Origin: a virus
Direction: 5' to 3' (one strand)
DNA length: 64,000 nt
IMG/VR virus record: IMGVR_UViG_3300026484_000295
Span: 108,405 to 172,404 of that record
Shown: one piece after another, positions 1 to 64,000 of the stretch
Position numbering within the stretch: position 1 is the stretch's first letter
How the letters are laid out: each line of letters starts with the position of its first letter
Notes under the pieces: generated by a model
Seen by the model: only the letters and a program-made list of their open reading frames with translations
The model's database searches: none
Told to the model about the DNA's origin: nothing
Position numbers and translations under genes: made by a program

Positions 1-1435
1 AGTCAGATGCCGTTACAAATCGATCTTGAATACTTCTTAACTTTCTGGCCATATATTTGATTTGTTCATCACTTTCTGCCGGGGTACCATCTTTAGCACT
101 AAATCTATCTATAACATCTAAGCTTAATGACGAAGATTGTGTTTGTTCAATGTAACTATCGAAATATTCTACATCTAAACTTATAGCTGGGATTTTTGCA
201 TTCACCACATTCATAATTTCATCACTATTATTAAAATTTTTTCTATAAAATAATAATGTTTTTGCAGCAGGTAAAAGAATTTCTGAATTTTTACCATCAC
301 CAAATAATAATTCTATATGTCCATCTGGAGTATTATTTACTTCATAAGCATATTTATGAGTGTGATTATTTAAATTATCAACTTCAAAATAAGTTCTTAA
401 TAAATTATCTTGTGCATCATATTGACGTACTAATGTTTTATTATCAAATATATTTTCTTCATATGAAGTCATCTTAAAGTTTTTTATAGATTTTGTTACT
501 TCTATTGGTCTAGTAAATGTACCACCTTGAATTGCAGGTATATACATAAATACATTTTTATCCAAAATATTATAACCTTTATCATATCGTAATGTAAATT
601 CAAATCCGGCCTCATTAAACGGAGCATATAATGCATCTTCATTATAAGATAGCGCATCTTCTGTATTTTCACTATTAAAATAAGTAATACTATCAAATAA
701 TAAACTTTGTAGCTCAAAGGGCTTGTCCTGTCCCATATATTCTGGATATATATTAGTATTTGGTTTATATCTCATTTGAAATTTATCTATAAAAATTGAT
801 CTTTCAAAATATTCAAAATTATCTTCTACTATACGTTTCACTTTAATATTTTCAGTTTCTTTGAAATCAGATAACTTATCAAATATATTATCTAGTGTAT
901 TCATAAAATCTTCGGCCGTTACATTTTTCAACAAATAATCTAATTTATATTGAAAATATCTACTTACTGTAAATTCAATAGGTACAAAGGTTATATCGTT
1001 GGTTTTTGAAAGTATATCATTTACAGATCCAACATTTTTAACCTTATTTAGAATCTGTGCTCCAGATGCACCATTTGAAAGGTCTATTTTTAAAATTGAA
1101 ATCGAGGGTTTAATTCTAGCATATTTATATCCCAACATATCTGCAATTTTAATTATGTTTTTTCTTTCTTTGGCAGAAGATAAATACACTTCATTCATAT
1201 TAGTATCCATACGATATGCCATCATTTCACCATAAAATGCAAATAATTCAATCAACATCATAACATAATCAGATCTGAAATAATCATTATAGTTCGGATA
1301 AGTTTGTTCAATATAATCTTGAAGTGTTTGCCTAATAGAATGAAAATCATATTCCTCAAAATTATAATTTTCGATAAGATTAGTGAATTCCGTAGATAAT
1401 TGTTTAACTTCTCTTTCAAAAGTTTTTACTGCCAT
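1..1435 (-). CDS. 6: Baseplate wedge protein gp6-like (partial, C-terminus off the window)
   Basis: Reading leftwards from an ATG at 1435-1433, the frame stays open for 478 codons to the window edge, so only the N-terminal part is visible. The region around residues 45-90 has the pattern typical of T4 gp6 and related baseplate J-like proteins: FRSDYVMMLIELFAFYGEM, then AYRMDTN, then LSSAKERKNIIKIADMLGY. In T4, gp6 dimers join neighbouring wedges into the baseplate ring and hold the inner baseplate around the hub. The start has a good Shine-Dalgarno (AGAGG) and its leader is an exact inverted copy of the leader of the divergent gp4 gene. The family call is from recalled sequence patterns; the role is by homology. 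Confidence 0.85.
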   Translation of the reverse strand, partial: MAVKTFEREVKQLSTEFTNLIENYNFEEYDFHSIRQTLQDYIEQTYPNYNDYFRSDYVMMLIELFAFYGEMMAYRMDTNMNEVYLSSAKERKNIIKIADMLGYKYARIKPSISILKIDLSNGASGAQILNKVKNVGSVNDILSKTNDITFVPIEFTVSRYFQYKLDYLLKNVTAEDFMNTLDNIFDKLSDFKETENIKVKRIVEDNFEYFERSIFIDKFQMRYKPNTNIYPEYMGQDKPFELQSLLFDSITYFNSENTEDALSYNEDALYAPFNEAGFEFTLRYDKGYNILDKNVFMYIPAIQGGTFTRPIEVTKSIKNFKMTSYEENIFDNKTLVRQYDAQDNLLRTYFEVDNLNNHTHKYAYEVNNTPDGHIELLFGDGKNSEILLPAAKTLLFYRKNFNNSDEIMNVVNAKIPAISLDVEYFDSYIEQTQSSSLSLDVIDRFSAKDGTPAESDEQIKYMARKLRSIQDRFVTASD

Positions 1436-1558
1436 ATTAACCTCTTTTTTCCTATTTCCTTTATTTATTCTATTTTTAAACAATTTTTTATTAAAACATT
1501 AAGCTTAACCATTTATTTAAATAAATAAAGGAAATAGGAAAAAAGAGGTTAATATGGC
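1431..1558. repeat. 39-bp perfect inverted repeat around divergent gp6/gp4 starts
   Basis: Positions 1431-1469 and 1520-1558 are exact reverse complements, separated by 50 bp. Each arm contains an AATAAATA late-promoter-like box, an AGAGG ribosome binding site, the ATG and the first bases of codon 2. The two divergent genes therefore have the same leader. A transcript entering from outside would fold the two arms together and hide the start site. Confidence 0.9.
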
Positions 1559-2009
1559 ATCAGGAAGCTGGAAACAGGGAAAATACACACCAACGAACCC
1601 AGATAAATATAAAGGGTCATTACCAATAGTTTTTAGAAGTAGTTGGGAAAGAAGAGTTTTTTATTTCTTAGATCATCACCCAGCTGTTATATCTTGGGGT
1701 AGCGAAAGTATAATTATACCGTATATTTATCAAGTTGATAATAAACAGCATAGATATTATATAGATGTTGATTTTATAATTAATGATAAAGATGGGAAAC
1801 AAAAAAGGTATATAATAGAAATAAAACCTCACGATCAAACAATCCCTCCAAAACCACCAAAGAAAAAATCAGCAAAAGCTATGCAAAGATACAACCAACA
1901 GGTTTTGGCTTTTCAAAAAAATCAAGATAAGTGGATGGCAGCTGAAATTTGGGCTAAAAAAAATGGATATATTTTTAGTATATGGACAGAAAAAACATTA
2001 GGTTTATAA
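1554..2009 (+). CDS. 4: Head completion protein gp4-like
   Basis: This 151-residue protein matches T4 gp4 (also called gp50/4), which acts with gp2 on filled heads before tail joining. Visible similarity runs through most of the length: an N-terminal NPDKYKGSLPIVFRSSWE segment (about residues 15-32), a central IIPYIYQVDNKQHRYYIDVDF block, and an IIEIKP motif near residue 103. The D, E and IxIK pattern is that of a TnsA/PD-(D/E)xK nuclease fold, so a DNA-end-processing activity is possible. It is transcribed away from gp6 from the shared inverted-repeat leader, with AGAGG seven bases before the ATG. Nothing looks truncated; length is close to T4 gp4. Confidence 0.85.
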   Translation: MASGSWKQGKYTPTNPDKYKGSLPIVFRSSWERRVFYFLDHHPAVISWGSESIIIPYIYQVDNKQHRYYIDVDFIINDKDGKQKRYIIEIKPHDQTIPPKPPKKKSAKAMQRYNQQVLAFQKNQDKWMAAEIWAKKNGYIFSIWTEKTLGL

Positions 2010-2028
2010 ACTCTGCGAACATAAAAAA

Positions 2029-2056
2029 AGCCAATAATTAAAAATAATTATTGGCT
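2029..2056 (-). terminator. Rho-independent terminator after the major capsid gene
   Basis: A perfect 12-bp stem (2029-2040 with 2045-2056) and an AAAA loop lie between the converging gp4 and gp23 genes. On the minus strand the stem is followed by a run of seven U, a standard intrinsic terminator. In the plus direction the U tract is poor, so it mainly ends gp23 transcription. Confidence 0.85.
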
Positions 2057-2084
2057 ATTATATAGTTAAATATTAATTTAGGAA

Positions 2085-3308
2085 TTAACCTAAATTAACA
2101 CTTACTTTACCATAGTATGCATCAGCACCCATCATATTGTCAGCGATACCATATCTAGTACTTAACATTACTCTAGGCATAAATGAATTACCATCTAAAA
2201 TTGTTGGAGATACTTCTAATGGTACATATGGCATATAAACAATACCAGTATCAGTTTCAGTATTACCTTTGTAACCCATTAAAATATCATCAGTTGTTCT
2301 GATAATATCAGTAAAAACTTTAAATCTACCTTCAATTGTTCCAGCTAAACCAATGTTTGTTGGATCAACATATGAACTTGCAGATGGAGCAAAGTTAAAA
2401 GATTTAAGAGTTTGAAGAATTGTTAAAACATTAGGATTAACGATCATCCAGTTTGCAGCCCCTCTTCTAGTTCTTACAGCAATTTGATTAGAAACTTCTA
2501 ATACTTTAGTGTACATAGCTTGATATTTTTCAGCCATTGAGTTAGTTCCAGAAACATTACTATAATCATAGTTTGCTGTATAACCTACTTTTGATTCAAT
2601 AGTTTGTAGTAATTCTCTATCAATATCATTAGCAATTGTTTGTGCAAGCGCTGTAATCATTTCTTTTTCAATATTGATACCTAATGAAGCTTGAGCATCT
2701 TGTGCTGCTTCTAAAGACCATTGTGCTGCTAATTTTCTTGTTTTAGCAGTTACAGTAGTTTGAGTGAATTTTAAAGTTGTTTCTTTAAACTCATTGTAAG
2801 TTGGATTAGCAACTGTATTAAGAGTCATTTTTTCACCATCTTCAGTAGTCATTTTACTTGCATACTGATTAACACCAGCTACATATGATACTTCTGCTCC
2901 AGCTGGGTATGTTACATTTGTACCATCAACAGTTGCTTTTGGAGCATCTGGGTCGTTTTGTACTAATGCATTATATCTAGCTGCTTCTGCTGTTGCAGTA
3001 TTAGCATCACCTAAATCAATTACTGAATCAGATGCATAAACATATTTAAGAGACATACATATACCTGTTCTCTCTTTAAGTGGTTGAACACCTACTAATT
3101 GATCAGCAACAACATTTGTCATTACTCTTCTTGCCAAAGGCATAATTAATTTTGGAACCGATTTGATAGCTCCACTAAAAGTAGCTTCATTTAAAGTTTC
3201 AGCATAATTCGCTTCATTTTCTAAGATTACTCTCATAGAATCTTTTTTGTGTTCAGCTACACCTTCTAATAATGATTCTACTAACATTTTTGGTTGTACT
3301 TGTGCCAT
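2085..3308 (-). CDS. 23: Major capsid protein gp23-like
   Basis: 407 residues, shorter than T4 gp23 (521). It has the gp23 signature in the first third (SGAIKSVPKLIMPLARRVM, then VADQLVGVQPLKERTGICMS) and the conserved C-terminus with DNMMGADAYYGKVSVNLG. The T4-type surface insertion domain seems absent or reduced. A likely prohead protease site lies in ETLNEATFSG: cleavage after Glu41 (L-x-E, then A) would leave a 366-residue mature shell protein, as in T4 where gp21 removes the N-terminal segment after an LTE site. A perfect late promoter lies 48 bp upstream and an AGGAG ribosome binding site precedes the ATG. The terminator beyond the stop makes this a probable single strong late transcript. 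Confidence 0.93.
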   Translation of the reverse strand: MAQVQPKMLVESLLEGVAEHKKDSMRVILENEANYAETLNEATFSGAIKSVPKLIMPLARRVMTNVVADQLVGVQPLKERTGICMSLKYVYASDSVIDLGDANTATAEAARYNALVQNDPDAPKATVDGTNVTYPAGAEVSYVAGVNQYASKMTTEDGEKMTLNTVANPTYNEFKETTLKFTQTTVTAKTRKLAAQWSLEAAQDAQASLGINIEKEMITALAQTIANDIDRELLQTIESKVGYTANYDYSNVSGTNSMAEKYQAMYTKVLEVSNQIAVRTRRGAANWMIVNPNVLTILQTLKSFNFAPSASSYVDPTNIGLAGTIEGRFKVFTDIIRTTDDILMGYKGNTETDTGIVYMPYVPLEVSPTILDGNSFMPRVMLSTRYGIADNMMGADAYYGKVSVNLG

Positions 3309-3355
3309 TTTAATTTCTCCTTAAAAAGAACTTCTGTTTTTTATTATTTCATTTT

Positions 3356-3363
3356 TATTTATA
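3356..3363 (-). promoter_or_regulatory. T4-type late promoter for major capsid gene
   Basis: Perfect TATAAATA on the minus strand, followed by AAAA, 48 bp before the gp23 start. This is the sequence recognised in T4 by gp55 with gp33 and gp45; a gp55 homologue is encoded at 48774-49379. Confidence 0.85.
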
Positions 3364-3421
3364 TCGATATTTTAAAAAATATCATTTTTTAAAAGATTTT
3401 AACCTTATTTTAATAAGATTT

Positions 3422-4651
3422 CTATCTAATTCCCGCTAATGACATTAAATTTGTCAATTCATCTGATGTTTTTGTTTCTGTATCACCTGAACTTATTGAA
3501 GTTTGTACCGATTCAACAATCAATTCTTCTTTAATTTCTTGTTCAACATTTTTAATAACTTCTTCTTTTGAAAAACCTGCATTAAAAGTATCTACAACTG
3601 ATTCCATTAAAGTATCAATTTGTGTTTCAAGTTTATCCGATTCAATATTTTCAGCTAATTTTTCTAAAGCTTCTTTTTTATCATCAGTTAAGATTGATCC
3701 TTTTGATTCAACAATTACTTTTTTCTTTAAAGTTTCAACTTCTATTTGTGACTCTTCTAATCTTGCATGTTCTTTTTTCAACATATCTTTATATTGTTCA
3801 ACTTTTGCTTCAGTTTCTTTTTTCATTTCAAGAATTTCTTCTGCTACTTCTTCATCAATATTCCAATATTGTTTAACAATACCTTTAATTGATTCTAATA
3901 ATTCTCTACCTTGAACTTCTTTCATAATAGATTCTTTATCAGCTTTAACTTCAGCTAATTCTTGTTCTAAGAAAATCTCTGTTGATGTAACTAAATTTTC
4001 TTTTATAGATTCGATTCTTTCATCAGCTTCAGCTTTCATTCTTTCTTCTGTTTCTCTTATAGCTTCTTCTACTCTATCAATAGATTTAGATTCAACTAAT
4101 TCAGATTCTGCTTCTTCTAAATTATTTTCTAATTCATTAATTGTTTCAACTAATTCCTTATTTAATAATTCCGCTTCTTCTAATGATTCTTCTAATTCAG
4201 TAATAATAGATGTACTACTCTCCATAGCAATTTCAAATGTATTATTAAATTTTTCCTTTGCTATATCAAATGCAGCCTCGTATTTTGCTTCTAATTCTTC
4301 AGTTAATTTCGCTTCTGCTTCTTCTAAATCACTTTCAGAAATATTTACAAAAGGTTTTGATTCTAATTCTTCAATATTATCTTCAAGATTTTCTATTTCC
4401 TCTTTTGCCGCCTCAGCAACACTTTTAGCTTCCTCTAACTTTGTTTTATAAGATTCTTCTAACGTTTTAAAAGTTTCTTCAAATTTAGTTTTAGCAGCTT
4501 CAAAATTTTCTTTAGCTTTTGCTTCAACTTCAGCTCTTACCGCTTCTTCTCTCGCCGCAATAGCTTCTGTTAAAGAAACTTCTAAAGTTTCTTTTACTTC
4601 ATCTGTTAAAACATTATTTTCCAATAATGGTTTTAGGATTTCTGTCATCAT
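3422..4651 (-). CDS. 22: Prohead core scaffold protein gp22-like
   Basis: 409 residues, highly charged, rich in Glu, Lys and Ala and almost entirely predicted coiled coil (for example LEESYKTKLEEAKSVAEAA). No enzyme motif is visible. Its place between the protease gene gp21 and the capsid gene gp23 is the T4 order 21-22-23, which is the main reason for the gp22 call; T4 gp22 is shorter (269 residues). The sequence is full of LEEA and similar L-x-E/A steps, which match the gp21 cleavage preference and fit a scaffold that is chopped up during maturation. The start used is the first of two consecutive ATG codons; either is possible. It ends 113 bp before gp23. Confidence 0.8.
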   Translation of the reverse strand: MMTEILKPLLENNVLTDEVKETLEVSLTEAIAAREEAVRAEVEAKAKENFEAAKTKFEETFKTLEESYKTKLEEAKSVAEAAKEEIENLEDNIEELESKPFVNISESDLEEAEAKLTEELEAKYEAAFDIAKEKFNNTFEIAMESSTSIITELEESLEEAELLNKELVETINELENNLEEAESELVESKSIDRVEEAIRETEERMKAEADERIESIKENLVTSTEIFLEQELAEVKADKESIMKEVQGRELLESIKGIVKQYWNIDEEVAEEILEMKKETEAKVEQYKDMLKKEHARLEESQIEVETLKKKVIVESKGSILTDDKKEALEKLAENIESDKLETQIDTLMESVVDTFNAGFSKEEVIKNVEQEIKEELIVESVQTSISSGDTETKTSDELTNLMSLAGIR

Positions 4652-4679
4652 AGTCTAACTCCTGTTCAAGCTTTTTCTT

Positions 4680-5318
4680 TTATTTATTTTTATTTATTAC
4701 AGAATTCAAAAACTTCTGAATTTCTTTAGTAAAATATTTTTGAGCTGCTTTATCTTCAACTACAGCTTCACTTAACGAAACAATTTTTGGATCATTATAA
4801 ATTATATTCAATGATTCTTGTAAACTATTTGGAAACGCCTCTGGTGCACTTGGTGTAGCAACAATATCCACAGTAATTAAATTAAAAGATTCTACTAATG
4901 TAATACCATCTTCATGTTTTGTTGAACCAGAACCCCTAGAAGAAACACCTAATTTTATACCCTCTTTAAGTAAAGCTTTAACAATTTCACCTTTTGGAGT
5001 ATCTAATATTTTAGCTCTACCAATCACATCATTACCATTCCAATTAAAACTCTCAATAACATGTGAGACATTATTAAGATTTACCGTAAGTGCCTCAGGG
5101 TGTTCTAATTCACCTAAAACAGTATATCCTTTTAGCATTTTATCTTGAATTTTAGATACTGCCTCTGTTAAAACAGATTTAGGATAAATTCTACCATTAC
5201 CATTTTTGGCTTCAGACTGCATAAAAATACCTTCTAAATACCAATTTTTACCATCACTTTTTGATTCTTGTAAATTAGCTATATTTGGTGCTAATGACTC
5301 AATTAATAAATCAGCCAT
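4680..5318 (-). CDS. 21: Prohead maturation protease gp21-like
   Basis: 212 residues, about the length of T4 gp21. Serine protease of the herpesvirus-assemblin type that degrades the scaffold and trims the shell protein. Visible catalytic elements are GELEHP with His73, GVSSRGSG with Ser126/Ser127, and the downstream TVDIVATPSAP segment that carries the conserved Asp151. The N-terminal LEGIFMQSEAKNGNGRIYPK block is also diagnostic. An LQES step at residues 16-19 could be a self-cleavage site. It starts two bases after the upstream small gene stops, so translation is probably coupled, and it is followed by the scaffold gene. Confidence 0.93.
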   Translation of the reverse strand: MADLLIESLAPNIANLQESKSDGKNWYLEGIFMQSEAKNGNGRIYPKSVLTEAVSKIQDKMLKGYTVLGELEHPEALTVNLNNVSHVIESFNWNGNDVIGRAKILDTPKGEIVKALLKEGIKLGVSSRGSGSTKHEDGITLVESFNLITVDIVATPSAPEAFPNSLQESLNIIYNDPKIVSLSEAVVEDKAAQKYFTKEIQKFLNSVINKNK

Positions 5319-5320
5319 AA

Positions 5321-5536
5321 TTACTCCTCATTAGATAAATCTTCTGATTCATCTAATTCTTTCTTTAATTCTGCTTCTTCATCATTAGGATTTTTATATG
5401 TACCACCAAATACCTCTTCATTTGAAAGATATTTTTTTCCAGCCATATATTCAGCTAAAGATGTTTTTAATGCTTCTCTTGCACCATCAAAATCTTCACC
5501 TTCAATTGCATCAACCATTTTTCTAATATTTGACAT
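5321..5536 (-). CDS. Small acidic prohead core protein (gp67/gp68-like)
   Basis: 71 residues with an amphipathic N-terminal helix (about residues 1-35, MVDAIEGEDFDGAREALKTS) and a strongly acidic C-terminal tail. In T4 the small core proteins gp67 and gp68 lie just upstream of gp21, and this gene has the same place and character. Sequence alone is too short to choose between them. The Shine-Dalgarno is GGAG and a weak late box (AATAAATA, 5595-5602 on the minus strand) lies about 60 bp upstream. Translation is probably coupled to gp21. Confidence 0.55.
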   Translation of the reverse strand: MSNIRKMVDAIEGEDFDGAREALKTSLAEYMAGKKYLSNEEVFGGTYKNPNDEEAELKKELDESEDLSNEE

Positions 5537-5713
5537 GTCTTAATCTCCTTACAATTTTTTAAAATTTATTGCGCAAAAAAATTGTTTTCATTAGTATTTA
5601 TTACAATTAAATCTTTTTTTATATATTTTATGTGTTTTTCATAAATATAATACATCATTAAATTATATTTGTTTCATTATTTTTAAATTTGAAGATAATA
5701 AATGTGAGGGGGG

Positions 5714-5739
5714 TTATCTGGAGAAAATTCTCCAGATAA
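5714..5739. terminator. 12-bp hairpin downstream of tail tube gene
   Basis: A perfect inverted repeat (5714-5725 with 5728-5739) with a two-base centre sits 21 bp beyond the gp19 stop. On the minus strand it is followed by a run of C, not U, so it is not a standard intrinsic terminator. It may end or protect the gp19 mRNA. The rest of 5540-5759 holds no gene that I can see. Confidence 0.45.
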
Positions 5740-5759
5740 AATTATTTAAGAATTATTTT

Positions 5760-6449
5760 TTATTTTTGTGAAAATGCATTAGATGTAGTAGCATTTGAAT
5801 CATCTGTACCATCATCCACAGCAGTACCATAACTAAATGAAGGCATCCAAGTAGTAAAGTTAGCGTATCTAATACCTAAATTTACAGATGAAAGTCCTGC
5901 ATCATCCGAATAGTCTAAAGTACCAAAATCACAAGTCATTACTACACACTTGTGATAATACCATGCCATTAATGCCGTTCCATCACCACTTAATTCTTCC
6001 GCAGTCATGTTGAAAAAATATGCTGCAGCAGATTTAGCATGATAATTAGTATCAAAGTTTGCTTGTTTTTGTAGTTGTGTTTGAGCTGCTCTTGAAACTG
6101 CTCCGTCTAATGAGTCATCCAACTCAACTGTTGCTTGATCTTGAGTTTTTCTACCTGCAAAATAAACTTTTGAGTTTAACTTAGGTACTTCAATCTCAGC
6201 AAATGTAACATTAGGTTTTGTTATTGTTTTAACATGATGTCCTACAGCTCTAAATACTCCAAATTTAACTCTAAATCTGTGCATTAATTTTACTTCAACA
6301 TCCTCTACGTTATGAGCTCCGTCACCACCAACATTAAATGCTGCCGATCCAAATTCATTTCCACCAGTAGCTTTAGAATCAGCAAATGCATCTGCTGCTG
6401 CCGCAGAAGTTCCTACTGCAGTTCCATTATCTCCATTATACCATGCCAT
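5760..6449 (-). CDS. 19: Tail tube protein gp19-like
   Basis: 229 residues. The C-terminal two thirds resemble the T4-like tail tube monomer that stacks in hexameric rings inside the sheath: KLMHRFRVKFGVFRA, then NVTFAEIEVPKLNSKVYFAG, then a TVELDD segment. The first 50 residues are Ala/Gly/Asp-rich and low in complexity and are absent from T4 gp19 (163 residues), so they may be a flexible or surface extension. A perfect late promoter and AGGAG site precede the start. Unlike T4, the gene lies downstream of the portal rather than next to the sheath gene, which is 12 kb away at 18259-20826. Confidence 0.8.
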   Translation of the reverse strand: MAWYNGDNGTAVGTSAAAADAFADSKATGGNEFGSAAFNVGGDGAHNVEDVEVKLMHRFRVKFGVFRAVGHHVKTITKPNVTFAEIEVPKLNSKVYFAGRKTQDQATVELDDSLDGAVSRAAQTQLQKQANFDTNYHAKSAAAYFFNMTAEELSGDGTALMAWYYHKCVVMTCDFGTLDYSDDAGLSSVNLGIRYANFTTWMPSFSYGTAVDDGTDDSNATTSNAFSQK

Positions 6450-6491
6450 AATTATATCTCCTTTATGAGTTATTTTTCTATTTCTTTTAAT

Positions 6492-6499
6492 TATTTATA
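6492..6499 (-). promoter_or_regulatory. T4-type late promoter for tail tube gene
   Basis: Perfect TATAAATA on the minus strand, 43 bp before the gp19 start and just beyond the end of the portal gene. Confidence 0.8.
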
Positions 6500-6533
6500 T
6501 CGAAATAATTTTTCTTTTAATTTAGAAATAAGT

Positions 6534-8012
6534 TTATTCTCCACCTTCAATCTGAGTTTGAATTTTTGACCATTTTTTAAGTTGTGTAATATTTTCTTGA
6601 ACTTCTTCTTCTGACCAACCAAGTACTTTCTTTTGTAAATATGTAGGCGCAAATTGCTCCATAGGAAAGCCTGTAAATACCGATTGTCTTTGAATCATTT
6701 TTTCTAATTCTTGATTTTCAGCAACATTTATTGACTCTCGCCATTTCATATTTAATTGATCTGATGAAATATTAATTCCCCGTTCTTTAAGAAACTCAAT
6801 AAATAATGATTTAAAAGACCATAAAAATTGTTCCCTGATTTCTGTAAGCCATTTACCGAACCTTGCTTCTTCTGCTAAAGCACTCCCGACTTTACCATCA
6901 TTCCAAGTAGGTTGATTTTCTAAATTGAAATATGAACTTGGGACCCGCATACCAGCTATAAGTTTTTTGTAAAAATAATTAACATCAGCTATTTCACCTA
7001 AATTTGAAGCACCCGGTAAAGTTTCAACTCTTGATCCTCTACCATCAGCTCTTTGGGCAAAGAAATAATCTTCCTGCATTGATAGTGGATTGAATGATGA
7101 TGCTATACCTAACTCTTTAGATTCCTGAGATGCTGCCGTTCTTCTTCTTTTAATTTCTTCTTTAGTTTGAGTTACAACTTTTTCAGCAATTTTTGCAGGT
7201 GCTTTACCAACATCAATATAAAAAACTCTTCTTTCTGGCGCTCTTACAATCCTATAAATAATCAATGAATCTTCCAATAATGAAACTTTTTTCCAATATG
7301 GAAATATACTTTCTAAATAACTTTCACCAAAAGGGAAAAATTTAGAATTTTGTCCCTTATTCATAAATCTAACCATTGATGATGAAGGTATGATATAAAA
7401 TTCTTCTCCCTCTTTAACTGCTATACCTGCCGTCTTATCTTCTGATGCCTTTGATAGGTTTTGGTATTTTAAAAATTGTAAATAACTTCCCATTTGTGCA
7501 GAGTCAATTTTTGATTTAGCAATATAATAATTTAATGGTTCAATTCCAACTTCATCATATTCAATAAAATCAATATCCTTATTTTCTATTCTTCTTAAAC
7601 CTGCAATTCTGTTTTCTTTATTTTTAACAACAAAATAAAATGAATCCCCATATTTTAGTGATTGTCTTACCGCAAACGGTAATATCTCTTTCAATTTTAA
7701 GGTATCTGTAAATTGACTTATAGCTTTAGATAATACATTTTCTGGGACTTTATCATCAGTATCAAATAGGAAAGGGGAATTAGCTATCGGTTCAAACATA
7801 AATATTTCTGTTGATATTATATCCAACGCTAAATGAATTTCTGGGTAACGATCCATTTCTTCATAGGTTTCATATCGTTCTAAACGTTTTCCACTCTGCT
7901 CTACAAACTGTGTAAATGCTTCCATATATGACATCCACATAGGTGTTGGAGACTCCATTAATGATTCATCCTCATTCAAATAATGATTTAGTTGTTCATT
8001 TAATATTTCCAT
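6534..8012 (-). CDS. 20: Portal vertex protein gp20-like
   Basis: 492 residues, close to T4 gp20 (524). Portal proteins form the twelve-fold ring at one capsid vertex through which DNA is packaged. Diagnostic stretches are YEEMDRYPEIHLALDIISTE near residues 48-67, the central FMNKGQNSKFFPFGESYLE region, and PTWNDGKVGSALAEEARFGK near residues 365-385. It has its own perfect late promoter 29 bp upstream. It lies directly downstream of the tape measure gene and upstream of gp19. Confidence 0.92.
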   Translation of the reverse strand: MEILNEQLNHYLNEDESLMESPTPMWMSYMEAFTQFVEQSGKRLERYETYEEMDRYPEIHLALDIISTEIFMFEPIANSPFLFDTDDKVPENVLSKAISQFTDTLKLKEILPFAVRQSLKYGDSFYFVVKNKENRIAGLRRIENKDIDFIEYDEVGIEPLNYYIAKSKIDSAQMGSYLQFLKYQNLSKASEDKTAGIAVKEGEEFYIIPSSSMVRFMNKGQNSKFFPFGESYLESIFPYWKKVSLLEDSLIIYRIVRAPERRVFYIDVGKAPAKIAEKVVTQTKEEIKRRRTAASQESKELGIASSFNPLSMQEDYFFAQRADGRGSRVETLPGASNLGEIADVNYFYKKLIAGMRVPSSYFNLENQPTWNDGKVGSALAEEARFGKWLTEIREQFLWSFKSLFIEFLKERGINISSDQLNMKWRESINVAENQELEKMIQRQSVFTGFPMEQFAPTYLQKKVLGWSEEEVQENITQLKKWSKIQTQIEGGE

Positions 8013-8040
8013 TTAATACCCTTTTATACTTAATTATTAT

Positions 8041-8048
8041 TATTTATA
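8041..8048 (-). promoter_or_regulatory. T4-type late promoter for portal gene
   Basis: Perfect TATAAATA on the minus strand, 29 bp before the gp20 start. Confidence 0.8.
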
Positions 8049-8078
8049 TATATTTTTTCCATAAATTATAAATATCTT

Positions 8079-11000
8079 TTATCTATATTGTGCTTTACTT
8101 ATATCTCTTTGACGTATATTATCACTAGAATCAACATCACGTTTATATGATTTTTGAGCAATCTTATTCTGTTTTGTAAATTCTTTTGATGTATTATTAA
8201 GATGACCCAATTGTTGATTTTGAACCTGTAACATTTGCTCTAATAATTTTTCAACATTTAATAAGGTAGATGGTTCTGTTTTTTCATTATTTATTGTTGT
8301 TGAACTACTAGAATTATTATAGTCTTGTGTTGAAACATTATTCAATTTTGGACTTGTATTAATACCCGATGTACTAGTTCCAGATATAATACCGGATGTT
8401 GGTTTTGATGCTTCAGATGAATTAGACATTACTAATTGGTCGAATATAGATACTAATGATTCAGGTATTACCTTCTCATTGGTATGAACAATTCCTGCTG
8501 CGCCTTTCATACCAGTTAGAGTTTCTAATATAGGATCTGGAGCCGATGGTGTTTTCCCTCCTTCTGCAAATCCAAAGAAATTACCAACAGATGATGCAAC
8601 TGAAGAAATTGTATCTACAACCACACTAGATCCACCTCCACTAGATCCACCTCCACTAGATCCACCTCCACCTAGTAATCCACCTAGTGTACCACCAAGA
8701 TTATCCATTATATTACCGAAATCAAATGATCCTAAGGCTCCAGTTAAGCTTTCCCCCATACTTCCAGTAATATTTTTAAAGGTTTCTGTTATGCTACCAT
8801 CACCATCAAATGCATCCATTACAGAATCTAATGGACCGCCTTCTGCAGTAAATGATGAAAATGTTTTAGATAGATTGCTTGTTAAAGCACCAGTTACATT
8901 AGTTAAAGCATCACCAATACTAGTATCACCATTTAATACACCCGCAATATTTGTTGATACCAAATCTCCAGCACTACTTAAAGTCGTTGAAATGTCACCA
9001 ATCGTATTTGTTAAGGTTTTAGGTAAAATATTTGTTAATGAACTAGTTACATTAGTTAAAGCATCACCAATACTAGTATCACCATTTAATACACCCGCAA
9101 TATTTGTATTTAAAGATGTTCCTACATCTTTAATACTTGAACCAACATTTTGTACTATATTTTGAACCGAGGTAGGTAATAACGACGTTACATTCTGTGC
9201 TAAATTTTGTAATGATTGAGATGCAGTCCCACCAATATTTGTTAATGCTTCAGTTATTGTACTCTTTCCATTAAAAACATTAGTTATTCCATCCATAACA
9301 CTTTTTCCAATATCAACTTGCCCACCAAAAAATGATGTAGCCGTCGCACCTAAACCTGTGGCTAGAATACCTAATTTATCTTTAAGTATATTTTTAACAT
9401 CATCAAGAGTATTAACCATAGTATTTGCTTGTTTATCATCAATACCTTCTTTTGTTGTCTTTTTAACTTGTTCATCTGCTATTTGTTTTTGTTTTGATAT
9501 AATCTCTTTTTGATTATTACGTTCTTTTATTTCTGTTAATTTATTACTATTTTCAGGTTTATTACTTGGTATTATTTTATCATAAGCATTACTAACCGCA
9601 CCTTTAACAGAATCAACTGGAGCACTAATAAATCCTTTGATACTATCTGTAATTTTACTAAATACATTAGTCTCTGTTTTTTTAGATTCTTTTTTAGATA
9701 ATGTTTTATTATTTGAAGTTGAAAAATCTAATAATTTATAAAATGAATCAACTGTGTTTGCAGGTATAACAAATTCACCAGGACCATGGACTCCTGCAAT
9801 ACCATTAGGTTCTGCTGAACCGGTTGGATCTATTAATTGTGTTAATGCTTTGTTTACTGTATCACCAGTATACCCACCTTTAGCTTTAGCTTCTACTTTT
9901 ATGGTTTTTGCATCAGCCCCATTTTCAAGAGCTTTAATAAGTCTATCTAATTCATCCTCATACTTACCTTCTAACCCAGATTCAGATTTCATAGCTTTTA
10001 ATTCTTTTAATCCAATTTCACCAGAATTTAATCCTTCTTGAACTTTAGTTGTGTTTAAAGTGTTGTAGCCATAATCATCAACCCAATAACCTTTCTCTTC
10101 AAGATCAGCAGATGATTTTTCTTCTTCTGAATCTGGACCCATACCAGGAATCATACTAAGAAGCCAATTTATAGCATTACCTATTGGTTTAGCAACAACA
10201 TCATACAATCCATCAAATATTTTTTTACCTGCATCTACAATACCATTAAACATATTTTTAAACATTTCTAAGAGACTCATATCTGGATCATTAAAATAAT
10301 CTACCACAGCCTGAAAAGGAGCAGTTACCAAATCGATAAATCCACCGAAAATATTTTTAACTCCATCTACAATTCCTTGGAATGTAGACATAATATCAGT
10401 ACCAAATATACCATCAACATAATCAATTATAAATTTAAATGGAGCAGTTACTAAATCAGTAAATCCATTAAATAATGATATTACACCGTTTTTTACACCA
10501 TTAAATATCTGTTTTACGGCATCTATAAATGATAAGTCACTAGAAATCCATGCAGAAATAGCTAAAAATGGCGCTTTAACTATGTCAATAAATCCTCCTA
10601 AAATATTTGAAACAGCATTTACAATATTATTAAAATAACCTTTTATAGCATTTACAAATGAATTGAATACATTTGTAAAATTAGTACCAAAATATTCATC
10701 AACTAACCCAAAAATCCAATCAAATGGTTTTCGTACTAGATCAACAATACCATTTAAAGCGCCAGATATAGCATTTTTAACATTAGTAAAAATATCCTTT
10801 ACCATAGTATCAAATGATATTTCACCTTTGAAAAATGACGTTATTGATTTAAAAGGTGCAGTTATAAGTTCATAAAATGTACCAAAGATATTTTTAATTG
10901 CTGTAAATGAATTTCTGAAAGTTCCAAGCATATCTGTTCCAAAAATACTATCAACAAAACCCAAAACAGCTTTTAATGGAATTGTTATTATATCTAAAAA

Positions 11001-14000
11001 ACCATCGAAAATTGTTTTTATACCCTCACCAATTTTACTAAAATTACCCGTAAATATACCAGTAATAATTTGGAAGAAACCATTAATATATTTAAATATA
11101 CCTTTAAAAACATCTCCAACCACACTTAATAAAGGCTGTATTCTATCAAATATCCATCCTATTACTTCACCAACTTTAGAAAAGAATGATCCTAATGCAC
11201 TACCCAACTCGTTAAATGCAGCAGTAATCCCCATTTCATCCATTTTTTTACCTAACCATGAAAAAGCTTCAGCTACTTTGTGAGCCACATGTTGCCCATC
11301 TAACATACCAAATGTTAATGCTTCAAGTGCTCCACCAACAGCTGAAGCTGATTTTTGAGTTAAAGAAGCTCTAGCTTCTAGTTTATTACCATATTCATCT
11401 TCCCATTGACCATTAACAAAAACCGCTTTTCCCGTTTTTGATAATGATTCAGCGTATTTTTTTCCTTCTTCAGTATTTTTCGTTAATAATTCTTTTTGTG
11501 GTTCTAAATCTTTTCCAAACCATTCGGCTGCTTTACCCCAACCTTCCATTCCACCTTGGAGTGCTTTCATTGCGGCTCCAGCAAGAAAAGCAGGACCCAT
11601 CATACCTTTTAAACCGCCACCTATGGTTTTTAAACCACCACCAAGTTTAGTTTTAAAGTTTTTCCAGTTTTTACCTGCTTTTTGCCAAAAGTTACTATTA
11701 TCTTCCATTCCAGGAGGAAGTGCAGGTCCAGCACCCTGACTTCCTGTTTTAAATGACAATTTGATATTTTTAAAGGTATTTCCAATACTTGAACCCACAT
11801 TTGAAAAAACATCTTTTATTTTTCCAATTCCCGAAGATAAAGATTCTTTAAATCCTCCAAAAATATTTGATAATCCGGACACTGCACCTTTTGCAGATTT
11901 ACCAATAAAACCTATTATTTTTAATGAAGATTTACCAATGTTGGTTGCTAAATTTTTCATTGTATTTGGAAAATTCATTAAACCTTTTGTGAATTTACCT
12001 ATACCAATTGCTATACCTTTCGTAACATTCCAACCTGCAGTACCTATTAAATTAGTAGTTTTCATTATACCGGAACCAAGTTTCGATATAGTACCACCGA
12101 TTAAATCAAATGCTCCAGAGCTTTTTAATAGTTTTGCTAAAAATAATCCTCCCATAACCATTGCAATAGTATTAATATTTTCAGTTAAAAACGCTAAAGC
12201 TTTATTTAAATACGGAAGTACATCATTAACCAATTCCATAGTTTTATTTTGAAATGCATATAATGCTGAGGTCGCTTTTTGTTCTATAGTATCTTTAGTA
12301 TTTTCAACCCCTGTACTATTAGCCTTTATTTGTTTTTGTAAATATTTAGGATCTTCGATCGTTTTTTTAACATCATCACCCGTTAAGGCACTACCATCTT
12401 TTTTTGTTAAACCTGCCATAGTTAATTTTTTACCATCTTTAGCTAATTTAATTTGTTCTTTTATTAAATCAGCATTAGAAATTTTAAAAGCATCTTTTTG
12501 GTATTCTGCATATTTTTTAGGGTCATTCTTTTTTAACTCAGCAAGTTGAGTTTCACTCATTTTGGAAATAATCATCATTTGTTTTTTTGTTTCTTCGGCA
12601 TTTTGATCATTCGATATAAGTTGATTTAACATCTTATCATAACTTTCTTTATCAGTAGCACCCATTGAAACTAAAAGTTTATCTAAATCAGCAGTTGATT
12701 TTTCTCCTTTTGAACGAGCTATAAATTCTCTAGTCCCTTCTTTTTGTGCAGCAACGGTAGCTGCAACACCTTGCTGATTTATTTTATTTGCTACTTCAGA
12801 ATCTTTAGCCCAATCTTTATTTTGTTGTAGCATTTGAAGTTTTGCTTTCTCGCTTGCTGTTGCAGTACCATCATTAACTTTTTTAGCTAGGTCAGAATAC
12901 ATAACCTGTTGTGCTTGAACATTAACTTGTTGCATTTGTAAAAATAATTTCTTATCTTTTTCACTTAATCCGTCAAATCCTACAAGAGATGCTTTAGCTG
13001 CTAAATCATTTGCTTCTTTTTGATTCATACCGATAGCGTCTAATCCCTGTTTTAAGAAATCAGCTCCTTTTCCACCCATCTGATTCATCATATTCATATC
13101 TTTAATAGAATCAGCTATAGCTTCTGGGTCTGCAGCAATATTAGACACCTTCTCTAAAGTAGCTTTTATATATTCTTCTGAAAATCCAGCTTGTTTCATA
13201 CCAGAGGCCATTCCACCCATAGTTTTTTCAATTTCTTTAGCAATATCAGCATTCATACCTTTTGTTATCAGTTTTGAATTTTCATGAATAGCTTTAATTT
13301 GTTCAAGAGCATATTTATTACTAACCCCCATAGTTTTCGCAAGTGCTGAAGTTTGTGCAGCTAAATCATCCATCATTCCTGCTGGTGATTGTCCTTCTAA
13401 GACAGTTTTTAGTGAATTAAGTGCTTCCATTTGATTTTCAGCATACTCTTTACCCATAGTACGTTCAGACAATCTTTGTTTTACGGCTACCTTCTCCATT
13501 TCAACACGATTATTATTTAACGAAACATTAAATGTAGTTTGTAAATTATCAGATAGAGCTTTTAATCCAGCCGGATCTATCAAAGAATTAATGTGCATAT
13601 TTTGAAGATCTGAAATCATATTACCACTAGTATCACCCATTGATCTTGATATATCTAATTGATTATGATACATACCTATCGCTTTAGTAGCCATAGCCAT
13701 TGCGGCTCCTAATGCTGCTACTGGTGCACCAACACTACTAATCATTCTTATAAAATCATTACCTACGTTTCTAACTTCACCAAATGATTTCATACCATCA
13801 CCAACATTATCAAATGCGGATGATAAGTGTCCTGCTGCATCACTCACTTTATCTAATTGATTAGAAAATCCTTGTGTACCTTGAGAAAGAATATCAAATT
13901 TAGATTTTGATTTTTGTACGGCTTCATCTAATTTTTTTTGAGATTTTGATTCATTTTTAATATTTTGATTGTCTACTTTTTTTTTGGTTTTACCTTTTAT

Positions 14001-14744
14001 TGCAGGACCCAAATCATTTATAACTTTAGCATTTTCTTCTTGTAATTTTATAACTGTTGATAATGAATCTTGAGTAGATTTTAAATTCTCCGAAGCTTTT
14101 ATAATTTCGGACTTGTCAGCACCATCATTAACTAGACGTTCAATTAGTTTTGTTTGACGTTCAGTTTCTATTTCTAATCGATTTTGTTCAGATATTAGAT
14201 CATCACTTAAAGTATCTATACTATCTATAAAAGAAGAAGTATCACCATTAAAAGTGATATTACTACCATCTACATTATAAATATTTTCAATATTTTCTTT
14301 CAAACCATCATCAATCAAACTATCAAGTGTAAACGAATTATCACCCAATGAAATATTATTTGTATTTTCTGATTTCTCTTTAGATTTACCCAAATTTGCA
14401 ACATATGAACCCAACATTTCTTTTGCTTCATTACTATTTGAATTCTTACGTTCTTCAGCAATCTCTTTAATAAATGCAGCAAACTTTTCATCATCTTGAT
14501 CATTAGTAAAATCATGAGTAACTGAATTTAATTCTTTTTTTAATTCATCTGCAAAATTTTCTTCTAATTGATTTAGCCTGTTAATAATCTCAGTTGGATT
14601 AATATCATCATTAAGAAAATCATCTCGTAAATTTATTTTTTCACTTGATTGACCAGATAATTTTTCAACAAGTGTATAGAGCTTTGACATTTTCTCCGAT
14701 GCATTTTTATAATCAATTATTTGACTACCTTTATTAAATTCCAT
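8079..14744 (-). CDS. Tail tape measure protein (very long, repeat-rich)
   Basis: 2221 residues, far longer than T4 gp29 (590). Predicted order: charged coiled coils (residues 1-300), a small-residue hydrophobic helix (about 335-357), more coiled coil, a second hydrophobic segment near 855, then Gly/Lys/Phe-rich amphipathic repeats. Residues about 1240-1520 hold seven ~42-residue units of the form (F)xDLVTAPFxxxxxxxDxIFGTD. Two tape-measure-type motifs follow: KGGYTG with GPGEFVIPANTV (about 1620-1660) and EGGKTP with HTNEKVIPE (about 2056-2090). Near 1910-1980 a 51-residue unit with NIAGVLNGDTSIGDALTNVT is duplicated. Tape measures set tail length and leave the tail with the DNA, so the length predicts a long tail. 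The call is from size, composition and motifs, not from alignment to gp29. It starts two bases after the upstream gene stops. Confidence 0.8.
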   Translation of the reverse strand: MEFNKGSQIIDYKNASEKMSKLYTLVEKLSGQSSEKINLRDDFLNDDINPTEIINRLNQLEENFADELKKELNSVTHDFTNDQDDEKFAAFIKEIAEERKNSNSNEAKEMLGSYVANLGKSKEKSENTNNISLGDNSFTLDSLIDDGLKENIENIYNVDGSNITFNGDTSSFIDSIDTLSDDLISEQNRLEIETERQTKLIERLVNDGADKSEIIKASENLKSTQDSLSTVIKLQEENAKVINDLGPAIKGKTKKKVDNQNIKNESKSQKKLDEAVQKSKSKFDILSQGTQGFSNQLDKVSDAAGHLSSAFDNVGDGMKSFGEVRNVGNDFIRMISSVGAPVAALGAAMAMATKAIGMYHNQLDISRSMGDTSGNMISDLQNMHINSLIDPAGLKALSDNLQTTFNVSLNNNRVEMEKVAVKQRLSERTMGKEYAENQMEALNSLKTVLEGQSPAGMMDDLAAQTSALAKTMGVSNKYALEQIKAIHENSKLITKGMNADIAKEIEKTMGGMASGMKQAGFSEEYIKATLEKVSNIAADPEAIADSIKDMNMMNQMGGKGADFLKQGLDAIGMNQKEANDLAAKASLVGFDGLSEKDKKLFLQMQQVNVQAQQVMYSDLAKKVNDGTATASEKAKLQMLQQNKDWAKDSEVANKINQQGVAATVAAQKEGTREFIARSKGEKSTADLDKLLVSMGATDKESYDKMLNQLISNDQNAEETKKQMMIISKMSETQLAELKKNDPKKYAEYQKDAFKISNADLIKEQIKLAKDGKKLTMAGLTKKDGSALTGDDVKKTIEDPKYLQKQIKANSTGVENTKDTIEQKATSALYAFQNKTMELVNDVLPYLNKALAFLTENINTIAMVMGGLFLAKLLKSSGAFDLIGGTISKLGSGIMKTTNLIGTAGWNVTKGIAIGIGKFTKGLMNFPNTMKNLATNIGKSSLKIIGFIGKSAKGAVSGLSNIFGGFKESLSSGIGKIKDVFSNVGSSIGNTFKNIKLSFKTGSQGAGPALPPGMEDNSNFWQKAGKNWKNFKTKLGGGLKTIGGGLKGMMGPAFLAGAAMKALQGGMEGWGKAAEWFGKDLEPQKELLTKNTEEGKKYAESLSKTGKAVFVNGQWEDEYGNKLEARASLTQKSASAVGGALEALTFGMLDGQHVAHKVAEAFSWLGKKMDEMGITAAFNELGSALGSFFSKVGEVIGWIFDRIQPLLSVVGDVFKGIFKYINGFFQIITGIFTGNFSKIGEGIKTIFDGFLDIITIPLKAVLGFVDSIFGTDMLGTFRNSFTAIKNIFGTFYELITAPFKSITSFFKGEISFDTMVKDIFTNVKNAISGALNGIVDLVRKPFDWIFGLVDEYFGTNFTNVFNSFVNAIKGYFNNIVNAVSNILGGFIDIVKAPFLAISAWISSDLSFIDAVKQIFNGVKNGVISLFNGFTDLVTAPFKFIIDYVDGIFGTDIMSTFQGIVDGVKNIFGGFIDLVTAPFQAVVDYFNDPDMSLLEMFKNMFNGIVDAGKKIFDGLYDVVAKPIGNAINWLLSMIPGMGPDSEEEKSSADLEEKGYWVDDYGYNTLNTTKVQEGLNSGEIGLKELKAMKSESGLEGKYEDELDRLIKALENGADAKTIKVEAKAKGGYTGDTVNKALTQLIDPTGSAEPNGIAGVHGPGEFVIPANTVDSFYKLLDFSTSNNKTLSKKESKKTETNVFSKITDSIKGFISAPVDSVKGAVSNAYDKIIPSNKPENSNKLTEIKERNNQKEIISKQKQIADEQVKKTTKEGIDDKQANTMVNTLDDVKNILKDKLGILATGLGATATSFFGGQVDIGKSVMDGITNVFNGKSTITEALTNIGGTASQSLQNLAQNVTSLLPTSVQNIVQNVGSSIKDVGTSLNTNIAGVLNGDTSIGDALTNVTSSLTNILPKTLTNTIGDISTTLSSAGDLVSTNIAGVLNGDTSIGDALTNVTGALTSNLSKTFSSFTAEGGPLDSVMDAFDGDGSITETFKNITGSMGESLTGALGSFDFGNIMDNLGGTLGGLLGGGGSSGGGSSGGGSSVVVDTISSVASSVGNFFGFAEGGKTPSAPDPILETLTGMKGAAGIVHTNEKVIPESLVSIFDQLVMSNSSEASKPTSGIISGTSTSGINTSPKLNNVSTQDYNNSSSSTTINNEKTEPSTLLNVEKLLEQMLQVQNQQLGHLNNTSKEFTKQNKIAQKSYKRDVDSSDNIRQRDISKAQYR
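8626..8670. repeat. 15-bp tandem repeat, three copies, in tape measure gene
   Basis: Three exact 15-bp copies at 8626-8640, 8641-8655 and 8656-8670 encode a Gly/Ser linker (GGGSS units) near the C-terminal end of the tape measure protein. It is a likely slippage site. Confidence 0.85.
8892..9107. repeat. 63-bp direct repeat within tape measure gene
   Basis: Positions 8892-8954 and 9045-9107 are identical over 63 bp with a period of 153 bp (51 codons). The exact DNA identity points to a recent in-frame duplication. Confidence 0.85.
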
Positions 14745-14745
14745 A

Positions 14746-15228
14746 TTATTTTAATAACTCCATTCTTAATGATTCTATGGATTCACTTATAATATCATCA
14801 TCTAAATCTCGTAATGATGGATTATTTCTTAAAAGTCTTACAATATTAGCTTTATTCCATAATTTATTATTTCTTCTATTCATTCGCATATTTCTTTTTT
14901 CTGAAAAAATATCAAATGGTATATCAATATAATTTAAAGTATCTTTATAAAAACGTACAAAAGTAAAATCAATATTACAACCTTTTGTAGCTTTCTTTTC
15001 TGCTTCATCAAGAATCTTTTTAATTTTTGAAATATTTCGCATAAAAACATATTTAAAAAATGATCGATATGAAGTATGACCTTTGTAATAATATATTGAC
15101 ATCAGTTCATATTCAATTTTGTTCAGTTTCGATTTCACTAAACATGTTTTAATTTCTTTACCATATGAATCATCAGTTACATTATTACGTTTTTTTAATA
15201 GTGATGATAAACTTCCGAATAAACTCAT
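14746..15228 (-). CDS. Unknown late protein upstream of tape measure
   Basis: I do not recognise this 160-residue protein. It is basic and helical, with a run of Arg/Asn near residues 113-122 (RNMRMNRRNNK) and an acidic stretch near the C-terminus (LRDLDDDIISESIES). It stops two bases before the tape measure start, so the two are probably translated together; proteins at this place in other phages often help tape measure folding or baseplate hub assembly, but nothing in the sequence proves it. An AATAAATA late-like box lies at 15254-15261 on the minus strand. Confidence 0.7.
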   Translation of the reverse strand: MSLFGSLSSLLKKRNNVTDDSYGKEIKTCLVKSKLNKIEYELMSIYYYKGHTSYRSFFKYVFMRNISKIKKILDEAEKKATKGCNIDFTFVRFYKDTLNYIDIPFDIFSEKRNMRMNRRNNKLWNKANIVRLLRNNPSLRDLDDDIISESIESLRMELLK

Positions 15229-15286
15229 ATAAAATCCTTTTATTTAATATAACTATTTATTCATTTTTTTTATTTTTTTCTTTAAA

Positions 15287-15961
15287 TTAAGTATTTTGTA
15301 ATCTAATATTACGTTTATCAATTTCTAAATAACTCAACCATCGCTTATAAGAAACTTCTTCAATAACTTTTATTTCTTCAGCTTTATAATTTCTATATGC
15401 TAATGAAAGTTCTGGAATGATTTTTCTAACCATTTCGATTGTTAAAATTGGCATTTTTCCACTTTTTATTCGTGGTCCATTAATTTTTAAAATTTGTTTA
15501 ACAAAGAATTCACGAAATACCGGTATTAAATAATGTAAGTTAATAGCATTAAAATTTTGAAACTTACTATCATAGGAATTTAGAAAAATTACTAATGGGA
15601 ATGGATCATGTTGATAATTTTTATATTTTATCTGATACATTTGTCCTAATTTTATTCCTCGTACAATTTTAATATGATTAGTTTTCCAAACGGCACTATC
15701 TTTATAATCAGTAACTAGATCTAATATCGAATCTAATAATAATTTTGTATTATTTTTATATTTTCTTTTTAGTATTTCGTATTCTTTTAAGTCATATTTT
15801 GTTTTATATGAAAAATAGTTCATAAATTGATCTCTAATATCTGGAGTCATATTTTTTAAAAATTTATAATGTAATGGAAGAGTTTTATCGGTAGTGGATA
15901 ATAATTTATCAAATAATTTTTTAAGTTTTCTATCAATTTTGGGTTTAATTCTAATTATCAT
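15287..15961 (-). CDS. Conserved T4-like hypothetical protein (FPLVIFL/NLHYL family)
   Basis: 224 residues. The centre has GQMYQIKYKNYQHDPFPLVI followed by an INLHYLIPVFREFF segment (about residues 106-152). I recall this pairing, a short tract ending in DxFPLV and then NLHYL, from an uncharacterised protein common in T4-like phages, often beside structural genes. No catalytic residues are evident. It carries a late-like box (CATAAATA, 15980-15987 on the minus strand) just upstream. A virion or morphogenesis role is inferred from place only. Confidence 0.7.
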   Translation of the reverse strand: MIIRIKPKIDRKLKKLFDKLLSTTDKTLPLHYKFLKNMTPDIRDQFMNYFSYKTKYDLKEYEILKRKYKNNTKLLLDSILDLVTDYKDSAVWKTNHIKIVRGIKLGQMYQIKYKNYQHDPFPLVIFLNSYDSKFQNFNAINLHYLIPVFREFFVKQILKINGPRIKSGKMPILTIEMVRKIIPELSLAYRNYKAEEIKVIEEVSYKRWLSYLEIDKRNIRLQNT

Positions 15962-16003
15962 AAATTCACCTTTTAATTTTATTTATGATAATTAGAATTA
16001 AAA

Positions 16004-16031
16004 TTTAATAGGGTATTCAAACCCTATTAAA
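16004..16031 (-). terminator. Intrinsic terminator after the acidic/basic late gene
   Basis: An 11-bp stem (16004-16014 with 16021-16031) with a six-base loop lies six bases beyond the stop of the minus-strand gene at 16037-17068. On the minus strand it is followed by UUUUAAUUC. Confidence 0.6.
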
Positions 16032-16036
16032 AATAA

Positions 16037-17068
16037 TTATTTAAGTATTTTACTACTAGCCTTCATATGTTTACCTTTGTTTCTCATATGTTTAAGAATA
16101 CCAGGTATCAAAACAAATTGTAAATATTCATCTGAATATGCTTTACCCGTAGCTTGTTTATGAGCTTTTGCTGCTTTCTTAACATGTTTTCTTAATTTAC
16201 CAGTTAATTTATCCATTGATAAATCTTTGATATCTTCCCCACCATGTAATTTTGGATTTTTCATATAATATTTTTTTGCATCTTTAGCTTTTTTCTGCGC
16301 ACATTGAACATCACCAGGCTTACATCTAGTAAGTTTTTTCTCAATTAAAACTGTTGCACCTTTAGCTTTTCTTAATAAATTAGCTCCATCTTCATCTTCT
16401 GCTTCTGCTAATATTTCTTCATTAACTTGTGCCATTTCTTCTAATAAATCTTCTGTATCTTCATAATCATCTAAAAATTCCATTAATGATTCACCCTCAT
16501 AATCTTCAGAATCAAAGTCAATTACACCTTCATTTATAGCTTTTTCTAATTTATTAGAAATTTCTTCTACTGTTTCTACTAAATCCATAGTTTCAACAGA
16601 ATCATCAAGATCTAAATCTTTTGCAGCTTCTACAATATCAAATACCATTTCAGCTGGTAATGATTCAACTGTTTCTTCTCCTAACATCTCTGTTAATTTA
16701 TTTGTTACGATTGATAAAAGTGTTACTGATGCTGTTTCATCTTCTTCTAAAAATTCTATATCAATATTTTCAATATTATCTAGTGCTTCTTCAATTATTA
16801 ATTCTGGCTTAGAAGCATTTTTTCTAGCAGATTCTAAAATAATATTTAAAATTTTTGAACCATCAACTGTTTCAGCTATAATTTTAGCATTTTCATCTGT
16901 TTGTGTTTCTACAAATTCAACCAAGTAATCTAAATGATGTACTATATCAAATTCAATATCAGTCCCTTCTTCTAGAATTGTTTCAATAAGATCTAACTTG
17001 GATTCTGATAATGTTCCTAATTTTGACTCAATGTCTTCAACGATTTCAACGATTTCAACAAACTTCAT
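16037..17068 (-). CDS. Putative internal head protein precursor: acidic N-terminal part, basic C-terminal part
   Basis: 343 residues with no recognised domain. Residues 1-230 are strongly acidic and coiled-coil-like; residues 233-343 are strongly basic (LRKHVKKAAKAHKQATGK) with a CKPGDVQC pair. The switch occurs just after ILAEAEDEDG, where I219-L220-A221-E222 followed by Ala is a good match to the gp21 protease preference. A reasonable inference is that the acidic part targets the protein to the prohead core and is removed, leaving a basic DNA-binding fragment inside the head, as with T4 internal proteins. A perfect late promoter at 17102-17109 and an AGGAG site support late expression. The function is an inference. 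Confidence 0.7.
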   Translation of the reverse strand: MKFVEIVEIVEDIESKLGTLSESKLDLIETILEEGTDIEFDIVHHLDYLVEFVETQTDENAKIIAETVDGSKILNIILESARKNASKPELIIEEALDNIENIDIEFLEEDETASVTLLSIVTNKLTEMLGEETVESLPAEMVFDIVEAAKDLDLDDSVETMDLVETVEEISNKLEKAINEGVIDFDSEDYEGESLMEFLDDYEDTEDLLEEMAQVNEEILAEAEDEDGANLLRKAKGATVLIEKKLTRCKPGDVQCAQKKAKDAKKYYMKNPKLHGGEDIKDLSMDKLTGKLRKHVKKAAKAHKQATGKAYSDEYLQFVLIPGILKHMRNKGKHMKASSKILK

Positions 17069-17101
17069 ATTTCTTTCTCCTATTTTCGGTTAATCTATTT
17101 T

Positions 17102-17109
17102 TATTTATA
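17102..17109 (-). promoter_or_regulatory. T4-type late promoter
   Basis: Perfect TATAAATA followed by AAAA on the minus strand, 34 bp before the gene at 16037-17068. The divergent gp26-like gene has only weaker AATAAATA boxes on the plus strand near 17171-17178. Confidence 0.8.
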
Positions 17110-17218
17110 CACTATTAACCATATTTTTTATTTATTTATTACATTTTTTTAAAAATCATAGATTTTTACTAATAAATAAAATAAATCTATAAATTATATA
17201 GAAAAAAGGAGATTTTTT

Positions 17219-18001
17219 ATGAGTGTTATCAATCCACTATTACAAAGCCAAGAGCCAACATATTATGATACAGAATTACCATCACACGGTATCCCATATG
17301 AGGATATTGAAGAAATATTTGAACCGGGAACTATTCACGATGGTATTGTTCAAGTTAGAGCATTAACCACTAAAGATGAACTTATTTGGACAGATCAAAA
17401 ATTAGTTGAAGATTTAAAAGCCCCAATAATCATTTTAAAAAATACAGTTTTAGGATTAAAAAAACCAGAATTATTAATTCGGGCTGATGTTGAAGCTTTA
17501 TTACTTCAAGCAAGGGTACTGACATATGGTAAAATGACAAAAGTTAGTTGGACTTGTTCGGAATGTTCAAATACCAATGAAATTACAGTAGACTATACAA
17601 AACTACCTATCAAAAAATTAAATTCATTCGATGAACTTATGTTAAAATTTAAAAATTATGAAATATTTATGATACCTATCGTATTTAAAGAAGCCGTAGA
17701 AATACAAAAAGTTAATGATAATGATATAGCCGAACAATTAGATAAAATTGTTAGTTGTATTCAACGAGTAAATGTAATCGATCAATCGGGTGAAAAACAA
17801 ACCGTTCAAGATAAACAATTTATAGCTCAATGGGTAGAACAAGTAAATCCTAAAGATTTTAAATATATTATTGACCATTTTACTGAAGTTAATAAAATTG
17901 GTACTGTATTAGATTTAGACGTTAAATGTGCACATTGCGCTTATAAAGAAAAAACTGATGTCGTGGTGGATATAACCAATTTTTTCTCCGAAGAGGATTG
18001 A
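17219..18001 (+). CDS. 26: Baseplate hub assembly / tail chaperone protein, T4 gp26-like
   Basis: 260 residues. The N-terminal half matches the T4_baseplate (gp26) family: TELPSHGIPYED, then VRALTTKDELIW, then ADVEALLLQARVLTYGK. T4 gp26 is needed for baseplate hub assembly, and the family looks like the tail assembly chaperones of other phages. Two Cys pairs, CSEC (near residue 117) and CAHC (near 238), could bind one zinc ion, a feature I do not recall in T4 gp26. The Shine-Dalgarno is AAAGGAG. The end of the gene carries a slippery heptamer and downstream stem that would allow a -1 frameshift into the following 76 codons, giving a 332-residue fusion. Confidence 0.75.
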   Translation: MSVINPLLQSQEPTYYDTELPSHGIPYEDIEEIFEPGTIHDGIVQVRALTTKDELIWTDQKLVEDLKAPIIILKNTVLGLKKPELLIRADVEALLLQARVLTYGKMTKVSWTCSECSNTNEITVDYTKLPIKKLNSFDELMLKFKNYEIFMIPIVFKEAVEIQKVNDNDIAEQLDKIVSCIQRVNVIDQSGEKQTVQDKQFIAQWVEQVNPKDFKYIIDHFTEVNKIGTVLDLDVKCAHCAYKEKTDVVVDITNFFSEED

Positions 18002-18036
18002 AAAACTTCACAGAACATGATGTTATTCCAATCCTC
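17980..18036 (+). promoter_or_regulatory. Probable programmed -1 ribosomal frameshift signal
   Basis: T TTT TTC in the zero frame at 17980-17986, a six-base spacer, then an 8-bp stem (17993-18000 with 18029-18036, 28-base loop). This is the standard -1 slippery site layout. The -1 frame is open from the slippery site through 18216, so the shift would fuse the gp26-like protein with the downstream frame, as in the lambda G/GT tail chaperones. Confidence 0.65.
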
Positions 18037-18216
18037 AAATCATTAAAAATACAACAAGATAATATTTTATTTGAAATTTGGGCATTAAATTATCATATGA
18101 ATACTCAACGTAGTGAAACTATGTTGATGACACCTGACGAACGAAAATTTTGGATTGAAGAGTTGATTAAACAACGTGAAAAAGAAAATGAGGAGATTAA
18201 AAAATCTTCTAAATAG
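17998..18216 (+). CDS. Small downstream frame of the gp26-like gene (frameshift extension or separate protein)
   Basis: 72 codons if started at the TTG (17998-18000), which overlaps the TGA of the upstream gene; no ATG is near the beginning and no good Shine-Dalgarno precedes the TTG. The product has a HDVIPILKSLKIQ helix, an EIWALNYHMNTQRSETMLMT segment and a DERKFWIEELIKQ tail. Short second-frame tail chaperone products in other phages look similar. More likely it is made as the C-terminal part of a -1 frameshift fusion beginning at 17986 than as a free protein. Confidence 0.65.
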   Translation: MKNFTEHDVIPILKSLKIQQDNILFEIWALNYHMNTQRSETMLMTPDERKFWIEELIKQREKENEEIKKSSK

Positions 18217-18219
18217 TAC

Positions 18220-18243
18220 AACCAAAGAATTTAATCTTTGGTT
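18220..18243. terminator. Hairpin between converging genes
   Basis: A 9-bp stem (18220-18228 with 18235-18243) that can extend with a bulge. It sits between the ends of the plus-strand chaperone gene and the minus-strand sheath gene. U tracts are weak on both sides, so termination efficiency is uncertain. Confidence 0.5.
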
Positions 18244-18258
18244 GGTATGTTAATCATA

Positions 18259-20826
18259 TTAGCTAACTGATATAGGAATTATAAGGTGTTCCATATAAGG
18301 ACTCGGTTTAATTGCTACTAAAGCATTAAGTTTAGATTGTGCTAATACAATCGGTGGATTATATTCTTCCGTTACACTTGCTTCTGCTTCTGCTAAACAA
18401 CTATTAACAACATACGTATTTAAATATGATTGGAAATCATTTTGAATTCTATCCCATAATGCAGGAATACTTAAATCAAATAAATAATTTTTACCAGCCA
18501 TTGTTAAATCTCTTACAATTTGTTCAATCATAAGCATTGTTCCCACTTTTTGCATAGGGGATGTTTTATTATAAGTTGTTTTTTGTCCCATAATATGAAT
18601 ACCTGTTGTTAGACCTTTAGTAATTGGATTGATACCCATTCCATAAAGTCTGTCTCTCATTACTTGTGATAATTTAATATCTTTAGAAACAGCTACAGCA
18701 TCATAGATTACACCTCTTACTGTTCCTGCAGGAGCATCACAGATTTTACCATTATTAAGTGTTAATGCCATAGATTGTAATGCAGAACCACTTGGTGGTA
18801 CAGCTACAACTTTTTTAGTCATAGTATCTAATTTCATAACCCATGGGTAATAAATAGACTCAAATTTAGAATTATGATTGCCACTAATTCTCCAATTAAT
18901 AACTGCTTGAGCTGTTAAATCTGGAGTATCAATAACACAATGGAAATCTCTTCTGCTTTCAGCTAATGAAACCATTTCACCACTAACAGCGCCATATTGT
19001 GAAAAATAAGGGCACGCTAATGCTTTATAAGCAAATTCTTCAAAGTTTTGAACAGCCCATACACCCGTTTGATGAGCAACAGATCCAGCAATATACGGTA
19101 TCAATTTTTCATCATTTTTATAATCATCTTCCGTAAACATATCAGCTCCACCCATTAATTGGACTGGTTTTTCACTTCCTGTATCTGGATCTATATCATT
19201 AACTGGATGTGTTAAACCGTTTGCTGGATCTACTGGAGTAGCAATACTAATAAGTACATTTTTAAATGTTAATTGATCAGCTTTATATGATACTGATACA
19301 CCATTTTCAATTTCAACTATATCCGAACCACGCTCTTCATAGATATGAATATTAACTTCATCAATTGAAACATCATAATCAACAGAAACTTGATAGTTAT
19401 TACCCCATTCACCTGGAGAAATAGCATCAACTCTAAACGCTTGATTTGCTGGATCTTTCTTAATATTATTCATTTTTTCAATAATTTCAGCAAGTTTTTC
19501 AGCTGCATTAGCAAATTGTACAACAACATTATAATTTCTACCTGTACCTTCTATTGCTGGCAATGTAGCAGGGCCATCTGATACTTGCGGACAATCTTTC
19601 TTAAATAATTCTCCTAATAAGAAAATATCTTCATCCGAATTTAAGAAATAATTATGTGTTGTAACGTCTCCACCTAAAGGCATAACATAATTTCTAATTT
19701 CACCAACTGTAAAATCTCTCTCTACACCATCAATATCTCTTAATGTGATAATAGTTGAATCACCAAGCGCCATGTTAGTTATTATAGGATATGCTGTTGC
19801 ATATGCTACGGAACCATTAGAACAATCTACATTGTTATAAGTACCCCAATCTATCAATTTATCCGAATAAACCACTTGTTTCATAGTGTCTAGAGTTAAT
19901 CCTGAAAGTACTAAAATACCATTATCACGCGCATATTTTTGTACATTTATTGGTAATTGCACATATTCATTTTTTGCCATTGTATAGTTATCTGATTCTT
20001 CTCTAAATTCTGCTCTAGCTGCATCATATTTTTTGAAACCTGCTAAATTGAATATTGGTGCCCAAGCCGATTCTATAGCATTCGATCCACCTGCAAAATT
20101 AACAGTCGCTTTAAGTTTTTCTATCAAAATAGTTGATGTGAATGGCTCTCTCTCAAATATAAACATGAAATCTTCAGTTTCATTACCATTTACCAATTCA
20201 TTAAATTGTTTAACACATTCATCAGACACTGGATTATACAAATATTCACCAAAATGATTAACTTGGTCTGCATCATCAATAGCAGTATATACTCTTTGTG
20301 TTGCAAAATCTATATTAAATCTATTTTTTCCAGGAACTGGAATAAATTCTGGATATGGACTTGTTTCAGTTTCAGCCCATTCTTCAGGAGTTAAAGGGTT
20401 CTTCATTTCTATAAGAACTTGCATTGTAACCACACCATCAAAATTTATAGGGTTTATATCTTGAAAAACAGCTCTTAATGAATTACCAAATTCACCACTT
20501 GTTTTATACCTAACTGTTAATAATGGTTTAGCATCTCTGGCTTTGATTGTTGTTTCAGCAAAACCCGGAGTGTCTGCTCCTGCTCTAATTATCCATGCAG
20601 CAGAACCTTGTTTAAAAAATTCATAAGCTGCAAACATACCATATTGTTTTTTTGAAAGATCTGCTTCTCCAAAAATTTGTAAAGCTTCTTGAGCTGAACC
20701 ACATAAATACGGTTGATTAACCGGTCCTTTACTTGCAAATGTTACGATTGTTGGAATAAATGATGAGTCTCCACCAGGATATGATGGCGAATTATCAATT
20801 AATTTTGTTTCTACACCTACTAACAT
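18259..20826 (-). CDS. 18: Tail sheath protein gp18-like
   Basis: 855 residues against 659 in T4, so this sheath subunit is enlarged. N-terminal SSFIPTIVTFASKGPVNQPY and AAYEFFKQGSAAWIIRAGAD are typical of sheath proteins. The conserved C-terminal core runs from about residue 640 (SGNHNSKFESIYYPWVMK, VAVPPSGSALQSMA) to the strand-swapping C-terminal segment with LIIPISVS. Sheath subunits form the contractile outer tube. The extra length is mostly between these regions and may be surface domains. A perfect late promoter lies 51 bp upstream with an AAGGAG site. Confidence 0.92.
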   Translation of the reverse strand: MLVGVETKLIDNSPSYPGGDSSFIPTIVTFASKGPVNQPYLCGSAQEALQIFGEADLSKKQYGMFAAYEFFKQGSAAWIIRAGADTPGFAETTIKARDAKPLLTVRYKTSGEFGNSLRAVFQDINPINFDGVVTMQVLIEMKNPLTPEEWAETETSPYPEFIPVPGKNRFNIDFATQRVYTAIDDADQVNHFGEYLYNPVSDECVKQFNELVNGNETEDFMFIFEREPFTSTILIEKLKATVNFAGGSNAIESAWAPIFNLAGFKKYDAARAEFREESDNYTMAKNEYVQLPINVQKYARDNGILVLSGLTLDTMKQVVYSDKLIDWGTYNNVDCSNGSVAYATAYPIITNMALGDSTIITLRDIDGVERDFTVGEIRNYVMPLGGDVTTHNYFLNSDEDIFLLGELFKKDCPQVSDGPATLPAIEGTGRNYNVVVQFANAAEKLAEIIEKMNNIKKDPANQAFRVDAISPGEWGNNYQVSVDYDVSIDEVNIHIYEERGSDIVEIENGVSVSYKADQLTFKNVLISIATPVDPANGLTHPVNDIDPDTGSEKPVQLMGGADMFTEDDYKNDEKLIPYIAGSVAHQTGVWAVQNFEEFAYKALACPYFSQYGAVSGEMVSLAESRRDFHCVIDTPDLTAQAVINWRISGNHNSKFESIYYPWVMKLDTMTKKVVAVPPSGSALQSMALTLNNGKICDAPAGTVRGVIYDAVAVSKDIKLSQVMRDRLYGMGINPITKGLTTGIHIMGQKTTYNKTSPMQKVGTMLMIEQIVRDLTMAGKNYLFDLSIPALWDRIQNDFQSYLNTYVVNSCLAEAEASVTEEYNPPIVLAQSKLNALVAIKPSPYMEHLIIPISVS

Positions 20827-20876
20827 ATATTTCTCCTTATTTTAAAGATTAAAATCTTTTTATTTTATTTCAATTT

Positions 20877-20884
20877 TATTTATA
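20877..20884 (-). promoter_or_regulatory. T4-type late promoter for sheath gene
   Basis: Perfect TATAAATA followed by AAAT on the minus strand, 51 bp before the gp18 start. The rest of 20827-21013 holds no gene. Confidence 0.8.
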
Positions 20885-20964
20885 TAATGTGAGAAAAAAT
20901 ATACCAATTTATAAATTTATTTTTTTGAGAAAAAGTTTTATGTTATAAATAGTGAGTTTGGATA

Positions 20965-21000
20965 AAAATCTAGGTCATCCAATTAAAAAACCTAGATTTT
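20965..21000 (-). terminator. Intrinsic terminator after fibre-like gene
   Basis: An 11-bp stem (20965-20975 with 20990-21000) with a 14-base loop, reading on into UUUUU on the minus strand. It separates the fibre-like gene at 21014 from the sheath gene and its late promoter. Confidence 0.6.
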
Positions 21001-21013
21001 AATTTTTTTTATA

Positions 21014-22339
21014 TTATGATATTATTAAGTCTGTTGTTTGATCTATATCAAATCCATCAATAGTACTAATCATATATCTTATTTTTGTAGATTCCGAAGT
21101 TTCAATCAATATAGTATTTTCATCAATTACTTCAATAGGTAATATATCGAAAAACCATGAACCATTATCTTCTCGTTGAATTTTAACATCAACAAACACA
21201 GTCCCTAAATTATGTGAAATTTGAAATGAAGTTCCAGCTGTCGTTGTCTCACCAACTCTCACATTATTAATTCTATTAAAAGAATCATGATCAATTTTCT
21301 GAACTATATCATCAACAATACTATCTAGTTTTCCTGCAGTTACTTTATACGAATAATTTAATGCTTCTGCTTCTGTTGCACCATTATTAACAGCTGTTAT
21401 ATAATTTATACCATTATAACCATCGTAACCTATCCAAGATGTACCGGACTTATCTAATATTTCTCTACCCAAAGTATATGAATCTATTATTTGATGTAAT
21501 TCATATGATGGAGTAGCCGACTCATAATTCCATATCGAAACATTAGCCGTTGCCTCTTTTAATGTTTCATCAGTTGAAGTATCAGTTGATTCAACCCATT
21601 TAATTAAATCGACAATACCTTCAGATCCACGATTAACAGCTATACCTGCATTCATATCAACATCTACACCATCAACTATTGCTGATGCTAATCTTGGATC
21701 TTCTGTTGTTAAATTACTATTTAAAATAATTATATTGTCTGCAATTGTCATATTTTCAGCAGCGATATCTACTTTTGTAGTTTGTCCACCAACAGTTAAA
21801 TCTCCAGATATAATCACATTACCATCAACCGATACATCACTATTAATATTAGTAGTAGCATAAGATATTGTTAATTCATTATTCGTATGATCAGTAATAA
21901 TTTTATCAACTATACCATCATTTATTATAAATGAATCTGTTGAAACTATTTTTGTAGAAGTAGTATTAAATTGAATATCTACACCATTATATTCAAATAA
22001 CTCATTTGATATATCAATATTTAATAAATTTGATAAATCACTTTTTATAATCGATATACTATTTTTGAATTCTATTTCAGATATAATATTTTGAATCCTA
22101 GTATCTGTTTTTGATAAGAATTCATCAATATATACTTCACCATCATTAATATTTACAAATTTATATACTTCACTTTCTGTATTATACCAAATTCTACCAG
22201 TTTCTGGTATAACAGGTGTAACATTAGATAGGTCATTTATAGCTAACTCGTCATCATTATTAAATTTTTCAATAACTGCATTGGATAAAAATGATTTTTT
22301 TGCTATTATTGGATTGTGTAATTTACTATTAATCATCAA
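21014..22339 (-). CDS. Tail fibre / virion structural protein
   Basis: 441 residues. An N-terminal module with TGRIWYNTESEVYKF (about residues 48-62) resembles the short G-x-x-WYN unit found in many phage fibre and baseplate proteins. Residues about 165-205 form short strand repeats (VSVDGNVIISGDLTVGG) followed by MTIADNIIILNS, a layout also present in the S74-type fibre at 36592-38835. The C-terminal part (ISHNLGTVFVDVKIQ to IETSESTKIRYMIS) looks like a small beta domain shared with other fibre genes here. The receptor or partner is unknown. A perfect late promoter is at 22360-22367. Confidence 0.7.
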   Translation of the reverse strand: MMINSKLHNPIIAKKSFLSNAVIEKFNNDDELAINDLSNVTPVIPETGRIWYNTESEVYKFVNINDGEVYIDEFLSKTDTRIQNIISEIEFKNSISIIKSDLSNLLNIDISNELFEYNGVDIQFNTTSTKIVSTDSFIINDGIVDKIITDHTNNELTISYATTNINSDVSVDGNVIISGDLTVGGQTTKVDIAAENMTIADNIIILNSNLTTEDPRLASAIVDGVDVDMNAGIAVNRGSEGIVDLIKWVESTDTSTDETLKEATANVSIWNYESATPSYELHQIIDSYTLGREILDKSGTSWIGYDGYNGINYITAVNNGATEAEALNYSYKVTAGKLDSIVDDIVQKIDHDSFNRINNVRVGETTTAGTSFQISHNLGTVFVDVKIQREDNGSWFFDILPIEVIDENTILIETSESTKIRYMISTIDGFDIDQTTDLIIS

Positions 22340-22359
22340 TCTAACACCTCTTTTTTATT

Positions 22360-22367
22360 TATTTATA
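22360..22367 (-). promoter_or_regulatory. T4-type late promoter
   Basis: Perfect TATAAATA followed by AATAAA on the minus strand, 21 bp before the fibre-like gene ending at 21014. Confidence 0.75.
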
Positions 22368-22379
22368 TCTTTGAATCTA

Positions 22380-22781
22380 TTATTCAAAATAAATAAATAT
22401 ATAACCGGTTACGGGATCAATAAATTCTACTGTTATTTCGTTTTCGTCTATGATAGATATTGAACTATTAACCATACTATTTAAATTACTATCAAAAATA
22501 TTATAGTTGAAAAAAATAGTATTTTTATTATGGCGAATATTTATAGTATATACATCTTCAAATGTGAATTTAAAACTATGCTGTGAAATACTTTCATCAA
22601 TATATTCATTAAGACTATCTTGTAATGATAAATTAGTCAGGAATATTTGTATTTCATTATCTCTCCAAGATTTAAATACTTTTTCAGTAGTATTATACCA
22701 TACAAAACCATTTTCTTGAACTGATGGATCAAATTCTAATTGTTCTACTTTATTAATATTAAATGGATATTTCATTGTCAC
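22380..22781 (-). CDS. Small fibre-like structural protein
   Basis: 133 residues. It is made of two parts: an N-terminal NGFVWYNTTEKVFKSWRDN module (about residues 24-42), and a C-terminal beta domain (FEDVYTINIRHNKNTIFFNY to VEFIDPVTGYIFIYFE). Both parts have relatives in the neighbouring genes at 21014-22339 and 22785-23747, so it looks like a minimal member of the same family. It starts four bases after the stop of the upstream gene at 22785. No enzyme motif is visible. Confidence 0.65.
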   Translation of the reverse strand: MTMKYPFNINKVEQLEFDPSVQENGFVWYNTTEKVFKSWRDNEIQIFLTNLSLQDSLNEYIDESISQHSFKFTFEDVYTINIRHNKNTIFFNYNIFDSNLNSMVNSSISIIDENEITVEFIDPVTGYIFIYFE

Positions 22782-22784
22782 TCC

Positions 22785-23747
22785 TTAAATTATACGAACG
22801 TTTATAATAGCTTTATATCGTTTATCTTCTAAGAAATTAAATCGAATATATGAATCATTCTCTTCAACAGAAATAGGATTTATTAAACTATTATTATCAA
22901 TATCTATAATTTCAACAGAGAAAATATTTTTAAATTTTTTAGGTATTTGTAAATATGTTTTAGGTTTATCAATTTTAATATGCCAAGTAGAATAATAATC
23001 CCCAATAGACCCACCATGTTTCCATATTGTTAATAAATCATTATTTTTAACTCTATATACCAACCCATCGATCGTTAAAATATTATTAATTATAGAAAAT
23101 TCATTATTTTTTAATAATATACCATTTAAATCCACAGATAAACTATTAATATTTGTTCCTTCAAGAATACTTTCAATATCAAATTGTGTTTGTCCAGATA
23201 AAGTATAAATTTCATTTTTTTTATTTATTTTAGGATTACTTATTCTATCTTTTGGATGAAATACAAATATATATAAATCAATTATATTTGATTCTTTTAA
23301 AATTATTTTTTTTGAATCAAAAGGATCTATAATAAATTTAACTTCATTCATATTTTGATTATATATTATAATATTATCAATAGTAAAATTAAAAATAGAG
23401 TCATCTAAAATAAATTCTATTTCATTCAGATCGTATTTGATAAAAATTTGAACATCAAAAGTTTTATCATATTCTGTTTGAACCCAATTATCTCCAAACC
23501 ATCTATATACCATATGATCATTTTGATTAAACCATGTTTGACCAATTATAGGATTTATAGGTTGATATCTACCATAAAAATTTTGAATAACCTTAATATA
23601 ATTTTCATTTAATTCATCGGCTATATCAATTATATTATGACCAAACAAATGCAATGAAAATTTATCATAGTCGATTGTATCAGGGTCTATCCATGTTATA
23701 TCTTTACCATTTATATCCGAAATTAATTGTGTGTTATTATTAGCCAT
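22785..23747 (-). CDS. Fibre-like structural protein
   Basis: 320 residues. Contains PIIGQTWFNQNDHMVYRWFG (about residues 63-82), the G-x-x-W-[YF]-N module common in phage fibre proteins, followed by at least two beta-rich domains ending in RYKAIINVRII. It is the third of three neighbouring genes with this module and is probably translated together with the next. The start has a clear AGAGGTAG site. It lies 17 bases beyond the stop of the Rep_3 gene, which suggests that at least some transcripts run through both. Confidence 0.65.
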   Translation of the reverse strand: MANNNTQLISDINGKDITWIDPDTIDYDKFSLHLFGHNIIDIADELNENYIKVIQNFYGRYQPINPIIGQTWFNQNDHMVYRWFGDNWVQTEYDKTFDVQIFIKYDLNEIEFILDDSIFNFTIDNIIIYNQNMNEVKFIIDPFDSKKIILKESNIIDLYIFVFHPKDRISNPKINKKNEIYTLSGQTQFDIESILEGTNINSLSVDLNGILLKNNEFSIINNILTIDGLVYRVKNNDLLTIWKHGGSIGDYYSTWHIKIDKPKTYLQIPKKFKNIFSVEIIDIDNNSLINPISVEENDSYIRFNFLEDKRYKAIINVRII

Positions 23748-23764
23748 ATACTACCTCTAACTTG

Positions 23765-25072
23765 CTATAAATATGAATATGCAATTTCAGAAATTATTTC
23801 ATTTGTTTCAATAATTTTGAACTTCCCACCCATATCTTTAAATTTATTTATCTTATTTATAGTTGATTCAATAGTTTCAGTAATATTAGATTTATTGATA
23901 GGCGAATATAACAAATATTGATTTGATATAGAAACGATTGGCTGCCCTTCAAAGTTTTCCATAATAAGAACTTTAGGTTTATTTGATTCCGGAACATCTA
24001 TATATGATATAATTTCTTTAAATAAATTATCAACAATTATCATATTCTCAATTTCTAAATTTTCAGATTTAAGATTACGTATAATTGTTTCAAGATATTT
24101 TTCTTCATTCTTAATTTCAGTTCCGAAAATCTTTGTTTGTTCTAATCTCTTTTTTGCTAAAGAACGATATTTCATTTCAATAGGAGATAATTCAATTGCA
24201 GGCAATTCTTCATTAGAAATAATCTTAGTGTCTAAATCATACGATACATTATCAGTATAATCAATAAGTATTGATTTTTGAGATTCAAGTTTAAATTTAA
24301 CAGCAACAACTTCAAGTTTTTTATCTATGCGGTCTTTGATAACCTCATACGTTACTTTAATATCAGATTTATCATTAACCTCTTGTACAGCTTTTTTTAA
24401 TATATCTCTATTAAAATTAGCCCATTTTTGTAAAGACGGTTTATTAATAATATCAACATTCAAAATAGCCTTTAATATATTTATCTCTATACGTTTTTCA
24501 TACGAACCAACATAATCTTTTAAAAGTTCATACAATAATTTTGAATATTTCGATTTTAATCCTACTTGGATTTGTAATGAGAATTTAGTATAATAATTTT
24601 TTACATTCAAAAACATTATCAATAATTCTGGCTCTATCCATACTTTAACTCTCTTGCTAGTAGTTTGTTTATCTTTCGACCATGCTATTTTTCTTAAAAA
24701 ATGAAATAAAATAGACTCTTGTGTTTTATTTTTATGTAAAACATTTGTTAAAACCTGTATTTTAGATATTTCATGTAAATTTTTTATTATCTCATTATAA
24801 TATCCATTTTTATATTTACCTAATACGTCAGATATTGATTGTAAGTTAATTTCAAAATGATTTAGAGATGCCCATTCATAAATCTCTTCTTCCGTTAATT
24901 CCTGTTGTAACATAATATCAGAAATAAAGAAAAACATAGTCCCAATTAAATCAACTTGAATAGGTGTTAAAACAGCAAATTCTTCTTTTATAAAATCTTT
25001 ATAATATAAAACTTGACATAACTCTGATGGTTTTCTTAATTCTAAGTTTTTTGTTAAATCTTTTTTACTCAT
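23765..25072 (-). CDS. Plasmid-type replication initiator, Rep_3 family (two winged helices)
   Basis: 435 residues. Residues about 33-160 and 162-262 match the two winged-helix domains of Rep_3 initiators (RepE of F, pi of R6K, RepA of many small plasmids). Clear landmarks are VWIEPELLIMF, LKSKYSKLLYELLKDYVG, and NFNRDILKKAVQEVNDKSDI followed by VTYEVIKD, the equivalents of the RepE LYESL and RRRFLQVCVNEIN segments. Such proteins bind iterons and load the host helicase, and also repress their own gene. Residues 263-435 are an extension I do not recognise. Four iterons lie immediately upstream and TGTAAAAT is present at 25103-25111. This is foreign to known T4-type replication, which uses recombination and R-loops; acquisition from a plasmid is likely. 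Confidence 0.85.
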   Translation of the reverse strand: MSKKDLTKNLELRKPSELCQVLYYKDFIKEEFAVLTPIQVDLIGTMFFFISDIMLQQELTEEEIYEWASLNHFEINLQSISDVLGKYKNGYYNEIIKNLHEISKIQVLTNVLHKNKTQESILFHFLRKIAWSKDKQTTSKRVKVWIEPELLIMFLNVKNYYTKFSLQIQVGLKSKYSKLLYELLKDYVGSYEKRIEINILKAILNVDIINKPSLQKWANFNRDILKKAVQEVNDKSDIKVTYEVIKDRIDKKLEVVAVKFKLESQKSILIDYTDNVSYDLDTKIISNEELPAIELSPIEMKYRSLAKKRLEQTKIFGTEIKNEEKYLETIIRNLKSENLEIENMIIVDNLFKEIISYIDVPESNKPKVLIMENFEGQPIVSISNQYLLYSPINKSNITETIESTINKINKFKDMGGKFKIIETNEIISEIAYSYL

Positions 25073-25102
25073 AGTTTCAACCTTATTTTTTTGTATTTAT
25101 TA

Positions 25103-25111
25103 GATTTTACA
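25103..25111 (-). promoter_or_regulatory. Probable early/middle promoter -10 of the Rep gene
   Basis: TGTAAAATC on the minus strand, 31 bp before the Rep_3 start, matching the TGTA(A/T)AAT motif before other replication genes. The first iteron lies 17 bp upstream of it, so Rep binding could repress the promoter. Confidence 0.5.
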
Positions 25112-25127
25112 ATCACAATTAAAATTA

Positions 25128-25141
25128 CACAATCTAATCAC
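25128..25141 (+). repeat. Iteron 1
   Basis: Core CACAATCTAATCAC, preceded by TTA and followed by AGTTT. It is the copy nearest the Rep start. Confidence 0.85.
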
Positions 25142-25217
25142 AGTTTCTTCCCATTTTTAATATTTTGTAAGTATATTTATCCATATTTATATAGCATTTT
25201 ATCTTTTTTTTAAATTA

Positions 25218-25231
25218 CACAATCTAATCAC
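25218..25231 (+). repeat. Iteron 2
   Basis: Same 14-bp core as iteron 1 and same flanks (TTA before, AGTTT after), 90 bp further on. Confidence 0.85.
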
Positions 25232-25271
25232 AGTTTTTTTCTTTTTATTCTTATCATGTATAATTATGGCA

Positions 25272-25362
25272 AAAAAAACTTAAAAAAAAAATCTTAGTTA
25301 AATTTAATATAAATTTTAGGCAATTTTCATAAGAAAAAAACTTAAAAAAAAAATCTTAGTTA
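25272..25362. repeat. 29-bp AT-rich direct repeat in the origin region
   Basis: Identical 29-bp copies at 25272-25300 and 25334-25362: seven A, CTT, ten A, then TCTTAGTTA. The period is 62 bp. A shorter inverted copy of the end (TAACTAAGA) lies at 25524-25532. These may be part of the DNA unwinding element. Confidence 0.8.
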
Positions 25363-25605
25363 TGGCATTTTTTTTAATTAATGGTTTTCAATATAATATT
25401 TTCTTATATCTTATTTTTGTATATTGTCAATAAAATATATATTTAAATAATATTTAACTAAAAAATATTTTTTAAGGTATATAAAAAACTAAAAATAAAT
25501 ACGTAAGTTAAAATTTAAAAATTTAACTAAGAATTATTTTTTGAGTTAAAAAATGGGTTTTTTGCCGCATTTTAACACTATAAAATAAAGGTACTTTTTA
25601 TGGTT

Positions 25606-25619
25606 CACAATCTAATCAC
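25606..25619 (+). repeat. Iteron 3
   Basis: Same 14-bp core, with a diverged right flank (G instead of AGTTT). Confidence 0.85.
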
Positions 25620-25627
25620 GAAAACTA

Positions 25628-25641
25628 CACAATCTAATCAC
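25628..25641 (+). repeat. Iteron 4
   Basis: Same 14-bp core with AGTTT after it. It starts 22 bp after iteron 3, two helical turns, the usual spacing for Rep_3 iterons on one DNA face. Confidence 0.85.
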
Positions 25642-25817
25642 AGTTTTTTTCGAGGGTCACTGGGAAACACTATATTTTCTCGTGCAAAAATAGGACTGTA
25701 CAAAATACAAATAGAATAAAGGATAGATATATAGCCTTCGGCATGAAATAGATTATTTGATCCAGACTATCTTTATTTGATATGATTTATTTTCATATAA
25801 TACCTATTAAAATTAAT

Positions 25818-25826
25818 TGTATAATA
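25818..25826 (+). promoter_or_regulatory. Probable early/middle promoter for gp47
   Basis: TGTATAATA (extended -10 form) 31 bp before the gp47 start. No clear -35 box is seen. Confidence 0.55.
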
Positions 25827-25857
25827 AAAAACAAATTATTAAATTTAAAGGTAAGTT

Positions 25858-26913
25858 ATGTCAAATAAAATTACAATGAGTACAGATTGGCATTTTGGTA
25901 AATCAAATGGGAGATTCGATAATATTATTTTAAATGGTATTATTGAACAATGTAATTATGCAAAGAATAATAATATCAAAGTTATGATTAATCTTGGCGA
26001 TACATTAGATGTAAAACAATCAATTACTACTAGTACTATGAATTATTTAGCTAAAGCATTTCAATTAATAAATGATACATTCGATAAAGTTTATGTATTA
26101 GTTGGTAATCATGATATGTCAAAGAAAACTTATAATAATGATGGGCATAATTTGCATATTTTTTCTGGTTATAATAATATTGAGGTTATCGATTCTCCAA
26201 AAATAATTTCGATATTTGATTCAGATTTTTATTTCATGCCTTATTTCCCAAATGATTATCTTAAAAATCATATTTTTGAGGAAGCTAGATTTATGTGTGC
26301 TCATATTGAAGTCCAAGGTTTTATGTTGAATCAATTTGTTAAAGCTGAAGATGGATTGAATATGCAAGCTATAACTAATATATATGATAATGTTTTTTTA
26401 GGTCATTTTCATAAGCGACAATCTAGAGGAAATGTATCTTATATTGGTAATATGTGTAGATTTTTTTATGGTGAAAATGATGAAGAACGTGGTTGGACTA
26501 TTCTAGATGTTGATACGAATAAGTATGAATTTATTGAATACCATCATCCGAAAATGTACAAATTTAAATTATCGACATTAATGAGTCTAGATGAAGATTT
26601 AAATAAAATATTTGAACCAGGCGACAATCTCAAACTAGTTATTGATAAACAATTAAAATATTCTGAATTAGAGGAATTTAAAACAAAACTAATTTTGGAT
26701 TATAAAATTAATGATTTAGTATTAGACGATCAATTTTATGCGTTTGATATTGATGAAATAGATGATGAAGATGAAACAGATGACAATGTTGCTGATTTAG
26801 ATCCTAGTTATATGGAATATCTATTAACAGAAATGACTAAGATTATTACAGATGATAACGCTGTAGAAGCTCTAGAATATCTTAGAGAAAAATCTAAAGA
26901 TTATCAGGAATAA
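25858..26913 (+). CDS. 47: Recombination endonuclease subunit gp47-like (Mre11/SbcD family)
   Basis: 351 residues, close to T4 gp47 (339). All metallophosphoesterase motifs are present: D10-x-H12, GD at 47-48, GNHD at 83-86, His149 in CAHIEVQG, and GHFH at 182-185. With gp46 it forms the Mre11-Rad50 type complex that resects DNA ends for recombination-dependent replication, the main late replication mode of T4. The C-terminal part has a highly acidic stretch (EIDDEDETDD). It is followed 72 bp later by gp46. A TGTATAAT promoter-like box and an AAAGG site precede it. Confidence 0.93.
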   Translation: MSNKITMSTDWHFGKSNGRFDNIILNGIIEQCNYAKNNNIKVMINLGDTLDVKQSITTSTMNYLAKAFQLINDTFDKVYVLVGNHDMSKKTYNNDGHNLHIFSGYNNIEVIDSPKIISIFDSDFYFMPYFPNDYLKNHIFEEARFMCAHIEVQGFMLNQFVKAEDGLNMQAITNIYDNVFLGHFHKRQSRGNVSYIGNMCRFFYGENDEERGWTILDVDTNKYEFIEYHHPKMYKFKLSTLMSLDEDLNKIFEPGDNLKLVIDKQLKYSELEEFKTKLILDYKINDLVLDDQFYAFDIDEIDDEDETDDNVADLDPSYMEYLLTEMTKIITDDNAVEALEYLREKSKDYQE

Positions 26914-26948
26914 ATGTCTAATAAAATATAGTTTTAAAATCCTATTAA

Positions 26949-26957
26949 TGTAAAATA
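26949..26957 (+). promoter_or_regulatory. Probable early/middle promoter for gp46
   Basis: TGTAAAATA 29 bp before the gp46 start. The following bases (TGTAGAAA) are the same as those after the clamp-gene promoter at 49408-49416. Confidence 0.55.
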
Positions 26958-26985
26958 TGTAGAAAGATAAAAAAATGGAAGATAA

Positions 26986-28827
26986 ATGAAGATTAAATTT
27001 CGTAAAATTGAAATACAAAATTTTTATAGTTATGGTGATAAACAGGAAGTAGATTTAGATCAATTTAAAAGTACAGTTGTTTTGATAGATGGTATAGATA
27101 AAGATACAGAGGGGTCAAAAATTGGTTCTGGTAAATCATCATTCCTTGCAGCGATAACATATGCATTATTTGGTGAAACTGTTTCAAACGTAAAAGCTAA
27201 TGAGATTGTAAATTATATAAAAGGTAAAAATGCATTAGTGGTTTTGACATTTGAAATGAATAATACACTCTTTAAAATTGAAAGGGGTAGAAAACCAAAT
27301 ATATTGAATATCTATCAAGAAATTGATAAAGATGAAAAAGGTACTATTCAATGGGAAAATATATCACGAGCTGATATTAAAGATAATGATAAACTTATTG
27401 TCTCATTAATAAAAATCAATTTTGAAACATTTTTACAAACATCATTATTTTCTGTAGCTTCAGAACATAATAAACCTTTTTTAAATATGACGCCATCAAA
27501 TCAAAAAAAAGTTCTTGAAAATATCTTTAATTTTGATTTATTTAATAATATGATTAATGAGATAAAAGATGATGTTCGAGATAAACAGATTATTAGAGCT
27601 GAATTAGAATCTTCATTGAGAGAGGTTCAAATTTCAAATGAACAAATAGAATCACAAATAGAAAGACTGAAGGAATCTTCAGAGAAATTTGAAAAACGTA
27701 GAAATAAACGTATTAAAGAACTGGAAGAAAGTATAGTTTTTTATAATAATATTGATATTGAAGAAGAAAAAGATAAATTTGCATTTATAGATGAGTTAAA
27801 AGAACATAAAACTAATATTATGTCAACTATTTCAGAACTAAAAATTGAGTTGAAAGATATTCAAACTGAATTAGCACGAGTTGATAGAGAAATTGAATTG
27901 TTAGTCAACGATTATCAATCAGAAGAAGAAAATAATAAAAGTTTGAAAGGTAATATCTGTCCAACTTGTCATCAAGATTGGGAAGATCCAGATGCAATAA
28001 TAGCAAGTGATGATAAATTAAAAAAAATTGGGTCAGAAATAATTTCATTTGAGAAGAGCTTAAATGAATTTGAGGAAGTTGAACAAAAAATCTTAAAAAA
28101 AATTAAAGATAAAAAAAGTATTTTATTTGAAATTAAAGAAGCGATAGATGAAATCGAAACACAAATTGATAAAAAAGAATTGGATAATATTGATATTATA
28201 TTATCGAATATTAAGAAAGAATTAAAAAATGAAATGAATCAAGAAAACCATTATTTGATGGAAATAGAGGCAAATAAATCCTTACTTCGGGAAATAGATA
28301 CAGAAACATTAGATAAAGTTGATATATGGATACAAAATATCAAAGCATTTATCAAATTGTCTGAAGATCCTAAAACAAGAGGTAAATTTTTAAGAAAATT
28401 TATAAAACAGTCCAATGAAATTTTACGAGGGTTTAAAAAATTAATACCTGATTATAATATTCATATTCAATTTAACCCTGATTTCACCATTAGGGTTATG
28501 AAATTGGGGAAAGAAGTTAATCCTGCATCTTTATCGAATGGTGAAAAGAGGATTGGAAATATTATGATAATGATAGCATTAATGAAAGTATTTAAACTTA
28601 AAAATAATGTTGAATTTAACGCTATTTTTATGGATGAAGTTCTTGATAGTGGTATTAATGGTGCGTTATTAGAAAGTGTTTACACTTTTATAAAAAATGT
28701 AGCAAAAGAAGAACAAATGCGGGTTTATTTGATTTCTCATAGAGAAGAAATTAAAGAAAAAGTTAAAGAAATTATAATGGTTACAAAATCAAGAGGTATT
28801 TCAACTATTGAAATAAATCCTATATGA
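26986..28827 (+). CDS. 46: Recombination endonuclease subunit gp46-like (Rad50/SbcC ATPase)
   Basis: 613 residues against 560 in T4. Walker A is GSGKSS at about residues 47-52, the ABC signature is SLSNGEKR near 514, and Walker B with MDEVLD near 550. Between them are two coiled-coil arms joined by a zinc hook, C325-P-T-C328. This is the standard Rad50-type layout and pairs with the gp47 nuclease just upstream. The complex processes double-strand ends for strand invasion. The stop is followed after 34 bp by the DnaE-like gene. Confidence 0.95.
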   Translation: MKIKFRKIEIQNFYSYGDKQEVDLDQFKSTVVLIDGIDKDTEGSKIGSGKSSFLAAITYALFGETVSNVKANEIVNYIKGKNALVVLTFEMNNTLFKIERGRKPNILNIYQEIDKDEKGTIQWENISRADIKDNDKLIVSLIKINFETFLQTSLFSVASEHNKPFLNMTPSNQKKVLENIFNFDLFNNMINEIKDDVRDKQIIRAELESSLREVQISNEQIESQIERLKESSEKFEKRRNKRIKELEESIVFYNNIDIEEEKDKFAFIDELKEHKTNIMSTISELKIELKDIQTELARVDREIELLVNDYQSEEENNKSLKGNICPTCHQDWEDPDAIIASDDKLKKIGSEIISFEKSLNEFEEVEQKILKKIKDKKSILFEIKEAIDEIETQIDKKELDNIDIILSNIKKELKNEMNQENHYLMEIEANKSLLREIDTETLDKVDIWIQNIKAFIKLSEDPKTRGKFLRKFIKQSNEILRGFKKLIPDYNIHIQFNPDFTIRVMKLGKEVNPASLSNGEKRIGNIMIMIALMKVFKLKNNVEFNAIFMDEVLDSGINGALLESVYTFIKNVAKEEQMRVYLISHREEIKEKVKEIIMVTKSRGISTIEINPI

Positions 28828-28833
28828 ATTTAT

Positions 28834-28842
28834 TGTAAAATA
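28834..28842 (+). promoter_or_regulatory. Probable early/middle promoter for DnaE-like gene
   Basis: TGTAAAATA starting six bases after the gp46 stop and 20 bp before the next start. Confidence 0.5.
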
Positions 28843-28861
28843 AGTATGAGAAGGATATAAA

Positions 28862-29512
28862 ATGAAATTTTCAGATTTAGATTTAGATATACCTTCTAAA
28901 TTGTCAAATGATATTAGGTCTAAATTTATAAGGGCGTCGGTTAAAAATAATGGAAAATATCAACCTCATCCAGCAGGTATATATTTGTATAAAAATATAC
29001 CTCAATTTAACAAAATTGCAATAGCCGATTATAAATTTATGGAGAATAATAATTATCAAAAAATTGATATTTTGAATAATACATTTTTAGATAATATTAC
29101 AAATGATGAAATGGATGAATTTATAGATTTAATTGAAATGGAAGAAATTGATTGGAATAAACTATATAAGTATAATGAACCATATCAACTTAGTAAATAT
29201 CCATCGATATTAAAAGAATTTCAGGTTTCATCGGTATTTGATATTGCTATGGTTTTATCTATAATAAGACCTGGATCAATTAAAAAATATGATACTTTAA
29301 AAAAAGCTATGAAAATAAAAAAAAAGATTAGTAAAGATATAAAGTATTATGATATTTTAAAAGACACATATGGTGTCCCCATTTTTAATGAACAATATAA
29401 AGAAATGGGTATTGATGATGGTGTGTATAGATATAAAAAACCGCATGCTATTGGCTATGCGTATGTATTATTGATTGATTTTTTAAAAAAAAGTCATAAA
29501 ATTAAGGAATAA
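28862..29512 (+). CDS. Compact DnaE-like protein: palm aspartates plus fingers (C-family polymerase fragment)
   Basis: 216 residues that align by eye, in order, with the DNA polymerase III alpha subunit. DLDLDIP at residues 5-11 corresponds to the catalytic PDxDxDF motif (D5, D7, D9). HPAGIYL (36-42) matches the HAAGVVI segment. KIDIL (67-71, D69) matches the third catalytic Asp in KFDFLGL. Then come DIAMVLSIIRPGS (127-139, matching ALVALFRPGP), TYGVPIFNEQ (169-178, matching TYGIILYQEQ), and KPHAIGYAY (193-201, matching NKSHAAAYAL). Large pieces are missing: about 90 residues after the first motif, and most of the region between the EQ and SHA motifs. No PHP, thumb, clamp-binding or OB domain is present. 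The missing upstream part, with the RGS motif, is a separate gene at 48256-48762. Whether the pair has polymerase activity is unknown. Confidence 0.75.
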   Translation: MKFSDLDLDIPSKLSNDIRSKFIRASVKNNGKYQPHPAGIYLYKNIPQFNKIAIADYKFMENNNYQKIDILNNTFLDNITNDEMDEFIDLIEMEEIDWNKLYKYNEPYQLSKYPSILKEFQVSSVFDIAMVLSIIRPGSIKKYDTLKKAMKIKKKISKDIKYYDILKDTYGVPIFNEQYKEMGIDDGVYRYKKPHAIGYAYVLLIDFLKKSHKIKE

Positions 29513-29518
29513 TTGTAT

Positions 29519-29544
29519 AAAAAAAGATTTTTGAGGTCTTTTTT
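29519..29544 (+). terminator. Weak terminator-like element
   Basis: An A-rich arm and a U-rich arm (AAAAAGA with TCTTTTTT) flank a short loop just after the DnaE-like stop and before the late promoter of the HU gene. The stem is AT only, so the call is weak. Confidence 0.35.
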
Positions 29545-29546
29545 GA

Positions 29547-29554
29547 TATAAATA
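29547..29554 (+). promoter_or_regulatory. T4-type late promoter for HU-like gene
   Basis: Perfect TATAAATA followed by AAAA. Transcription would start close to 29560, so the in-frame ATG at 29558 cannot be the real start; the start at 29615 with AAGGAAG is used instead. Confidence 0.8.
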
Positions 29555-29614
29555 AAAATGAATTATAAAAATAAGGTTGATATCTTATTCAAATTAAAAA
29601 AAAAGGAAGTTAAT

Positions 29615-29899
29615 ATGACAAAAGCAGATATGGTAGTACAACTACAAGAAATCATTGGTGAAGAAAAAGTTTCTAAAGCAGAATGTGAAAGAATCTGGAA
29701 TGGTTTAATTGAAATTATTGCAGAAGAAGTAAAAGATGGTGGAGAAGTAAAATTTGGATCGTTATTTAAAGTGTATAAAAAACATAAAAATGCTAGAAAA
29801 GTAAGAAATCCAAGAACTGGTGAAACTTTTATGAAAGAAGCTAGAGATGAACTAGGCTGTAAAGTTATGAGAGAAGGTAAATACCTTATTCAAGATTAG
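29615..29899 (+). CDS. HU/IHF-family DNA-binding protein
   Basis: 94 residues from the ATG at 29615, which has a strong AAGGAAG site. An upstream in-frame ATG at 29558 would add 19 Lys-rich residues but falls on the late promoter. The fold is clear: N-terminal helices (KADMVVQLQEIIGE), VKFGSLFKVYKKHKNARKV (HU core strand), then the DNA-binding arm with NPRTGETF, and a C-terminal strand. The conserved arm motif RNPxTG is intact. A late histone-like protein could compact or bend phage DNA before packaging, or help at the iteron origin, since many Rep_3 origins use IHF or HU. Confidence 0.9.
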   Translation: MTKADMVVQLQEIIGEEKVSKAECERIWNGLIEIIAEEVKDGGEVKFGSLFKVYKKHKNARKVRNPRTGETFMKEARDELGCKVMREGKYLIQD

Positions 29900-29907
29900 G
29901 CATAAAA

Positions 29908-30249
29908 ATGAATGTTAGAGTTGGTGGACCAAATTCAGAAATAGAAGCTGAAGCCAAAAAGAAACTTATTACTGAGAAAAGGATTAAAGAAATCCTTTCT
30001 CAAAATCCTTCAAAACACGATTTAGACTTACTTAAAGTTAAAATACGGGATTTAACTCAATTTTATGAACGTATAATCCAATCTATCAATCATACTATAC
30101 GTATGGTGAAATCAAAAACACAGATGACTTATTTAGAACAAAAGAAATATATTCAATCTCAAGAGAAAGAATTATCACAAGCTAAACGTGAAAAAAGTAG
30201 ATTAAGAAAATATTTGAAGGTATTAAATGAAAAGTTAGATAAACTTTAA
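29908..30249 (+). CDS. Small coiled-coil protein, unknown
   Basis: 113 residues, helical and lysine-rich throughout, with a probable coiled coil over residues 45-113 (YIQSQEKELSQAKREKSRL). No family is recognised. It starts eight bases after the HU-like stop, has only a weak ribosome site, and is probably co-transcribed from the HU late promoter. A DNA-associated or head role is a guess from context only. Confidence 0.65.
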   Translation: MNVRVGGPNSEIEAEAKKKLITEKRIKEILSQNPSKHDLDLLKVKIRDLTQFYERIIQSINHTIRMVKSKTQMTYLEQKKYIQSQEKELSQAKREKSRLRKYLKVLNEKLDKL

Positions 30250-30253
30250 TTAA

Positions 30254-30261
30254 TATAAATA
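30254..30261 (+). promoter_or_regulatory. T4-type late promoter
   Basis: Perfect TATAAATA followed by AAAA, 21 bp before the gene at 30282-30629; probably also serves the neck genes downstream. Confidence 0.8.
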
Positions 30262-30281
30262 AAAAGAAAAAGGAAAATTTT

Positions 30282-30629
30282 ATGGCATATGAATATACAA
30301 GTGTAACACCAGGGATATTTAGTTTTACTATTCCGGGAGAAAATAAAACAGTAAAATTATTTACTGGTGATAAAATTATCGTTAAAAAACAACTTACGGG
30401 TACATATCTTAAAATGTTTATTTTTAATGGTGAAGTTCCAGATGGTGATGAATTAAAAACTAATAAAACCAATCCAAAAGCAAAAGTAGCAGATAAAATA
30501 ACGTCAGTTGTCGAAACTGAAGATATTCAATCAAATGATAATATAGATATTGAAATTAGTGATGCTATTAAAGAAGTTGAAGACAAACCAACCCCTAAAA
30601 GAAGAGGGAGAAAGAAAAAAGTATCATAA
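30282..30629 (+). CDS. Small protein with beta domain and AT-hook-like basic tail
   Basis: 115 residues. Residues 1-55 look like a compact beta domain (TPGIFSFTIPGENKTVKLF). The middle is acidic and probably disordered. The last ten residues, PKRRGRKKKV, resemble an AT-hook (core RGR flanked by basic residues), which binds the minor groove of AT-rich DNA. A late promoter and AAGG site precede it, and neck genes follow. It may be a head-tail connector accessory or a DNA-bound head protein; the sequence does not decide. Confidence 0.65.
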   Translation: MAYEYTSVTPGIFSFTIPGENKTVKLFTGDKIIVKKQLTGTYLKMFIFNGEVPDGDELKTNKTNPKAKVADKITSVVETEDIQSNDNIDIEISDAIKEVEDKPTPKRRGRKKKVS

Positions 30630-30650
30630 AGATTCTTTATTAAAAATATT

Positions 30651-31325
30651 ATGACAAAAGATTTCTTAAAACAATACATTTTATCTATGTTGGGAGCATC
30701 ACAAACAGATGTTGAATTGTCTGATGAAGATTTAGATATGTCTATATATCACGCTATAAATTATTATGGTCATAATTCATCTGAGGCATGGAATGAAGAA
30801 TGGGTTGTCATACCATTAAAAGCAGGCGAAAATTATCATGAAATAGATGATTCGATAGATTTTATTATAAGTATGAATGCTATGGCAGGGCAACAAGGGA
30901 CATCCTTAATTCCAGAAACAGTAGGTAAGTCTTATGAAAATGCTATGTTAGCTATGAATAATCAAGATAATGATTTACAACGGGTAATTAATCCTGTATC
31001 TACAAGGATATTATATAGGGATAATAAAAGATTTATACAAACTGATTTTGCTCCAACATCAGATTTAAATGTTGCTGCGAAAGTTATGAGGTATAAAGAT
31101 TTAGCTCCAATATATTCTGATCCTTGGATACAAAAGTATGCTTTAGCTCAAGCAAAATTTACATTAGGTATTATTCGTAGTAAATATTCAAGTGTATCTG
31201 CTCCTCAAGATATGTCTATGAATGGATCAGATTTAATTTCACAAGCTCAAACAGAAATTGAAAAATTAGAACAAGAGTTATTTGATAAATCGGTTATTAT
31301 GAATGGTGGTATTTATATCGGATAG
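30651..31325 (+). CDS. 13: Neck protein gp13-like
   Basis: 224 residues against 309 in T4. The C-terminal half has the gp13 pattern: DPWIQKYALAQAKFTLGIIR, then MNGSDLISQAQTEIEKLEQE. The N-terminal part (DLDMSIYHAINYYG) is also like neck proteins. gp13 and gp14 close the packaged head below the portal and accept the tail. The following genes are gp14-like and gp15-like, the T4 gene order. No good ribosome site precedes the ATG, so translation may depend on the upstream gene 21 bases before. Confidence 0.8.
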   Translation: MTKDFLKQYILSMLGASQTDVELSDEDLDMSIYHAINYYGHNSSEAWNEEWVVIPLKAGENYHEIDDSIDFIISMNAMAGQQGTSLIPETVGKSYENAMLAMNNQDNDLQRVINPVSTRILYRDNKRFIQTDFAPTSDLNVAAKVMRYKDLAPIYSDPWIQKYALAQAKFTLGIIRSKYSSVSAPQDMSMNGSDLISQAQTEIEKLEQELFDKSVIMNGGIYIG

Positions 31326-31388
31326 TTTATAAATTTATCGAATAATAATGAACAATAAATAAATATATGAAATAATGGAGATAAATTT

Positions 31389-32138
31389 ATGACTAGAACT
31401 GATTTTTTAAATGAAATATTACCTACATCATATACTGTAAAAGGGACATTATCTGAATCAGGACCAAATTCCAGAAAAGTTTATAATAATAAACCTAAAG
31501 ATGTATTGTTTATTAAACGTATTGCGAGAGAAAAAATACATCTTGATGGTGCTCCAATCTTATATTTTCCAATTGACCCAGCCTCAAATGATTCATTGCA
31601 ATCTTTAGATTTTGATAATAGTTTAAAAGATCATACGCATATAACATTAGGAAAACCATTAGAAATGGTAGCAACATGGACACCTCAGGAATATCAAAAT
31701 GATTTATCAAAATGGGGTGTTATGATGCCAGCCGGTTCAGACCACCAATTATATATTCATGTAACAGATTTAGAAGAAATTTTAAAACGAAAACCATTAG
31801 TTGGTGATATAATCGAAACTGTTATGGATCGAACAAAATTTAAAGTAGCTGATGTATTTTATGGACACTCAAATTTATGGGAAAACATATTTTGTATGGT
31901 AACATTAAGTAAAGTTACTTATGATAATTATACCTCACAATTAGATCAATATGATGAATCATATAAAGATACATATACAAAATTGGAAAGTATTTTAGAT
32001 ATTATGGATGGTACGGAACATCATAAATCTAATGCAGAAATACAAAAAGAAAAAACAAAAACTGATAGTCATAATAATAGTAAACCTAGAAAAAAATCTA
32101 TTGATACTGCATTAGATATAATGACTATGACATTATAA
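31389..32138 (+). CDS. 14: Neck protein gp14-like
   Basis: 249 residues, about T4 length (256). Similarity is weaker than for its neighbours: RIAREKIHLDGAPILYFPID (about residues 44-63) matches the gp14 segment before its YYVP motif, and KPLVGDIIETVMDRTKFKVA (about 137-156) matches the T4 GDLIYFPMDNSLF region. Position between gp13 and gp15 is the main support. A GGAG site precedes the start; a weak AATAAATA late box is at 31354-31361. The C-terminal 40 residues are charged and probably disordered. Confidence 0.7.
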   Translation: MTRTDFLNEILPTSYTVKGTLSESGPNSRKVYNNKPKDVLFIKRIAREKIHLDGAPILYFPIDPASNDSLQSLDFDNSLKDHTHITLGKPLEMVATWTPQEYQNDLSKWGVMMPAGSDHQLYIHVTDLEEILKRKPLVGDIIETVMDRTKFKVADVFYGHSNLWENIFCMVTLSKVTYDNYTSQLDQYDESYKDTYTKLESILDIMDGTEHHKSNAEIQKEKTKTDSHNNSKPRKKSIDTALDIMTMTL

Positions 32139-32153
32139 AAGGAATAGTAAATT

Positions 32154-34901
32154 ATGAATCAAAACTTTTATTATGAAGGTCGACAGATAAAAAATTATTT
32201 AATTGGGTTTGCAAGTATATTTTCTGAAATACCTTATAAAAATCGAAATGGTAAATTAGAAAGTGTACCGATTCATTATGGTTCTCCATCAGATATAATA
32301 TCGTATTTAGAAATGAACGTAGATAATGATGAAACCCATAATAGAAATAGATTAAAAGATATATCCGTACCTTTATTTTCATTTCGTATGACATCTATGG
32401 AGCAAAATTTAGAACGTAGAAGAGCTCCTCTTGATACTATTACTGTTGATTTACGACCATTAGGGTATGGAACAGGTTATGTAGCTATGAAACCAGCTCC
32501 CTTTAAATTTACATTTGAATTGTTATTGTGGGCTAGTAGTGATTATCAAGCATTTGAAATAGTTGAACAAATAGTACCTTACTTTAACACTCCTCAACAA
32601 GTAACAATAGAGCCACTTCCTAGATGTCCAGTCTCAACAACAGAAGTTTTTTTAGAAAGTTTAGACATTGATACTGAGCCAGATTCTCAAAAATATTCTG
32701 CGCTAGTAACAATGAATTTTAATTTGAGTGGATGGTTATTATCACAGCCACGCATTTGGTCAACAAATATGCAATTTGAATTATCTATGCTAGATAAAGA
32801 TAATATTACTCAAGGGGTCGATTTAAATGCGACTGATTATTCTGTTGGGCATGAGATAATTGATAATAATAGTAGGAATATTAATAAAGAAACACAAAAT
32901 GAAACTACTATTATATCATTTATAAAGAATTCTAATTTAAAAGAAATGTATTCTGAAACATTAGATATAATTAATATATTGAAAGATGAAGGGTATATTA
33001 GTTATGACGGTCATATTTTAACTGATGAAGATATTTCTATAATATATAAAGGTCAAGAAAAAGTCCTTTCTATTGAATATATAAATTGGTTAATTGATGA
33101 AAATGAAGATCTTGAATATCTCTACAAAAATTTTAATATGCAAGAAAAATTATTAGCACAAGATTTGAAAGCTGATAATTTAATACTTGATACTATAATT
33201 CATGATGATAGTGAGACTATTGAAATTTATTTAAAATTATTAGATAATAATTTGGTAACATTTGGTTTTAACTTAACAGATATACAAATATCTAATGCTG
33301 AAAAATTAAATATATTTGGTACCCCTAGAATTGATATCGATGATGTTTTAAATAGAATGAAAATGTATTATAGTGTACTTACTAATTTCAAAGTAAAAAA
33401 AGAATCTATATTGTTTAATATTGATAGTAAAATTAAACCTACATTTATTAAATTTGAATTACCAAAAGATTTTGAAATTGATGAACGATTAAAAATATAT
33501 AATACTAACTTCATAATTGATAAAATTGAAACTGTAATTAATGAGGATTTAAGTGTCGATATGTATCTGAAATTAGATTCTAACCAAAAATTATATTATT
33601 TAGAAAATGATAATTTGATTGAAATGGAATATGATGAAAAATTTAATTTTAAACCTGTATTAGGTACTATGAATATTTATGCTATAACAATAGATACACA
33701 ATGTTATATATTTGGTGGACTATTATATGATCCAACGGATACTTTATTTGATTCCAATAAATATTTTATTAATGGACAAAAAATTCCATTAGAGTTAAGT
33801 AATGATATTCAAAAAGTGGTTGATATAGAAAAAGTATTAAATTCTTCATTTAAAAATATTGATAAATTTATAATCGCTACATTATTATTTAATAAAATAA
33901 AAGATAATTTATTAGATATTAATGATTTAGATGATTATGATTTATTTAAAATTGCTAATAAAAAATATAATATTACAAAATATGACGTTGTTGAATATGC
34001 GAATATTTTATATTCGTTGAATACAAAGCTAACTAATAACATTGATTTAATTAGTATTCCTTCAAATTTACCAATTTCAACCGATGAATTTAATAATAAG
34101 CAAATTGATATATCACCGGATTTATCTATGGTGTTAGCATTAGATAAAAATAATAAACCTATATATGATGTTAATAATGACGGTTATATAAACAAGACCG
34201 ATTTGGAAATATTAGGGTCTGAAGTTGATGATATAGAATCATATGACTATGAACTAAAATATGGTATTTGGTATAAACGTTTTAATATTAATGATGTATC
34301 AGAAGAAAGAATACTTAAAATATCACAGAATCTTAAAACAATCTATTATTTAACTGAAAAAAATGATATGATAGAATTAAAATTGTATTTAGAATTAAAA
34401 GATCAAGGATTAGTATCGGATCAATATTCTATAATTTCTACGGAAAAAAATTTAAAAAAAATAAAAGCTTTAGGTTATAATTCGGAAGAATTAGAAGATA
34501 AACTTCTTTTTATGAGAATGTTTGTAGAAGCGGTAAAAAATATAATGATTGATGATAGAGATTTTATATTATATCAAGTTCCAGAAATGAATGAAGACAG
34601 TAAGTCTTTGTTATATCGAACTGAAGGATTGGATATTGATAGTATCGTTTTAGGTAAATTCATTGAAAAATATTTTCAATTATTGGATGATTATGATCAA
34701 CGTATAAAAGATGATATTCTATTTAGACAATTATTATCAAAAGATATGGGTGAATTTTATAATGCTGCATACGAATTTAATCTTATGTGGGTGGATATAG
34801 TAAAAACGGATTTTTTTAAAAATAGTTTGCAAGTAAAAACTCCAAGATTGGATGAAATTTTACCATATGTAAAAGAAAAAATAGATGAAATCCTAAAATA
34901 G
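32154..34901 (+). CDS. 15: Tail sheath terminator gp15-like with long C-terminal extension
   Basis: 915 residues, more than three times T4 gp15 (272). Residues 1-230 are the gp15 part: FYYEGRQIKNYLIGFASIFS, then VPIHYGSPSDIISYLEM, then FEIVEQIVPYFNTPQQVTIE. T4 gp15 caps the sheath and tube and joins the tail to the neck. The remaining ~680 residues are acidic, helical and of unknown fold. They contain a dockerin-type EF-hand loop, DVNNDGYINKTDLEIL, at about residues 672-687, with Asp/Asn at the calcium-ligand positions. No frameshift or stop separates the parts, so it is a true fusion or expansion. Confidence 0.8.
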   Translation: MNQNFYYEGRQIKNYLIGFASIFSEIPYKNRNGKLESVPIHYGSPSDIISYLEMNVDNDETHNRNRLKDISVPLFSFRMTSMEQNLERRRAPLDTITVDLRPLGYGTGYVAMKPAPFKFTFELLLWASSDYQAFEIVEQIVPYFNTPQQVTIEPLPRCPVSTTEVFLESLDIDTEPDSQKYSALVTMNFNLSGWLLSQPRIWSTNMQFELSMLDKDNITQGVDLNATDYSVGHEIIDNNSRNINKETQNETTIISFIKNSNLKEMYSETLDIINILKDEGYISYDGHILTDEDISIIYKGQEKVLSIEYINWLIDENEDLEYLYKNFNMQEKLLAQDLKADNLILDTIIHDDSETIEIYLKLLDNNLVTFGFNLTDIQISNAEKLNIFGTPRIDIDDVLNRMKMYYSVLTNFKVKKESILFNIDSKIKPTFIKFELPKDFEIDERLKIYNTNFIIDKIETVINEDLSVDMYLKLDSNQKLYYLENDNLIEMEYDEKFNFKPVLGTMNIYAITIDTQCYIFGGLLYDPTDTLFDSNKYFINGQKIPLELSNDIQKVVDIEKVLNSSFKNIDKFIIATLLFNKIKDNLLDINDLDDYDLFKIANKKYNITKYDVVEYANILYSLNTKLTNNIDLISIPSNLPISTDEFNNKQIDISPDLSMVLALDKNNKPIYDVNNDGYINKTDLEILGSEVDDIESYDYELKYGIWYKRFNINDVSEERILKISQNLKTIYYLTEKNDMIELKLYLELKDQGLVSDQYSIISTEKNLKKIKALGYNSEELEDKLLFMRMFVEAVKNIMIDDRDFILYQVPEMNEDSKSLLYRTEGLDIDSIVLGKFIEKYFQLLDDYDQRIKDDILFRQLLSKDMGEFYNAAYEFNLMWVDIVKTDFFKNSLQVKTPRLDEILPYVKEKIDEILK

Positions 34902-34930
34902 AAATAAATAAAATAAAAAAGGAGATTAAT

Positions 34931-35128
34931 ATGAGAATTTCAAAATTATTTGAATCTGCACCTAGAAAGAAAGGTAAAACTACTGCTAATGATGTAAGAG
35001 TGTGGTTGGATAAAATAAATAACGGTGAAGCTACTGAAGAAGATATTCAATTATATGATGATTTAAAAAGTATATCACGAAAATTGGGTGGTAAAACAAC
35101 AGTAATAGAAATACTTAAAGCTATTTAA
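34931..35128 (+). CDS. Small unknown protein
   Basis: 65 residues, basic N-terminal region (ESAPRKKGKTTANDVR) then a helical part (EEDIQLYDDLKSISRKLGG). The start is supported by AAGGAG and by an AAATAAATA late-like box at 34902-34910. I do not recognise the family. It ends inside the hairpin at 35126-35149. Confidence 0.7.
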   Translation: MRISKLFESAPRKKGKTTANDVRVWLDKINNGEATEEDIQLYDDLKSISRKLGGKTTVIEILKAI

Positions 35129-35149
35129 TATAGGGTCCACCCTATATTA
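35126..35149. terminator. Hairpin between converging genes
   Basis: A perfect 10-bp stem (35126-35135 with 35140-35149) with a four-base loop, starting on the stop codon of the upstream small gene and lying eight bases past the end of the thymidylate kinase gene. No strong U tract follows on either strand. Confidence 0.55.
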
Positions 35150-35157
35150 AAACAAAA

Positions 35158-35862
35158 TCAAAATATTTTACCTAATAAAACTCTCGATAAATCTTCAGGT
35201 TTATATAAACTTACATCTTCAAACCAATGTATATTAACACCAGAACCTTTTAAAAATTCTAACGATTTAAAATATGCATCTCTACGTTTATTTAAAATCT
35301 CTATATCTAAAGTATCATTAGAGTCTACCAAACCATTTTTAATATCAGATTCCGTTCTTTCAATTATTAAATCGTTTGGTAAATCAAGGAATATAATATC
35401 TGTCGGCATTTTTATAAATTTATTTGTATTGAGAGCAACTTTTATAAATTCTAAATCAGTTCTACTATTATTATAAAATGCTTGGTATGCTAATGTGGAT
35501 ATAAAATAACGATCAAATAGATAATTTGACTCATTAATTATGTTAGTATTCACAATTTGATAATTATTACTATTATTATCATTAATAAGTTTAGTATTTA
35601 AAAATAATTCATTCATCCAATAGTGACTCATTTCGGATAAAAAATTGGGTGTGTTTACTATCGATGAATCCGGATTTGATGAATTTAATTCATTTCTAAT
35701 TATAGCTCCAATAGGGGTAGATGGATTTGGGAATGAAAATCTATTTAATTTTTTTCCATTTGTTCCTTGTATTTGATTCCATACCATTTCAAACGAATCA
35801 CAAAATGAAGATTTTCCAGTTTTATCAAGACCTTCAACGGCTATAATTTTATTAATTATCAT
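35158..35862 (-). CDS. tmk: Thymidylate (dTMP) kinase-like
   Basis: 234 residues. Phosphorylates dTMP to dTDP for DNA synthesis. P-loop GLDKTGKSS at residues 11-19, with the usual preceding IIAVE strand; FDRYFISTLAYQAF near residue 115 holds the conserved DR pair of the family; PTDIIFLDLP near 153 is the second core strand before the lid helix. It replaces the unrelated T4 gene 1 dNMP kinase. It is the only minus-strand gene in this stretch and has a TGTAAAATA box upstream, matching other nucleotide and replication genes. Confidence 0.85.
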   Translation of the reverse strand: MIINKIIAVEGLDKTGKSSFCDSFEMVWNQIQGTNGKKLNRFSFPNPSTPIGAIIRNELNSSNPDSSIVNTPNFLSEMSHYWMNELFLNTKLINDNNSNNYQIVNTNIINESNYLFDRYFISTLAYQAFYNNSRTDLEFIKVALNTNKFIKMPTDIIFLDLPNDLIIERTESDIKNGLVDSNDTLDIEILNKRRDAYFKSLEFLKGSGVNIHWFEDVSLYKPEDLSRVLLGKIF

Positions 35863-35893
35863 AATTTAATACCTTTTTATTTTATTTATTTTT

Positions 35894-35902
35894 TATTTTA
35901 CA
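35894..35902 (-). promoter_or_regulatory. Probable early/middle promoter for thymidylate kinase
   Basis: TGTAAAATA on the minus strand, 32 bp before the start. A plus-strand AATAAATA late-like box for the divergent gene lies at 35920-35927. Confidence 0.5.
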
Positions 35903-35955
35903 ATTTTGTTTGAATAAAGAATAAATAAAGATAATTAATAAAACGGAGATTTAAA

Positions 35956-36582
35956 ATGTCTAGACTGATTGATATTCTAAATAAGAATAAAATGATAAAA
36001 TTAAAAGAAGCTGATGAAGAGGCTCCGGCTGAAAATACTGATGAACTGACTTTGGATGATGCTCAAACTGATACTGAAGATCCTGGAGCAGGCGAAGCTC
36101 CAGTTGAGGGTACAGAAGAAGTTCAGGATGATACTGCCGAAGATGAAGATGCTGTGATTGGTGATGAAACAGACAATTCAACTGATGTTCCGCCAGAAGA
36201 AAATAATGATATGGAAACACCCACAGAAGATATTGATAAAGCTATTGAGGAAATGATAGGTATGACGGAAATTCAGCATACATCTAGTTCGACGATAATT
36301 GATTTTGAGGATGGTGGTCAAGTAATGTTTGTTCACCCAATGGTATCATTAAAAAGTGAAACCTTGAATGAAATAATTAAATTGATTATGAAAGACATAA
36401 CAAAGACGTATGCTTCGAATAAAGATGAAATAACAGGGAAGGATTTAAATAAAACTAGGTATTGGAAAAGTTTAAGTACTCTTATTGAAACAATGGTTAG
36501 AAGTCAATTAACAAAAAGTGATAATATGAATGGTTTGATTGATGAAATTAAACAAGTATTTAAAGTTTTAGAAGTAAAATAA
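35956..36582 (+). CDS. Acidic late protein, unknown
   Basis: 208 residues. Residues 20-100 are extremely acidic and low in complexity (Glu, Asp, Thr, Pro); residues 105-208 look folded (STIIDFEDGGQVMFVHPMVS). An LKEAD step at residues 16-20 fits the prohead protease preference (L-x-E, then A), which could mean that a short N-terminal peptide targets it to the prohead core, but this is speculative. An ACGGAG site and a late-like box precede it, and the fibre gene follows after nine bases. Confidence 0.65.
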   Translation: MSRLIDILNKNKMIKLKEADEEAPAENTDELTLDDAQTDTEDPGAGEAPVEGTEEVQDDTAEDEDAVIGDETDNSTDVPPEENNDMETPTEDIDKAIEEMIGMTEIQHTSSSTIIDFEDGGQVMFVHPMVSLKSETLNEIIKLIMKDITKTYASNKDEITGKDLNKTRYWKSLSTLIETMVRSQLTKSDNMNGLIDEIKQVFKVLEVK

Positions 36583-36591
36583 TAGGATATA

Positions 36592-38835
36592 ATGATGGCT
36601 CAACCTTTGATGATTCAATCAATAGTGACTGATAATAGAATAACTGCAAAATTTTCTGATAATGAATTGCCTAAATATGCAAGGCACGGTGAATTATATG
36701 TTGTCAATGGTGTATTATATATTTATGTTGATTTAGATAATACTGGTTCAGATATAGGTCAATGGTTTCCTATGACGTATGAAAAAGAAATTGTTATGTA
36801 TGTTGAAGTTGAAGAAAAGAATATATGGTCATTTCCTATATCATTTTATACTCATAATATACATGTTATTGTATATGATCAAAATGATAGAGTGTACACA
36901 TCCAATTTTAACTATACTATTGAACATGGTATAATGACTTTATCTTTTAATGAATCAATATCAGGGAAAGTCTATATTATTATGGATAAAGGTTTTGATT
37001 GGGTTGATTCGTCATTAATCGTTTCTGATAGAAAATTTGCTATAACTTCAGATGAAAATAATTTTTATTATATTGAAGTAGATACTGAAAATTTATCTAT
37101 TGATAAAAATGGTAAAATTATTATTAAAAACGATTTATCTGTAAATGGTAATTTAGATATTAATGGTGACATAAATATTACTGGTGATTTAAAAATAATG
37201 GGTGAAAATGTTGAAATAGAATCTTCAACATTAACAGTCTCAGATAATGTAATAACGTTAAATAACGGTTTTGTAGGTTCACCGTTTCAAAATACCGGTA
37301 TAGAAATCGATCGTGGAAGTTTGGGTAAATTAAATATTCTAACTTTTAATGAAACGATGGATTATGTTGAAATTCCAGTTATAGATAGTGATGATGTTAT
37401 TAATCAAGAAGAAGTAGCTACCAAGCCATTTGTAAATAATTCAATATCAGATGAAACTAATAGAGCAACAGCTGCTGAATCTACTTTACAAACAAATATA
37501 GATAATGAAGTTACTAGAGCTCAAGCTGCTGAAACTACATTACAAACAAATATAGATAATGAAGTAAACAGAGCAACAACTGCTGAATCTACTTTACAAA
37601 GTAATATTGATAATGAAGTTACTAGAGCTCAAGCTGCTGAAACTACATTACAAACAAATATAGATAATGAAGTAAACAGAGCAACAACTGCTGAAACTAC
37701 ATTACAAACAAATATAGATAATGAAGTAAACAGAGCAATTATAGTAGAAGGTGATATTAATAAATTACAAACTAACTCTAAATTAAATTTGGTTTCTGCT
37801 ATAAATGAAAATGTTGAAAGTATTAATGTTGAAAAAGAACGCATTGATTCAATCTTATCGGCTAGTGATGCTGACAAAGATTCATTTGCAGAGATAGTGT
37901 CATTGATAAATTCGGTTGATATTGAAAATGATGATGTTTTCGCTAATTATGTTTTGGTTAATGATGAACGTAGTGATAATATTGAACAGTCAATATCAGA
38001 TGAAACTAATAGAGCAACAACTGCTGAAACTACATTACAATCAAATATAGATAATGAAACTAATAGAGCTCAATTAGTGGAAGCTGATTTAAATAGTGGG
38101 ATTTCTACATTAACAACAAATATAGAAACAAATTTTCTCAATAAAACAACATCGGCTGAACAGATTATAAATCCTAATTTAAAATTAGATGGTTCAATAC
38201 TAACATGGTCCTTATCAACAGAATGGTTTTATTATTCTCTAAATGAAAATCTGACTACTATCGATATTATTAGTAGTACAAATATAAATGAATATATTTA
38301 TACTATGGATACTATTGAGACTATTAAATTTAATAAAAATGGTCAAATATGGTCGGTATTGTACGGTAATTTAGAAGAATATTTCTTAGGTATTAATAGT
38401 CAATCTAAAGATAGTTTATTACTAAATGGTTTAAATGAAACACAATTTGTACGAACCGATATAGACACTACTATGAATGAAAATTACCATATATTGAAAG
38501 ATTTAACCGTAGATGGTACACTTACAGCAGGAACAATAATTGAAACATCTTCTATTAAATATAAAGAAAATGTAAAATTGATAGAAACACCATTAGAAAT
38601 TGTATCTAAATTAGATGGAGTTCGATATACATGGAAAGATACAAAAAAAGATGATATTGGATTTATTGCTGAAGATGTTAATTTAGTACTTCCCGAATTA
38701 GTTCTAATTGATAATGGTGAAATTGAAGGAATGAATTATTCAAAAATAACTGCTGTTTTAGTTGAAGCTATAAAAGAACAACAAAAACAAATTATAGAAT
38801 TGATGAATGAGGTAAAAAAATTAAAAGGAGAATAA
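36592..38835 (+). CDS. Tail fibre protein with C-terminal S74 intramolecular chaperone
   Basis: 747 residues. N-terminal part (about 1-210) has a GELYVVNGVLYIYVD attachment-type module and a beta domain. DINGDINITGDLKIMG and LTVSDNVITLNNG follow, as in the fibre at 21014-22339. Residues 284-383 and about 467-500 are 18-residue repeats of type NRATTAETTLQTNIDNEV, a trimeric coiled-coil shaft. The C-terminal 95 residues are a Peptidase_S74 domain: S653 with K658 form the Ser-Lys dyad, then DGVRYTWKD, IGFIAEDVN and ITAVLVEAIKEQ. This domain folds the fibre trimer and then cuts itself off. A start at the second ATG (36595) is equally possible. Confidence 0.88.
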   Translation: MMAQPLMIQSIVTDNRITAKFSDNELPKYARHGELYVVNGVLYIYVDLDNTGSDIGQWFPMTYEKEIVMYVEVEEKNIWSFPISFYTHNIHVIVYDQNDRVYTSNFNYTIEHGIMTLSFNESISGKVYIIMDKGFDWVDSSLIVSDRKFAITSDENNFYYIEVDTENLSIDKNGKIIIKNDLSVNGNLDINGDINITGDLKIMGENVEIESSTLTVSDNVITLNNGFVGSPFQNTGIEIDRGSLGKLNILTFNETMDYVEIPVIDSDDVINQEEVATKPFVNNSISDETNRATAAESTLQTNIDNEVTRAQAAETTLQTNIDNEVNRATTAESTLQSNIDNEVTRAQAAETTLQTNIDNEVNRATTAETTLQTNIDNEVNRAIIVEGDINKLQTNSKLNLVSAINENVESINVEKERIDSILSASDADKDSFAEIVSLINSVDIENDDVFANYVLVNDERSDNIEQSISDETNRATTAETTLQSNIDNETNRAQLVEADLNSGISTLTTNIETNFLNKTTSAEQIINPNLKLDGSILTWSLSTEWFYYSLNENLTTIDIISSTNINEYIYTMDTIETIKFNKNGQIWSVLYGNLEEYFLGINSQSKDSLLLNGLNETQFVRTDIDTTMNENYHILKDLTVDGTLTAGTIIETSSIKYKENVKLIETPLEIVSKLDGVRYTWKDTKKDDIGFIAEDVNLVLPELVLIDNGEIEGMNYSKITAVLVEAIKEQQKQIIELMNEVKKLKGE
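37450..37736 (+). repeat. 54-bp tandem repeats in the fibre shaft
   Basis: About five copies of an 18-codon unit, with copies alternating so that some 108-bp double units are nearly identical at DNA level. A further partial block is at 37990-38070. Copy number change here would alter fibre length. Confidence 0.85.
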
Positions 38836-39846
38836 ATGTTTTCATTACCTATATACCCTGATCTTGAACCGAAGTATATTAGAGAAGAATTTATCCCTTT
38901 TTTAAAAAAACATAAATCATTAATATATGATTTATATTTTACAGTACGTATTCCACCTTTTGAACAAGATGCTATGGGTAGTATATTTAGTGATGAAGAT
39001 ATACCATCATTAATTTCTAATGCTTTAATTATTCAGAATGAAACAAAAATACCTATTTCAGCTGTATTTAATAATATTTTTATATCTCCATCAGAGAAAA
39101 ATTTAGATATATTTATTAAACATTTTACACCATTATATAATTTGGGTGTTAAATCGATAACAATTCCTTTTACCTCATGGCTTATGTTTGGTAAATTACA
39201 AAAATCTTTTCCTGATTTATATATAAAAAATACAGTTTTGCAAAGTGTATCTGAACCAAGAGAAATTTACAATCTAGCAATAAATGGATTTGATTATATT
39301 AATTTAGATAGAAATTTATTACGTAATCAAAATAAACTTAAAATTATAGATAAAGCCAGAAAAGCTGCAGAATTAAAATTGGGTAAGACTATTAAACTTA
39401 GTATTTTATTTAATGAGAACTGTATAGGTAATTGTCCTATACAGAATGAACATTATTTATACAATGTACATAATGATATTAAAACCCAACCAAATATTTT
39501 TTTTAAATCGTCAATGGGTAAAATTAGTTGTCTTGAATGGGAAAAGAAATCTCCAGAGTTACTATTAAAAAAAGCATCAGTCATAAATGATGAGAAATTT
39601 ATGAACGGTTTAGAAATGATTGATGCATTTAAACTTCATGGTCGTGAATCTAAAAATGTTTTTTTAAATAGCTTAAATATAATTAAATCTACGTATGACA
39701 AAACCGAAATAATAGATGAGTTATATTATACTCGTATTAAATATAATATAAAAGATATTGAATATCATACATGGATAGAAAAAGTAAAAAATTGTAATTT
39801 TGATTGTTGGGATTGTACTTATTGTGATGATTTATTTAAAAAATGA
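38836..39846 (+). CDS. Fe-S TIM-barrel-like protein (peptidase U32-like)
   Basis: 336 residues. The pattern is that of the U32 (UbiU/RlhA-type) family: a barrel strand GVKSITIPFTSW, then NLAINGFDYINLDRN, then LFNENCIGNCPIQNEHY with C196 and C200, C232, and a DAFKLHGRESK segment (264-273) resembling the U32 KIEGR motif. A second Cys cluster, C320-x3-C324-x2-C327-x2-C330, ends the protein. U32 relatives bind a 4Fe-4S cluster and take part in hydroxylation of RNA or quinones. Its place between a fibre and a methyltransferase, with no gap from the fibre stop, suggests a role in modifying fibres or host surface, but the substrate is unknown. A radical-SAM type enzyme was considered, but no CxxxCxxC near the N-terminus is present. 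Confidence 0.5.
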   Translation: MFSLPIYPDLEPKYIREEFIPFLKKHKSLIYDLYFTVRIPPFEQDAMGSIFSDEDIPSLISNALIIQNETKIPISAVFNNIFISPSEKNLDIFIKHFTPLYNLGVKSITIPFTSWLMFGKLQKSFPDLYIKNTVLQSVSEPREIYNLAINGFDYINLDRNLLRNQNKLKIIDKARKAAELKLGKTIKLSILFNENCIGNCPIQNEHYLYNVHNDIKTQPNIFFKSSMGKISCLEWEKKSPELLLKKASVINDEKFMNGLEMIDAFKLHGRESKNVFLNSLNIIKSTYDKTEIIDELYYTRIKYNIKDIEYHTWIEKVKNCNFDCWDCTYCDDLFKK

Positions 39847-39847
39847 T

Positions 39848-40474
39848 ATGAATGCAGAATTAATCCATACTATCAGTAATAGAAATATACTTCCTAATAA
39901 TATATATCGAATAGAAGGACTAACTAGTTTTAAAACTCAAAATATATTGGCTGAATTAGCAAGAAATAAGGATGTATTAGAAATAGGTAGCTTATATGGT
40001 GCAACTACTCTAGCATTATCATATTATGCAAAAGAAGTTACGACCATAGATAATTGGTCTGATATTGAAATTTTACCAATAAAAAATAATATTAAAATAA
40101 AAAAAACTGTAATAAATAAGACATATGATATATTTAAAAATAATATAAAATCTATTGATAATATCAAATTAATTGTTGGTGATATTTTTTCAAAAAAAAT
40201 TTGGTCTAAATTAAGATTAAGAAAATTTGAGTTGATATTTTATGATGGTCCTCATAATGTTAAAGATATTATACAGTTTATAAATTTATATTCATTTTTA
40301 TTTAAGAAAGATACTATATTGATTTTTGATGATTATAATTTTGATGCTGTTCAAAAGGGAATAAAATATGGATTTGAAACTATAAATATAGAAATAGAGA
40401 AATCGATTAAAATAGAAACTGAAGGTGAAAGTAAATATGAAATATGGAATGGTATTGCGGTTTTTCAATTTTAA
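39848..40474 (+). CDS. Class I SAM-dependent methyltransferase-like protein
   Basis: 208 residues from the ATG at 39848, one base past the upstream TGA, which suggests coupled translation; an in-frame ATG at 39800 inside the upstream gene is possible but less likely. DVLEIGSLYGATTLALSYYA (motif I, SAM binding), VTTIDNW (acidic residue after strand 2), KLIVGDIF (strand 4 region) and ELIFYDGPHN with ILIFDDYN match the Methyltransf_24 type, whose members often modify small molecules or sugars. It is clustered with fibre genes and the Fe-S protein. Confidence 0.7.
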   Translation: MNAELIHTISNRNILPNNIYRIEGLTSFKTQNILAELARNKDVLEIGSLYGATTLALSYYAKEVTTIDNWSDIEILPIKNNIKIKKTVINKTYDIFKNNIKSIDNIKLIVGDIFSKKIWSKLRLRKFELIFYDGPHNVKDIIQFINLYSFLFKKDTILIFDDYNFDAVQKGIKYGFETINIEIEKSIKIETEGESKYEIWNGIAVFQF

Positions 40475-40485
40475 AAGGGATATAA

Positions 40486-41556
40486 ATGGCTGATTTGATA
40501 AAAATAGAAACTGTTGATGGTCAAGAAGTAATTGATTCTAATGCTCAAGTTAATTATGATGCAATTTCTAATATTCCTCCAGCTTTAGTTGATACTAGTA
40601 CTCATAATCATGATAATGAATATATGAGTAAAAATACTATTGAAGATGAATTTACTCGTATAATGAATAAAGTAGCATCTCTAACAAAGGCATTAACTAT
40701 TAGACCATTAAAAACAAAAGGTTTTTTAAACGGTGGTTATAAAAGTGGATATGTTTATGCACAAAGAGTTCAACGTTTTAATACTGTTACTGAAACTGGA
40801 GTTGAAATCGGACAAATAGGTACAGTTGCATCGTATTATACACCTGGAGCTTCATCGGAATTGAAAGGTTATTATTTTGGTGATGCCAATAGTAGTACAA
40901 AGGGTGGAGATCATACTAGAACAGGGAGAGATTTAGATAAAATTACATATTTAACAGAGGTAGAAGAATATTTAGGAAATATTACGTTGCATAATACAAA
41001 ATCAACAATCTATAATATCTATTCACAGTCTAAAATATTTTTATCAAATGCTGATGCAGGTTGGTCTAAGTTATCTGTTCTGACTGATACTATTGATAGT
41101 GTATCGTCTACACTTAATGGGTATGGTATGGGAAGACAAGGTTTATCTTCAGAAACATTTGGATATGTTGTTCAAGCTGGTAATTATGAAAGAACTTCAT
41201 TAAAATTTGATTATTTAACAAATGTAACAGATACTGGTACTACACAGCAGATTAGACAGCACCCTGCTGGACTTTCAAAAGATAAAGATAAAGGTTATTG
41301 GATAGATTATGGAACTGCTAATAATTGGCGAGTAGATATGTTGAATAATACTGTATCTAATATCGTCTGTTTTACAGAAGGTTTCGGTGAAAGTAATGCG
41401 TTAGGGTCTGAGAAAGAAGGGTTTATGATGGGTGGCTATGATGGTGCACAGCATGGGAAAGTTCAAAAAATGGTATGGGAAACAGAGACTGCTAGTAATG
41501 TATTGGGTGGATCATTAGCAATACCACAATCATCAGCTGGAATGGCAGAATCATAA
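40486..41556 (+). CDS. Fibre-like protein with HxH module and repeated beta units (paralogue 1)
   Basis: 356 residues. The N-terminal ~65 residues include ISNIPPALVDTSTHNHDNEY, a module shared with the next two genes. The rest has repeated units with aromatic Gly motifs (GGYKSGYVYAQRVQRFNTVTE, FGYVVQAGNYERTSL, GFMMGGYDGAQHGKVQKM), each followed by a T-E segment, like blades of a beta-propeller or a repeat solenoid. This looks like a receptor-binding head. An AAGGG site precedes the ATG. No enzyme motif seen. Confidence 0.65.
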   Translation: MADLIKIETVDGQEVIDSNAQVNYDAISNIPPALVDTSTHNHDNEYMSKNTIEDEFTRIMNKVASLTKALTIRPLKTKGFLNGGYKSGYVYAQRVQRFNTVTETGVEIGQIGTVASYYTPGASSELKGYYFGDANSSTKGGDHTRTGRDLDKITYLTEVEEYLGNITLHNTKSTIYNIYSQSKIFLSNADAGWSKLSVLTDTIDSVSSTLNGYGMGRQGLSSETFGYVVQAGNYERTSLKFDYLTNVTDTGTTQQIRQHPAGLSKDKDKGYWIDYGTANNWRVDMLNNTVSNIVCFTEGFGESNALGSEKEGFMMGGYDGAQHGKVQKMVWETETASNVLGGSLAIPQSSAGMAES

Positions 41557-41567
41557 GGTAATAAACA

Positions 41568-42554
41568 ATGGCAAAATTAAACCGACTTAAAGTAGATAAT
41601 AATAATATATTTGATACTGATAACAGGATAGATTGGACAAGATTTAAAAATATACCATCAACTTTAGTAAGTGCTTCCGGACATAATCATGATGATTTAT
41701 ATTACAAATCGTCGATAGTTAATGATAAATTTAAATTGGAAGAGGATAAGCTTGATTTGCTTGAAAAACGTATTGAAGTATTATCCTATAAAACAGATAT
41801 AATGATGGCAGGTGGACTATTAAATAACACTAAAATACATAATTATAATTTTTCAACTGAAGTAACTAGTGAGATTTCAACAAATACTAATATGATAAGT
41901 ATTAATGCTCCTGGTATTTCGTCAAAAGAATTTGGTTATTTTACTAATACAGATAGAATAATTGATAAATTTTATCACTTTACATTAACAATTGAATCGG
42001 TTCAACAATCAAATATTGAACCAAAAGCATCATTAATAGATTTTGCTGTTCAAAGCTTAGGTTTTATTACGGATGGTATTGGTTGGAATAAACTCAATCA
42101 ATTATTAGATATATGGGAAACTAAAAGTGATAATCCGGTTGATGTATCTGGACGACCATTTTTATCATCTAGTGTTATTGGGTATTGTAAGGGGTCAGAC
42201 TTAGGTATGGTAAAAGAATTAACATATACAACAGAAGTATTAAAAGAATTATCAGAGATAAGAACAATCGGAATAACAACAGGCCTAAATAAAAGTTCAA
42301 ATTTAGGTTATTGGATTTCAAAAATAAATGGTAATTATGAGCATAATTATCTAACAGAAAGCTTTAGATCAATAAATATTTTTATAGATGATATGGATAA
42401 TTCATCAACATCAACAACTGAATTTTTTGGTATGATTGTAGCAGGAGGAATAGATGGTGATTTAACTAATAAATTGATGTGGTCTACTCTTTCAATTACA
42501 CAATCTGTATCTCTTTCTTTAAATAAGAGTGGAGCCAGTTCAATAGAACTATAA
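41568..42554 (+). CDS. Fibre-like protein with HxH module (paralogue 2)
   Basis: 328 residues. Same organisation as the preceding gene: N-terminal FKNIPSTLVSASGHNHDDLY module, a short coiled coil (KLEEDKLDLLEKRIEV), then units with MMAGGLLNNTKIHNYNFSTE, FGYFTNTDRIIDKFYHFT, IGYCKGSDLGMVKELTYT and MIVAGGIDGDLTNKLMW. The two proteins are clearly related but strongly diverged in the distal repeats, as expected for receptor-binding parts. It starts 11 bases after the first paralogue. Confidence 0.65.
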   Translation: MAKLNRLKVDNNNIFDTDNRIDWTRFKNIPSTLVSASGHNHDDLYYKSSIVNDKFKLEEDKLDLLEKRIEVLSYKTDIMMAGGLLNNTKIHNYNFSTEVTSEISTNTNMISINAPGISSKEFGYFTNTDRIIDKFYHFTLTIESVQQSNIEPKASLIDFAVQSLGFITDGIGWNKLNQLLDIWETKSDNPVDVSGRPFLSSSVIGYCKGSDLGMVKELTYTTEVLKELSEIRTIGITTGLNKSSNLGYWISKINGNYEHNYLTESFRSINIFIDDMDNSSTSTTEFFGMIVAGGIDGDLTNKLMWSTLSITQSVSLSLNKSGASSIEL

Positions 42555-42571
42555 CAAAACCGGAGAATATA

Positions 42572-42793
42572 ATGGATATATTAAAACTAGAAATTAATAA
42601 ACAAATAATATTAGATGAAGCGAATAAAATTGATTGGGGTAAAGTAAAAAATACACCTTTAATAAATATTACTAGTAATGCTCATACTCACGATGATAGA
42701 TACTATCGCCAAAGTGATGTTGATAGTAGAATAAATTCACTAAGTCTAGCTATAGCAGATTTAGAAGAAAAAGTAAATAACTTAGGAGTATAA
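42572..42793 (+). CDS. Isolated HxH fibre module (paralogue 3, short)
   Basis: 73 residues: only the N-terminal module (VKNTPLINITSNAHTHDDRY) and a short coiled coil (LSLAIADLEEKVNNLGV). No distal repeats follow and the next gene begins two bases later, so it is a real short gene, not a frameshifted long one. It may be a remnant of a third fibre or a capping subunit that mixes with the other two. Confidence 0.65.
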   Translation: MDILKLEINKQIILDEANKIDWGKVKNTPLINITSNAHTHDDRYYRQSDVDSRINSLSLAIADLEEKVNNLGV

Positions 42794-42795
42794 AA

Positions 42796-43482
42796 ATGAC
42801 AATACCAGAAATAGATTATCCAATAATTAACAAAGTTAAAGATAAAAAAATTGTAATATATACAGCTAATAATGTAGGTGAATTTCCACATAATTTCACC
42901 AAATCATTTATCCCTAGTAGTATCCCTATAAAATTAGACTGGTACGTAGGATACACAAATATTATATTGGAAGATTTTAATATGATAGAAATATCATTAG
43001 ATATTGCTAAGGGTTTACAAACATTTAATATTATTAATCATTCAAAAAAAAGATATGATCAATATAATAGACCAAACCCAAACAATGAAAAAAAAGAAAT
43101 AATTATGACTGATGATGAGTTATATTTACAAGTGAAAGCTAAAAAATTTCTAATAGAGAAAGAAATTATCCGTATGTTTGATAAAAAAATTGATAATTTA
43201 TATAAACAATATGGTCGAGAATCTGATTCATGGGATATACAATACTCAGAAGCTATTGAGTATAAAAATGGGGATATGGATACACCTTTTATAGATATTT
43301 TATCTTCAGAACGAAATATTAGTAAAGAAATATTAATTGAAAAAATTATTACTAAAAATAAAGAATTTAAACAAATTTTTGCTAAAATTATTGCTGAAAA
43401 ACAGATACTTGAAGATAGATTAAAAATTATGGATACAGATATATTATTGAATTTATTTATTGATGAAAATATTGTAAAATAA
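42796..43482 (+). CDS. Tail fibre-associated protein (DUF4376-like C-terminal part)
   Basis: 228 residues. The N-terminal half is beta-rich. The C-terminal half has SDSWDIQYSEAIEYKNGDMD, TPFIDILSSERNISKE and IAEKQILEDRL, the pattern of the DUF4376 / tail fibre assembly type domain (W-x-x-Q-x-x-EA, then TP, then R-x-I). Such proteins are common at the end of fibre operons. It is two bases from the short fibre module gene and has a GGAG site. Confidence 0.65.
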   Translation: MTIPEIDYPIINKVKDKKIVIYTANNVGEFPHNFTKSFIPSSIPIKLDWYVGYTNIILEDFNMIEISLDIAKGLQTFNIINHSKKRYDQYNRPNPNNEKKEIIMTDDELYLQVKAKKFLIEKEIIRMFDKKIDNLYKQYGRESDSWDIQYSEAIEYKNGDMDTPFIDILSSERNISKEILIEKIITKNKEFKQIFAKIIAEKQILEDRLKIMDTDILLNLFIDENIVK

Positions 43483-43505
43483 TTTAAAAATTGTGAGGTG
43501 TATCT

Positions 43506-44189
43506 ATGTCTAAATATCAAAATGAAATCAAAGAACTTATTGATATGCAACCTACAACAATGTCTAAATATCAAATTGATAATTTTGTTATTAATGAAAA
43601 AATGACAGACTATAAGATTCTAAAACAAATATTATTAGAATTAGGAACTCGATATAATGCGTATGAAGATATACTAATAGATTATGAAATTTTAGAATTA
43701 GAAATAAAAAAATCTGAAGAAGAATACAATAAAATTAAAACTGATATAACTAAAAAAATTAAAAAATTAGAAATTCAGAAACAAAAAAATAATTTAAAAC
43801 GTATGAAGAAAACTATAAAAAATCATGAATATGAAATTGCTATTTTTGAGGAAAATTATAAAAAAATTAAAGATAACTATGAATCGCCAAAATTACTTTT
43901 ACAAGATGAAACTGGGGAAGAAATATATTGGGTTAATAAATTTATAAAAGAAGCCCAGATTGATATAATGACTAATGGACGTATTGGTAAAGGTGTTTTA
44001 GATGCTATTCTTATGCTTCCAGAAAGATTACAAGAAATAATAGTGAATAATGCAGTTGCTCAAGCTGCTAATTCCAATTCATATATAGGATTTAATGAAG
44101 CGGAAATTATTGAATCTATTAAATCATCTAAAAAGGTTTCATTGATGTTGAATACATTAATAGGTGAGAAAAAAGATGAGGTAGACTAA
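43506..44189 (+). CDS. Coiled-coil protein, unknown
   Basis: 227 residues. Residues 60-130 form a Lys/Glu-rich coiled coil (EIQKQKNNLKRMKKTIKN). The C-terminal part has YWVNKFIKEAQIDIMTNGRI and AILMLPERLQEIIVNNAV and looks globular and helical. I do not recognise it. It has a GAGG site and overlaps the next gene by one base (TAATG), so the two are probably translated together. Confidence 0.65.
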   Translation: MSKYQNEIKELIDMQPTTMSKYQIDNFVINEKMTDYKILKQILLELGTRYNAYEDILIDYEILELEIKKSEEEYNKIKTDITKKIKKLEIQKQKNNLKRMKKTIKNHEYEIAIFEENYKKIKDNYESPKLLLQDETGEEIYWVNKFIKEAQIDIMTNGRIGKGVLDAILMLPERLQEIIVNNAVAQAANSNSYIGFNEAEIIESIKSSKKVSLMLNTLIGEKKDEVD

Positions 44190-44935
44190 TGGGTTTCGAT
44201 TTTAATAATTCATCTGGAGAATCATTTGGTAATATAGAAGATGTTTTTTTTAAAAAAGATGGGAAACCCATTATAGATTCCACAATTGGTAATAGTTCAG
44301 AAAAGGTTAATTTGAATGAATTAAAACAATCTATCCATGAAAAAAGTGTACAAAGTACTAATAATACTTCTGGAACAACAATAACAATATCTAAAGAAAT
44401 ATTAGATTTAGATGAAGATAAAATTGTTAAACTAACCTCGTTAGAAGAACGTAGAATGAATATTTCATCAGTACGTAATAAATCATTTATCAATATAAAT
44501 GATGGATCAGAAATTACTATTGTTGAAAAAACACAAATGTATAATGGTGTAAATTTATATACTGCTAAACAAGAAAATGGAGAAATGATAACATACCCTC
44601 GTAGTATGTTTGTTGGTTCTACAAAACAATTTGTACCAAAAGAATTTTATATTCGAGAGGCTGAAAGAGTTTTGGAGGATACAATAATAAAACAATATAA
44701 TAATATTAAAGCTTTGATAGAAAAACAAGAATTATTAGAAGAAACACCTGATAGCAAATATTTAGAATTAATGTTACCAGAGCCATTATCAATAGGTTCT
44801 ATGGTTGTCCCTGATAAAGTTCAAATCCCCGTTAAAAGGATATTTGATATGGAATATAAAATAATGTTTTTGGAGAACGTTATTTGTTTAGATAATAAAA
44901 TAGCATCATTGTTATTTATTGATATTTGGTTCTAA
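44189..44935 (+). CDS. Unknown protein, possibly coupled to the preceding gene
   Basis: 248 residues. N-terminal 60 residues are Ser/Asn-rich and probably disordered. The middle (SEITIVEKTQMYNGVNLYTA) looks like a small beta domain, and the C-terminal part is helical with a PEPLSIGSMVVPDKVQIP segment. No family is recognised. Its 3' end overlaps the convergent minus-strand gene at 44912 by 24 bases. Confidence 0.6.
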   Translation: MGFDFNNSSGESFGNIEDVFFKKDGKPIIDSTIGNSSEKVNLNELKQSIHEKSVQSTNNTSGTTITISKEILDLDEDKIVKLTSLEERRMNISSVRNKSFININDGSEITIVEKTQMYNGVNLYTAKQENGEMITYPRSMFVGSTKQFVPKEFYIREAERVLEDTIIKQYNNIKALIEKQELLEETPDSKYLELMLPEPLSIGSMVVPDKVQIPVKRIFDMEYKIMFLENVICLDNKIASLLFIDIWF

Positions 44936-45127
44936 ATTATTATTAATTAAATAGTTTGTTAGATCACGTATGAATACGGAATTATTTGATGTGATAGGTA
45001 TATCTCTAGGCAAAGTTTCTTTATCTAAAAAAACCAAAACATCAGATATTTCAAAATGGTCTGTTTTTTTAATAGAGAATAATTTTCTATTCATTTCGAT
45101 TTTTCTTAATTCTAATTGATCTAACAT
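44912..45127 (-). CDS. Small unknown protein
   Basis: 71 residues from an ATG at 45127-45125 with AGGGA upstream; a longer frame from 45196 lacks a ribosome site and overlaps the preceding gene, so I prefer the short form. Sequence features: LDQLELRKIEMNRKLFSIKK, then SDVLVFLDKETLPRDIPIT. It follows the 81-residue gene by ten bases and shares its late promoter. Function unknown. Confidence 0.55.
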   Translation of the reverse strand: MLDQLELRKIEMNRKLFSIKKTDHFEISDVLVFLDKETLPRDIPITSNNSVFIRDLTNYLINNNLEPNINK

Positions 45128-45137
45128 AAAAAATTCC

Positions 45138-45383
45138 CTACATACTTTTAAAATTGAATGAAAAAGATAAATCATCACTTTCTGTATTTTTTTCATCTTT
45201 TAATTCTGATTCAATTAGTTTTTTAATTTTCTCAGCTCTCATTTTTTTAACAATAGTTTCATTTATTTTTGCTAATGTTTCTTCACTATAATTTGCAGTA
45301 GGTATATTTGGATTTTCATCAAAACTCATACTTATCACTTCATCATTTACGCTATCGAATGGTATTTTTTTTAATTCTGCCAT
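45138..45383 (-). CDS. Small unknown late protein
   Basis: 81 residues with an AAGGAG site and a perfect late promoter 25 bp upstream. The sequence has MSFDENPNIPTANYSEETLA, then a Lys/Glu-rich helix and an acidic-aromatic end (DDLSFSFNF). No family recognised. It is transcribed divergently from the UvrD-type helicase gene. Confidence 0.65.
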   Translation of the reverse strand: MAELKKIPFDSVNDEVISMSFDENPNIPTANYSEETLAKINETIVKKMRAEKIKKLIESELKDEKNTESDDLSFSFNFKSM

Positions 45384-45407
45384 TTTTAACTCCTTCTATT
45401 TTAATAG

Positions 45408-45415
45408 TATTTATA
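45408..45415 (-). promoter_or_regulatory. T4-type late promoter, divergent from an early-type promoter
   Basis: Perfect TATAAATA on the minus strand. Ten bases away on the plus strand lies TGTAAAATA (45425-45433). The same pair recurs at 48207-48230. Confidence 0.75.
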
Positions 45416-45424
45416 TCAAAAAAA

Positions 45425-45433
45425 TGTAAAATA
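45425..45433 (+). promoter_or_regulatory. Probable early/middle promoter for helicase
   Basis: TGTAAAATA, 31 bp before the helicase start at 45464. Confidence 0.55.
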
Positions 45434-45463
45434 ACTAAAAATATAATATAAGGATAAAAAATA

Positions 45464-47269
45464 ATGGGTATGACAAACGAACAAGAAGAATTTTCTAAAA
45501 CACGAGACACCCATATATTGGCACTAGCATCAGCAGGAGCAGGAAAAACCCATACATTAATTCATTTTATTCACGATAAAATTAAAAGTGGATTGCGTCC
45601 AAACCAGATAATTTCATTTTCATTTACTCGTAAAGCTGCAAATGAATTGAAAGATAGAGTTAATAGTCATTTTAAAGGTATGGATTTTGATTTTAAATAT
45701 ATATCGACTATACATTCTTTTTGTTGGAATGAAATTATTAAGCCCTTTTATAATGAAATTGGTTATACATCAATACCAACTATTGTACATGAGTTTCCAG
45801 ATGAATTTATGGAAAAAGAATATAAAGAACACGGTAAAAAACAAGATAGAGCTGGATTTAATCGCAAATTTATGGATATAGTTTCTAAAGATTTACAAGA
45901 AGAAGATTTTACGGCTCCAGAGACAGTACGCTTACTACAATATCTTGTTAGTCATAATCTAACTATGTTTGATTTTATGATTCATTTAGCTAATTTTGTA
46001 TTGAAAGAAGAGCCAGTTAAATTACAAAAACATATAGGTACAATAGGCTATGTTATAACTGATGAAGCGCAAGATTTAAATCCAGCACAGTATAAATTTA
46101 CTAAGTTACTGCAGTCAGTTTTTAGTAATGAAAAGAATAATGTAAATTTAGTAAAAGTTGGTGATTTTAAACAATCGATATATGGATTTAGAGGTAGTGA
46201 TCCTAGAATAATAAACACATTTGTTGATGAATTTGATCCTGTTGTTAAAATATTATCATATAATTTTAGGAGTGCTCCAGAAATTGTAGATTTAGCTAAT
46301 GAGATTGCCGAAACTATTGATTTAGGGAATGATGCACTTAATGAGTCGAAATATGCTCAACATGGGTCTAGTATATCTGAAGGAGAAGTTTATAACATAT
46401 ACGATGTTGAAGAATTTATTGATGAATTAAAATTGATTGAAAAACCATTAGAGCAAACTTGTATTTTGGCTAGAACTAATATGGTTATAAAATCATTAGC
46501 TAAGATTCTTGGAAAATTAGAAATACCGTATTATCTACATACTGAATTTGATATATTAAAGAGATCAGAAGTAAAATTTTTAATGAGTATGTTGAGTGTT
46601 GTGAGTCATGGATATAATAAAGCTATAGTTTTGGATATTATTAAAGCTGCAAAAGGTGGGATACCTATGAAAGTTGCTGCATCAATTAATAAATGTGATA
46701 ATATGCAAATGGTTGGAAGAATGTTTCAAGATATTAAAAAAATACCAGAAATTATAAAAATTTATAATGATTTAGAAAAAGGGTTGTTTAATGCGGCGAT
46801 ACCTAAAATCGCAAAACTTATGGAAACTTCAAAAAAATCATCTGAACAAATTCAACAATCATTGGAACGTTTTTATCGTGATTTGAATACTGTTAAAACA
46901 ACTGAAGGATTGGATTCTTGGATGGAAGCATTAGAAGAATTATTGTTTGAAGCTCAATTTTTAGAAGAAAAACAACAAGGTAAAGTACAGTTAATGACAG
47001 TTCATAAAAGTAAAGGGTTACAATGGGATAATGTTATCTTTATTTATGATTTCAGTTTATTAGAGCAGGTAGAAAATGATTTTTATGATTTAGAAGAAGA
47101 AAAGCGTGTAGTTTATACTGCTGTAACTCGACCAACAACTAATTTAGTTATCTGGGATTTAGAACAACAGATGATTAGTAGTTACTTTACAAAAGGGTCA
47201 TTGTTAAAGATGATAGAAAATGCTCTAAAAAAAGGTATTTTAGATATAGAGGATTTTTCAAAATATTAA
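45464..47269 (+). CDS. UvrD/PcrA/Rep-type superfamily 1A DNA helicase
   Basis: 601 residues. Full set of SF1A motifs: NEQ (Q motif) at 5-7, Walker A ASAGAGKTHT at 22-31, SFTRKAANELKDR (motif Ia), DEAQD at about 200-204 (motif II), VGDFKQSIYGFRG at about 233-245 (motif III), LSYNFRS (motif IV), VQLMTVHKSKGLQWD near 512 (motif V), and VVYTAVTRP (motif VI). This is a 3'-5' translocase type, larger than T4 Dda (SF1B, 439 residues), and probably works in replication fork progress or repair. In Rep_3 plasmids, host helicases such as PcrA or Rep can be recruited, so it could serve the putative origin. It has an AAGG site and a TGTAAAAT promoter-like box. Confidence 0.92.
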   Translation: MGMTNEQEEFSKTRDTHILALASAGAGKTHTLIHFIHDKIKSGLRPNQIISFSFTRKAANELKDRVNSHFKGMDFDFKYISTIHSFCWNEIIKPFYNEIGYTSIPTIVHEFPDEFMEKEYKEHGKKQDRAGFNRKFMDIVSKDLQEEDFTAPETVRLLQYLVSHNLTMFDFMIHLANFVLKEEPVKLQKHIGTIGYVITDEAQDLNPAQYKFTKLLQSVFSNEKNNVNLVKVGDFKQSIYGFRGSDPRIINTFVDEFDPVVKILSYNFRSAPEIVDLANEIAETIDLGNDALNESKYAQHGSSISEGEVYNIYDVEEFIDELKLIEKPLEQTCILARTNMVIKSLAKILGKLEIPYYLHTEFDILKRSEVKFLMSMLSVVSHGYNKAIVLDIIKAAKGGIPMKVAASINKCDNMQMVGRMFQDIKKIPEIIKIYNDLEKGLFNAAIPKIAKLMETSKKSSEQIQQSLERFYRDLNTVKTTEGLDSWMEALEELLFEAQFLEEKQQGKVQLMTVHKSKGLQWDNVIFIYDFSLLEQVENDFYDLEEEKRVVYTAVTRPTTNLVIWDLEQQMISSYFTKGSLLKMIENALKKGILDIEDFSKY

Positions 47270-47291
47270 TTTATAATCAATAAATAAATTT

Positions 47292-47669
47292 ATGATTGAT
47301 ATAAAAAAAATTAAAAAAAATGATAATGTTTGGTGTATTTCACAGTCACTGGAACAAATGATATACCCTTTGAAAGCAACGTTTATTAAATTGGAATCTT
47401 CAAAATCTGATAAATTAGTTCTTGTAAATTTTAATAATAAAACTATATGTTATCCATTACATCTGTTATTTGAAACAGAATTAGATGCTAAGATATATGG
47501 TTCTGTAAATTTTATGAAATTGTATTATAATTTTGATCCTTTTTTTGTATCAGAAAATATTGATGAACAAATTTTAAAAGAAGCATCATATTTAATGAAT
47601 ACATTTGAAAAAAATAATCCGTCTAAATTTTTATATTATTGGATGGGAAATGTACCAAATAGATTCTAA
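47292..47669 (+). CDS. Unknown protein, tandem paralogue A
   Basis: 125 residues. Small mixed alpha/beta protein: DNVWCISQSLEQMIYPLKAT, KLVLVNFNNKTICYPLHLLF, ELDAKIYGSV and SEFxxNNPSKFLYY-type end. It resembles the next gene in layout (V-W at the beginning, K-x-N-K in the middle, A-x-I after it, NNP and YY/YF at the end), so the two look like an old tandem duplication. An AATAAATA box lies just upstream. The 3' end overlaps the next gene by 20 bases. Confidence 0.55.
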   Translation: MIDIKKIKKNDNVWCISQSLEQMIYPLKATFIKLESSKSDKLVLVNFNNKTICYPLHLLFETELDAKIYGSVNFMKLYYNFDPFFVSENIDEQILKEASYLMNTFEKNNPSKFLYYWMGNVPNRF

Positions 47670-47985
47670 AATGTGGGGTATTGTATATAAATTTGATACT
47701 CCAAAATTAGTAATAATTAAAGATATAATTGAGACTAAAAATAGTTTGATCTATAAAGTTAAATATAAAAATAAATTGTTTGATATTTTTAATATTGATA
47801 TATATCCTTCTAAGATAGAAGCTGATATATTTTGGTCAATTACTATACAAGAAGAATTTAAATATACGCAAAAACAACCATCATTATTTATGACGGATGA
47901 ATTTGAATTTGCTGTAAGAAAAGCAAACAAGATATTATTGTATTATGCTGACAATAATCCGGATATTTTATTAAAATATTTTTAA
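47650..47985 (+). CDS. Unknown protein, tandem paralogue B
   Basis: 111 residues from the ATG at 47650, which has a GGATGGGA site inside the upstream gene; a longer frame from 47605 is less likely. Features: SKMWGIVYKFDTPKLVIIKD, VKYKNKLFDIFNIDIYPSKI, FMTDEFEFAVRKANKILLYY and a NNPDILLKYF end. It is related to paralogue A. The last four bases overlap the convergent Cys-rich gene. No function known. Confidence 0.6.
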   Translation: MYQIDSKMWGIVYKFDTPKLVIIKDIIETKNSLIYKVKYKNKLFDIFNIDIYPSKIEADIFWSITIQEEFKYTQKQPSLFMTDEFEFAVRKANKILLYYADNNPDILLKYF

Positions 47986-48182
47986 GATAATACCGCTTTA
48001 AATTCTCTACCTGGATAACGATCTTCATTTTTATAAAATTCACATTTAAAATTTCTTTCAGAAACTCTAAAACCAAATTGTTTTTTTGCACTTTTGAAAA
48101 TCGAACAATCATTAAAATGATCACAACATATACACGCGTAGTAAGTACACGATTTTTCATTTAATAATGTATTTAATTTCAT
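47982..48182 (-). CDS. Small Cys-rich, probably zinc-binding protein
   Basis: 66 residues. Cysteines are clustered: CTYYACICCDHFNDC near residues 12-26 and a later FKCEF; His22 is also available, so one zinc site is plausible. FKSAKKQFGFRVSERNFKCE is basic. An AAGAGG site and a perfect late promoter 25 bp upstream support it as a real gene, transcribed away from the DnaE-like gene. Family not recognised. Confidence 0.65.
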   Translation of the reverse strand: MKLNTLLNEKSCTYYACICCDHFNDCSIFKSAKKQFGFRVSERNFKCEFYKNEDRYPGREFKAVLS

Positions 48183-48206
48183 AGAATACCTCTTGTAATT
48201 TTATGT

Positions 48207-48214
48207 TATTTATA
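48207..48214 (-). promoter_or_regulatory. T4-type late promoter, divergent from an early-type promoter
   Basis: Perfect TATAAATA on the minus strand, with TGTAAAATA on the plus strand eight bases away. The arrangement nearly repeats 45408-45433. Confidence 0.75.
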
Positions 48215-48221
48215 TAAAAAA

Positions 48222-48230
48222 TGTAAAATA
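48222..48230 (+). promoter_or_regulatory. Probable early/middle promoter for DnaE-like fragment and gp55
   Basis: TGTAAAATA, 26 bp before the start at 48256; the gp55 gene follows in the same transcript. Confidence 0.55.
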
Positions 48231-48255
48231 TACTAAAATCTTATAAGGGTAAAAT

Positions 48256-48762
48256 ATGGATGAATTAGCACCAGGTCTGATATATCTTTCTGATTTGAAT
48301 AAACTTGTATATTCAAACTCATATATTATAAATTCTGGAAGTAAATTGAGTTCAATTTCTAATGATTTAGGAACATATGCTGAGTATATTTCAGACGATG
48401 ATAGAGATTTATTATATGCAAAGTCTATTGGAGTTAAAGTTTTTAATGAGATAGTAAATGAATTTGATTATTCGCTTATAAATGATATTGATACTGATAG
48501 AGAAATTGATAAATTAAAAAAACAATTTTCTGAATTAAGTGATTTAATTGAAGATGAATATGATTATATCAAGTTATCAGCGCATAATATTCTTTTATTA
48601 AAAATGGCTTTTATACTTAAAAAACATTTAGATTCATTAAATACATCAGTTTATTTAATGCGTGGATCTGGAGTATCATCATTCATATTTTATTTAATAG
48701 GTTTAAATAAAGTCAACCCTATTAAATTTGGGTTAGATTATAAAAATTTTTGGAATAATTAA
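48256..48762 (+). CDS. DnaE-like protein: N-terminal palm part with RGS motif
   Basis: 168 residues. The C-terminal part, VYLMRGSGVSSFIFYLIGLN (133-152) and NPIKFGLDYKNFW, matches the DnaE palm segment GPGRGSGAGSLVAYALxIT, DPLxxxLLFERFLN. RGSG lies at 136-139. The preceding helix pair (NILLLKMAFILKKHLDS) fits the YFLIVxDFIxWAK region. The protein ends immediately before where the catalytic PDxDxDF motif would be; that motif begins the separate protein at 28862-29512. No PHP domain precedes it. This fragment lies directly before the gp55 gene (overlapping an alternative gp55 start). A role as one half of a split polymerase, or a non-catalytic regulator derived from it, is possible. Confidence 0.7.
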   Translation: MDELAPGLIYLSDLNKLVYSNSYIINSGSKLSSISNDLGTYAEYISDDDRDLLYAKSIGVKVFNEIVNEFDYSLINDIDTDREIDKLKKQFSELSDLIEDEYDYIKLSAHNILLLKMAFILKKHLDSLNTSVYLMRGSGVSSFIFYLIGLNKVNPIKFGLDYKNFWNN

Positions 48763-48773
48763 TGGAGAATAAA

Positions 48774-49379
48774 ATGGAAGAAGAAGTATCAACAGAACAG
48801 GTTAAAAAAAAGGGTCGACCTAAATCAGAGCATTATGTTAAAGAAAGCGAATTAAGAGATGAAATTGCGATAGCCCAGCAAAATGCTATAAAGGCTATTG
48901 ATGAAATCACCAAAGAATGGGATAAAAAAATTGAAAATGCATCAACAGAACCTGAAAAAGAAGCATTGCGAATTGAAAAAGAAAAAGCTTTAAATAGAGC
49001 AAAGACCAAAACGTACTGTACCCCAAGGTTAGGTGAAATTGTAGTATTAACAGTTGATAGAGTCGGTACACAAACAAAATTTAGACATTATACTTATTTA
49101 GATGATATGAAAGCTGAAGCTATTTATCAATCCATTAGAGGTATTATAAAATTTAATTTAGATAAAACAAATGATGCTGGACAAAAAAGTTCATCATTTT
49201 CTTACCTTACACAAATCATTACAAATGCATTTAGGCAAATTTTAAAGAAAGAAAAGAAAAATAGAGAAATAAAAGATCAGGCAATTGAAATGGCATTAGA
49301 TCAACATAGTGATATTGATGTTGATTTTGAATCTATAAAAAGAAAGAAAGATCGTTTAGATATAGCACATAGAGATTAA
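48774..49379 (+). CDS. 55: Late transcription sigma factor gp55-like
   Basis: 201 residues from the ATG at 48774, which has GGAG at a good distance; an in-frame ATG at 48762 overlaps the upstream stop. T4 gp55 is 185 residues and directs host RNA polymerase to TATAAATA. Similarity is clearest in DDMKAEAIYQSIRGIIKFNL and SSFSYLTQIITNAFRQILKKEKK, which match the T4 MIADGIEASIKGLHNF and [20 protein letters not shown] regions (sigma region 2-like). The many perfect TATAAATA boxes in this window support the call. The N-terminal 70 residues are highly charged and longer than in T4. Confidence 0.88.
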   Translation: MEEEVSTEQVKKKGRPKSEHYVKESELRDEIAIAQQNAIKAIDEITKEWDKKIENASTEPEKEALRIEKEKALNRAKTKTYCTPRLGEIVVLTVDRVGTQTKFRHYTYLDDMKAEAIYQSIRGIIKFNLDKTNDAGQKSSSFSYLTQIITNAFRQILKKEKKNREIKDQAIEMALDQHSDIDVDFESIKRKKDRLDIAHRD

Positions 49380-49387
49380 TTTTTAAT

Positions 49388-49416
49388 TTGATTTTAATTT
49401 TAATTTTTGTATAATA
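49388..49416 (+). promoter_or_regulatory. Probable host-sigma-type promoter for clamp gene
   Basis: TTGATT, a 16-bp spacer and TATAAT with an upstream TG (TGTATAATA at 49408-49416). This is the best match to a full -35/-10 promoter in the window. Confidence 0.6.
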
Positions 49417-49448
49417 TGTAGAAACAAATAAAAAAGAAGGGTTACCAT

Positions 49449-50180
49449 ATGACATATTTTGAATTTTTAGATGATATCATAGAAAATTTTAGAGTTTCTA
49501 AAATGATTGAGATTGTTAAAATTGAACAAGACGTAGAGGAAAATGAATTACTTGCTGTTGCTTATGAAGCAACAAGAAGTTTAATTGTAGTTGCAAATTA
49601 CAAGGAGAGACCGGATATTGATATGCCTCAAATTCAAGGGTTTTCGCAATTAGATTTTGTCAAACAAATTATCAATATTGAAAAAAATGCTAAGAAAAGT
49701 TCTGTTAAGTTTAAAGAGAATGATGAATTAGCAGTTGAAACTATTTTTAAAATGGATGCTGCTACTATTAAAAATAAAAATGTTGCAAAGTCACTTCTAC
49801 CTGAAACACCTAAAAAACTTTCAGGATTCAAACCTGATATTGAAGTAGATTTAACATCAGAGGATATTTCATCTATTGTTACACATTTAAGTCTTAATAT
49901 TTTTAATGCTAGTGTATTTTTAACAAAATCATCAAAAGGTAAATTAAGCTTTAAACTTACAAATGATGTAGATACTGTTGATTATGATACTGACTTTGAT
50001 GTTGAAGACGGTATTCTCGAAGAACCATTTAAAATTGATTTAGAGAGATTACTTGCTATTTTAAGAGTTGGTAAAGAAGGTGTTAAAGTTGCTATTTCTG
50101 AAGGCCAAAATTTAGCTAGAATTATCAAAGAAGATGATAAAGCAGAATATAAATATTTTATGATTAAAAAAGCATCATAA
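49449..50180 (+). CDS. 45: Probable sliding clamp, gp45-like
   Basis: 243 residues against 228 in T4. The beta-alpha-beta layout and spacing fit a T4-type clamp monomer: an N-terminal FEFLDDIIENFRVSKMIEIV unit, MPQIQGFSQLDFVKQIINI (like the T4 DLNGFLGILSLV segment), a central proline linker, then DLTSEDISSIVTHLSLNI (like T4 KAEDLQQLLRVSRGLQ), and a final strand KYFMIKKAS. The clamp tethers the polymerase and, in T4, also activates late transcription with gp55, whose gene is just upstream. Identity to T4 is low, so structure-level comparison would decide. AAGAAGGG precedes the ATG. Confidence 0.7.
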   Translation: MTYFEFLDDIIENFRVSKMIEIVKIEQDVEENELLAVAYEATRSLIVVANYKERPDIDMPQIQGFSQLDFVKQIINIEKNAKKSSVKFKENDELAVETIFKMDAATIKNKNVAKSLLPETPKKLSGFKPDIEVDLTSEDISSIVTHLSLNIFNASVFLTKSSKGKLSFKLTNDVDTVDYDTDFDVEDGILEEPFKIDLERLLAILRVGKEGVKVAISEGQNLARIIKEDDKAEYKYFMIKKAS

Positions 50181-50185
50181 AAAAC

Positions 50186-50222
50186 AATCCTCCTATATAA
50201 ATAAAGAAAGTATAGGGGGATT
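50186..50222 (+). promoter_or_regulatory. Late promoter embedded in an RBS-sequestering hairpin
   Basis: A 12-bp stem (50186-50197 with 50211-50222, one G-U pair) encloses a 13-base loop. The perfect late promoter TATAAATA is at 50196-50203, and the right arm carries the GGGGGA ribosome binding site of the next gene. Read-through RNA from the clamp gene would fold and hide the site; late RNA starting near 50210 would lack the left arm and leave it free. T4 genes e, soc and 49 use this logic. Confidence 0.65.
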
Positions 50223-50228
50223 TAAATT

Positions 50229-50843
50229 ATGATAAATAGTATAAATGATATTGATAAAATTCTATTAGAATTTAATTTAGAAAATTACAATAATCAATAT
50301 ATTGATGATATTATAAATTATATATTGGTAGAAAATAGTACTGTTTCATCATTAATTACAGAAATCCCCGAAATTATATCCAGTAAAAAAATTTTTGATG
50401 GTCAATTTGATTATTCGTTTGATCCAATATTAAACGAAAGTAATATATTATTAGTTGAATTAGTCCAGCCAATAATCGAAAAAGTCATTCCATCACATAT
50501 ATATAGAAGTTTTACTAATTTACATATAAATCACATAACTTCAGAAATATTAAATATTGATATTAGTGATGTTATAAATATTAATGAAATTAAAGAAAAA
50601 ATAGCTGAAGCCTTTTTATCTGGTAATATCACAATACCTGTACAATCTTTACGAACCGAACTTATTACAGATAATACAGTTAAACATGGGTTATTTGCAC
50701 CATCATTGTTTAAACTTGTAAAGTTAGATAAATTAAGTACCGCTAAAACTATTAATGATTTAGTTTACTCACTCGATACTGATATATATAAAATTAATAT
50801 TATCTCAAAATTATTACAAATAAAAAAGGATTCTATATGCTAA
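50229..50843 (+). CDS. Unknown late protein
   Basis: 204 residues, mainly helical, with Ile/Asn/Asp-rich composition (ILVENSTVSSLITEIPEIIS; LLVELVQPIIEKVIPSHIYR). No family recognised. It is controlled by the hairpin-embedded late promoter just upstream and overlaps the next gene by seven bases, so the two are probably made together. The strict late control suggests a virion or lysis-time role; no transmembrane segment typical of a holin is visible. Confidence 0.65.
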   Translation: MINSINDIDKILLEFNLENYNNQYIDDIINYILVENSTVSSLITEIPEIISSKKIFDGQFDYSFDPILNESNILLVELVQPIIEKVIPSHIYRSFTNLHINHITSEILNIDISDVININEIKEKIAEAFLSGNITIPVQSLRTELITDNTVKHGLFAPSLFKLVKLDKLSTAKTINDLVYSLDTDIYKINIISKLLQIKKDSIC

Positions 50844-51454
50844 CAGAAGAATTACGTATATTAGCCGGATTACAAGAATCAAAAGAAATAATAAATCCAT
50901 TACCAAAAATAATTAAAAATGAAGAAAATCATAACAAATTAATTAAATTACGTAAAGAAAATGAACAAAAAACGATATTAAGCCATTTTCAAATATTTGA
51001 AAATAAATTTGATAATGTATTAAATATAATAAAGCGATTTGATAATTTGATAAAAAATAAAGATATATTCATGGATGGTATAATAGACGGTAAATATCAA
51101 TACTTACAAAAAGCAATTGAAACAATGATAAATGATTCTACCGTAGACTTTATGAGATTTATAAAAAATAATAAAGCTAATTTAATAAAAGAATTTGATA
51201 GATTTGATTGTATTAAAGTGAACATAGATGAATCGAAGCTTAAGGATTTTTTTGTAGCATCAGATTTAAACAAGACTTTATATACAGATATTTCATTAAA
51301 AGAGAAAAAAGATAATATTGCTATTGAATATGGAGATCATATTTTAATATTGGATGGAGATTTGGCTATTATAAAAAAAAATAATAAACGTTTTTATTTT
51401 AAATTAACAGAGAAAGAAATTTTATATATGATAGATAATAATATATTATTATAA
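50837..51454 (+). CDS. Unknown late protein
   Basis: 205 residues. The beginning, MLTEELRILAGLQESKE, is a short amphipathic helix; LQE followed by Ser at residues 12-15 would fit the prohead protease preference. The middle is Lys/Asn-rich and helical, and the end has a beta segment (YGDHILILDGDLAIIKKNNK). Family not recognised. AAAGGA overlaps the end of the previous gene and acts as its ribosome site. Confidence 0.65.
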   Translation: MLTEELRILAGLQESKEIINPLPKIIKNEENHNKLIKLRKENEQKTILSHFQIFENKFDNVLNIIKRFDNLIKNKDIFMDGIIDGKYQYLQKAIETMINDSTVDFMRFIKNNKANLIKEFDRFDCIKVNIDESKLKDFFVASDLNKTLYTDISLKEKKDNIAIEYGDHILILDGDLAIIKKNNKRFYFKLTEKEILYMIDNNILL

Positions 51455-51466
51455 AACAAATTTCAA

Positions 51467-51474
51467 TATAAATA
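51467..51474 (+). promoter_or_regulatory. T4-type late promoter
   Basis: Perfect TATAAATA 31 bp before the gene at 51505-52071, just past the stop of the previous gene. Confidence 0.8.
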
Positions 51475-51504
51475 ACAATAATAATCAAAATAGAAGGAAA
51501 AAAA

Positions 51505-52071
51505 ATGAACATAACACGTTATATACAAGAATTATCTCTATTAGAAGAATCTGAAAGAAAATCATATATTACTCATTTAGAAATAAAAAATTATGGTTCA
51601 AATGAATTAACTGAAACTGAAATGTGGATATTAACAAATGCTAGTCAAAATGCAGAGTATCTTAATGATAAATTAAAAGAAGCCGAAGAATTATCATTGG
51701 ATTTAGAAGCTCCAGAAGAAACAGAAGAAGTAACTATTGAACCTGATTTGACCGTGGATGATGAAAGTGATAGTGAAGAGTTAAGTTTAGATATACCTAT
51801 AAACCCAGAATCAGCAACTGAAATAGACTCTGATACTACTAATGATGAAAAAAATACAGAATTAAGTTTAGATATATCTGATGAAGAATCAAGTGAAAAT
51901 GATCAAGTAAGTACAGATAAAGATTCATCAGAGAAAAAAGAAATAGAAACTTCAAAAGAAGGAATTGGTATCCTACCTTTATTAGGTGAAATTCAAGAAA
52001 AATTAGCAAATGGTAAACCATCAGAAGTTGAATTAGCAGCACTTAAAGCATTAAAGAAATTAGTAGGTTAG
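51505..52071 (+). CDS. Acidic late protein with ELSLD repeats
   Basis: 188 residues. Residues about 65-150 are extremely acidic and contain three copies of an ELSLD(L/I) unit spaced 30 to 35 residues apart (about residues 66, 95 and 124), in a probably disordered region. The C-terminal 35 residues form a helix (VELAALKALKKLVG). The N-terminus is helical. Such short repeated acidic-hydrophobic motifs can be docking sites for a partner protein. AGAAGGA and a perfect late promoter precede it. No family recognised. Confidence 0.65.
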   Translation: MNITRYIQELSLLEESERKSYITHLEIKNYGSNELTETEMWILTNASQNAEYLNDKLKEAEELSLDLEAPEETEEVTIEPDLTVDDESDSEELSLDIPINPESATEIDSDTTNDEKNTELSLDISDEESSENDQVSTDKDSSEKKEIETSKEGIGILPLLGEIQEKLANGKPSEVELAALKALKKLVG

Positions 52072-52077
52072 TATATT

Positions 52078-52617
52078 TTAAATATATGATTTGATATATT
52101 CTAATATTGGGTTTATATTATTTTCTGAACTGATAAAAGATTTGTATCTGATTTTATTCTGGAATAGTTGGTATTTAATTAAATTATCTATATGTGTTGA
52201 TTCCTCTAAATTTTGAACTCTGCCAGATTGTTCATAATTTATTTCTAGATTACGTTCTAAATAGATATTGATATTTTCAGATTCACTAAACCATTTTAAT
52301 ATTGCTGCTTGAGTTTTATCTTTATCTGATGTATTATCAGGGTTTATCATATTATATACTAAACCATGTAATAAACACCCATCAGTTATAATAAAATCTG
52401 TTTTATTATTCAATGCCTGAATTAATTTATTTTGATAATATGATACATGGTATTGGTTATTTAATAAATCAAATTCTTCAGTCCATACTAATTGTTTCGC
52501 ATATTCTGGAACAATTTCACAATTCATTCCAGACATTTTCATATTTGCAAAAATTAATGATGTCATTACAGATTTACCAACTCCAGGACCAGCTATAAAA
52601 TTAATAACTTTACTCAT
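52078..52617 (-). CDS. NadR/AAA_28-type ATPase or nucleoside kinase
   Basis: 179 residues from the ATG at 52617-52615, preceded by AAGG. A longer frame from 52644 would begin inside the promoter-like TGTATAATG, so it is rejected. P-loop GPGVGKS at residues 10-16; VPEYAKQLVW follows the second strand; DFIITDGCLLHGLVYN contains the Walker B-type D; NIYLERNLEINYEQSGRVQN contains the lid Arg residues. Proteins of this type (NadR kinase-like) are common in T4-like phages and may phosphorylate nicotinamide riboside or another nucleoside. Confidence 0.78.
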   Translation of the reverse strand: MSKVINFIAGPGVGKSVMTSLIFANMKMSGMNCEIVPEYAKQLVWTEEFDLLNNQYHVSYYQNKLIQALNNKTDFIITDGCLLHGLVYNMINPDNTSDKDKTQAAILKWFSESENINIYLERNLEINYEQSGRVQNLEESTHIDNLIKYQLFQNKIRYKSFISSENNINPILEYIKSYI

Positions 52618-52641
52618 GTACCATACCTTGATGTTTTTTAA

Positions 52642-52650
52642 CATTATACA
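52642..52650 (-). promoter_or_regulatory. Probable early/middle promoter for NadR-like kinase
   Basis: TGTATAATG on the minus strand, 25 bp before the chosen start. Confidence 0.5.
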
Positions 52651-52690
52651 TTTTTTAAAAAAATTGTTACTCTAATCTTTAAAATAAAAG

Positions 52691-52698
52691 TATAAATA
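52691..52698 (+). promoter_or_regulatory. T4-type late promoter for two very long proteins
   Basis: Perfect TATAAATA followed by AAGA, 28 bp before the gene at 52726-54888. Confidence 0.8.
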
Positions 52699-52725
52699 AA
52701 GATAAATTAACTTAATGGAGCGAAT

Positions 52726-54888
52726 ATGATTAAGATTGAAACGTTAGAAAATTCAAAATATAAATTTGGATATCCGTATAATGATTCGATAGACGCTTTT
52801 TTTGAAAGTCTACCCGAAAGTTTTATAAATGTTTATAATCTAACTGATACCGAAATAACTCTTATAAATGAATATAAAAATAAAGTATTAGAACTAGACA
52901 GATCATTATTTAAAAGTCTTTTAGAAATCAACACCTTTATATTTGAATTTGATAATGTTGGAAAGGTTCTACACGATGATTATGATATACTTATGAATGA
53001 TTATAGATCTTTATTAGTTGAATTAGATAATTTACGTATAGAATTTGATCAAATAGCTGAAACATTTGAAGCATATTCTGATACAATCTCACAATTTAAT
53101 GATGATATTGTGAAATTGGATGAATTGATATTATATTATTCGAGTAAATTGGTTAATAATACATATGTATATAATAGTGATTATATTGATAAAACTACAT
53201 CAGATTTAATGGTGATTGATGATGTGATTGATCAATCTAATCAAGAATTTCTATATTATAAAGATAAACTTAAAATTACTATCGATGAAATGATTTCAAA
53301 AAAATCAAATCTAGGAGACTATAATTTTTATCAAGTAAGTTTAAAGATTTCATATGAAGAATGGCTCAAAAGACCTGAAGAGTATTATAAAAAATTAGTA
53401 GCATATTTTAAAGAAGAATATGATTCGATATGGACCTATGGTAGTAGTCTGATGTATGATGAACATTTAGAGTATGTTAATATTTCTAAAGCCTTAGTTG
53501 AAGAAACATATTATACAATGCGAAGTAATTTATTTAAAAATTATTCATTTGAAATTGAGAAGGAAATAAAACTTTATTCTTTAGAATGGTTAGAAAATCA
53601 TGAAACATTTGAATATGATGAATTTACAATCGTAATAGAAAAAAAGAAAAAAGATATTATAGAATCTAGATTAATAGAAATCGAAGATATTATATCGTCT
53701 TCATCTTTTGCATTAAACTCCGTTATTTCAAAAGAAGATATGGACGCATATTATTTGTATAAAGAAATAGTATTAGAGAAACGAAAATATATATATCTTC
53801 ATATTGATAATGTTGTAGATGACATGCTTGAAAATTATGATATACGTATTGAAGAGTTATATTCAACATATTTAAAAGTTGAAAATAAGCTTAATCAATC
53901 AACATATTGGATTTATTATTATGATTTAGAACAATATAAATATATACGTGATGATTTGCAACGTCAAATAACTCTTTCGGATCTAATAATTAGTCAAGAA
54001 GCTCAGCAAACTTTAAATAATAATGAAGAATACATTTCAAAAATTAATTTTTATACTTTGGAAAAAGATTCTTTACTATTAAAAATAGATAATTTGATAG
54101 AATTAAAAGATAAGATTGAAATTGAAAAAAATGTATATAGTGATGAAATAACAATAAAAGAATCAAAATTATTTGAAATGTTGGAAAAAAAAGAAGAATT
54201 AGTGAATAGTTATAAAAATTATTTTATGACTAGATTAGATTTTTATATTAATAATATTATACAGAGAGATATAGATATTTATACTATTATTGCAGAAGGA
54301 TTTAATCTATCATATACATTACAATTAGACGAATTAGATAGTACAATCCCAAATAATATTTCATGGTATGATAAAGATGATAAAGATAAATTAATCAGTT
54401 ATTACTATTATATACTTGATGAATTAAAAAATAATTTAAGTAAACAATGGGAAGTAGAATTTAATCATGAAATTTATATTGGCGAGTATATTAAAACTAT
54501 GAATGATTATCTAAATATAGTTATTCTTGAATATTTTGCTTGGAGTAATAAATTTTTATTAGATGAAATCTTTGATAACGAATTAAACTTAAATATTGAT
54601 ATGTATGAAAATAAACTATTTAATATATTTGAGAAATTATCAGAGAAAGCACTCAAATATAATATTAATATTGTGGTTAAAAAAGATATGTTTAATTATG
54701 AAAACGAACAAGTTTTTTATATTGATAATGATCTAGGTAATATCGAAGGTATTAACAAAATTTTTAAAGGTATATTGGATAATATTCGATACATATTAGT
54801 ATCTAAAAATAATGAATATAGATCTTTAATAGATAAGATTAAAGAAAATATAGAAATTAATAAAATATGGGAACAAATTGGGGTATAA
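52726..54888 (+). CDS. Long helical late protein, unknown
   Basis: 720 residues, acidic, rich in Tyr, Asp, Glu and Ile, with long predicted helices and coiled coils throughout (LLVELDNLRIEFDQIAETFE; LLLKIDNLIELKDKIEIEKN). No catalytic motif, signal peptide or membrane segment is visible. It has a GGAG site and a perfect late promoter, and the next gene begins three bases after its stop. The composition is much like that of the next protein, suggesting that both are parts of one large virion assembly such as a baseplate or fibre rod. Confidence 0.7.
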   Translation: MIKIETLENSKYKFGYPYNDSIDAFFESLPESFINVYNLTDTEITLINEYKNKVLELDRSLFKSLLEINTFIFEFDNVGKVLHDDYDILMNDYRSLLVELDNLRIEFDQIAETFEAYSDTISQFNDDIVKLDELILYYSSKLVNNTYVYNSDYIDKTTSDLMVIDDVIDQSNQEFLYYKDKLKITIDEMISKKSNLGDYNFYQVSLKISYEEWLKRPEEYYKKLVAYFKEEYDSIWTYGSSLMYDEHLEYVNISKALVEETYYTMRSNLFKNYSFEIEKEIKLYSLEWLENHETFEYDEFTIVIEKKKKDIIESRLIEIEDIISSSSFALNSVISKEDMDAYYLYKEIVLEKRKYIYLHIDNVVDDMLENYDIRIEELYSTYLKVENKLNQSTYWIYYYDLEQYKYIRDDLQRQITLSDLIISQEAQQTLNNNEEYISKINFYTLEKDSLLLKIDNLIELKDKIEIEKNVYSDEITIKESKLFEMLEKKEELVNSYKNYFMTRLDFYINNIIQRDIDIYTIIAEGFNLSYTLQLDELDSTIPNNISWYDKDDKDKLISYYYYILDELKNNLSKQWEVEFNHEIYIGEYIKTMNDYLNIVILEYFAWSNKFLLDEIFDNELNLNIDMYENKLFNIFEKLSEKALKYNINIVVKKDMFNYENEQVFYIDNDLGNIEGINKIFKGILDNIRYILVSKNNEYRSLIDKIKENIEINKIWEQIGV

Positions 54889-54890
54889 CA

Positions 54891-57800
54891 ATGTTTGAAG
54901 AGAAATTTAATGATTTAGTAATTGGTATCAATGCCTTTATTATAAAGACAAAAAAAACTTTAGTTTTTGAAACACTTGAAGAAAAAATCGATTTTTATCA
55001 TAATTTAGTTGATAATTTTAATTTTTATACGTTACTTATAAGTGAGTTGAGTGATGAAGTAGATAAAGATAAATATATAGATATTTATTCATCATTAAGT
55101 GATTATAAAGAAGATTTAAATAATGCATTTGCTATTATTAAAGATAACCCAATTATCAAAGCTTATATTGAAGATTTAAATAATGATATTGTAACGAAAG
55201 GATTATATTCTGAAATATATAATTATGAACGAAGTTTAGTAAATACACCATTACATAAAATAGATATTGAGTATATTCAAAGAGTGATGGATGTTGTTAA
55301 TAATTATAATATTGAACTATTTGAATTTTATAAAAATAATCCGTATAACGTAGATGAAAATGTAGGTTTAGTAATTCCAGAAAAAGTAGAATGTATAGAT
55401 AAAAACGATTTTACAAATAAAATATACAATTATTTACTTGAATTATTTAATATTTATAAAATACAGAATAAAGTATTATTGGAAGAATTAGAGGTTCAAG
55501 AAAAAAATATTGAGGAATTACTCTTTGAAACTAATACAATACTTCGAGAATATAATAATAACAAAGAAATCTACGAATATGGTATGACCGCAGAAGAATA
55601 TTATAATGTTGTTAATACACGTATAGATACATTAAATGATTATATTTCTAGATTAATAAATTTCGAAATTGAAAGATTTTATAATAAATATATTTCATTT
55701 GAAGTATTACAAATTCAAATAAAAAGCTTAATATCGTATTATACAGATAATGGTTTATATAAAGAATTTTTAGATAAAATTAAATTTAACAATCTCTTAG
55801 AAGAATTGCAGTCGATTCTAACATTAATAGAATACGGTAAAATTAATATTGATAAAAATTATATAGTTGATAATATTAATTTAAAGGATATTACTTTAGA
55901 AATTGTTAAATTATCATCTATATTAAGACAAAAAATTTATTATGTTGAAAATATTAATATTACTGGTGTACCAATACTTAAAGAGTTTGAGTTTTATCAA
56001 ACTGCAGACTTTCTAGAAAGTATTAAAAAATACTATTATAATTTAGTTAATAATACTATCTCAAATAGTTCACAATTAACAGTATATGAAATAGGTGATA
56101 ATACTATTGATAATATTCGTAATGAGTTCTTAAATATATATGCTAATTATAAAAAAATGATTTCATTTCCTATTCAATATATGACTTTATACCAAATTGA
56201 AGATTACATCAATAAAATTATTAAAACTCAAGAAGAATTAAAAAAAGTAGCTACCATATTTTATAATTCTGCAATCTTAACTTCGCCCCCAACATATAAA
56301 ACAAGTATTGAAAATCAATTTAATCTTGTTTTATATGAGATGAAAGAAGATTTAATAAATGTATCTAATTTAAAAAATACAAAATCTCTCGATAGTTTAG
56401 ATGAAAACTATGAATATGCAAATATAATAATGGATAAAATTCAAAATAATTTAAATGTATTGAAAGATATTATAGCTTTATCTGATAAGACCATTCTTAT
56501 GGGATATAAAGAATTTATATCTGATAAGTTAATAAGTAAAATCGATATTATGTTTGCAAAATTAAAGCAATTTTATAATAATAAACAATATATAGAACTT
56601 ATCGAATATTATAATATTGAATATAAGAAAAATCTAATAGATTTTAATTTTATGTATAGTTTAGAAAATTATACTGAGTTATTATCAGGTATTATTGAAG
56701 ATGAACAAAATATTGATAAATTATTCATGGATGCACAACTATCTAAAGAAATTGATAGTTCTATGGAATACATACAAGTATTTTTAATAGAATTAATAGA
56801 AGAAGAAAAATATAAAACTATAAGAGTAGAAATCTATAAAAGTCTTGATAATCTATATAGTTATTTTATTGATGATGATATTTATGATTTAACATTTTTA
56901 AATAATGAAAAAAAGCTAAAAAAACTCTATTTGGATAATATCTTAATAAAGGCAAATTATATTTATTGGTATGACCAAATTATCAATGTTATAGATCGAT
57001 TCAATCATATTGATAAGACATTATTTAGTAGTGGCTTATTAAATTCTAAAGTGTCAGAATTTAATTCATATACATTATTAGAACAAATAGAAAATCTAAT
57101 TATGAATCAATATAGAATTATTGCAGATATTAATAGAATGATACAAGAAGGGATATCTAATACTTATGATAAAAGCATTGAAAACACTATTGAAACTATT
57201 GATAAATTTAATATTAAATTTATAGAGGATTTTAACAAATATCAAAAATTAGTTGAAAATATTGAAAAAATAGAAGCAAGTTTTAAGATAGATTTAGAAT
57301 TTAATACCAAAATATTAAAAGCTAAAGAAGAATGGGATAATTTGATTGAATCGAATAATATAAGAGATATAATCCCAGTCTCATATAGTGATATAGAAAT
57401 TATAACGGGTAATATTCCTTTTAATGTTGACTTTAGTGCTAGACCAGAAATTATAGAATTTAATAGTAATGATGTAGTTGAAACAACCTTTAAATGGTAT
57501 ATTGATGGTAATGTTATAGAAGGGGATAAAATAAATTATACCTTTTATAGAGAAGATAATTATAAAATTGAGTGTGAAATGTATTATCCTGATGGTCGTA
57601 TTTCTACTCGTAGAATTGAATTAGAATTGGGGGGACCAACAAATTCACAAATTGTTAAAGAATCAAGCTTATTATATAATCCTATAAAAAATATTAATCA
57701 ACCGAAACTAACTTATTTTGATAAAGAATTAAATATACAGCGAACAATACCTCTTATTATAGATGGTGATTTATCACCAATGATCGATGAAGGCAATATT

Positions 57801-59282
57801 AAAATAGCATTGGATGATAATGATTTATTAGAGAACAAAGTAGGGTATATTATAATGGGTTATGAAGGTGTAATATTTGCAGGACAAGATTTTGATACAA
57901 ATCAAATATTTTCTGATGATTTTGAATTTCCTAATGATAATGAATTTTTATTTGATTTTCATGTTAGCGATCCCGTTATAGGTAAGTCATATTTAACAAT
58001 TAAAAACTCTAAATTAGTACAATATATGATTAAATTATCACCTGAGAGAATTAATTCAGTCTATGAGATAGATGATGCGTCAATATTTTTAGATTATAGT
58101 ATAGAAGAAACTGAAATAATTAATGGTGATTTAATCCTTATGAAGAATATTTCTGGTAGATATATGGTTTTTGAAATTGTTGAGATAAATGAAAATACTA
58201 ATACAGAGTTAGAAGAATTTTACTTTGAGATGAATTTTAAGTTTTATATTAATATTGCTATAAATGAATATGAACGTTCAACATTTAAACCCTTAACTAC
58301 CAATTATGTCGTACCAACATTGGTTTTTGAGTTAGATTCTAAAGAAATTTTTAACTCTCTTATTTCTAGACTTGAAAAGATAGAATCACTTAAATTGGAA
58401 TTGGATACAAATAATGATTATGAAATGGCAATAAATATACGTAATGAAATAGAATTATTAGAAAATGAAAATAAAAACTTTTTTATTTTTGAAGAATTAA
58501 ATCATATTATGATAAATATAAATCAACTTAAAGATAGTATGGTGGATTTTAATTCGTGTATTATAGATGAAAATAATGTTGATGATTGTATTAATATTGA
58601 AGAATACGCTCATAAGTATAGAAATGAAATCGATACTTATACTACTTTTGATCAGTTAGTAAATAATATAACTAGTGTAACTTTTAAGGATAATATCATT
58701 CATAAGAAAATCATATTGTCTTATTACCAGGAAGAATATGAATTATTATCCTTATTAATTGATACTTTTAGTTATAATAATTTTAATATTTTATATTTTA
58801 AAGAAAAACTTAGTATTATCTTATCTAATGATATAATATTTAAAAATGAAAATAACTATAATCTATTTATATATGAGGTGGTTGAATTAATACGTAAGAG
58901 ATTGTATAAACTTAAATTGGTTACTAACATGCTTATAATGAGTACTAAAAATAATATAGTCCTCACAACGCCTTATTTACGTTATTCTACCGATACTAAT
59001 GATAATATTGTTTCATATGAAGAAGATAATATGTATTTATTTTATAAAAAATTAGAATTAAAATATGGATATGAAAATTTAAAATTGGAAGAAGGTGAAA
59101 AATTGATAGATTTCCTTGCTGATATAGTTTCAAAATCTAAAAAACTTTTTGGTAAAGGACTTTCAGAAGATGAAGAAGATAATCTGTCTAACTATATTAA
59201 TACTTTAGAAGATCTTTTAATAACTGAATATGATAATTTTTTTATGATTCCATATTGGGTGGATTATTTAAAACAAAAATAA
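54891..59282 (+). CDS. Very long late protein with a PKD-like domain, unknown
   Basis: 1463 residues from the ATG at 54891, preceded by GGGG; an in-frame ATG at 54867 overlaps the upstream gene. Residues 1-820 are helical. Residues about 833-913 look like a PKD-type beta sandwich (PFNVDFSARPEIIEF, then TFKWYIDGNVIEG, INYTFYREDNYKIE and MYYPDGRISTRRIE), a fold common in surface adhesion proteins. A beta-rich part follows to about residue 1140 and the C-terminal 300 residues are helical again. It has no enzyme motif. Late control and size favour a structural role, perhaps a baseplate or host-contact component. I know of no T4 counterpart. Confidence 0.7.
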   Translation: MFEEKFNDLVIGINAFIIKTKKTLVFETLEEKIDFYHNLVDNFNFYTLLISELSDEVDKDKYIDIYSSLSDYKEDLNNAFAIIKDNPIIKAYIEDLNNDIVTKGLYSEIYNYERSLVNTPLHKIDIEYIQRVMDVVNNYNIELFEFYKNNPYNVDENVGLVIPEKVECIDKNDFTNKIYNYLLELFNIYKIQNKVLLEELEVQEKNIEELLFETNTILREYNNNKEIYEYGMTAEEYYNVVNTRIDTLNDYISRLINFEIERFYNKYISFEVLQIQIKSLISYYTDNGLYKEFLDKIKFNNLLEELQSILTLIEYGKINIDKNYIVDNINLKDITLEIVKLSSILRQKIYYVENINITGVPILKEFEFYQTADFLESIKKYYYNLVNNTISNSSQLTVYEIGDNTIDNIRNEFLNIYANYKKMISFPIQYMTLYQIEDYINKIIKTQEELKKVATIFYNSAILTSPPTYKTSIENQFNLVLYEMKEDLINVSNLKNTKSLDSLDENYEYANIIMDKIQNNLNVLKDIIALSDKTILMGYKEFISDKLISKIDIMFAKLKQFYNNKQYIELIEYYNIEYKKNLIDFNFMYSLENYTELLSGIIEDEQNIDKLFMDAQLSKEIDSSMEYIQVFLIELIEEEKYKTIRVEIYKSLDNLYSYFIDDDIYDLTFLNNEKKLKKLYLDNILIKANYIYWYDQIINVIDRFNHIDKTLFSSGLLNSKVSEFNSYTLLEQIENLIMNQYRIIADINRMIQEGISNTYDKSIENTIETIDKFNIKFIEDFNKYQKLVENIEKIEASFKIDLEFNTKILKAKEEWDNLIESNNIRDIIPVSYSDIEIITGNIPFNVDFSARPEIIEFNSNDVVETTFKWYIDGNVIEGDKINYTFYREDNYKIECEMYYPDGRISTRRIELELGGPTNSQIVKESSLLYNPIKNINQPKLTYFDKELNIQRTIPLIIDGDLSPMIDEGNIKIALDDNDLLENKVGYIIMGYEGVIFAGQDFDTNQIFSDDFEFPNDNEFLFDFHVSDPVIGKSYLTIKNSKLVQYMIKLSPERINSVYEIDDASIFLDYSIEETEIINGDLILMKNISGRYMVFEIVEINENTNTELEEFYFEMNFKFYINIAINEYERSTFKPLTTNYVVPTLVFELDSKEIFNSLISRLEKIESLKLELDTNNDYEMAINIRNEIELLENENKNFFIFEELNHIMININQLKDSMVDFNSCIIDENNVDDCINIEEYAHKYRNEIDTYTTFDQLVNNITSVTFKDNIIHKKIILSYYQEEYELLSLLIDTFSYNNFNILYFKEKLSIILSNDIIFKNENNYNLFIYEVVELIRKRLYKLKLVTNMLIMSTKNNIVLTTPYLRYSTDTNDNIVSYEEDNMYLFYKKLELKYGYENLKLEEGEKLIDFLADIVSKSKKLFGKGLSEDEEDNLSNYINTLEDLLITEYDNFFMIPYWVDYLKQK

Positions 59283-59300
59283 TAAAAATATTTTATATGA

Positions 59301-59371
59301 GAATAAATAAGATAAAATTAAGAGAAAATTATCTTAGGCGTGAATAAATAAGATAAAATTAAGAGAAAATT
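59301..59371 (+). repeat. 30-bp direct repeat carrying late-like promoter boxes
   Basis: Positions 59301-59330 and 59342-59371 are identical over 30 bp, 11 bp apart. Each starts with GAATAAATAAG, a variant of the late box, so the gene at 59392 may have two tandem late promoters. Confidence 0.85.
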
Positions 59372-59391
59372 CGTTAGAATAGGAGAGATTA

Positions 59392-59760
59392 ATGGGACGA
59401 TTAACGGAATTATTGTCATCTAATAATGTGATTGTGGATAAAATAAAGAAAAACACATTAATTAAAACAATAGAGACTAATAACACAATTAAAAGAGAAA
59501 TGGATACCATAGGTACATTGACATTTGATGAATATCAAACAGTTAAAGATTCTATAAAACAAATTGATATGCGTAACAAAACAAGAAGAGAGATCATAAT
59601 AGGTATGTATGGAAATATTACTAATCCTAAAACTAATAAACGTTTTGTTATACCTATGCTTTCATACCAAGATGAAGATTATATATATCAATATGCAAAG
59701 TATATGAAAACATTAATTAATAGACCTGAAGAGTTTACAAAAATAATGGAAATGGAGTAG
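59392..59760 (+). CDS. Small unknown protein upstream of AAA+ gene
   Basis: 122 residues, basic, helical, with IKREMDTIGTLTFDEYQTVK and MRNKTRREIIIGMYGNITNP. No family recognised. AGGAGAG lies before the ATG. The next gene, the double AAA+ ATPase, starts three bases after its stop, so it is the first gene of that operon and could be a partner of the ATPase. Confidence 0.65.
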   Translation: MGRLTELLSSNNVIVDKIKKNTLIKTIETNNTIKREMDTIGTLTFDEYQTVKDSIKQIDMRNKTRREIIIGMYGNITNPKTNKRFVIPMLSYQDEDYIYQYAKYMKTLINRPEEFTKIMEME

Positions 59761-59763
59761 GAA

Positions 59764-62700
59764 ATGAATAAATTGAAATCTATAATTTTAACAGAAGCGT
59801 CATTACATGATAAAATAACATCTAGAGCAAAAATAACATATGATGCATTAATAGCAATAATTTTAGCAACTGATGAAGGAAAAATCACAGATAAAAATAA
59901 GAAAGAAATAGCTGATGAATTGGATATTACCGTTCCTACATTAGAACGTTATATTAAACAAGCAGTATCAAATAAATTTATTAATTCATCAGGCGAAATT
60001 TATGACAAGTATAAAAAAGAATCTACTGGTAAAGTAAAAGCATCAGGAAAAGTATCTCAAGCATTAAATGCTAGAGTTAAAAAATTTAAAGCTCCAAAAG
60101 TTTCTTCTAATAATTTATTTTCTGAACAAGTATTTAAAATGTTGTCGTTAATGGAAGGTCAAGCTGCACAAGCCGGCGTTAAAAACTCATTAATGCTAAC
60201 AGGAGATCCTGGAACTGGTAAAACTTCATTCATTCGTAACTTTGCAAAACTATTAGGTCTGCCACTTATTCCAATAGAAGCTCCACATATTACAGAAGAG
60301 CATATTATAAATATCCCTTTTATGATTATTAATGGTAATAAAGTAAAAAAAGAAAATGCTATTATTGAAACTGCTGAAACAGCTAATTTAAATGACAAGC
60401 AAGAATTTGATATAGTACAAGCAGAATCAAATTTAGTTACTAAATTGAAAGCTATGAAGAATTTAAAATTAAAAGATCAACAACATATAGCATCAATAGC
60501 TAGTGATAAAAACTTAAGACCTATCTACTTAAATTATAAATCATTGATTGATTCTATTAGAGATAGTTACCATTGTATTTTATTTTTAGATGAATATTAT
60601 AGAAATGATAATATGAAAATTAGAAATATTCTTAGAAATATTCTAAATGGTAGGATAGGTAATGATAAAATACCAAAAGGTACTTTTATTGTTTATGCAT
60701 CAAATATGGAAGATGATGGTGTTGAAGATATTCCTATGAATAATGATTTTGCGGAAATGGAATTTAAAACACCTGATAGAGAACAATGGTTTAAGTATAT
60801 TTTAAATAAGTATGAAGAAAATTCAGGAAATGATTATCCTGGTGTTAAACTACAACCAGAAGTATTTAATAAATTTTATGATGTATTAGAACAATCCGAT
60901 TTATCGTATGAGGATGCTACAGCAGAAGTTAGAAATTCGCCAAGACGATGGGAGCAAATTTTATTATATGTTAATGCCTCTTTACCAGTATCAAATATTA
61001 AAGAAGCTAAAACATTAATGTCAAATTTACAAGTTAATTTTAGAAATTATACTGAAGAAACGGTCTCAAATTTATACCCAAAATTTGAAAAAATGGTAGT
61101 TGAATTGATTAAAGAAACTTCTGGTATTGAATTTGATGGTCGTCCTACAAATCAAGTTGATTGGAAAGATACTCTACAACAGCAATTAGAAGTTAAAATT
61201 AAATTAGACGGGCAAAGTGATTCTGAGAAAGAGGTACGACAGTATGTACCTGTTGTTTCGGGTGAACCAGGTATAGGTAAAACGGCTCATATGAGAACCG
61301 TAGCTGATGATTTAGATCTTTATTTTATTCATATTGATGTTTCTACATTAACTAGAGAATCAACAACTGGTATTCCTAAAGCAAGTCAAGCAACAGATAT
61401 TGATGGTAATCCAGAATTTGATCAGAATGGAAATCCTGTTATGACAACGGAATTTTCAAAACCTGAATTATTGGATTTAATTGAGAAAAAAATGCAAGAA
61501 GAGTTAGTTGAAGATGAAATGTTTCCGGAAGATCAAAGAAAAAAAGGTAAAGGTAAATATAAATTTTTACTATTATTTGATGAATTAACTAGAGCAGATG
61601 CTCAAGTTTTTAATGCTATTAGAAAATTACTTTTAGAAAAATCATTTAATGAACAATACGATTTACCTAAATCGATTATGACAGTTGGAGCATTAAACCC
61701 AGTTGATAATGGTGCTGAAGAATTAACAAAACATATGAGAGATGTATTGGACATTATTCCATCTAGAGCATCATGGGCTAAAACTGAATCATATCTATTA
61801 AGTGAAGAACGACCTGTTGGATTAGAAGAAGTTATGGGATTTGATTTAAATACATCAACTGTTGGTGCTCTGAAAGGTTTATTACAACAATACCAATCTA
61901 AAGATGAAGATTGGCGAGGAAACCCAGTTTCAAAAGAAGAAAGATTATTCAATTTACGAGATGGTTCAAATATAATTTATATTTCACCAAGAGAGATTAC
62001 AGATATTGTTACAATGACTAATGCTAATATTGTTAATAGATTAACAAAAGTTGGTTTAAAAAGTTTTTCAAGTGAAGTTCAATCTGAAGAAGTGGATGAT
62101 ATGAGTGATGATGAATTTATGCAACTTATGATGCAACAAGCTGAAAACCCAGATAGTGTAAAAGAAAAAATTGCTCAAGATAAGGGTCTTTTTAATTTGC
62201 GAAATAGATATAGTGAAGAAGATTATGAAATTTTTATAAGAGCTATGATTAATGAGTTTCGAGAAGCATGGGCTTCAAAATTAACTTTTATTTGTAAAAA
62301 AATGGATATTGATGCGGCAAATGTTTTATCATTAACAACAGGCTTTATATCTACAAATAGTATGGTGTATGATCAATATGAGGCTATCAAAACATTAGTT
62401 GTGGATGATGTTAAAAATATTGAAGAAATATTTGATGCGTATTGGGACAATCCTGAAGAATTGTATGATTCACCCCATTTCGATAATTATTTAACGGTGA
62501 ATTTTACAGCTCCCCAAAAATTCACACAAGAAATAACAGATTATTTAAGTGATAAATTGGTAGAAATTGAACAAGATACTAGTACTGCAATGGTGACTGT
62601 TGAATCTGAAAATGGGCCTGTGGAAATCCCTAAACATATAGCTAAAAAGATGGAATTATTTTACAAGTATATTCTATATACCAAATCAATATTAAAAGTT

Positions 62701-62946
62701 TTAACTGATAAAAGTGAATATGCAGGAAAAGTAAAAGATGCTCAAAGAACTGGACAATATCTAAGTAATCTTTACATTGCATTACAAATACAAGGTAAAA
62801 ATTTTATGACTCAAAGTGATTTGCTACTGTACGTAAAACATAAAAAACTTGATGCTAGTATGGTTAAGAAAATATCAGAAGCAGGAAATGAAATTAGAGA
62901 AATGTTAAAGAAATTTGGTATTGACTCAGAGAAGGATAAAAAATAA
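59764..62946 (+). CDS. Double AAA+ ATPase of MoxR-like type with N-terminal HTH
   Basis: 1060 residues. An N-terminal helix-turn-helix-like segment (KEIADELDITVPTLERYI, about residues 47-64) precedes two AAA+ modules. Module 1: Walker A GDPGTGKTS (146-154), Walker B ILFLDEYYR (about 271-279). Module 2: Walker A GEPGIGKTA (about 498-506), Walker B LLFDELTRAD (about 602-611), then a VGALNPVD sensor-1 segment. The nearest known type is the MoxR/dynein-like clade, in which ATPases remodel protein complexes with a partner carrying a VWA or metallopeptidase-like domain. Such a partner is encoded next, with a TAATG overlap. It might act in disassembly or activation of a large complex; the target is unknown. 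Confidence 0.82.
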   Translation: MNKLKSIILTEASLHDKITSRAKITYDALIAIILATDEGKITDKNKKEIADELDITVPTLERYIKQAVSNKFINSSGEIYDKYKKESTGKVKASGKVSQALNARVKKFKAPKVSSNNLFSEQVFKMLSLMEGQAAQAGVKNSLMLTGDPGTGKTSFIRNFAKLLGLPLIPIEAPHITEEHIINIPFMIINGNKVKKENAIIETAETANLNDKQEFDIVQAESNLVTKLKAMKNLKLKDQQHIASIASDKNLRPIYLNYKSLIDSIRDSYHCILFLDEYYRNDNMKIRNILRNILNGRIGNDKIPKGTFIVYASNMEDDGVEDIPMNNDFAEMEFKTPDREQWFKYILNKYEENSGNDYPGVKLQPEVFNKFYDVLEQSDLSYEDATAEVRNSPRRWEQILLYVNASLPVSNIKEAKTLMSNLQVNFRNYTEETVSNLYPKFEKMVVELIKETSGIEFDGRPTNQVDWKDTLQQQLEVKIKLDGQSDSEKEVRQYVPVVSGEPGIGKTAHMRTVADDLDLYFIHIDVSTLTRESTTGIPKASQATDIDGNPEFDQNGNPVMTTEFSKPELLDLIEKKMQEELVEDEMFPEDQRKKGKGKYKFLLLFDELTRADAQVFNAIRKLLLEKSFNEQYDLPKSIMTVGALNPVDNGAEELTKHMRDVLDIIPSRASWAKTESYLLSEERPVGLEEVMGFDLNTSTVGALKGLLQQYQSKDEDWRGNPVSKEERLFNLRDGSNIIYISPREITDIVTMTNANIVNRLTKVGLKSFSSEVQSEEVDDMSDDEFMQLMMQQAENPDSVKEKIAQDKGLFNLRNRYSEEDYEIFIRAMINEFREAWASKLTFICKKMDIDAANVLSLTTGFISTNSMVYDQYEAIKTLVVDDVKNIEEIFDAYWDNPEELYDSPHFDNYLTVNFTAPQKFTQEITDYLSDKLVEIEQDTSTAMVTVESENGPVEIPKHIAKKMELFYKYILYTKSILKVLTDKSEYAGKVKDAQRTGQYLSNLYIALQIQGKNFMTQSDLLLYVKHKKLDASMVKKISEAGNEIREMLKKFGIDSEKDKK

Positions 62947-64000
62947 TGAATTTTTTAGAAGATATAGTGAAATTGACTTCAAAATATTTAAATGAAGCAG
63001 GATTAAATTATAATCATAATAAAAAGGGTGAAACCTCCTTTGAAAAAACTAATGGGTCTGAATTTCATATTCAGACTATTATTGAAAAATTCGCAGAAGC
63101 TAATAATATTACTAAACAAGAAGCACAACAATATTTTGATTTGAAAAAACAGGAAGCTATAGATAATATGAAAAAATCTATGAAAATCAATGGTACTATG
63201 ATTGATAATATTAGCGAGAGTATCGCATTTGAGATGTTGGAGTCTATTAAAATAGAAGATGTTAAATTTAATAAACGTACTTTTTTAGATTTATTTGAAA
63301 AAGTAAAATATGAAGTACCCGAATTTTATCCTCTTTCTAATTCATTTGAACCTCGACGAATTGAGCCAAAAATTGTTTTTGTGCCTGACCCATTATCTCC
63401 AGAATATGCTAGTATTGGTACGGCTGCATGTACTCCAACCGCAACATTGATATTTAATGTTCCTTTTTTAGAAAATCTCATGAAATTTTCAAATATAAAA
63501 GGTCTTAAAGCTAATCCGAATTTTTTACATGGACAGAAATATATATCTCAAGGTGGAGATATTCCAGATGCATATTTATATTGTGAGTTTGTATTGTTAC
63601 ATGAAATTATGCATTATGCTAATGGAGATTTCTTTTTTGAAAAAGCTTTTAATTTAAATGGAAAATTAGTTAATTATGTTGGTGATTTTATAACTAATTA
63701 TAACTTGGTTAAAAGTGGTTATGCTCAATTACCTATGGGTCTATTTAATGATGAAATTAATTATGATCGTTATAATTCATATCAAGAAATGTACAATGTT
63801 GTTGAAGACGAAATGAAACGTTTATCAGATGAAGAAAAAGAAAAAATGATGGATCAATTAGATCAGTTAGGTGATGAAATGCCAGATGAGGGTGAAGGTG
63901 CAGACCCCGAGAATAAAAATGGACAACCTCAAGATGGACAACCTCAAGATGGACAACCTCAAGATGGACAGCCTCAAGATGGACAACCTCAAGATGGACA
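62946..64000 (+). CDS. HExxH metallopeptidase-like partner of the AAA+ ATPase (partial, C-terminus off the window)
   Basis: 352 codons are visible. The ATG overlaps the upstream stop (TAATG), so translation is coupled. Around residue 220 is LLHEIMHYANGDFFFEKAFN, a zinc-binding HExxH motif of the type found in VWA-like metallopeptidase proteins (DUF2201 family), which pair with MoxR ATPases. The end of the visible part is an acidic linker and then GQPQD pentapeptide repeats that run off the window; a VWA domain would be expected beyond. A simple secreted protease is unlikely because no signal peptide is present. Confidence 0.72.
   Translation, partial: MNFLEDIVKLTSKYLNEAGLNYNHNKKGETSFEKTNGSEFHIQTIIEKFAEANNITKQEAQQYFDLKKQEAIDNMKKSMKINGTMIDNISESIAFEMLESIKIEDVKFNKRTFLDLFEKVKYEVPEFYPLSNSFEPRRIEPKIVFVPDPLSPEYASIGTAACTPTATLIFNVPFLENLMKFSNIKGLKANPNFLHGQKYISQGGDIPDAYLYCEFVLLHEIMHYANGDFFFEKAFNLNGKLVNYVGDFITNYNLVKSGYAQLPMGLFNDEINYDRYNSYQEMYNVVEDEMKRLSDEEKEKMMDQLDQLGDEMPDEGEGADPENKNGQPQDGQPQDGQPQDGQPQDGQPQDG
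63921..64000 (+). repeat. 15-bp tandem repeat running off the window
   Basis: Five full copies and one partial copy of a 15-bp unit encoding GQPQD; the fourth copy has one base change (AAC to AGC) that leaves a silent or near-silent difference. Total copy number cannot be seen. Confidence 0.9.

Follow-up and report, generated by a model that had tools for sequence, protein, structure and literature searches.

Our analysis suggests that a group of uncultured T4-related giant phages, which carry a plasmid-type initiator together with matched repeats, start copying their DNA in a plasmid-like way. The locus described here lies in a window of 64,000 nucleotides (positions 108,405 to 172,404 of the viral record IMGVR_UViG_3300026484_000295), and we consider it likely to be a working Rep_3/iteron replication origin in a T4-type jumbo phage, made up of a RepE-like Rep protein and its iterons. 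What can be read from the DNA itself is the family and predicted fold of Rep, the repeats and the way they change together, how unstable the adjoining stretch is in two records, the selection acting on Rep, and the sites that the cassette occupies. The novelty is the Rep_3/iteron arrangement in T4-type jumbo phages; Rep_3 in phage-plasmids and viral Rep_3-like proteins are already known. Of the matches listed in our search of open PMC papers, none describes a Rep_3/iteron origin in lytic jumbo phages or in phages of the T4 type. One review presents T4 as the standard case of replication driven by R-loops and recombination (PMC3016281). A T4-type group with a plasmid-type initiator and matched iterons is a direct, testable case of initiator-driven starts.

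The initiator protein

The window encodes a Rep_3-type replication initiator of 435 aa on the minus strand (23765-25072, start ATG), with evidence from Pfam, PHROG, a predicted model and dN/dS. A reading of the sequence without database searches (hereafter the sequence-only reading) had seen both Rep_3 winged helices in this protein, and both Pfam domains score above their cut-offs. WH1 matches Rep3_N (PF01051; residues 63-185) with E 2.7e-11, and at 44.4 bits against a cut-off of 22.4 the profile search proposed there as a family check is significant. WH2 matches Rep3_C (PF21205; residues 200-261) with E 8.1e-9 and 36 bits against a cut-off of 21.1. The extra C-terminal part of about 165 aa (about residues 270-435) has no Pfam match. 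Rep also matches PHROG 4402, 'replication initiation protein' (3.5e-17), and R6K pi in the PDB is a sequence match (E 9.7e-6).

The AlphaFold model of Rep, built from eight homologues, has a middling mean pLDDT of 64.9. The structural comparison that had also been proposed returned a RepE/pi-like predicted fold within residues 5-271, with RepE54 at rank 1 (Z 19.8, rmsd 2.7 over 211 residues) and R6K pi at rank 43 (Z 16.7, rmsd 4.0 over 226 residues). Among viral models, one of the structural neighbours is an uncultured Caudovirales phage protein named for plasmid replication, and viral Rep_3-like proteins as such are therefore not new. Between the window and its nearest relative, Rep has dN 0.022 and dS 0.486 (dN/dS about 0.05, NG86); by this measure, purifying selection acts on Rep.

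Iterons and the A/T-rich gap

Upstream of Rep is a gap of 785 bp (25073-25857) with 80.6% A+T, in agreement with the gene-free, AT-rich stretch of about 780 bp described earlier. It forms a divergent gene junction, with Rep (-) on one side and gp47 (+) on the other. Four iterons lie within it: iteron 1 at 25128-25141, iteron 2 at 25218-25231, iteron 3 at 25606-25619 and iteron 4 at 25628-25641. As the sequence-only reading had it, these 14-mers share one orientation: all four are exact copies of CACAATCTAATCAC on the plus strand (Rep-sense GTGATTAGATTGTG), and the last two do start 22 bp apart, at 25606 and 25628. This distal pair is the only close one in the window lineage, where the remaining spacings range from about 90 to 390 bp. 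The 172,404-bp record contains no further exact copy of CACAATCTAATCAC, and with up to two mismatches the window still holds only four, against a chance mean of 0.78 and with 0 of 100 shuffles reaching four. At three mismatches the 14-mer is no longer specific (22 matches in the window's own record, G000, and 36 in its relative G001). A collection-wide scan for the 14-mer gave 107 stretches, and since among the 80 listed G001's own was the only one with more than one copy, lone 14-mers elsewhere look like chance.

In a nearest-neighbour stability scan of the 172-kb record, the 400-bp segment with the lowest stability was 25153-25552, between iteron 1 and the start of iteron 3. This candidate DNA unwinding element contains iteron 2. 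The corresponding 400 bp of G001 is likewise the least stable in its record. At 100 or 200 bp the minimum falls here in only one of G000 and G001, and in G000 the least stable 200 bp starts at 25342 and the least stable 100 bp of the record lies elsewhere. For the cassettes of two more distant records, G013 and G021, the same scan found no exceptional instability. A repeat search of the candidate element revealed an A/T-rich repeat in two identical plus-strand copies (25272-25300 and 25334-25362), with inverted versions at 25441-25476 and 25519-25547. The flank that carries iterons 3-4 and a further A/T-rich box (25602-25754) is conserved, with 4 differences in 153 positions relative to G001.

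Between iteron 1 and the Rep start lies an inverted half-iteron of eight exact bp (25099-25106, minus strand), a weak candidate for an autorepression operator. In 1000 Markov shuffles its exact stretch had p 0.015 and its match to the whole iteron p 0.062, values uncorrected for the eight genes tested; the segment that holds it (25090-25145) is identical in G001. DnaA boxes are common, yet not universal, among iteron-type origins, and exact boxes (TTATNCACA) occur twice in the window and not in the gap. Promoter predictions were at chance level, no terminators were predicted, and an Rfam scan was a dead end.

Genome context

The Rep locus sits at a strand switch of transcription. Its neighbour across the gap is the gp47/SbcD-like recombination nuclease (25858-26913, plus strand; phrog_100, 4.4e-57), and downstream of Rep is a gene without a PHROG match (22785-23747, minus strand) that is kept beside Rep or gp47 in G005 and G013. 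The earlier description of the genome as 'T4-like' is borne out for the core genes, namely Portal_T4, major head, tail tube, tail sheath and baseplate hub. Further T4-type genes of the window encode gp46/gp47-type SbcCD and a late sigma factor, and a clamp loader comes from the near relative G001; because of these genes we speak of a T4-type programme around Rep. The window phage is a distant member of the type, its capsid reaching at most 33.9% identity to named phages among the best 15 of 2500 records. PF01051 matched none of 11 chosen T4-type or jumbo phage records, T4 included (E up to 0.01), with SSU5, which we take to be a phage-plasmid with a Rep_3 initiator, as the positive control.

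We scanned 20 proteins against PHROGs, 3 from the window and 17 from G001 (including one fragment). The families matched included ligase, clamp loader, topoisomerase, late sigma factor, thymidylate kinase and a 'DNA helicase' family (phrog_1967), and none of the 20 proteins had a match named replicative helicase. DnaB_C was absent from G000, G001, G005, G012, G013 and G019 and matched in G021 only. Elsewhere in the window, 36592-38835 encodes a predicted 747-aa protein in which a short unit near TNRATTAESTLQSNID is repeated many times. The opening bases of G000 come back after 15 bases and those of G001 after 138, and the closing bases of G001 also occur 60 bases earlier; the contig ends of both records therefore lie in short repeats.

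Iterons among related Rep genes

The record that contains the window is 172,404 bp long (G000), and its relatives, labelled G and L, come from contigs of the viral collection. The nearest record found is G001 (289,880 bp), with a Rep of 96% identity and an identical set of four iterons. L158, whose Rep is 62% identical, keeps the 2+2 layout and the 22-bp pair of the window; its iteron is altered (Rep-sense GTGATTCGTTTGTG) and occurs in four identical copies. G005, with a Rep of 61% identity, carries three copies of GTGTAAGTCTTGTG and two variants, five iterons in all, with the 22-bp pair at the far end. The three lineages (window/G001, L158 and G005) share the iteron frame GTG-N6-TTGTG; the middle six bases differ between lineages and are uniform across copies in two of the three. 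Most occurrences of the frame fall inside the gap (4 of 6 in G000, 4 of 5 in G001 and 5 of 6 in G005), and the fetched 13.8 kb of L158 hold five, of which four are the iterons and the fifth is an overlapping match that lies between two iterons. Iteron copies that change together with Rep provide a natural data set for the co-evolution of initiators and origins.

Do more distant Rep genes keep such a pairing? We aligned eight distinct Rep genes (window/G000, L158, G005, both copies of G013, G019, L169 and G021), and all eight have both Rep_3 domains at E 0.001 or better. The comparison of relatives recommended by the sequence-only reading favours a Rep-iteron pair, with three to five direct repeats upstream of each of the eight genes and a different set in each. 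Repeats number three for G013 copy 1, four for G013 copy 2, four for G019 (a fifth is weak), three for L169 and four for G021, and in these five distant genes they recur every 22 or 28-32 bp, close to two or three turns of the helix. Since the consensus strings had been chosen from upstream regions, a wider repeat scan serves as the control; it covered whole records for G000, G001, G005, G013, G019 and G021 and the fetched loci for L158 and L169. Beyond the known copies it gave one more site in G001 at two mismatches and one more for G013 copy 2 at three.

An inverted iteron near the Rep start is clear in four of the eight genes (both of G013, L169 and G021; p 0.006 or less in 1000 Markov shuffles), and L158, G005 and G019 have no significant one there. 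The five distant cassettes also share, upstream of the iterons, an A/T-rich box close to CTCTTTAATATTCTTTAATATCTATTCTTTAGG, possibly an unwinding element (L162 6490-6530, L166 3650-3690, L169 3690-3725, L170 3690-3720 and, in reverse, L161 about 8085-8130).

Cassette positions

We located the gp47 locus in six records, and the Rep cassette adjoins gp47 in four of them (G000, G001, L158 and G005). In G013 the genes flanking the empty site are 194 bp apart and Rep is absent there; in G012 the sole PF01051 match is about 24 kb from gp47. Both of these records carry a Rep gene between the portal and tail-tube genes instead, and as they are near alike in this region we count them as one event. G013:C1 carries two Rep_3 genes (66652-67845 and 185755-186963) with different iteron sets. 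Compared with the window, G013 has 83% identity in the capsid and 67% in gp46 and about 31% in its Reps, and the cassette was therefore probably replaced rather than inherited with the core. On the evidence of these loci, Rep and its iterons act as a unit, a cassette that is replaced and moved across the phage group. Its persistence at the window site in four records, with Rep identities as low as about 61%, resembles prolonged vertical inheritance.

G021 and G019 also carry a cassette though only 3 and 8, respectively, of the 50 window ORFs compared match them, Rep included. PHROG scans of ten long proteins from each found a GroEL family in G021 and tail-fibre families in G019. A survey of gp23 loci yielded 17, of which 16 were searched (the 17th is G001); three have Rep, and the other 13 are uninformative fragments of 4-42 kb.

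The portal gene beside the first G013 Rep (L161 3461-6628) matches Intein_splicing in two stretches as well as HNH endonuclease families, and the ORF beside the second G013 Rep has no PHROG or Pfam match. By contig names, metagenome 3300026521 holds G001 and G021 and metagenome 3300035665 holds G013 and G019; their cassettes differ in iteron type.

The sequence-only reading had proposed an origin captured from a plasmid. In any recent sense this is unsupported: a tblastn search with Rep gave 0 matches at 1e-3 in 72,556 plasmid records. The same search against phages gave nothing at 1e-3. A scan of genome contigs with Rep gave four weak matches of 25-33% identity, and a relative's Rep gave two weak phage matches at E up to 1.

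GC skew

The cumulative GC skew of G000 reaches its minimum at the last base of iteron 4 (134045, window 25641). The minimum of G001 (120105) is about 175 bp past the iterons, and that of G005 (46578) is about 770 bp from the nearest iteron. Gene direction also switches at the skew minimum. We nevertheless rejected GC skew as proof of an origin, because G013 has its minimum (44422) at the same junction with no Rep there, and the closer of its two Rep genes is 22 kb away; skew therefore does not mark Rep as the origin. The global minimum of G021 coincides with the start of the contig, with a local low at 212314, 8 kb from Rep, and that of G019 coincides with the end of its contig.

Skew at four-fold sites, computed for ORFs of at least 300 nt, gave a mixed picture, and G005 had too few sites. 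Near the locus in G001, right-arm minus genes (n = 8) follow their arm (+0.270) and left-arm plus genes (n = 8) show almost no skew (-0.023); taken across the full record, the values are +0.085 for right minus (n = 30) and -0.074 for left plus genes (n = 37), with both intervals including zero. In G000, left-arm plus genes (n = 9) follow their arm (-0.223) and right-arm minus genes (n = 2) do not (-0.176). Within 95 kb in G013, left plus genes (n = 4) follow the arm and right minus genes (n = 3) do not, and over the whole record right minus genes give +0.047 (n = 74, interval including zero). The four-fold sites of G021 show no flip at Rep.

Discussion

How would such an origin work? Iteron plasmids serve as the analogy for Rep binding, opening and helicase direction (PMC4980987), and we infer binding, melting, initiation, timing and repression at the phage locus. 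For binding, the joint change of the iteron copies from lineage to lineage is indirect evidence. RepE-like Rep would bind the GTG-N6-TTGTG iterons, and the very A/T-rich stretch beside them would open with Rep assisting. A replicative helicase and the phage replisome would be loaded at the opened stretch, leading to early, origin-dependent replication; later replication would depend on recombination as in T4, using the adjacent gp46/gp47 genes. Rep would probably repress its own gene through the iterons and the inverted iteron or half-iteron near the start codon. The sequence-only reading suggested that iterons 1-2 may serve repression and iterons 3-4 initiation; L158 retains the 2+2 arrangement and G005 has five copies, and the inverted element, weak in the window and clear in four of the eight genes, looks more like an operator.

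We tentatively extend this picture to a broader one, which we regard as plausible but short of probable: several jumbo lineages may share an exchangeable origin cassette of Rep_3 and its own iterons that is swapped and moves site while its iteron specificity diversifies with it, each phage thereby starting replication of its own DNA alone. If this is true, matching between initiator and iterons would add a layer to phage identity and to incompatibility between phages, and T4-type phages would gain an initiator-driven origin where T4 shows only the unexplained iterons of oriE.

Could Rep be only a transcription regulator? The repeats would then be operators for divergent Rep and gp47 promoters, with no replication start. 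The locus is a divergent gene junction, the skew minimum remains at that junction where Rep is missing, and RepE of F is an autorepressor that acts through inverted repeats ahead of its ORF (PMC13028717). However, the Rep of G012 and G013 keeps its repeats at the portal/tail-tube site, far from gp47, and several phased repeats with an unusually unstable stretch (in G000 and G001) exceed the needs of an operator. We consider a purely regulatory role unlikely and a working origin the better reading.

Rather less probable still is that the cassette is a selfish or competitive element exchanged among phages, serving origin competition or incompatibility in co-infection and not an ordinary start. 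Cassettes do occur at different sites, two are found in one record, their iterons differ, and each of two metagenomes (3300026521 and 3300035665) contains two large records with different cassettes. There is also a precedent in a Vibrio phage satellite, which replicates during ICP1 infection by means of a RepA_N initiator and iterons (PMC7145576). Against this, a tyrosine integrase was found in 0 of 7 records, and the window-site cassette is kept in the four records with Reps as far as about 61% identity.

The sequence-only reading had also raised a phage-plasmid state, in which the phage would persist as a plasmid with Rep for its maintenance. Rep_3 is an initiator type of plasmids, PF01051 has a match in SSU5, and the window phage shares with phage-plasmids the trait of a plasmid-type replication gene in a phage genome. 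Yet AAA_31 (ParA), like the tyrosine integrase, was found in 0 of 7 records (which may be incomplete); the state is unsupported and we think it very improbable. We find it hardly credible that the locus is a plasmid origin in decay that no longer has a role, as we found no point in favour of this and it conflicts with the low dN relative to dS, the identical iterons of G001 and the coordinated change of those in L158; these measures would miss a role lost very recently.

Comparison with known systems

Within T4 itself, the closest likeness is to oriE, which has direct repeats (12-nt iterons) at a strand switch in a T4-type phage; according to the review, oriE, oriF and oriG all lie at transcription strand switches and the role of the oriE iterons is ill defined (PMC3016281). 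The phage Rep/iteron locus bears on these iterons. We dropped a relationship to T4 RepEB on grounds of size, as repEB is annotated at 138 nt against 1308 nt for Rep, too small for Rep_3.

The PLE satellite of ICP1 resembles the present locus in that a plasmid-type initiator and iterons act in phage infection (PMC7145576); it differs in its initiator family, RepA_N, and in being a satellite and not the phage itself. SSU5 likewise has a Rep_3 protein (a PF01051 match) in a phage genome. However, its record is 103 kb, whereas the window's phage has T4-type structural genes and gave no match to a ParA-type protein or tyrosine integrase here.

Among plasmids, the locus resembles the RepE-oriS system of F and the pi-gamma system of R6K. 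Shared with these are two winged helices in a RepE/pi-like predicted fold, direct repeats upstream of rep, an A/T-rich stretch and, in four of the eight phage genes, an inverted element near the rep start. The phage Rep differs in its extra C-terminal part of about 165 aa, and the gap in having no exact DnaA box. The window lineage also places two iterons near Rep and the 22-bp pair about 390 bp further out. Finally, unlike the origins of F and R6K, this arrangement occurs in phage records of up to 306 kb, in the window's group together with T4-type core genes.

Follow-up and report, generated by a model that had tools for sequence, protein, structure and literature searches.

In phage T4, early read-through RNA of the lysis gene e folds and hides its Shine-Dalgarno sequence, whereas RNA made from late promoters that lie within the 5' arm of the hairpin is translated, an effect of about 100-fold (PMC3014915). 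This mechanism has been experimentally established for e (PMC3014915). The hairpin scheme has been described for I-TevI, I-TevII and I-TevIII, endonuclease genes embedded in an early/middle unit (PMC2988022), and for segB and Aeh1 mobE as well (PMC3014915, PMC2988022). T4 soc and gene 49 are listed as carrying a hairpin that masks the ribosome binding site (RBS), with a nearby late promoter (PMC3014915). Reviews describe the scheme for T4 and related phages, and several of the cases are homing endonucleases (PMC3014915, PMC2988022).

Here we analysed a stretch of 64,000 nucleotides (the window) from the 172-kb record of an AT-rich phage (27% GC). It is a large, deeply diverged T4-like phage; compared with named phages, its clamp found no match and its sheath reached at most 27% identity, and none of them appears close to it in sequence. 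Between a putative sliding-clamp gene and a gene starting at 50229 (gene 50229) stands a hairpin that, in our judgement, very probably acts as a T4-type translational timing gate on gene 50229. We folded the T4 leaders with the same code as the window locus. The I-TevII leader resembles it in having the motif TATAAATA in the loop or at the left-arm border and the Shine-Dalgarno sequence in the right arm; relative to TATAAATA, the left arm covers -12..+1 in I-TevII and -11..+3 in the window. The geometry of T4 e was likewise reproduced by the fold test, although e has two late promoters, its stem is shorter and interrupted, and it is a lysis gene where the window has a gene of no recognised function. 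Unlike I-TevII, I-TevI, I-TevIII, segB and Aeh1 mobE, the gated gene of the window is no recognisable homing endonuclease, and it follows the clamp gene rather than an intron or host-gene insertion. In soc and 49 the hairpin begins at or after the promoter and not around it, so that the likeness to e, soc and 49 drawn in a first-pass annotation of this DNA is geometrically close for e but not for the other two. The mechanism matches those of T4 e and I-TevII and is not a new one; what is new is a strongly conserved case of it in a distant phage lineage.

The hairpin and the genes around it

Gene calls were made mechanically. The features of the locus are as follows.

48762..49379, + strand: gene for a T4 gp55-like late sigma factor (PHROG late sigma families phrog_12791 and phrog_234, E 1e-18 and 2.4e-18)
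49407..49415, + strand: early-type promoter element TTGTATAAT 5' of the clamp gene (sequence)
49449..50180, + strand: putative sliding-clamp gene, gp45/PCNA type (fold matches of the predicted model)
50186-50198, + strand: left arm of the RBS-masking hairpin (fold; compensatory change in relative G001)
50196-50203, + strand: late promoter TATAAATA, spanning the left-arm end and the loop (motif enrichment before gene starts; precedes head and tail genes)
50199-50209, + strand: loop, 11 nt (fold)
50209, + strand: predicted late transcription start (from T4 spacing, with the first base of TATAAATA at -13)
50210-50222, + strand: right arm, masking the Shine-Dalgarno sequence (fold; unpaired probability)
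50215-50220, + strand: Shine-Dalgarno sequence GGGGGA, 8 nt 5' of the ATG at 50229 (sequence)
50229..50843, + strand: gated gene, 204 aa, no recognised function (no match in family and fold searches)
50837..51454, + strand: next gene, 205 aa, whose start overlaps the end of the 50229 gene by 7 nt

The sequence from the clamp end at 50180 to the ATG at 50229 is CAATCCTCCTATATAAATAAAGAAAGTATAGGGGGATTTAAATTATG. The hairpin starts 5 nt 3' of the clamp stop codon and has a local folding energy of -20.5 kcal/mol (z = -4.7), which none of 200 shuffles equalled; the observation at 50186-50222 is confirmed as real. The stem had been described as 12 bp long; it exists, but its length is 13 bp, including two G-U pairs. 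GGGGGA and a perfect TATAAATA were found where they had been reported, the former in the right arm and the latter running from the last 3 nt of the left arm into the loop. GGGGGA is a rare form of Shine-Dalgarno sequence in this phage, where GGGG precedes 3 of 157 genes. Rfam covariance models gave no match to the hairpin at E values up to 1, and a known RNA family was rejected on that result.

At the sequence level, the clamp protein did not match clamp families. Its predicted model is of low confidence (pLDDT 39.5), but each of its 50 best fold matches in the PDB is a sliding clamp or a processivity factor, and T4 gp45 is one of them; we regard 49449-50180 as a candidate sliding clamp, identified by fold. 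The gp55-like sigma factor is 99% identical in G001 and 78% identical in G002.

The two promoter motifs separate replication genes from virion genes. Among ten annotated genes that carry a TTGTATAAT-type element are those for DNA polymerase parts, ligase, clamp loader, exonuclease, SbcD and thymidylate kinase; among ten that carry TATAAATA are those for the major head protein, portal, tail tube, tail sheath and a virion structural protein. As a word, TATAAATA is not rare in the window (34 found versus 33 expected); it clusters 15-60 nt before same-strand gene starts (25 on the same versus 5 on the opposite strand in the window genome), and this concentration recurs in the relatives. The most enriched upstream 8-mer in the four genomes is ATAAATAA. 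At the locus itself, the clamp has a promoter of the TTGTATAAT class (TTGATT-16-TATAAT, scoring 10/12) and the gated gene one of the TATAAATA class. The TTGTATAAT element before the clamp is also present in G001 and G002, and an early promoter motif looked for before the G003 clamp was not evident.

A probable timing gate kept through turnover of its arms

Under the proposed timing gate, RNA that starts at the clamp's early-type promoter and reads through would carry both arms, fold and hide the Shine-Dalgarno sequence of 50229. The late sigma factor would then activate the TATAAATA promoter, giving RNA that starts near 50209, lacks the left arm and can be translated. Through the gene overlap, which also occurs in G001 and G003 (7 nt), the gate would probably limit 50837 too. 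The known spacing of T4 late promoters places the start near 50209, beyond the left-arm end at 50198. The hairpin masks the Shine-Dalgarno sequence, a gp55-type sigma factor is encoded, and the gated gene lies 3' of a same-strand clamp gene (by fold) with a TTGTATAAT promoter. We infer the transcription start, the read-through from the clamp, the repression and the timing. From read-through to late RNA, the mean unpaired probability of positions -18..-6 is predicted to rise from 0.09 to 0.56 in the window, from 0.17 to 0.84 in G002 and from 0.02 to 0.48 in G003; the opening in G001 is small (0.24 to 0.31). The late gene at 51505 has a late promoter, but none of the four phages has a similar hairpin there, indicating that not every read-through target is gated. 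A second perfect TATAAATA lies at 50148-50155, in the last codons of the clamp, and is common to the window and G001 but not to G002 and G003. If active, it would give late RNA that retains the hairpin, and this would count against the gate.

We compared the window phage (G000) with three relatives, G001, G002 and G003; further relatives were sought in viral contigs and bacterial genomes, and just these three phages were usable. Their clamps are 98%, 78% and 73% identical to that of the window, respectively. In all four phages a hairpin stands directly 3' of the clamp, with TATAAATA at the border of left arm and loop and the Shine-Dalgarno sequence in the right arm. The stems pair over 13-18 bp around TATAAATA (15 bp in G002, 18 bp in G003), and the distance between the arms varies from 4 to 24 nt. 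The left arms match that of the window at 10 of 12 positions in G001, 5 of 12 in G002 and 6 of 12 in G003; the arm sequences of G002 and G003 are essentially unrelated to the window and still pair. Between G000 and G001, the arms show one two-sided compensatory change and one change from G-U to G-C, none of the 10 upper pairs is broken, and there is a bulge at the stem base. With two sequences, the shuffle control of this covariation is uninformative, and the weight therefore rests on G003 and G002. Judged by these comparisons, the pairing appears to have been kept by selection in the relatives, and the hairpin is conserved and most likely functional.

The gated protein is 68% identical in G001 and just 29-34% identical in G003; conservation of the gate thus exceeds that of the protein behind it. 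The 204-aa gene was looked for in G002 and not found; there the ortholog of 50837 directly follows the hairpin, whereas the 50837 orthologs of the other three phages have no comparable hairpin. At this core junction of replication and late genes, the gate is retained despite deep divergence, complete turnover of its arms and even a different gated gene, which argues for selection on the timing gate itself rather than on a sequence. Between the genes corresponding to 50837 and 51505, G003 has an additional gene of 190 aa (L044:15653-16225), which the window lacks. Taken together, the architecture of the four phages with covarying arms, the promoter classes, the early-type clamp promoter and the geometry shared with T4 e and I-TevII lend comparative support to the first-pass proposal that read-through RNA would be silent and late RNA open. 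The locus also yields a clean covariation data set and a way to screen uncultivated phages computationally for early/late gating.

Other explanations of the hairpin

The hairpin might instead serve the clamp mRNA as an intrinsic terminator or 3'-end stabiliser and overlap the next RBS by chance. Its position right after the clamp stop codon and the few U's at its end (GGGGGAUUU; GUUUU in G003) would suit a terminator, and a strong 3' stem would protect the clamp mRNA. However, no terminator is called at the hairpin, the U-tract is absent in G001 (GUAUUAAA) and G002 (GAUAAUG) and none is conserved, and G002 has a real terminator nearby, with seven T's, between the sigma and clamp genes. The placement of TATAAATA and the Shine-Dalgarno sequence in the four hairpins also speaks against this explanation, which we consider improbable; an intrinsic terminator was rejected on the lack of a called site and of a conserved U-tract. 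A DNA operator would explain why the dyad covers the promoter, a repressor binding it there in the way that I-TevI binds its own operator, and I-TevI is a known case of a hairpin promoter under operator control (PMC2988022). It is difficult to reconcile with arms that change almost completely while complementarity is kept and the adjoining clamp remains 73-98% identical, with G-U pairs, which would be mismatched in a DNA dyad, or with the variable spacing of the arms. Arms that vary in sequence and spacing and keep their complementarity, G-U pairs included, point to RNA; the operator was rejected on these grounds, and we assign it hardly any probability.

It is also conceivable that the hairpin provides general insulation rather than early/late timing, the gene being translated just from its own promoter whatever the upstream RNA. 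Several other hairpin promoters do sit 3' of late or unclassified genes, which counts against a timing gate, and at two loci an early-type promoter lies inside an RBS-masking hairpin. The clamp locus, however, has an early-type promoter upstream, and the early-to-late junction is found in at least three of the four phages; at this locus, insulation without timing is very unlikely. The timing gate on 50229 remains the reading that we prefer.

Pairing statistics and hairpins at other promoters

A general fold test of the RBS region over all genes gave a weak enrichment of late genes (p = 0.02 at E <= -14 kcal/mol), and a sharper test that swaps left arms was therefore used. Among 268 late-type promoter sites in the four genomes, 8 pair their left flank with the RBS at -15 kcal/mol or better, compared with a mean of 0.32 and a maximum of 2 in 200 trials of left-flank swaps, a count in which orthologous G000/G001 sites are not independent. 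An earlier swap test on 74 exact TATAAATA sites agrees with this result. Per genome, the effect is clear in G000 and G001 and not in G003 overall, where hardly any site besides the clamp locus stands out. At the window locus, 1 of 267 foreign late-promoter left flanks reaches the observed energy, and when its own left flank is dinucleotide-shuffled, 24 of 6000 versions do so; no foreign flank reaches that of the G003 or the G002 locus, and 7 and 46 shuffles do so, respectively. An upstream gene on the same strand is present at all 11 sites at -13 or better versus 130 of 219 others (p = 0.008). Strong hairpins occur at 4 of 8 same-strand junctions from early-type to late-type genes, three of these four being the clamp locus; for the remaining exact TATAAATA genes the count is 8 of 95 (p = 0.006). 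The combination of TATAAATA and hairpin is far from chance.

In the window phage, hairpins around late-type promoters also precede 1182, 80975, 81450, 92865 and 59790, and those of the orthologous sites 59790/45405 and 81450/67311 keep their pairing through the changes between G000 and G001. The scheme had been presented as a single-gene site; it is present at 50229, but the design recurs at other genes of this phage, and the holin-like gene is possibly one of them. This gene (G000 59557-59790, - strand, L007:19557-19790; G001 45405, - strand) encodes a 77-aa holin-like protein (phrog_608, E 2.7e-4). Its TATAAATA lies inside a perfect hairpin whose stem is just upstream of the Shine-Dalgarno sequence and not over it, with compensatory changes between G000 and G001. 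At a 148-aa gene (G000 81003-81450 and G001 66864-67311, both - strand), the arms of the RBS-masking hairpin are not the same in the two phages but pair in both, and the promoter reads CATAAATA in one and TATAAATA in the other.

Early-type promoters (TTGTAAAAT or TTGTATAAT) were also observed in the loop or at the left-arm border of RBS-masking hairpins, at G000 49890 (- strand, L007:8907-9890), G001 35510 (- strand) and G003 302763 (+ strand, L072:2763). Such hairpins at -15 or better number 3 versus 0.36 expected, the three sites representing two loci, one of them an orthologous G000/G001 pair. At G003 302763 a run of T follows the right arm, so a terminator is also possible there. One might extend the gate to a general portable module that serves several late genes including the possible holin, stands on the following gene in a phage without the gated one, is built around early-type promoters too and makes a gene blind to all RNA but its own; we regard this extension as tentative and rather doubtful.

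Elsewhere in the window phage, at G000 37288-42331 (L006:17288 to L007:2331), the DNA polymerase appears split. The downstream half begins with an intein-C-like stretch (FFANNILVHN/SC), and genes of 102 aa and 317 aa lie between the halves, the 102-aa gene having a late promoter with a weak hairpin.
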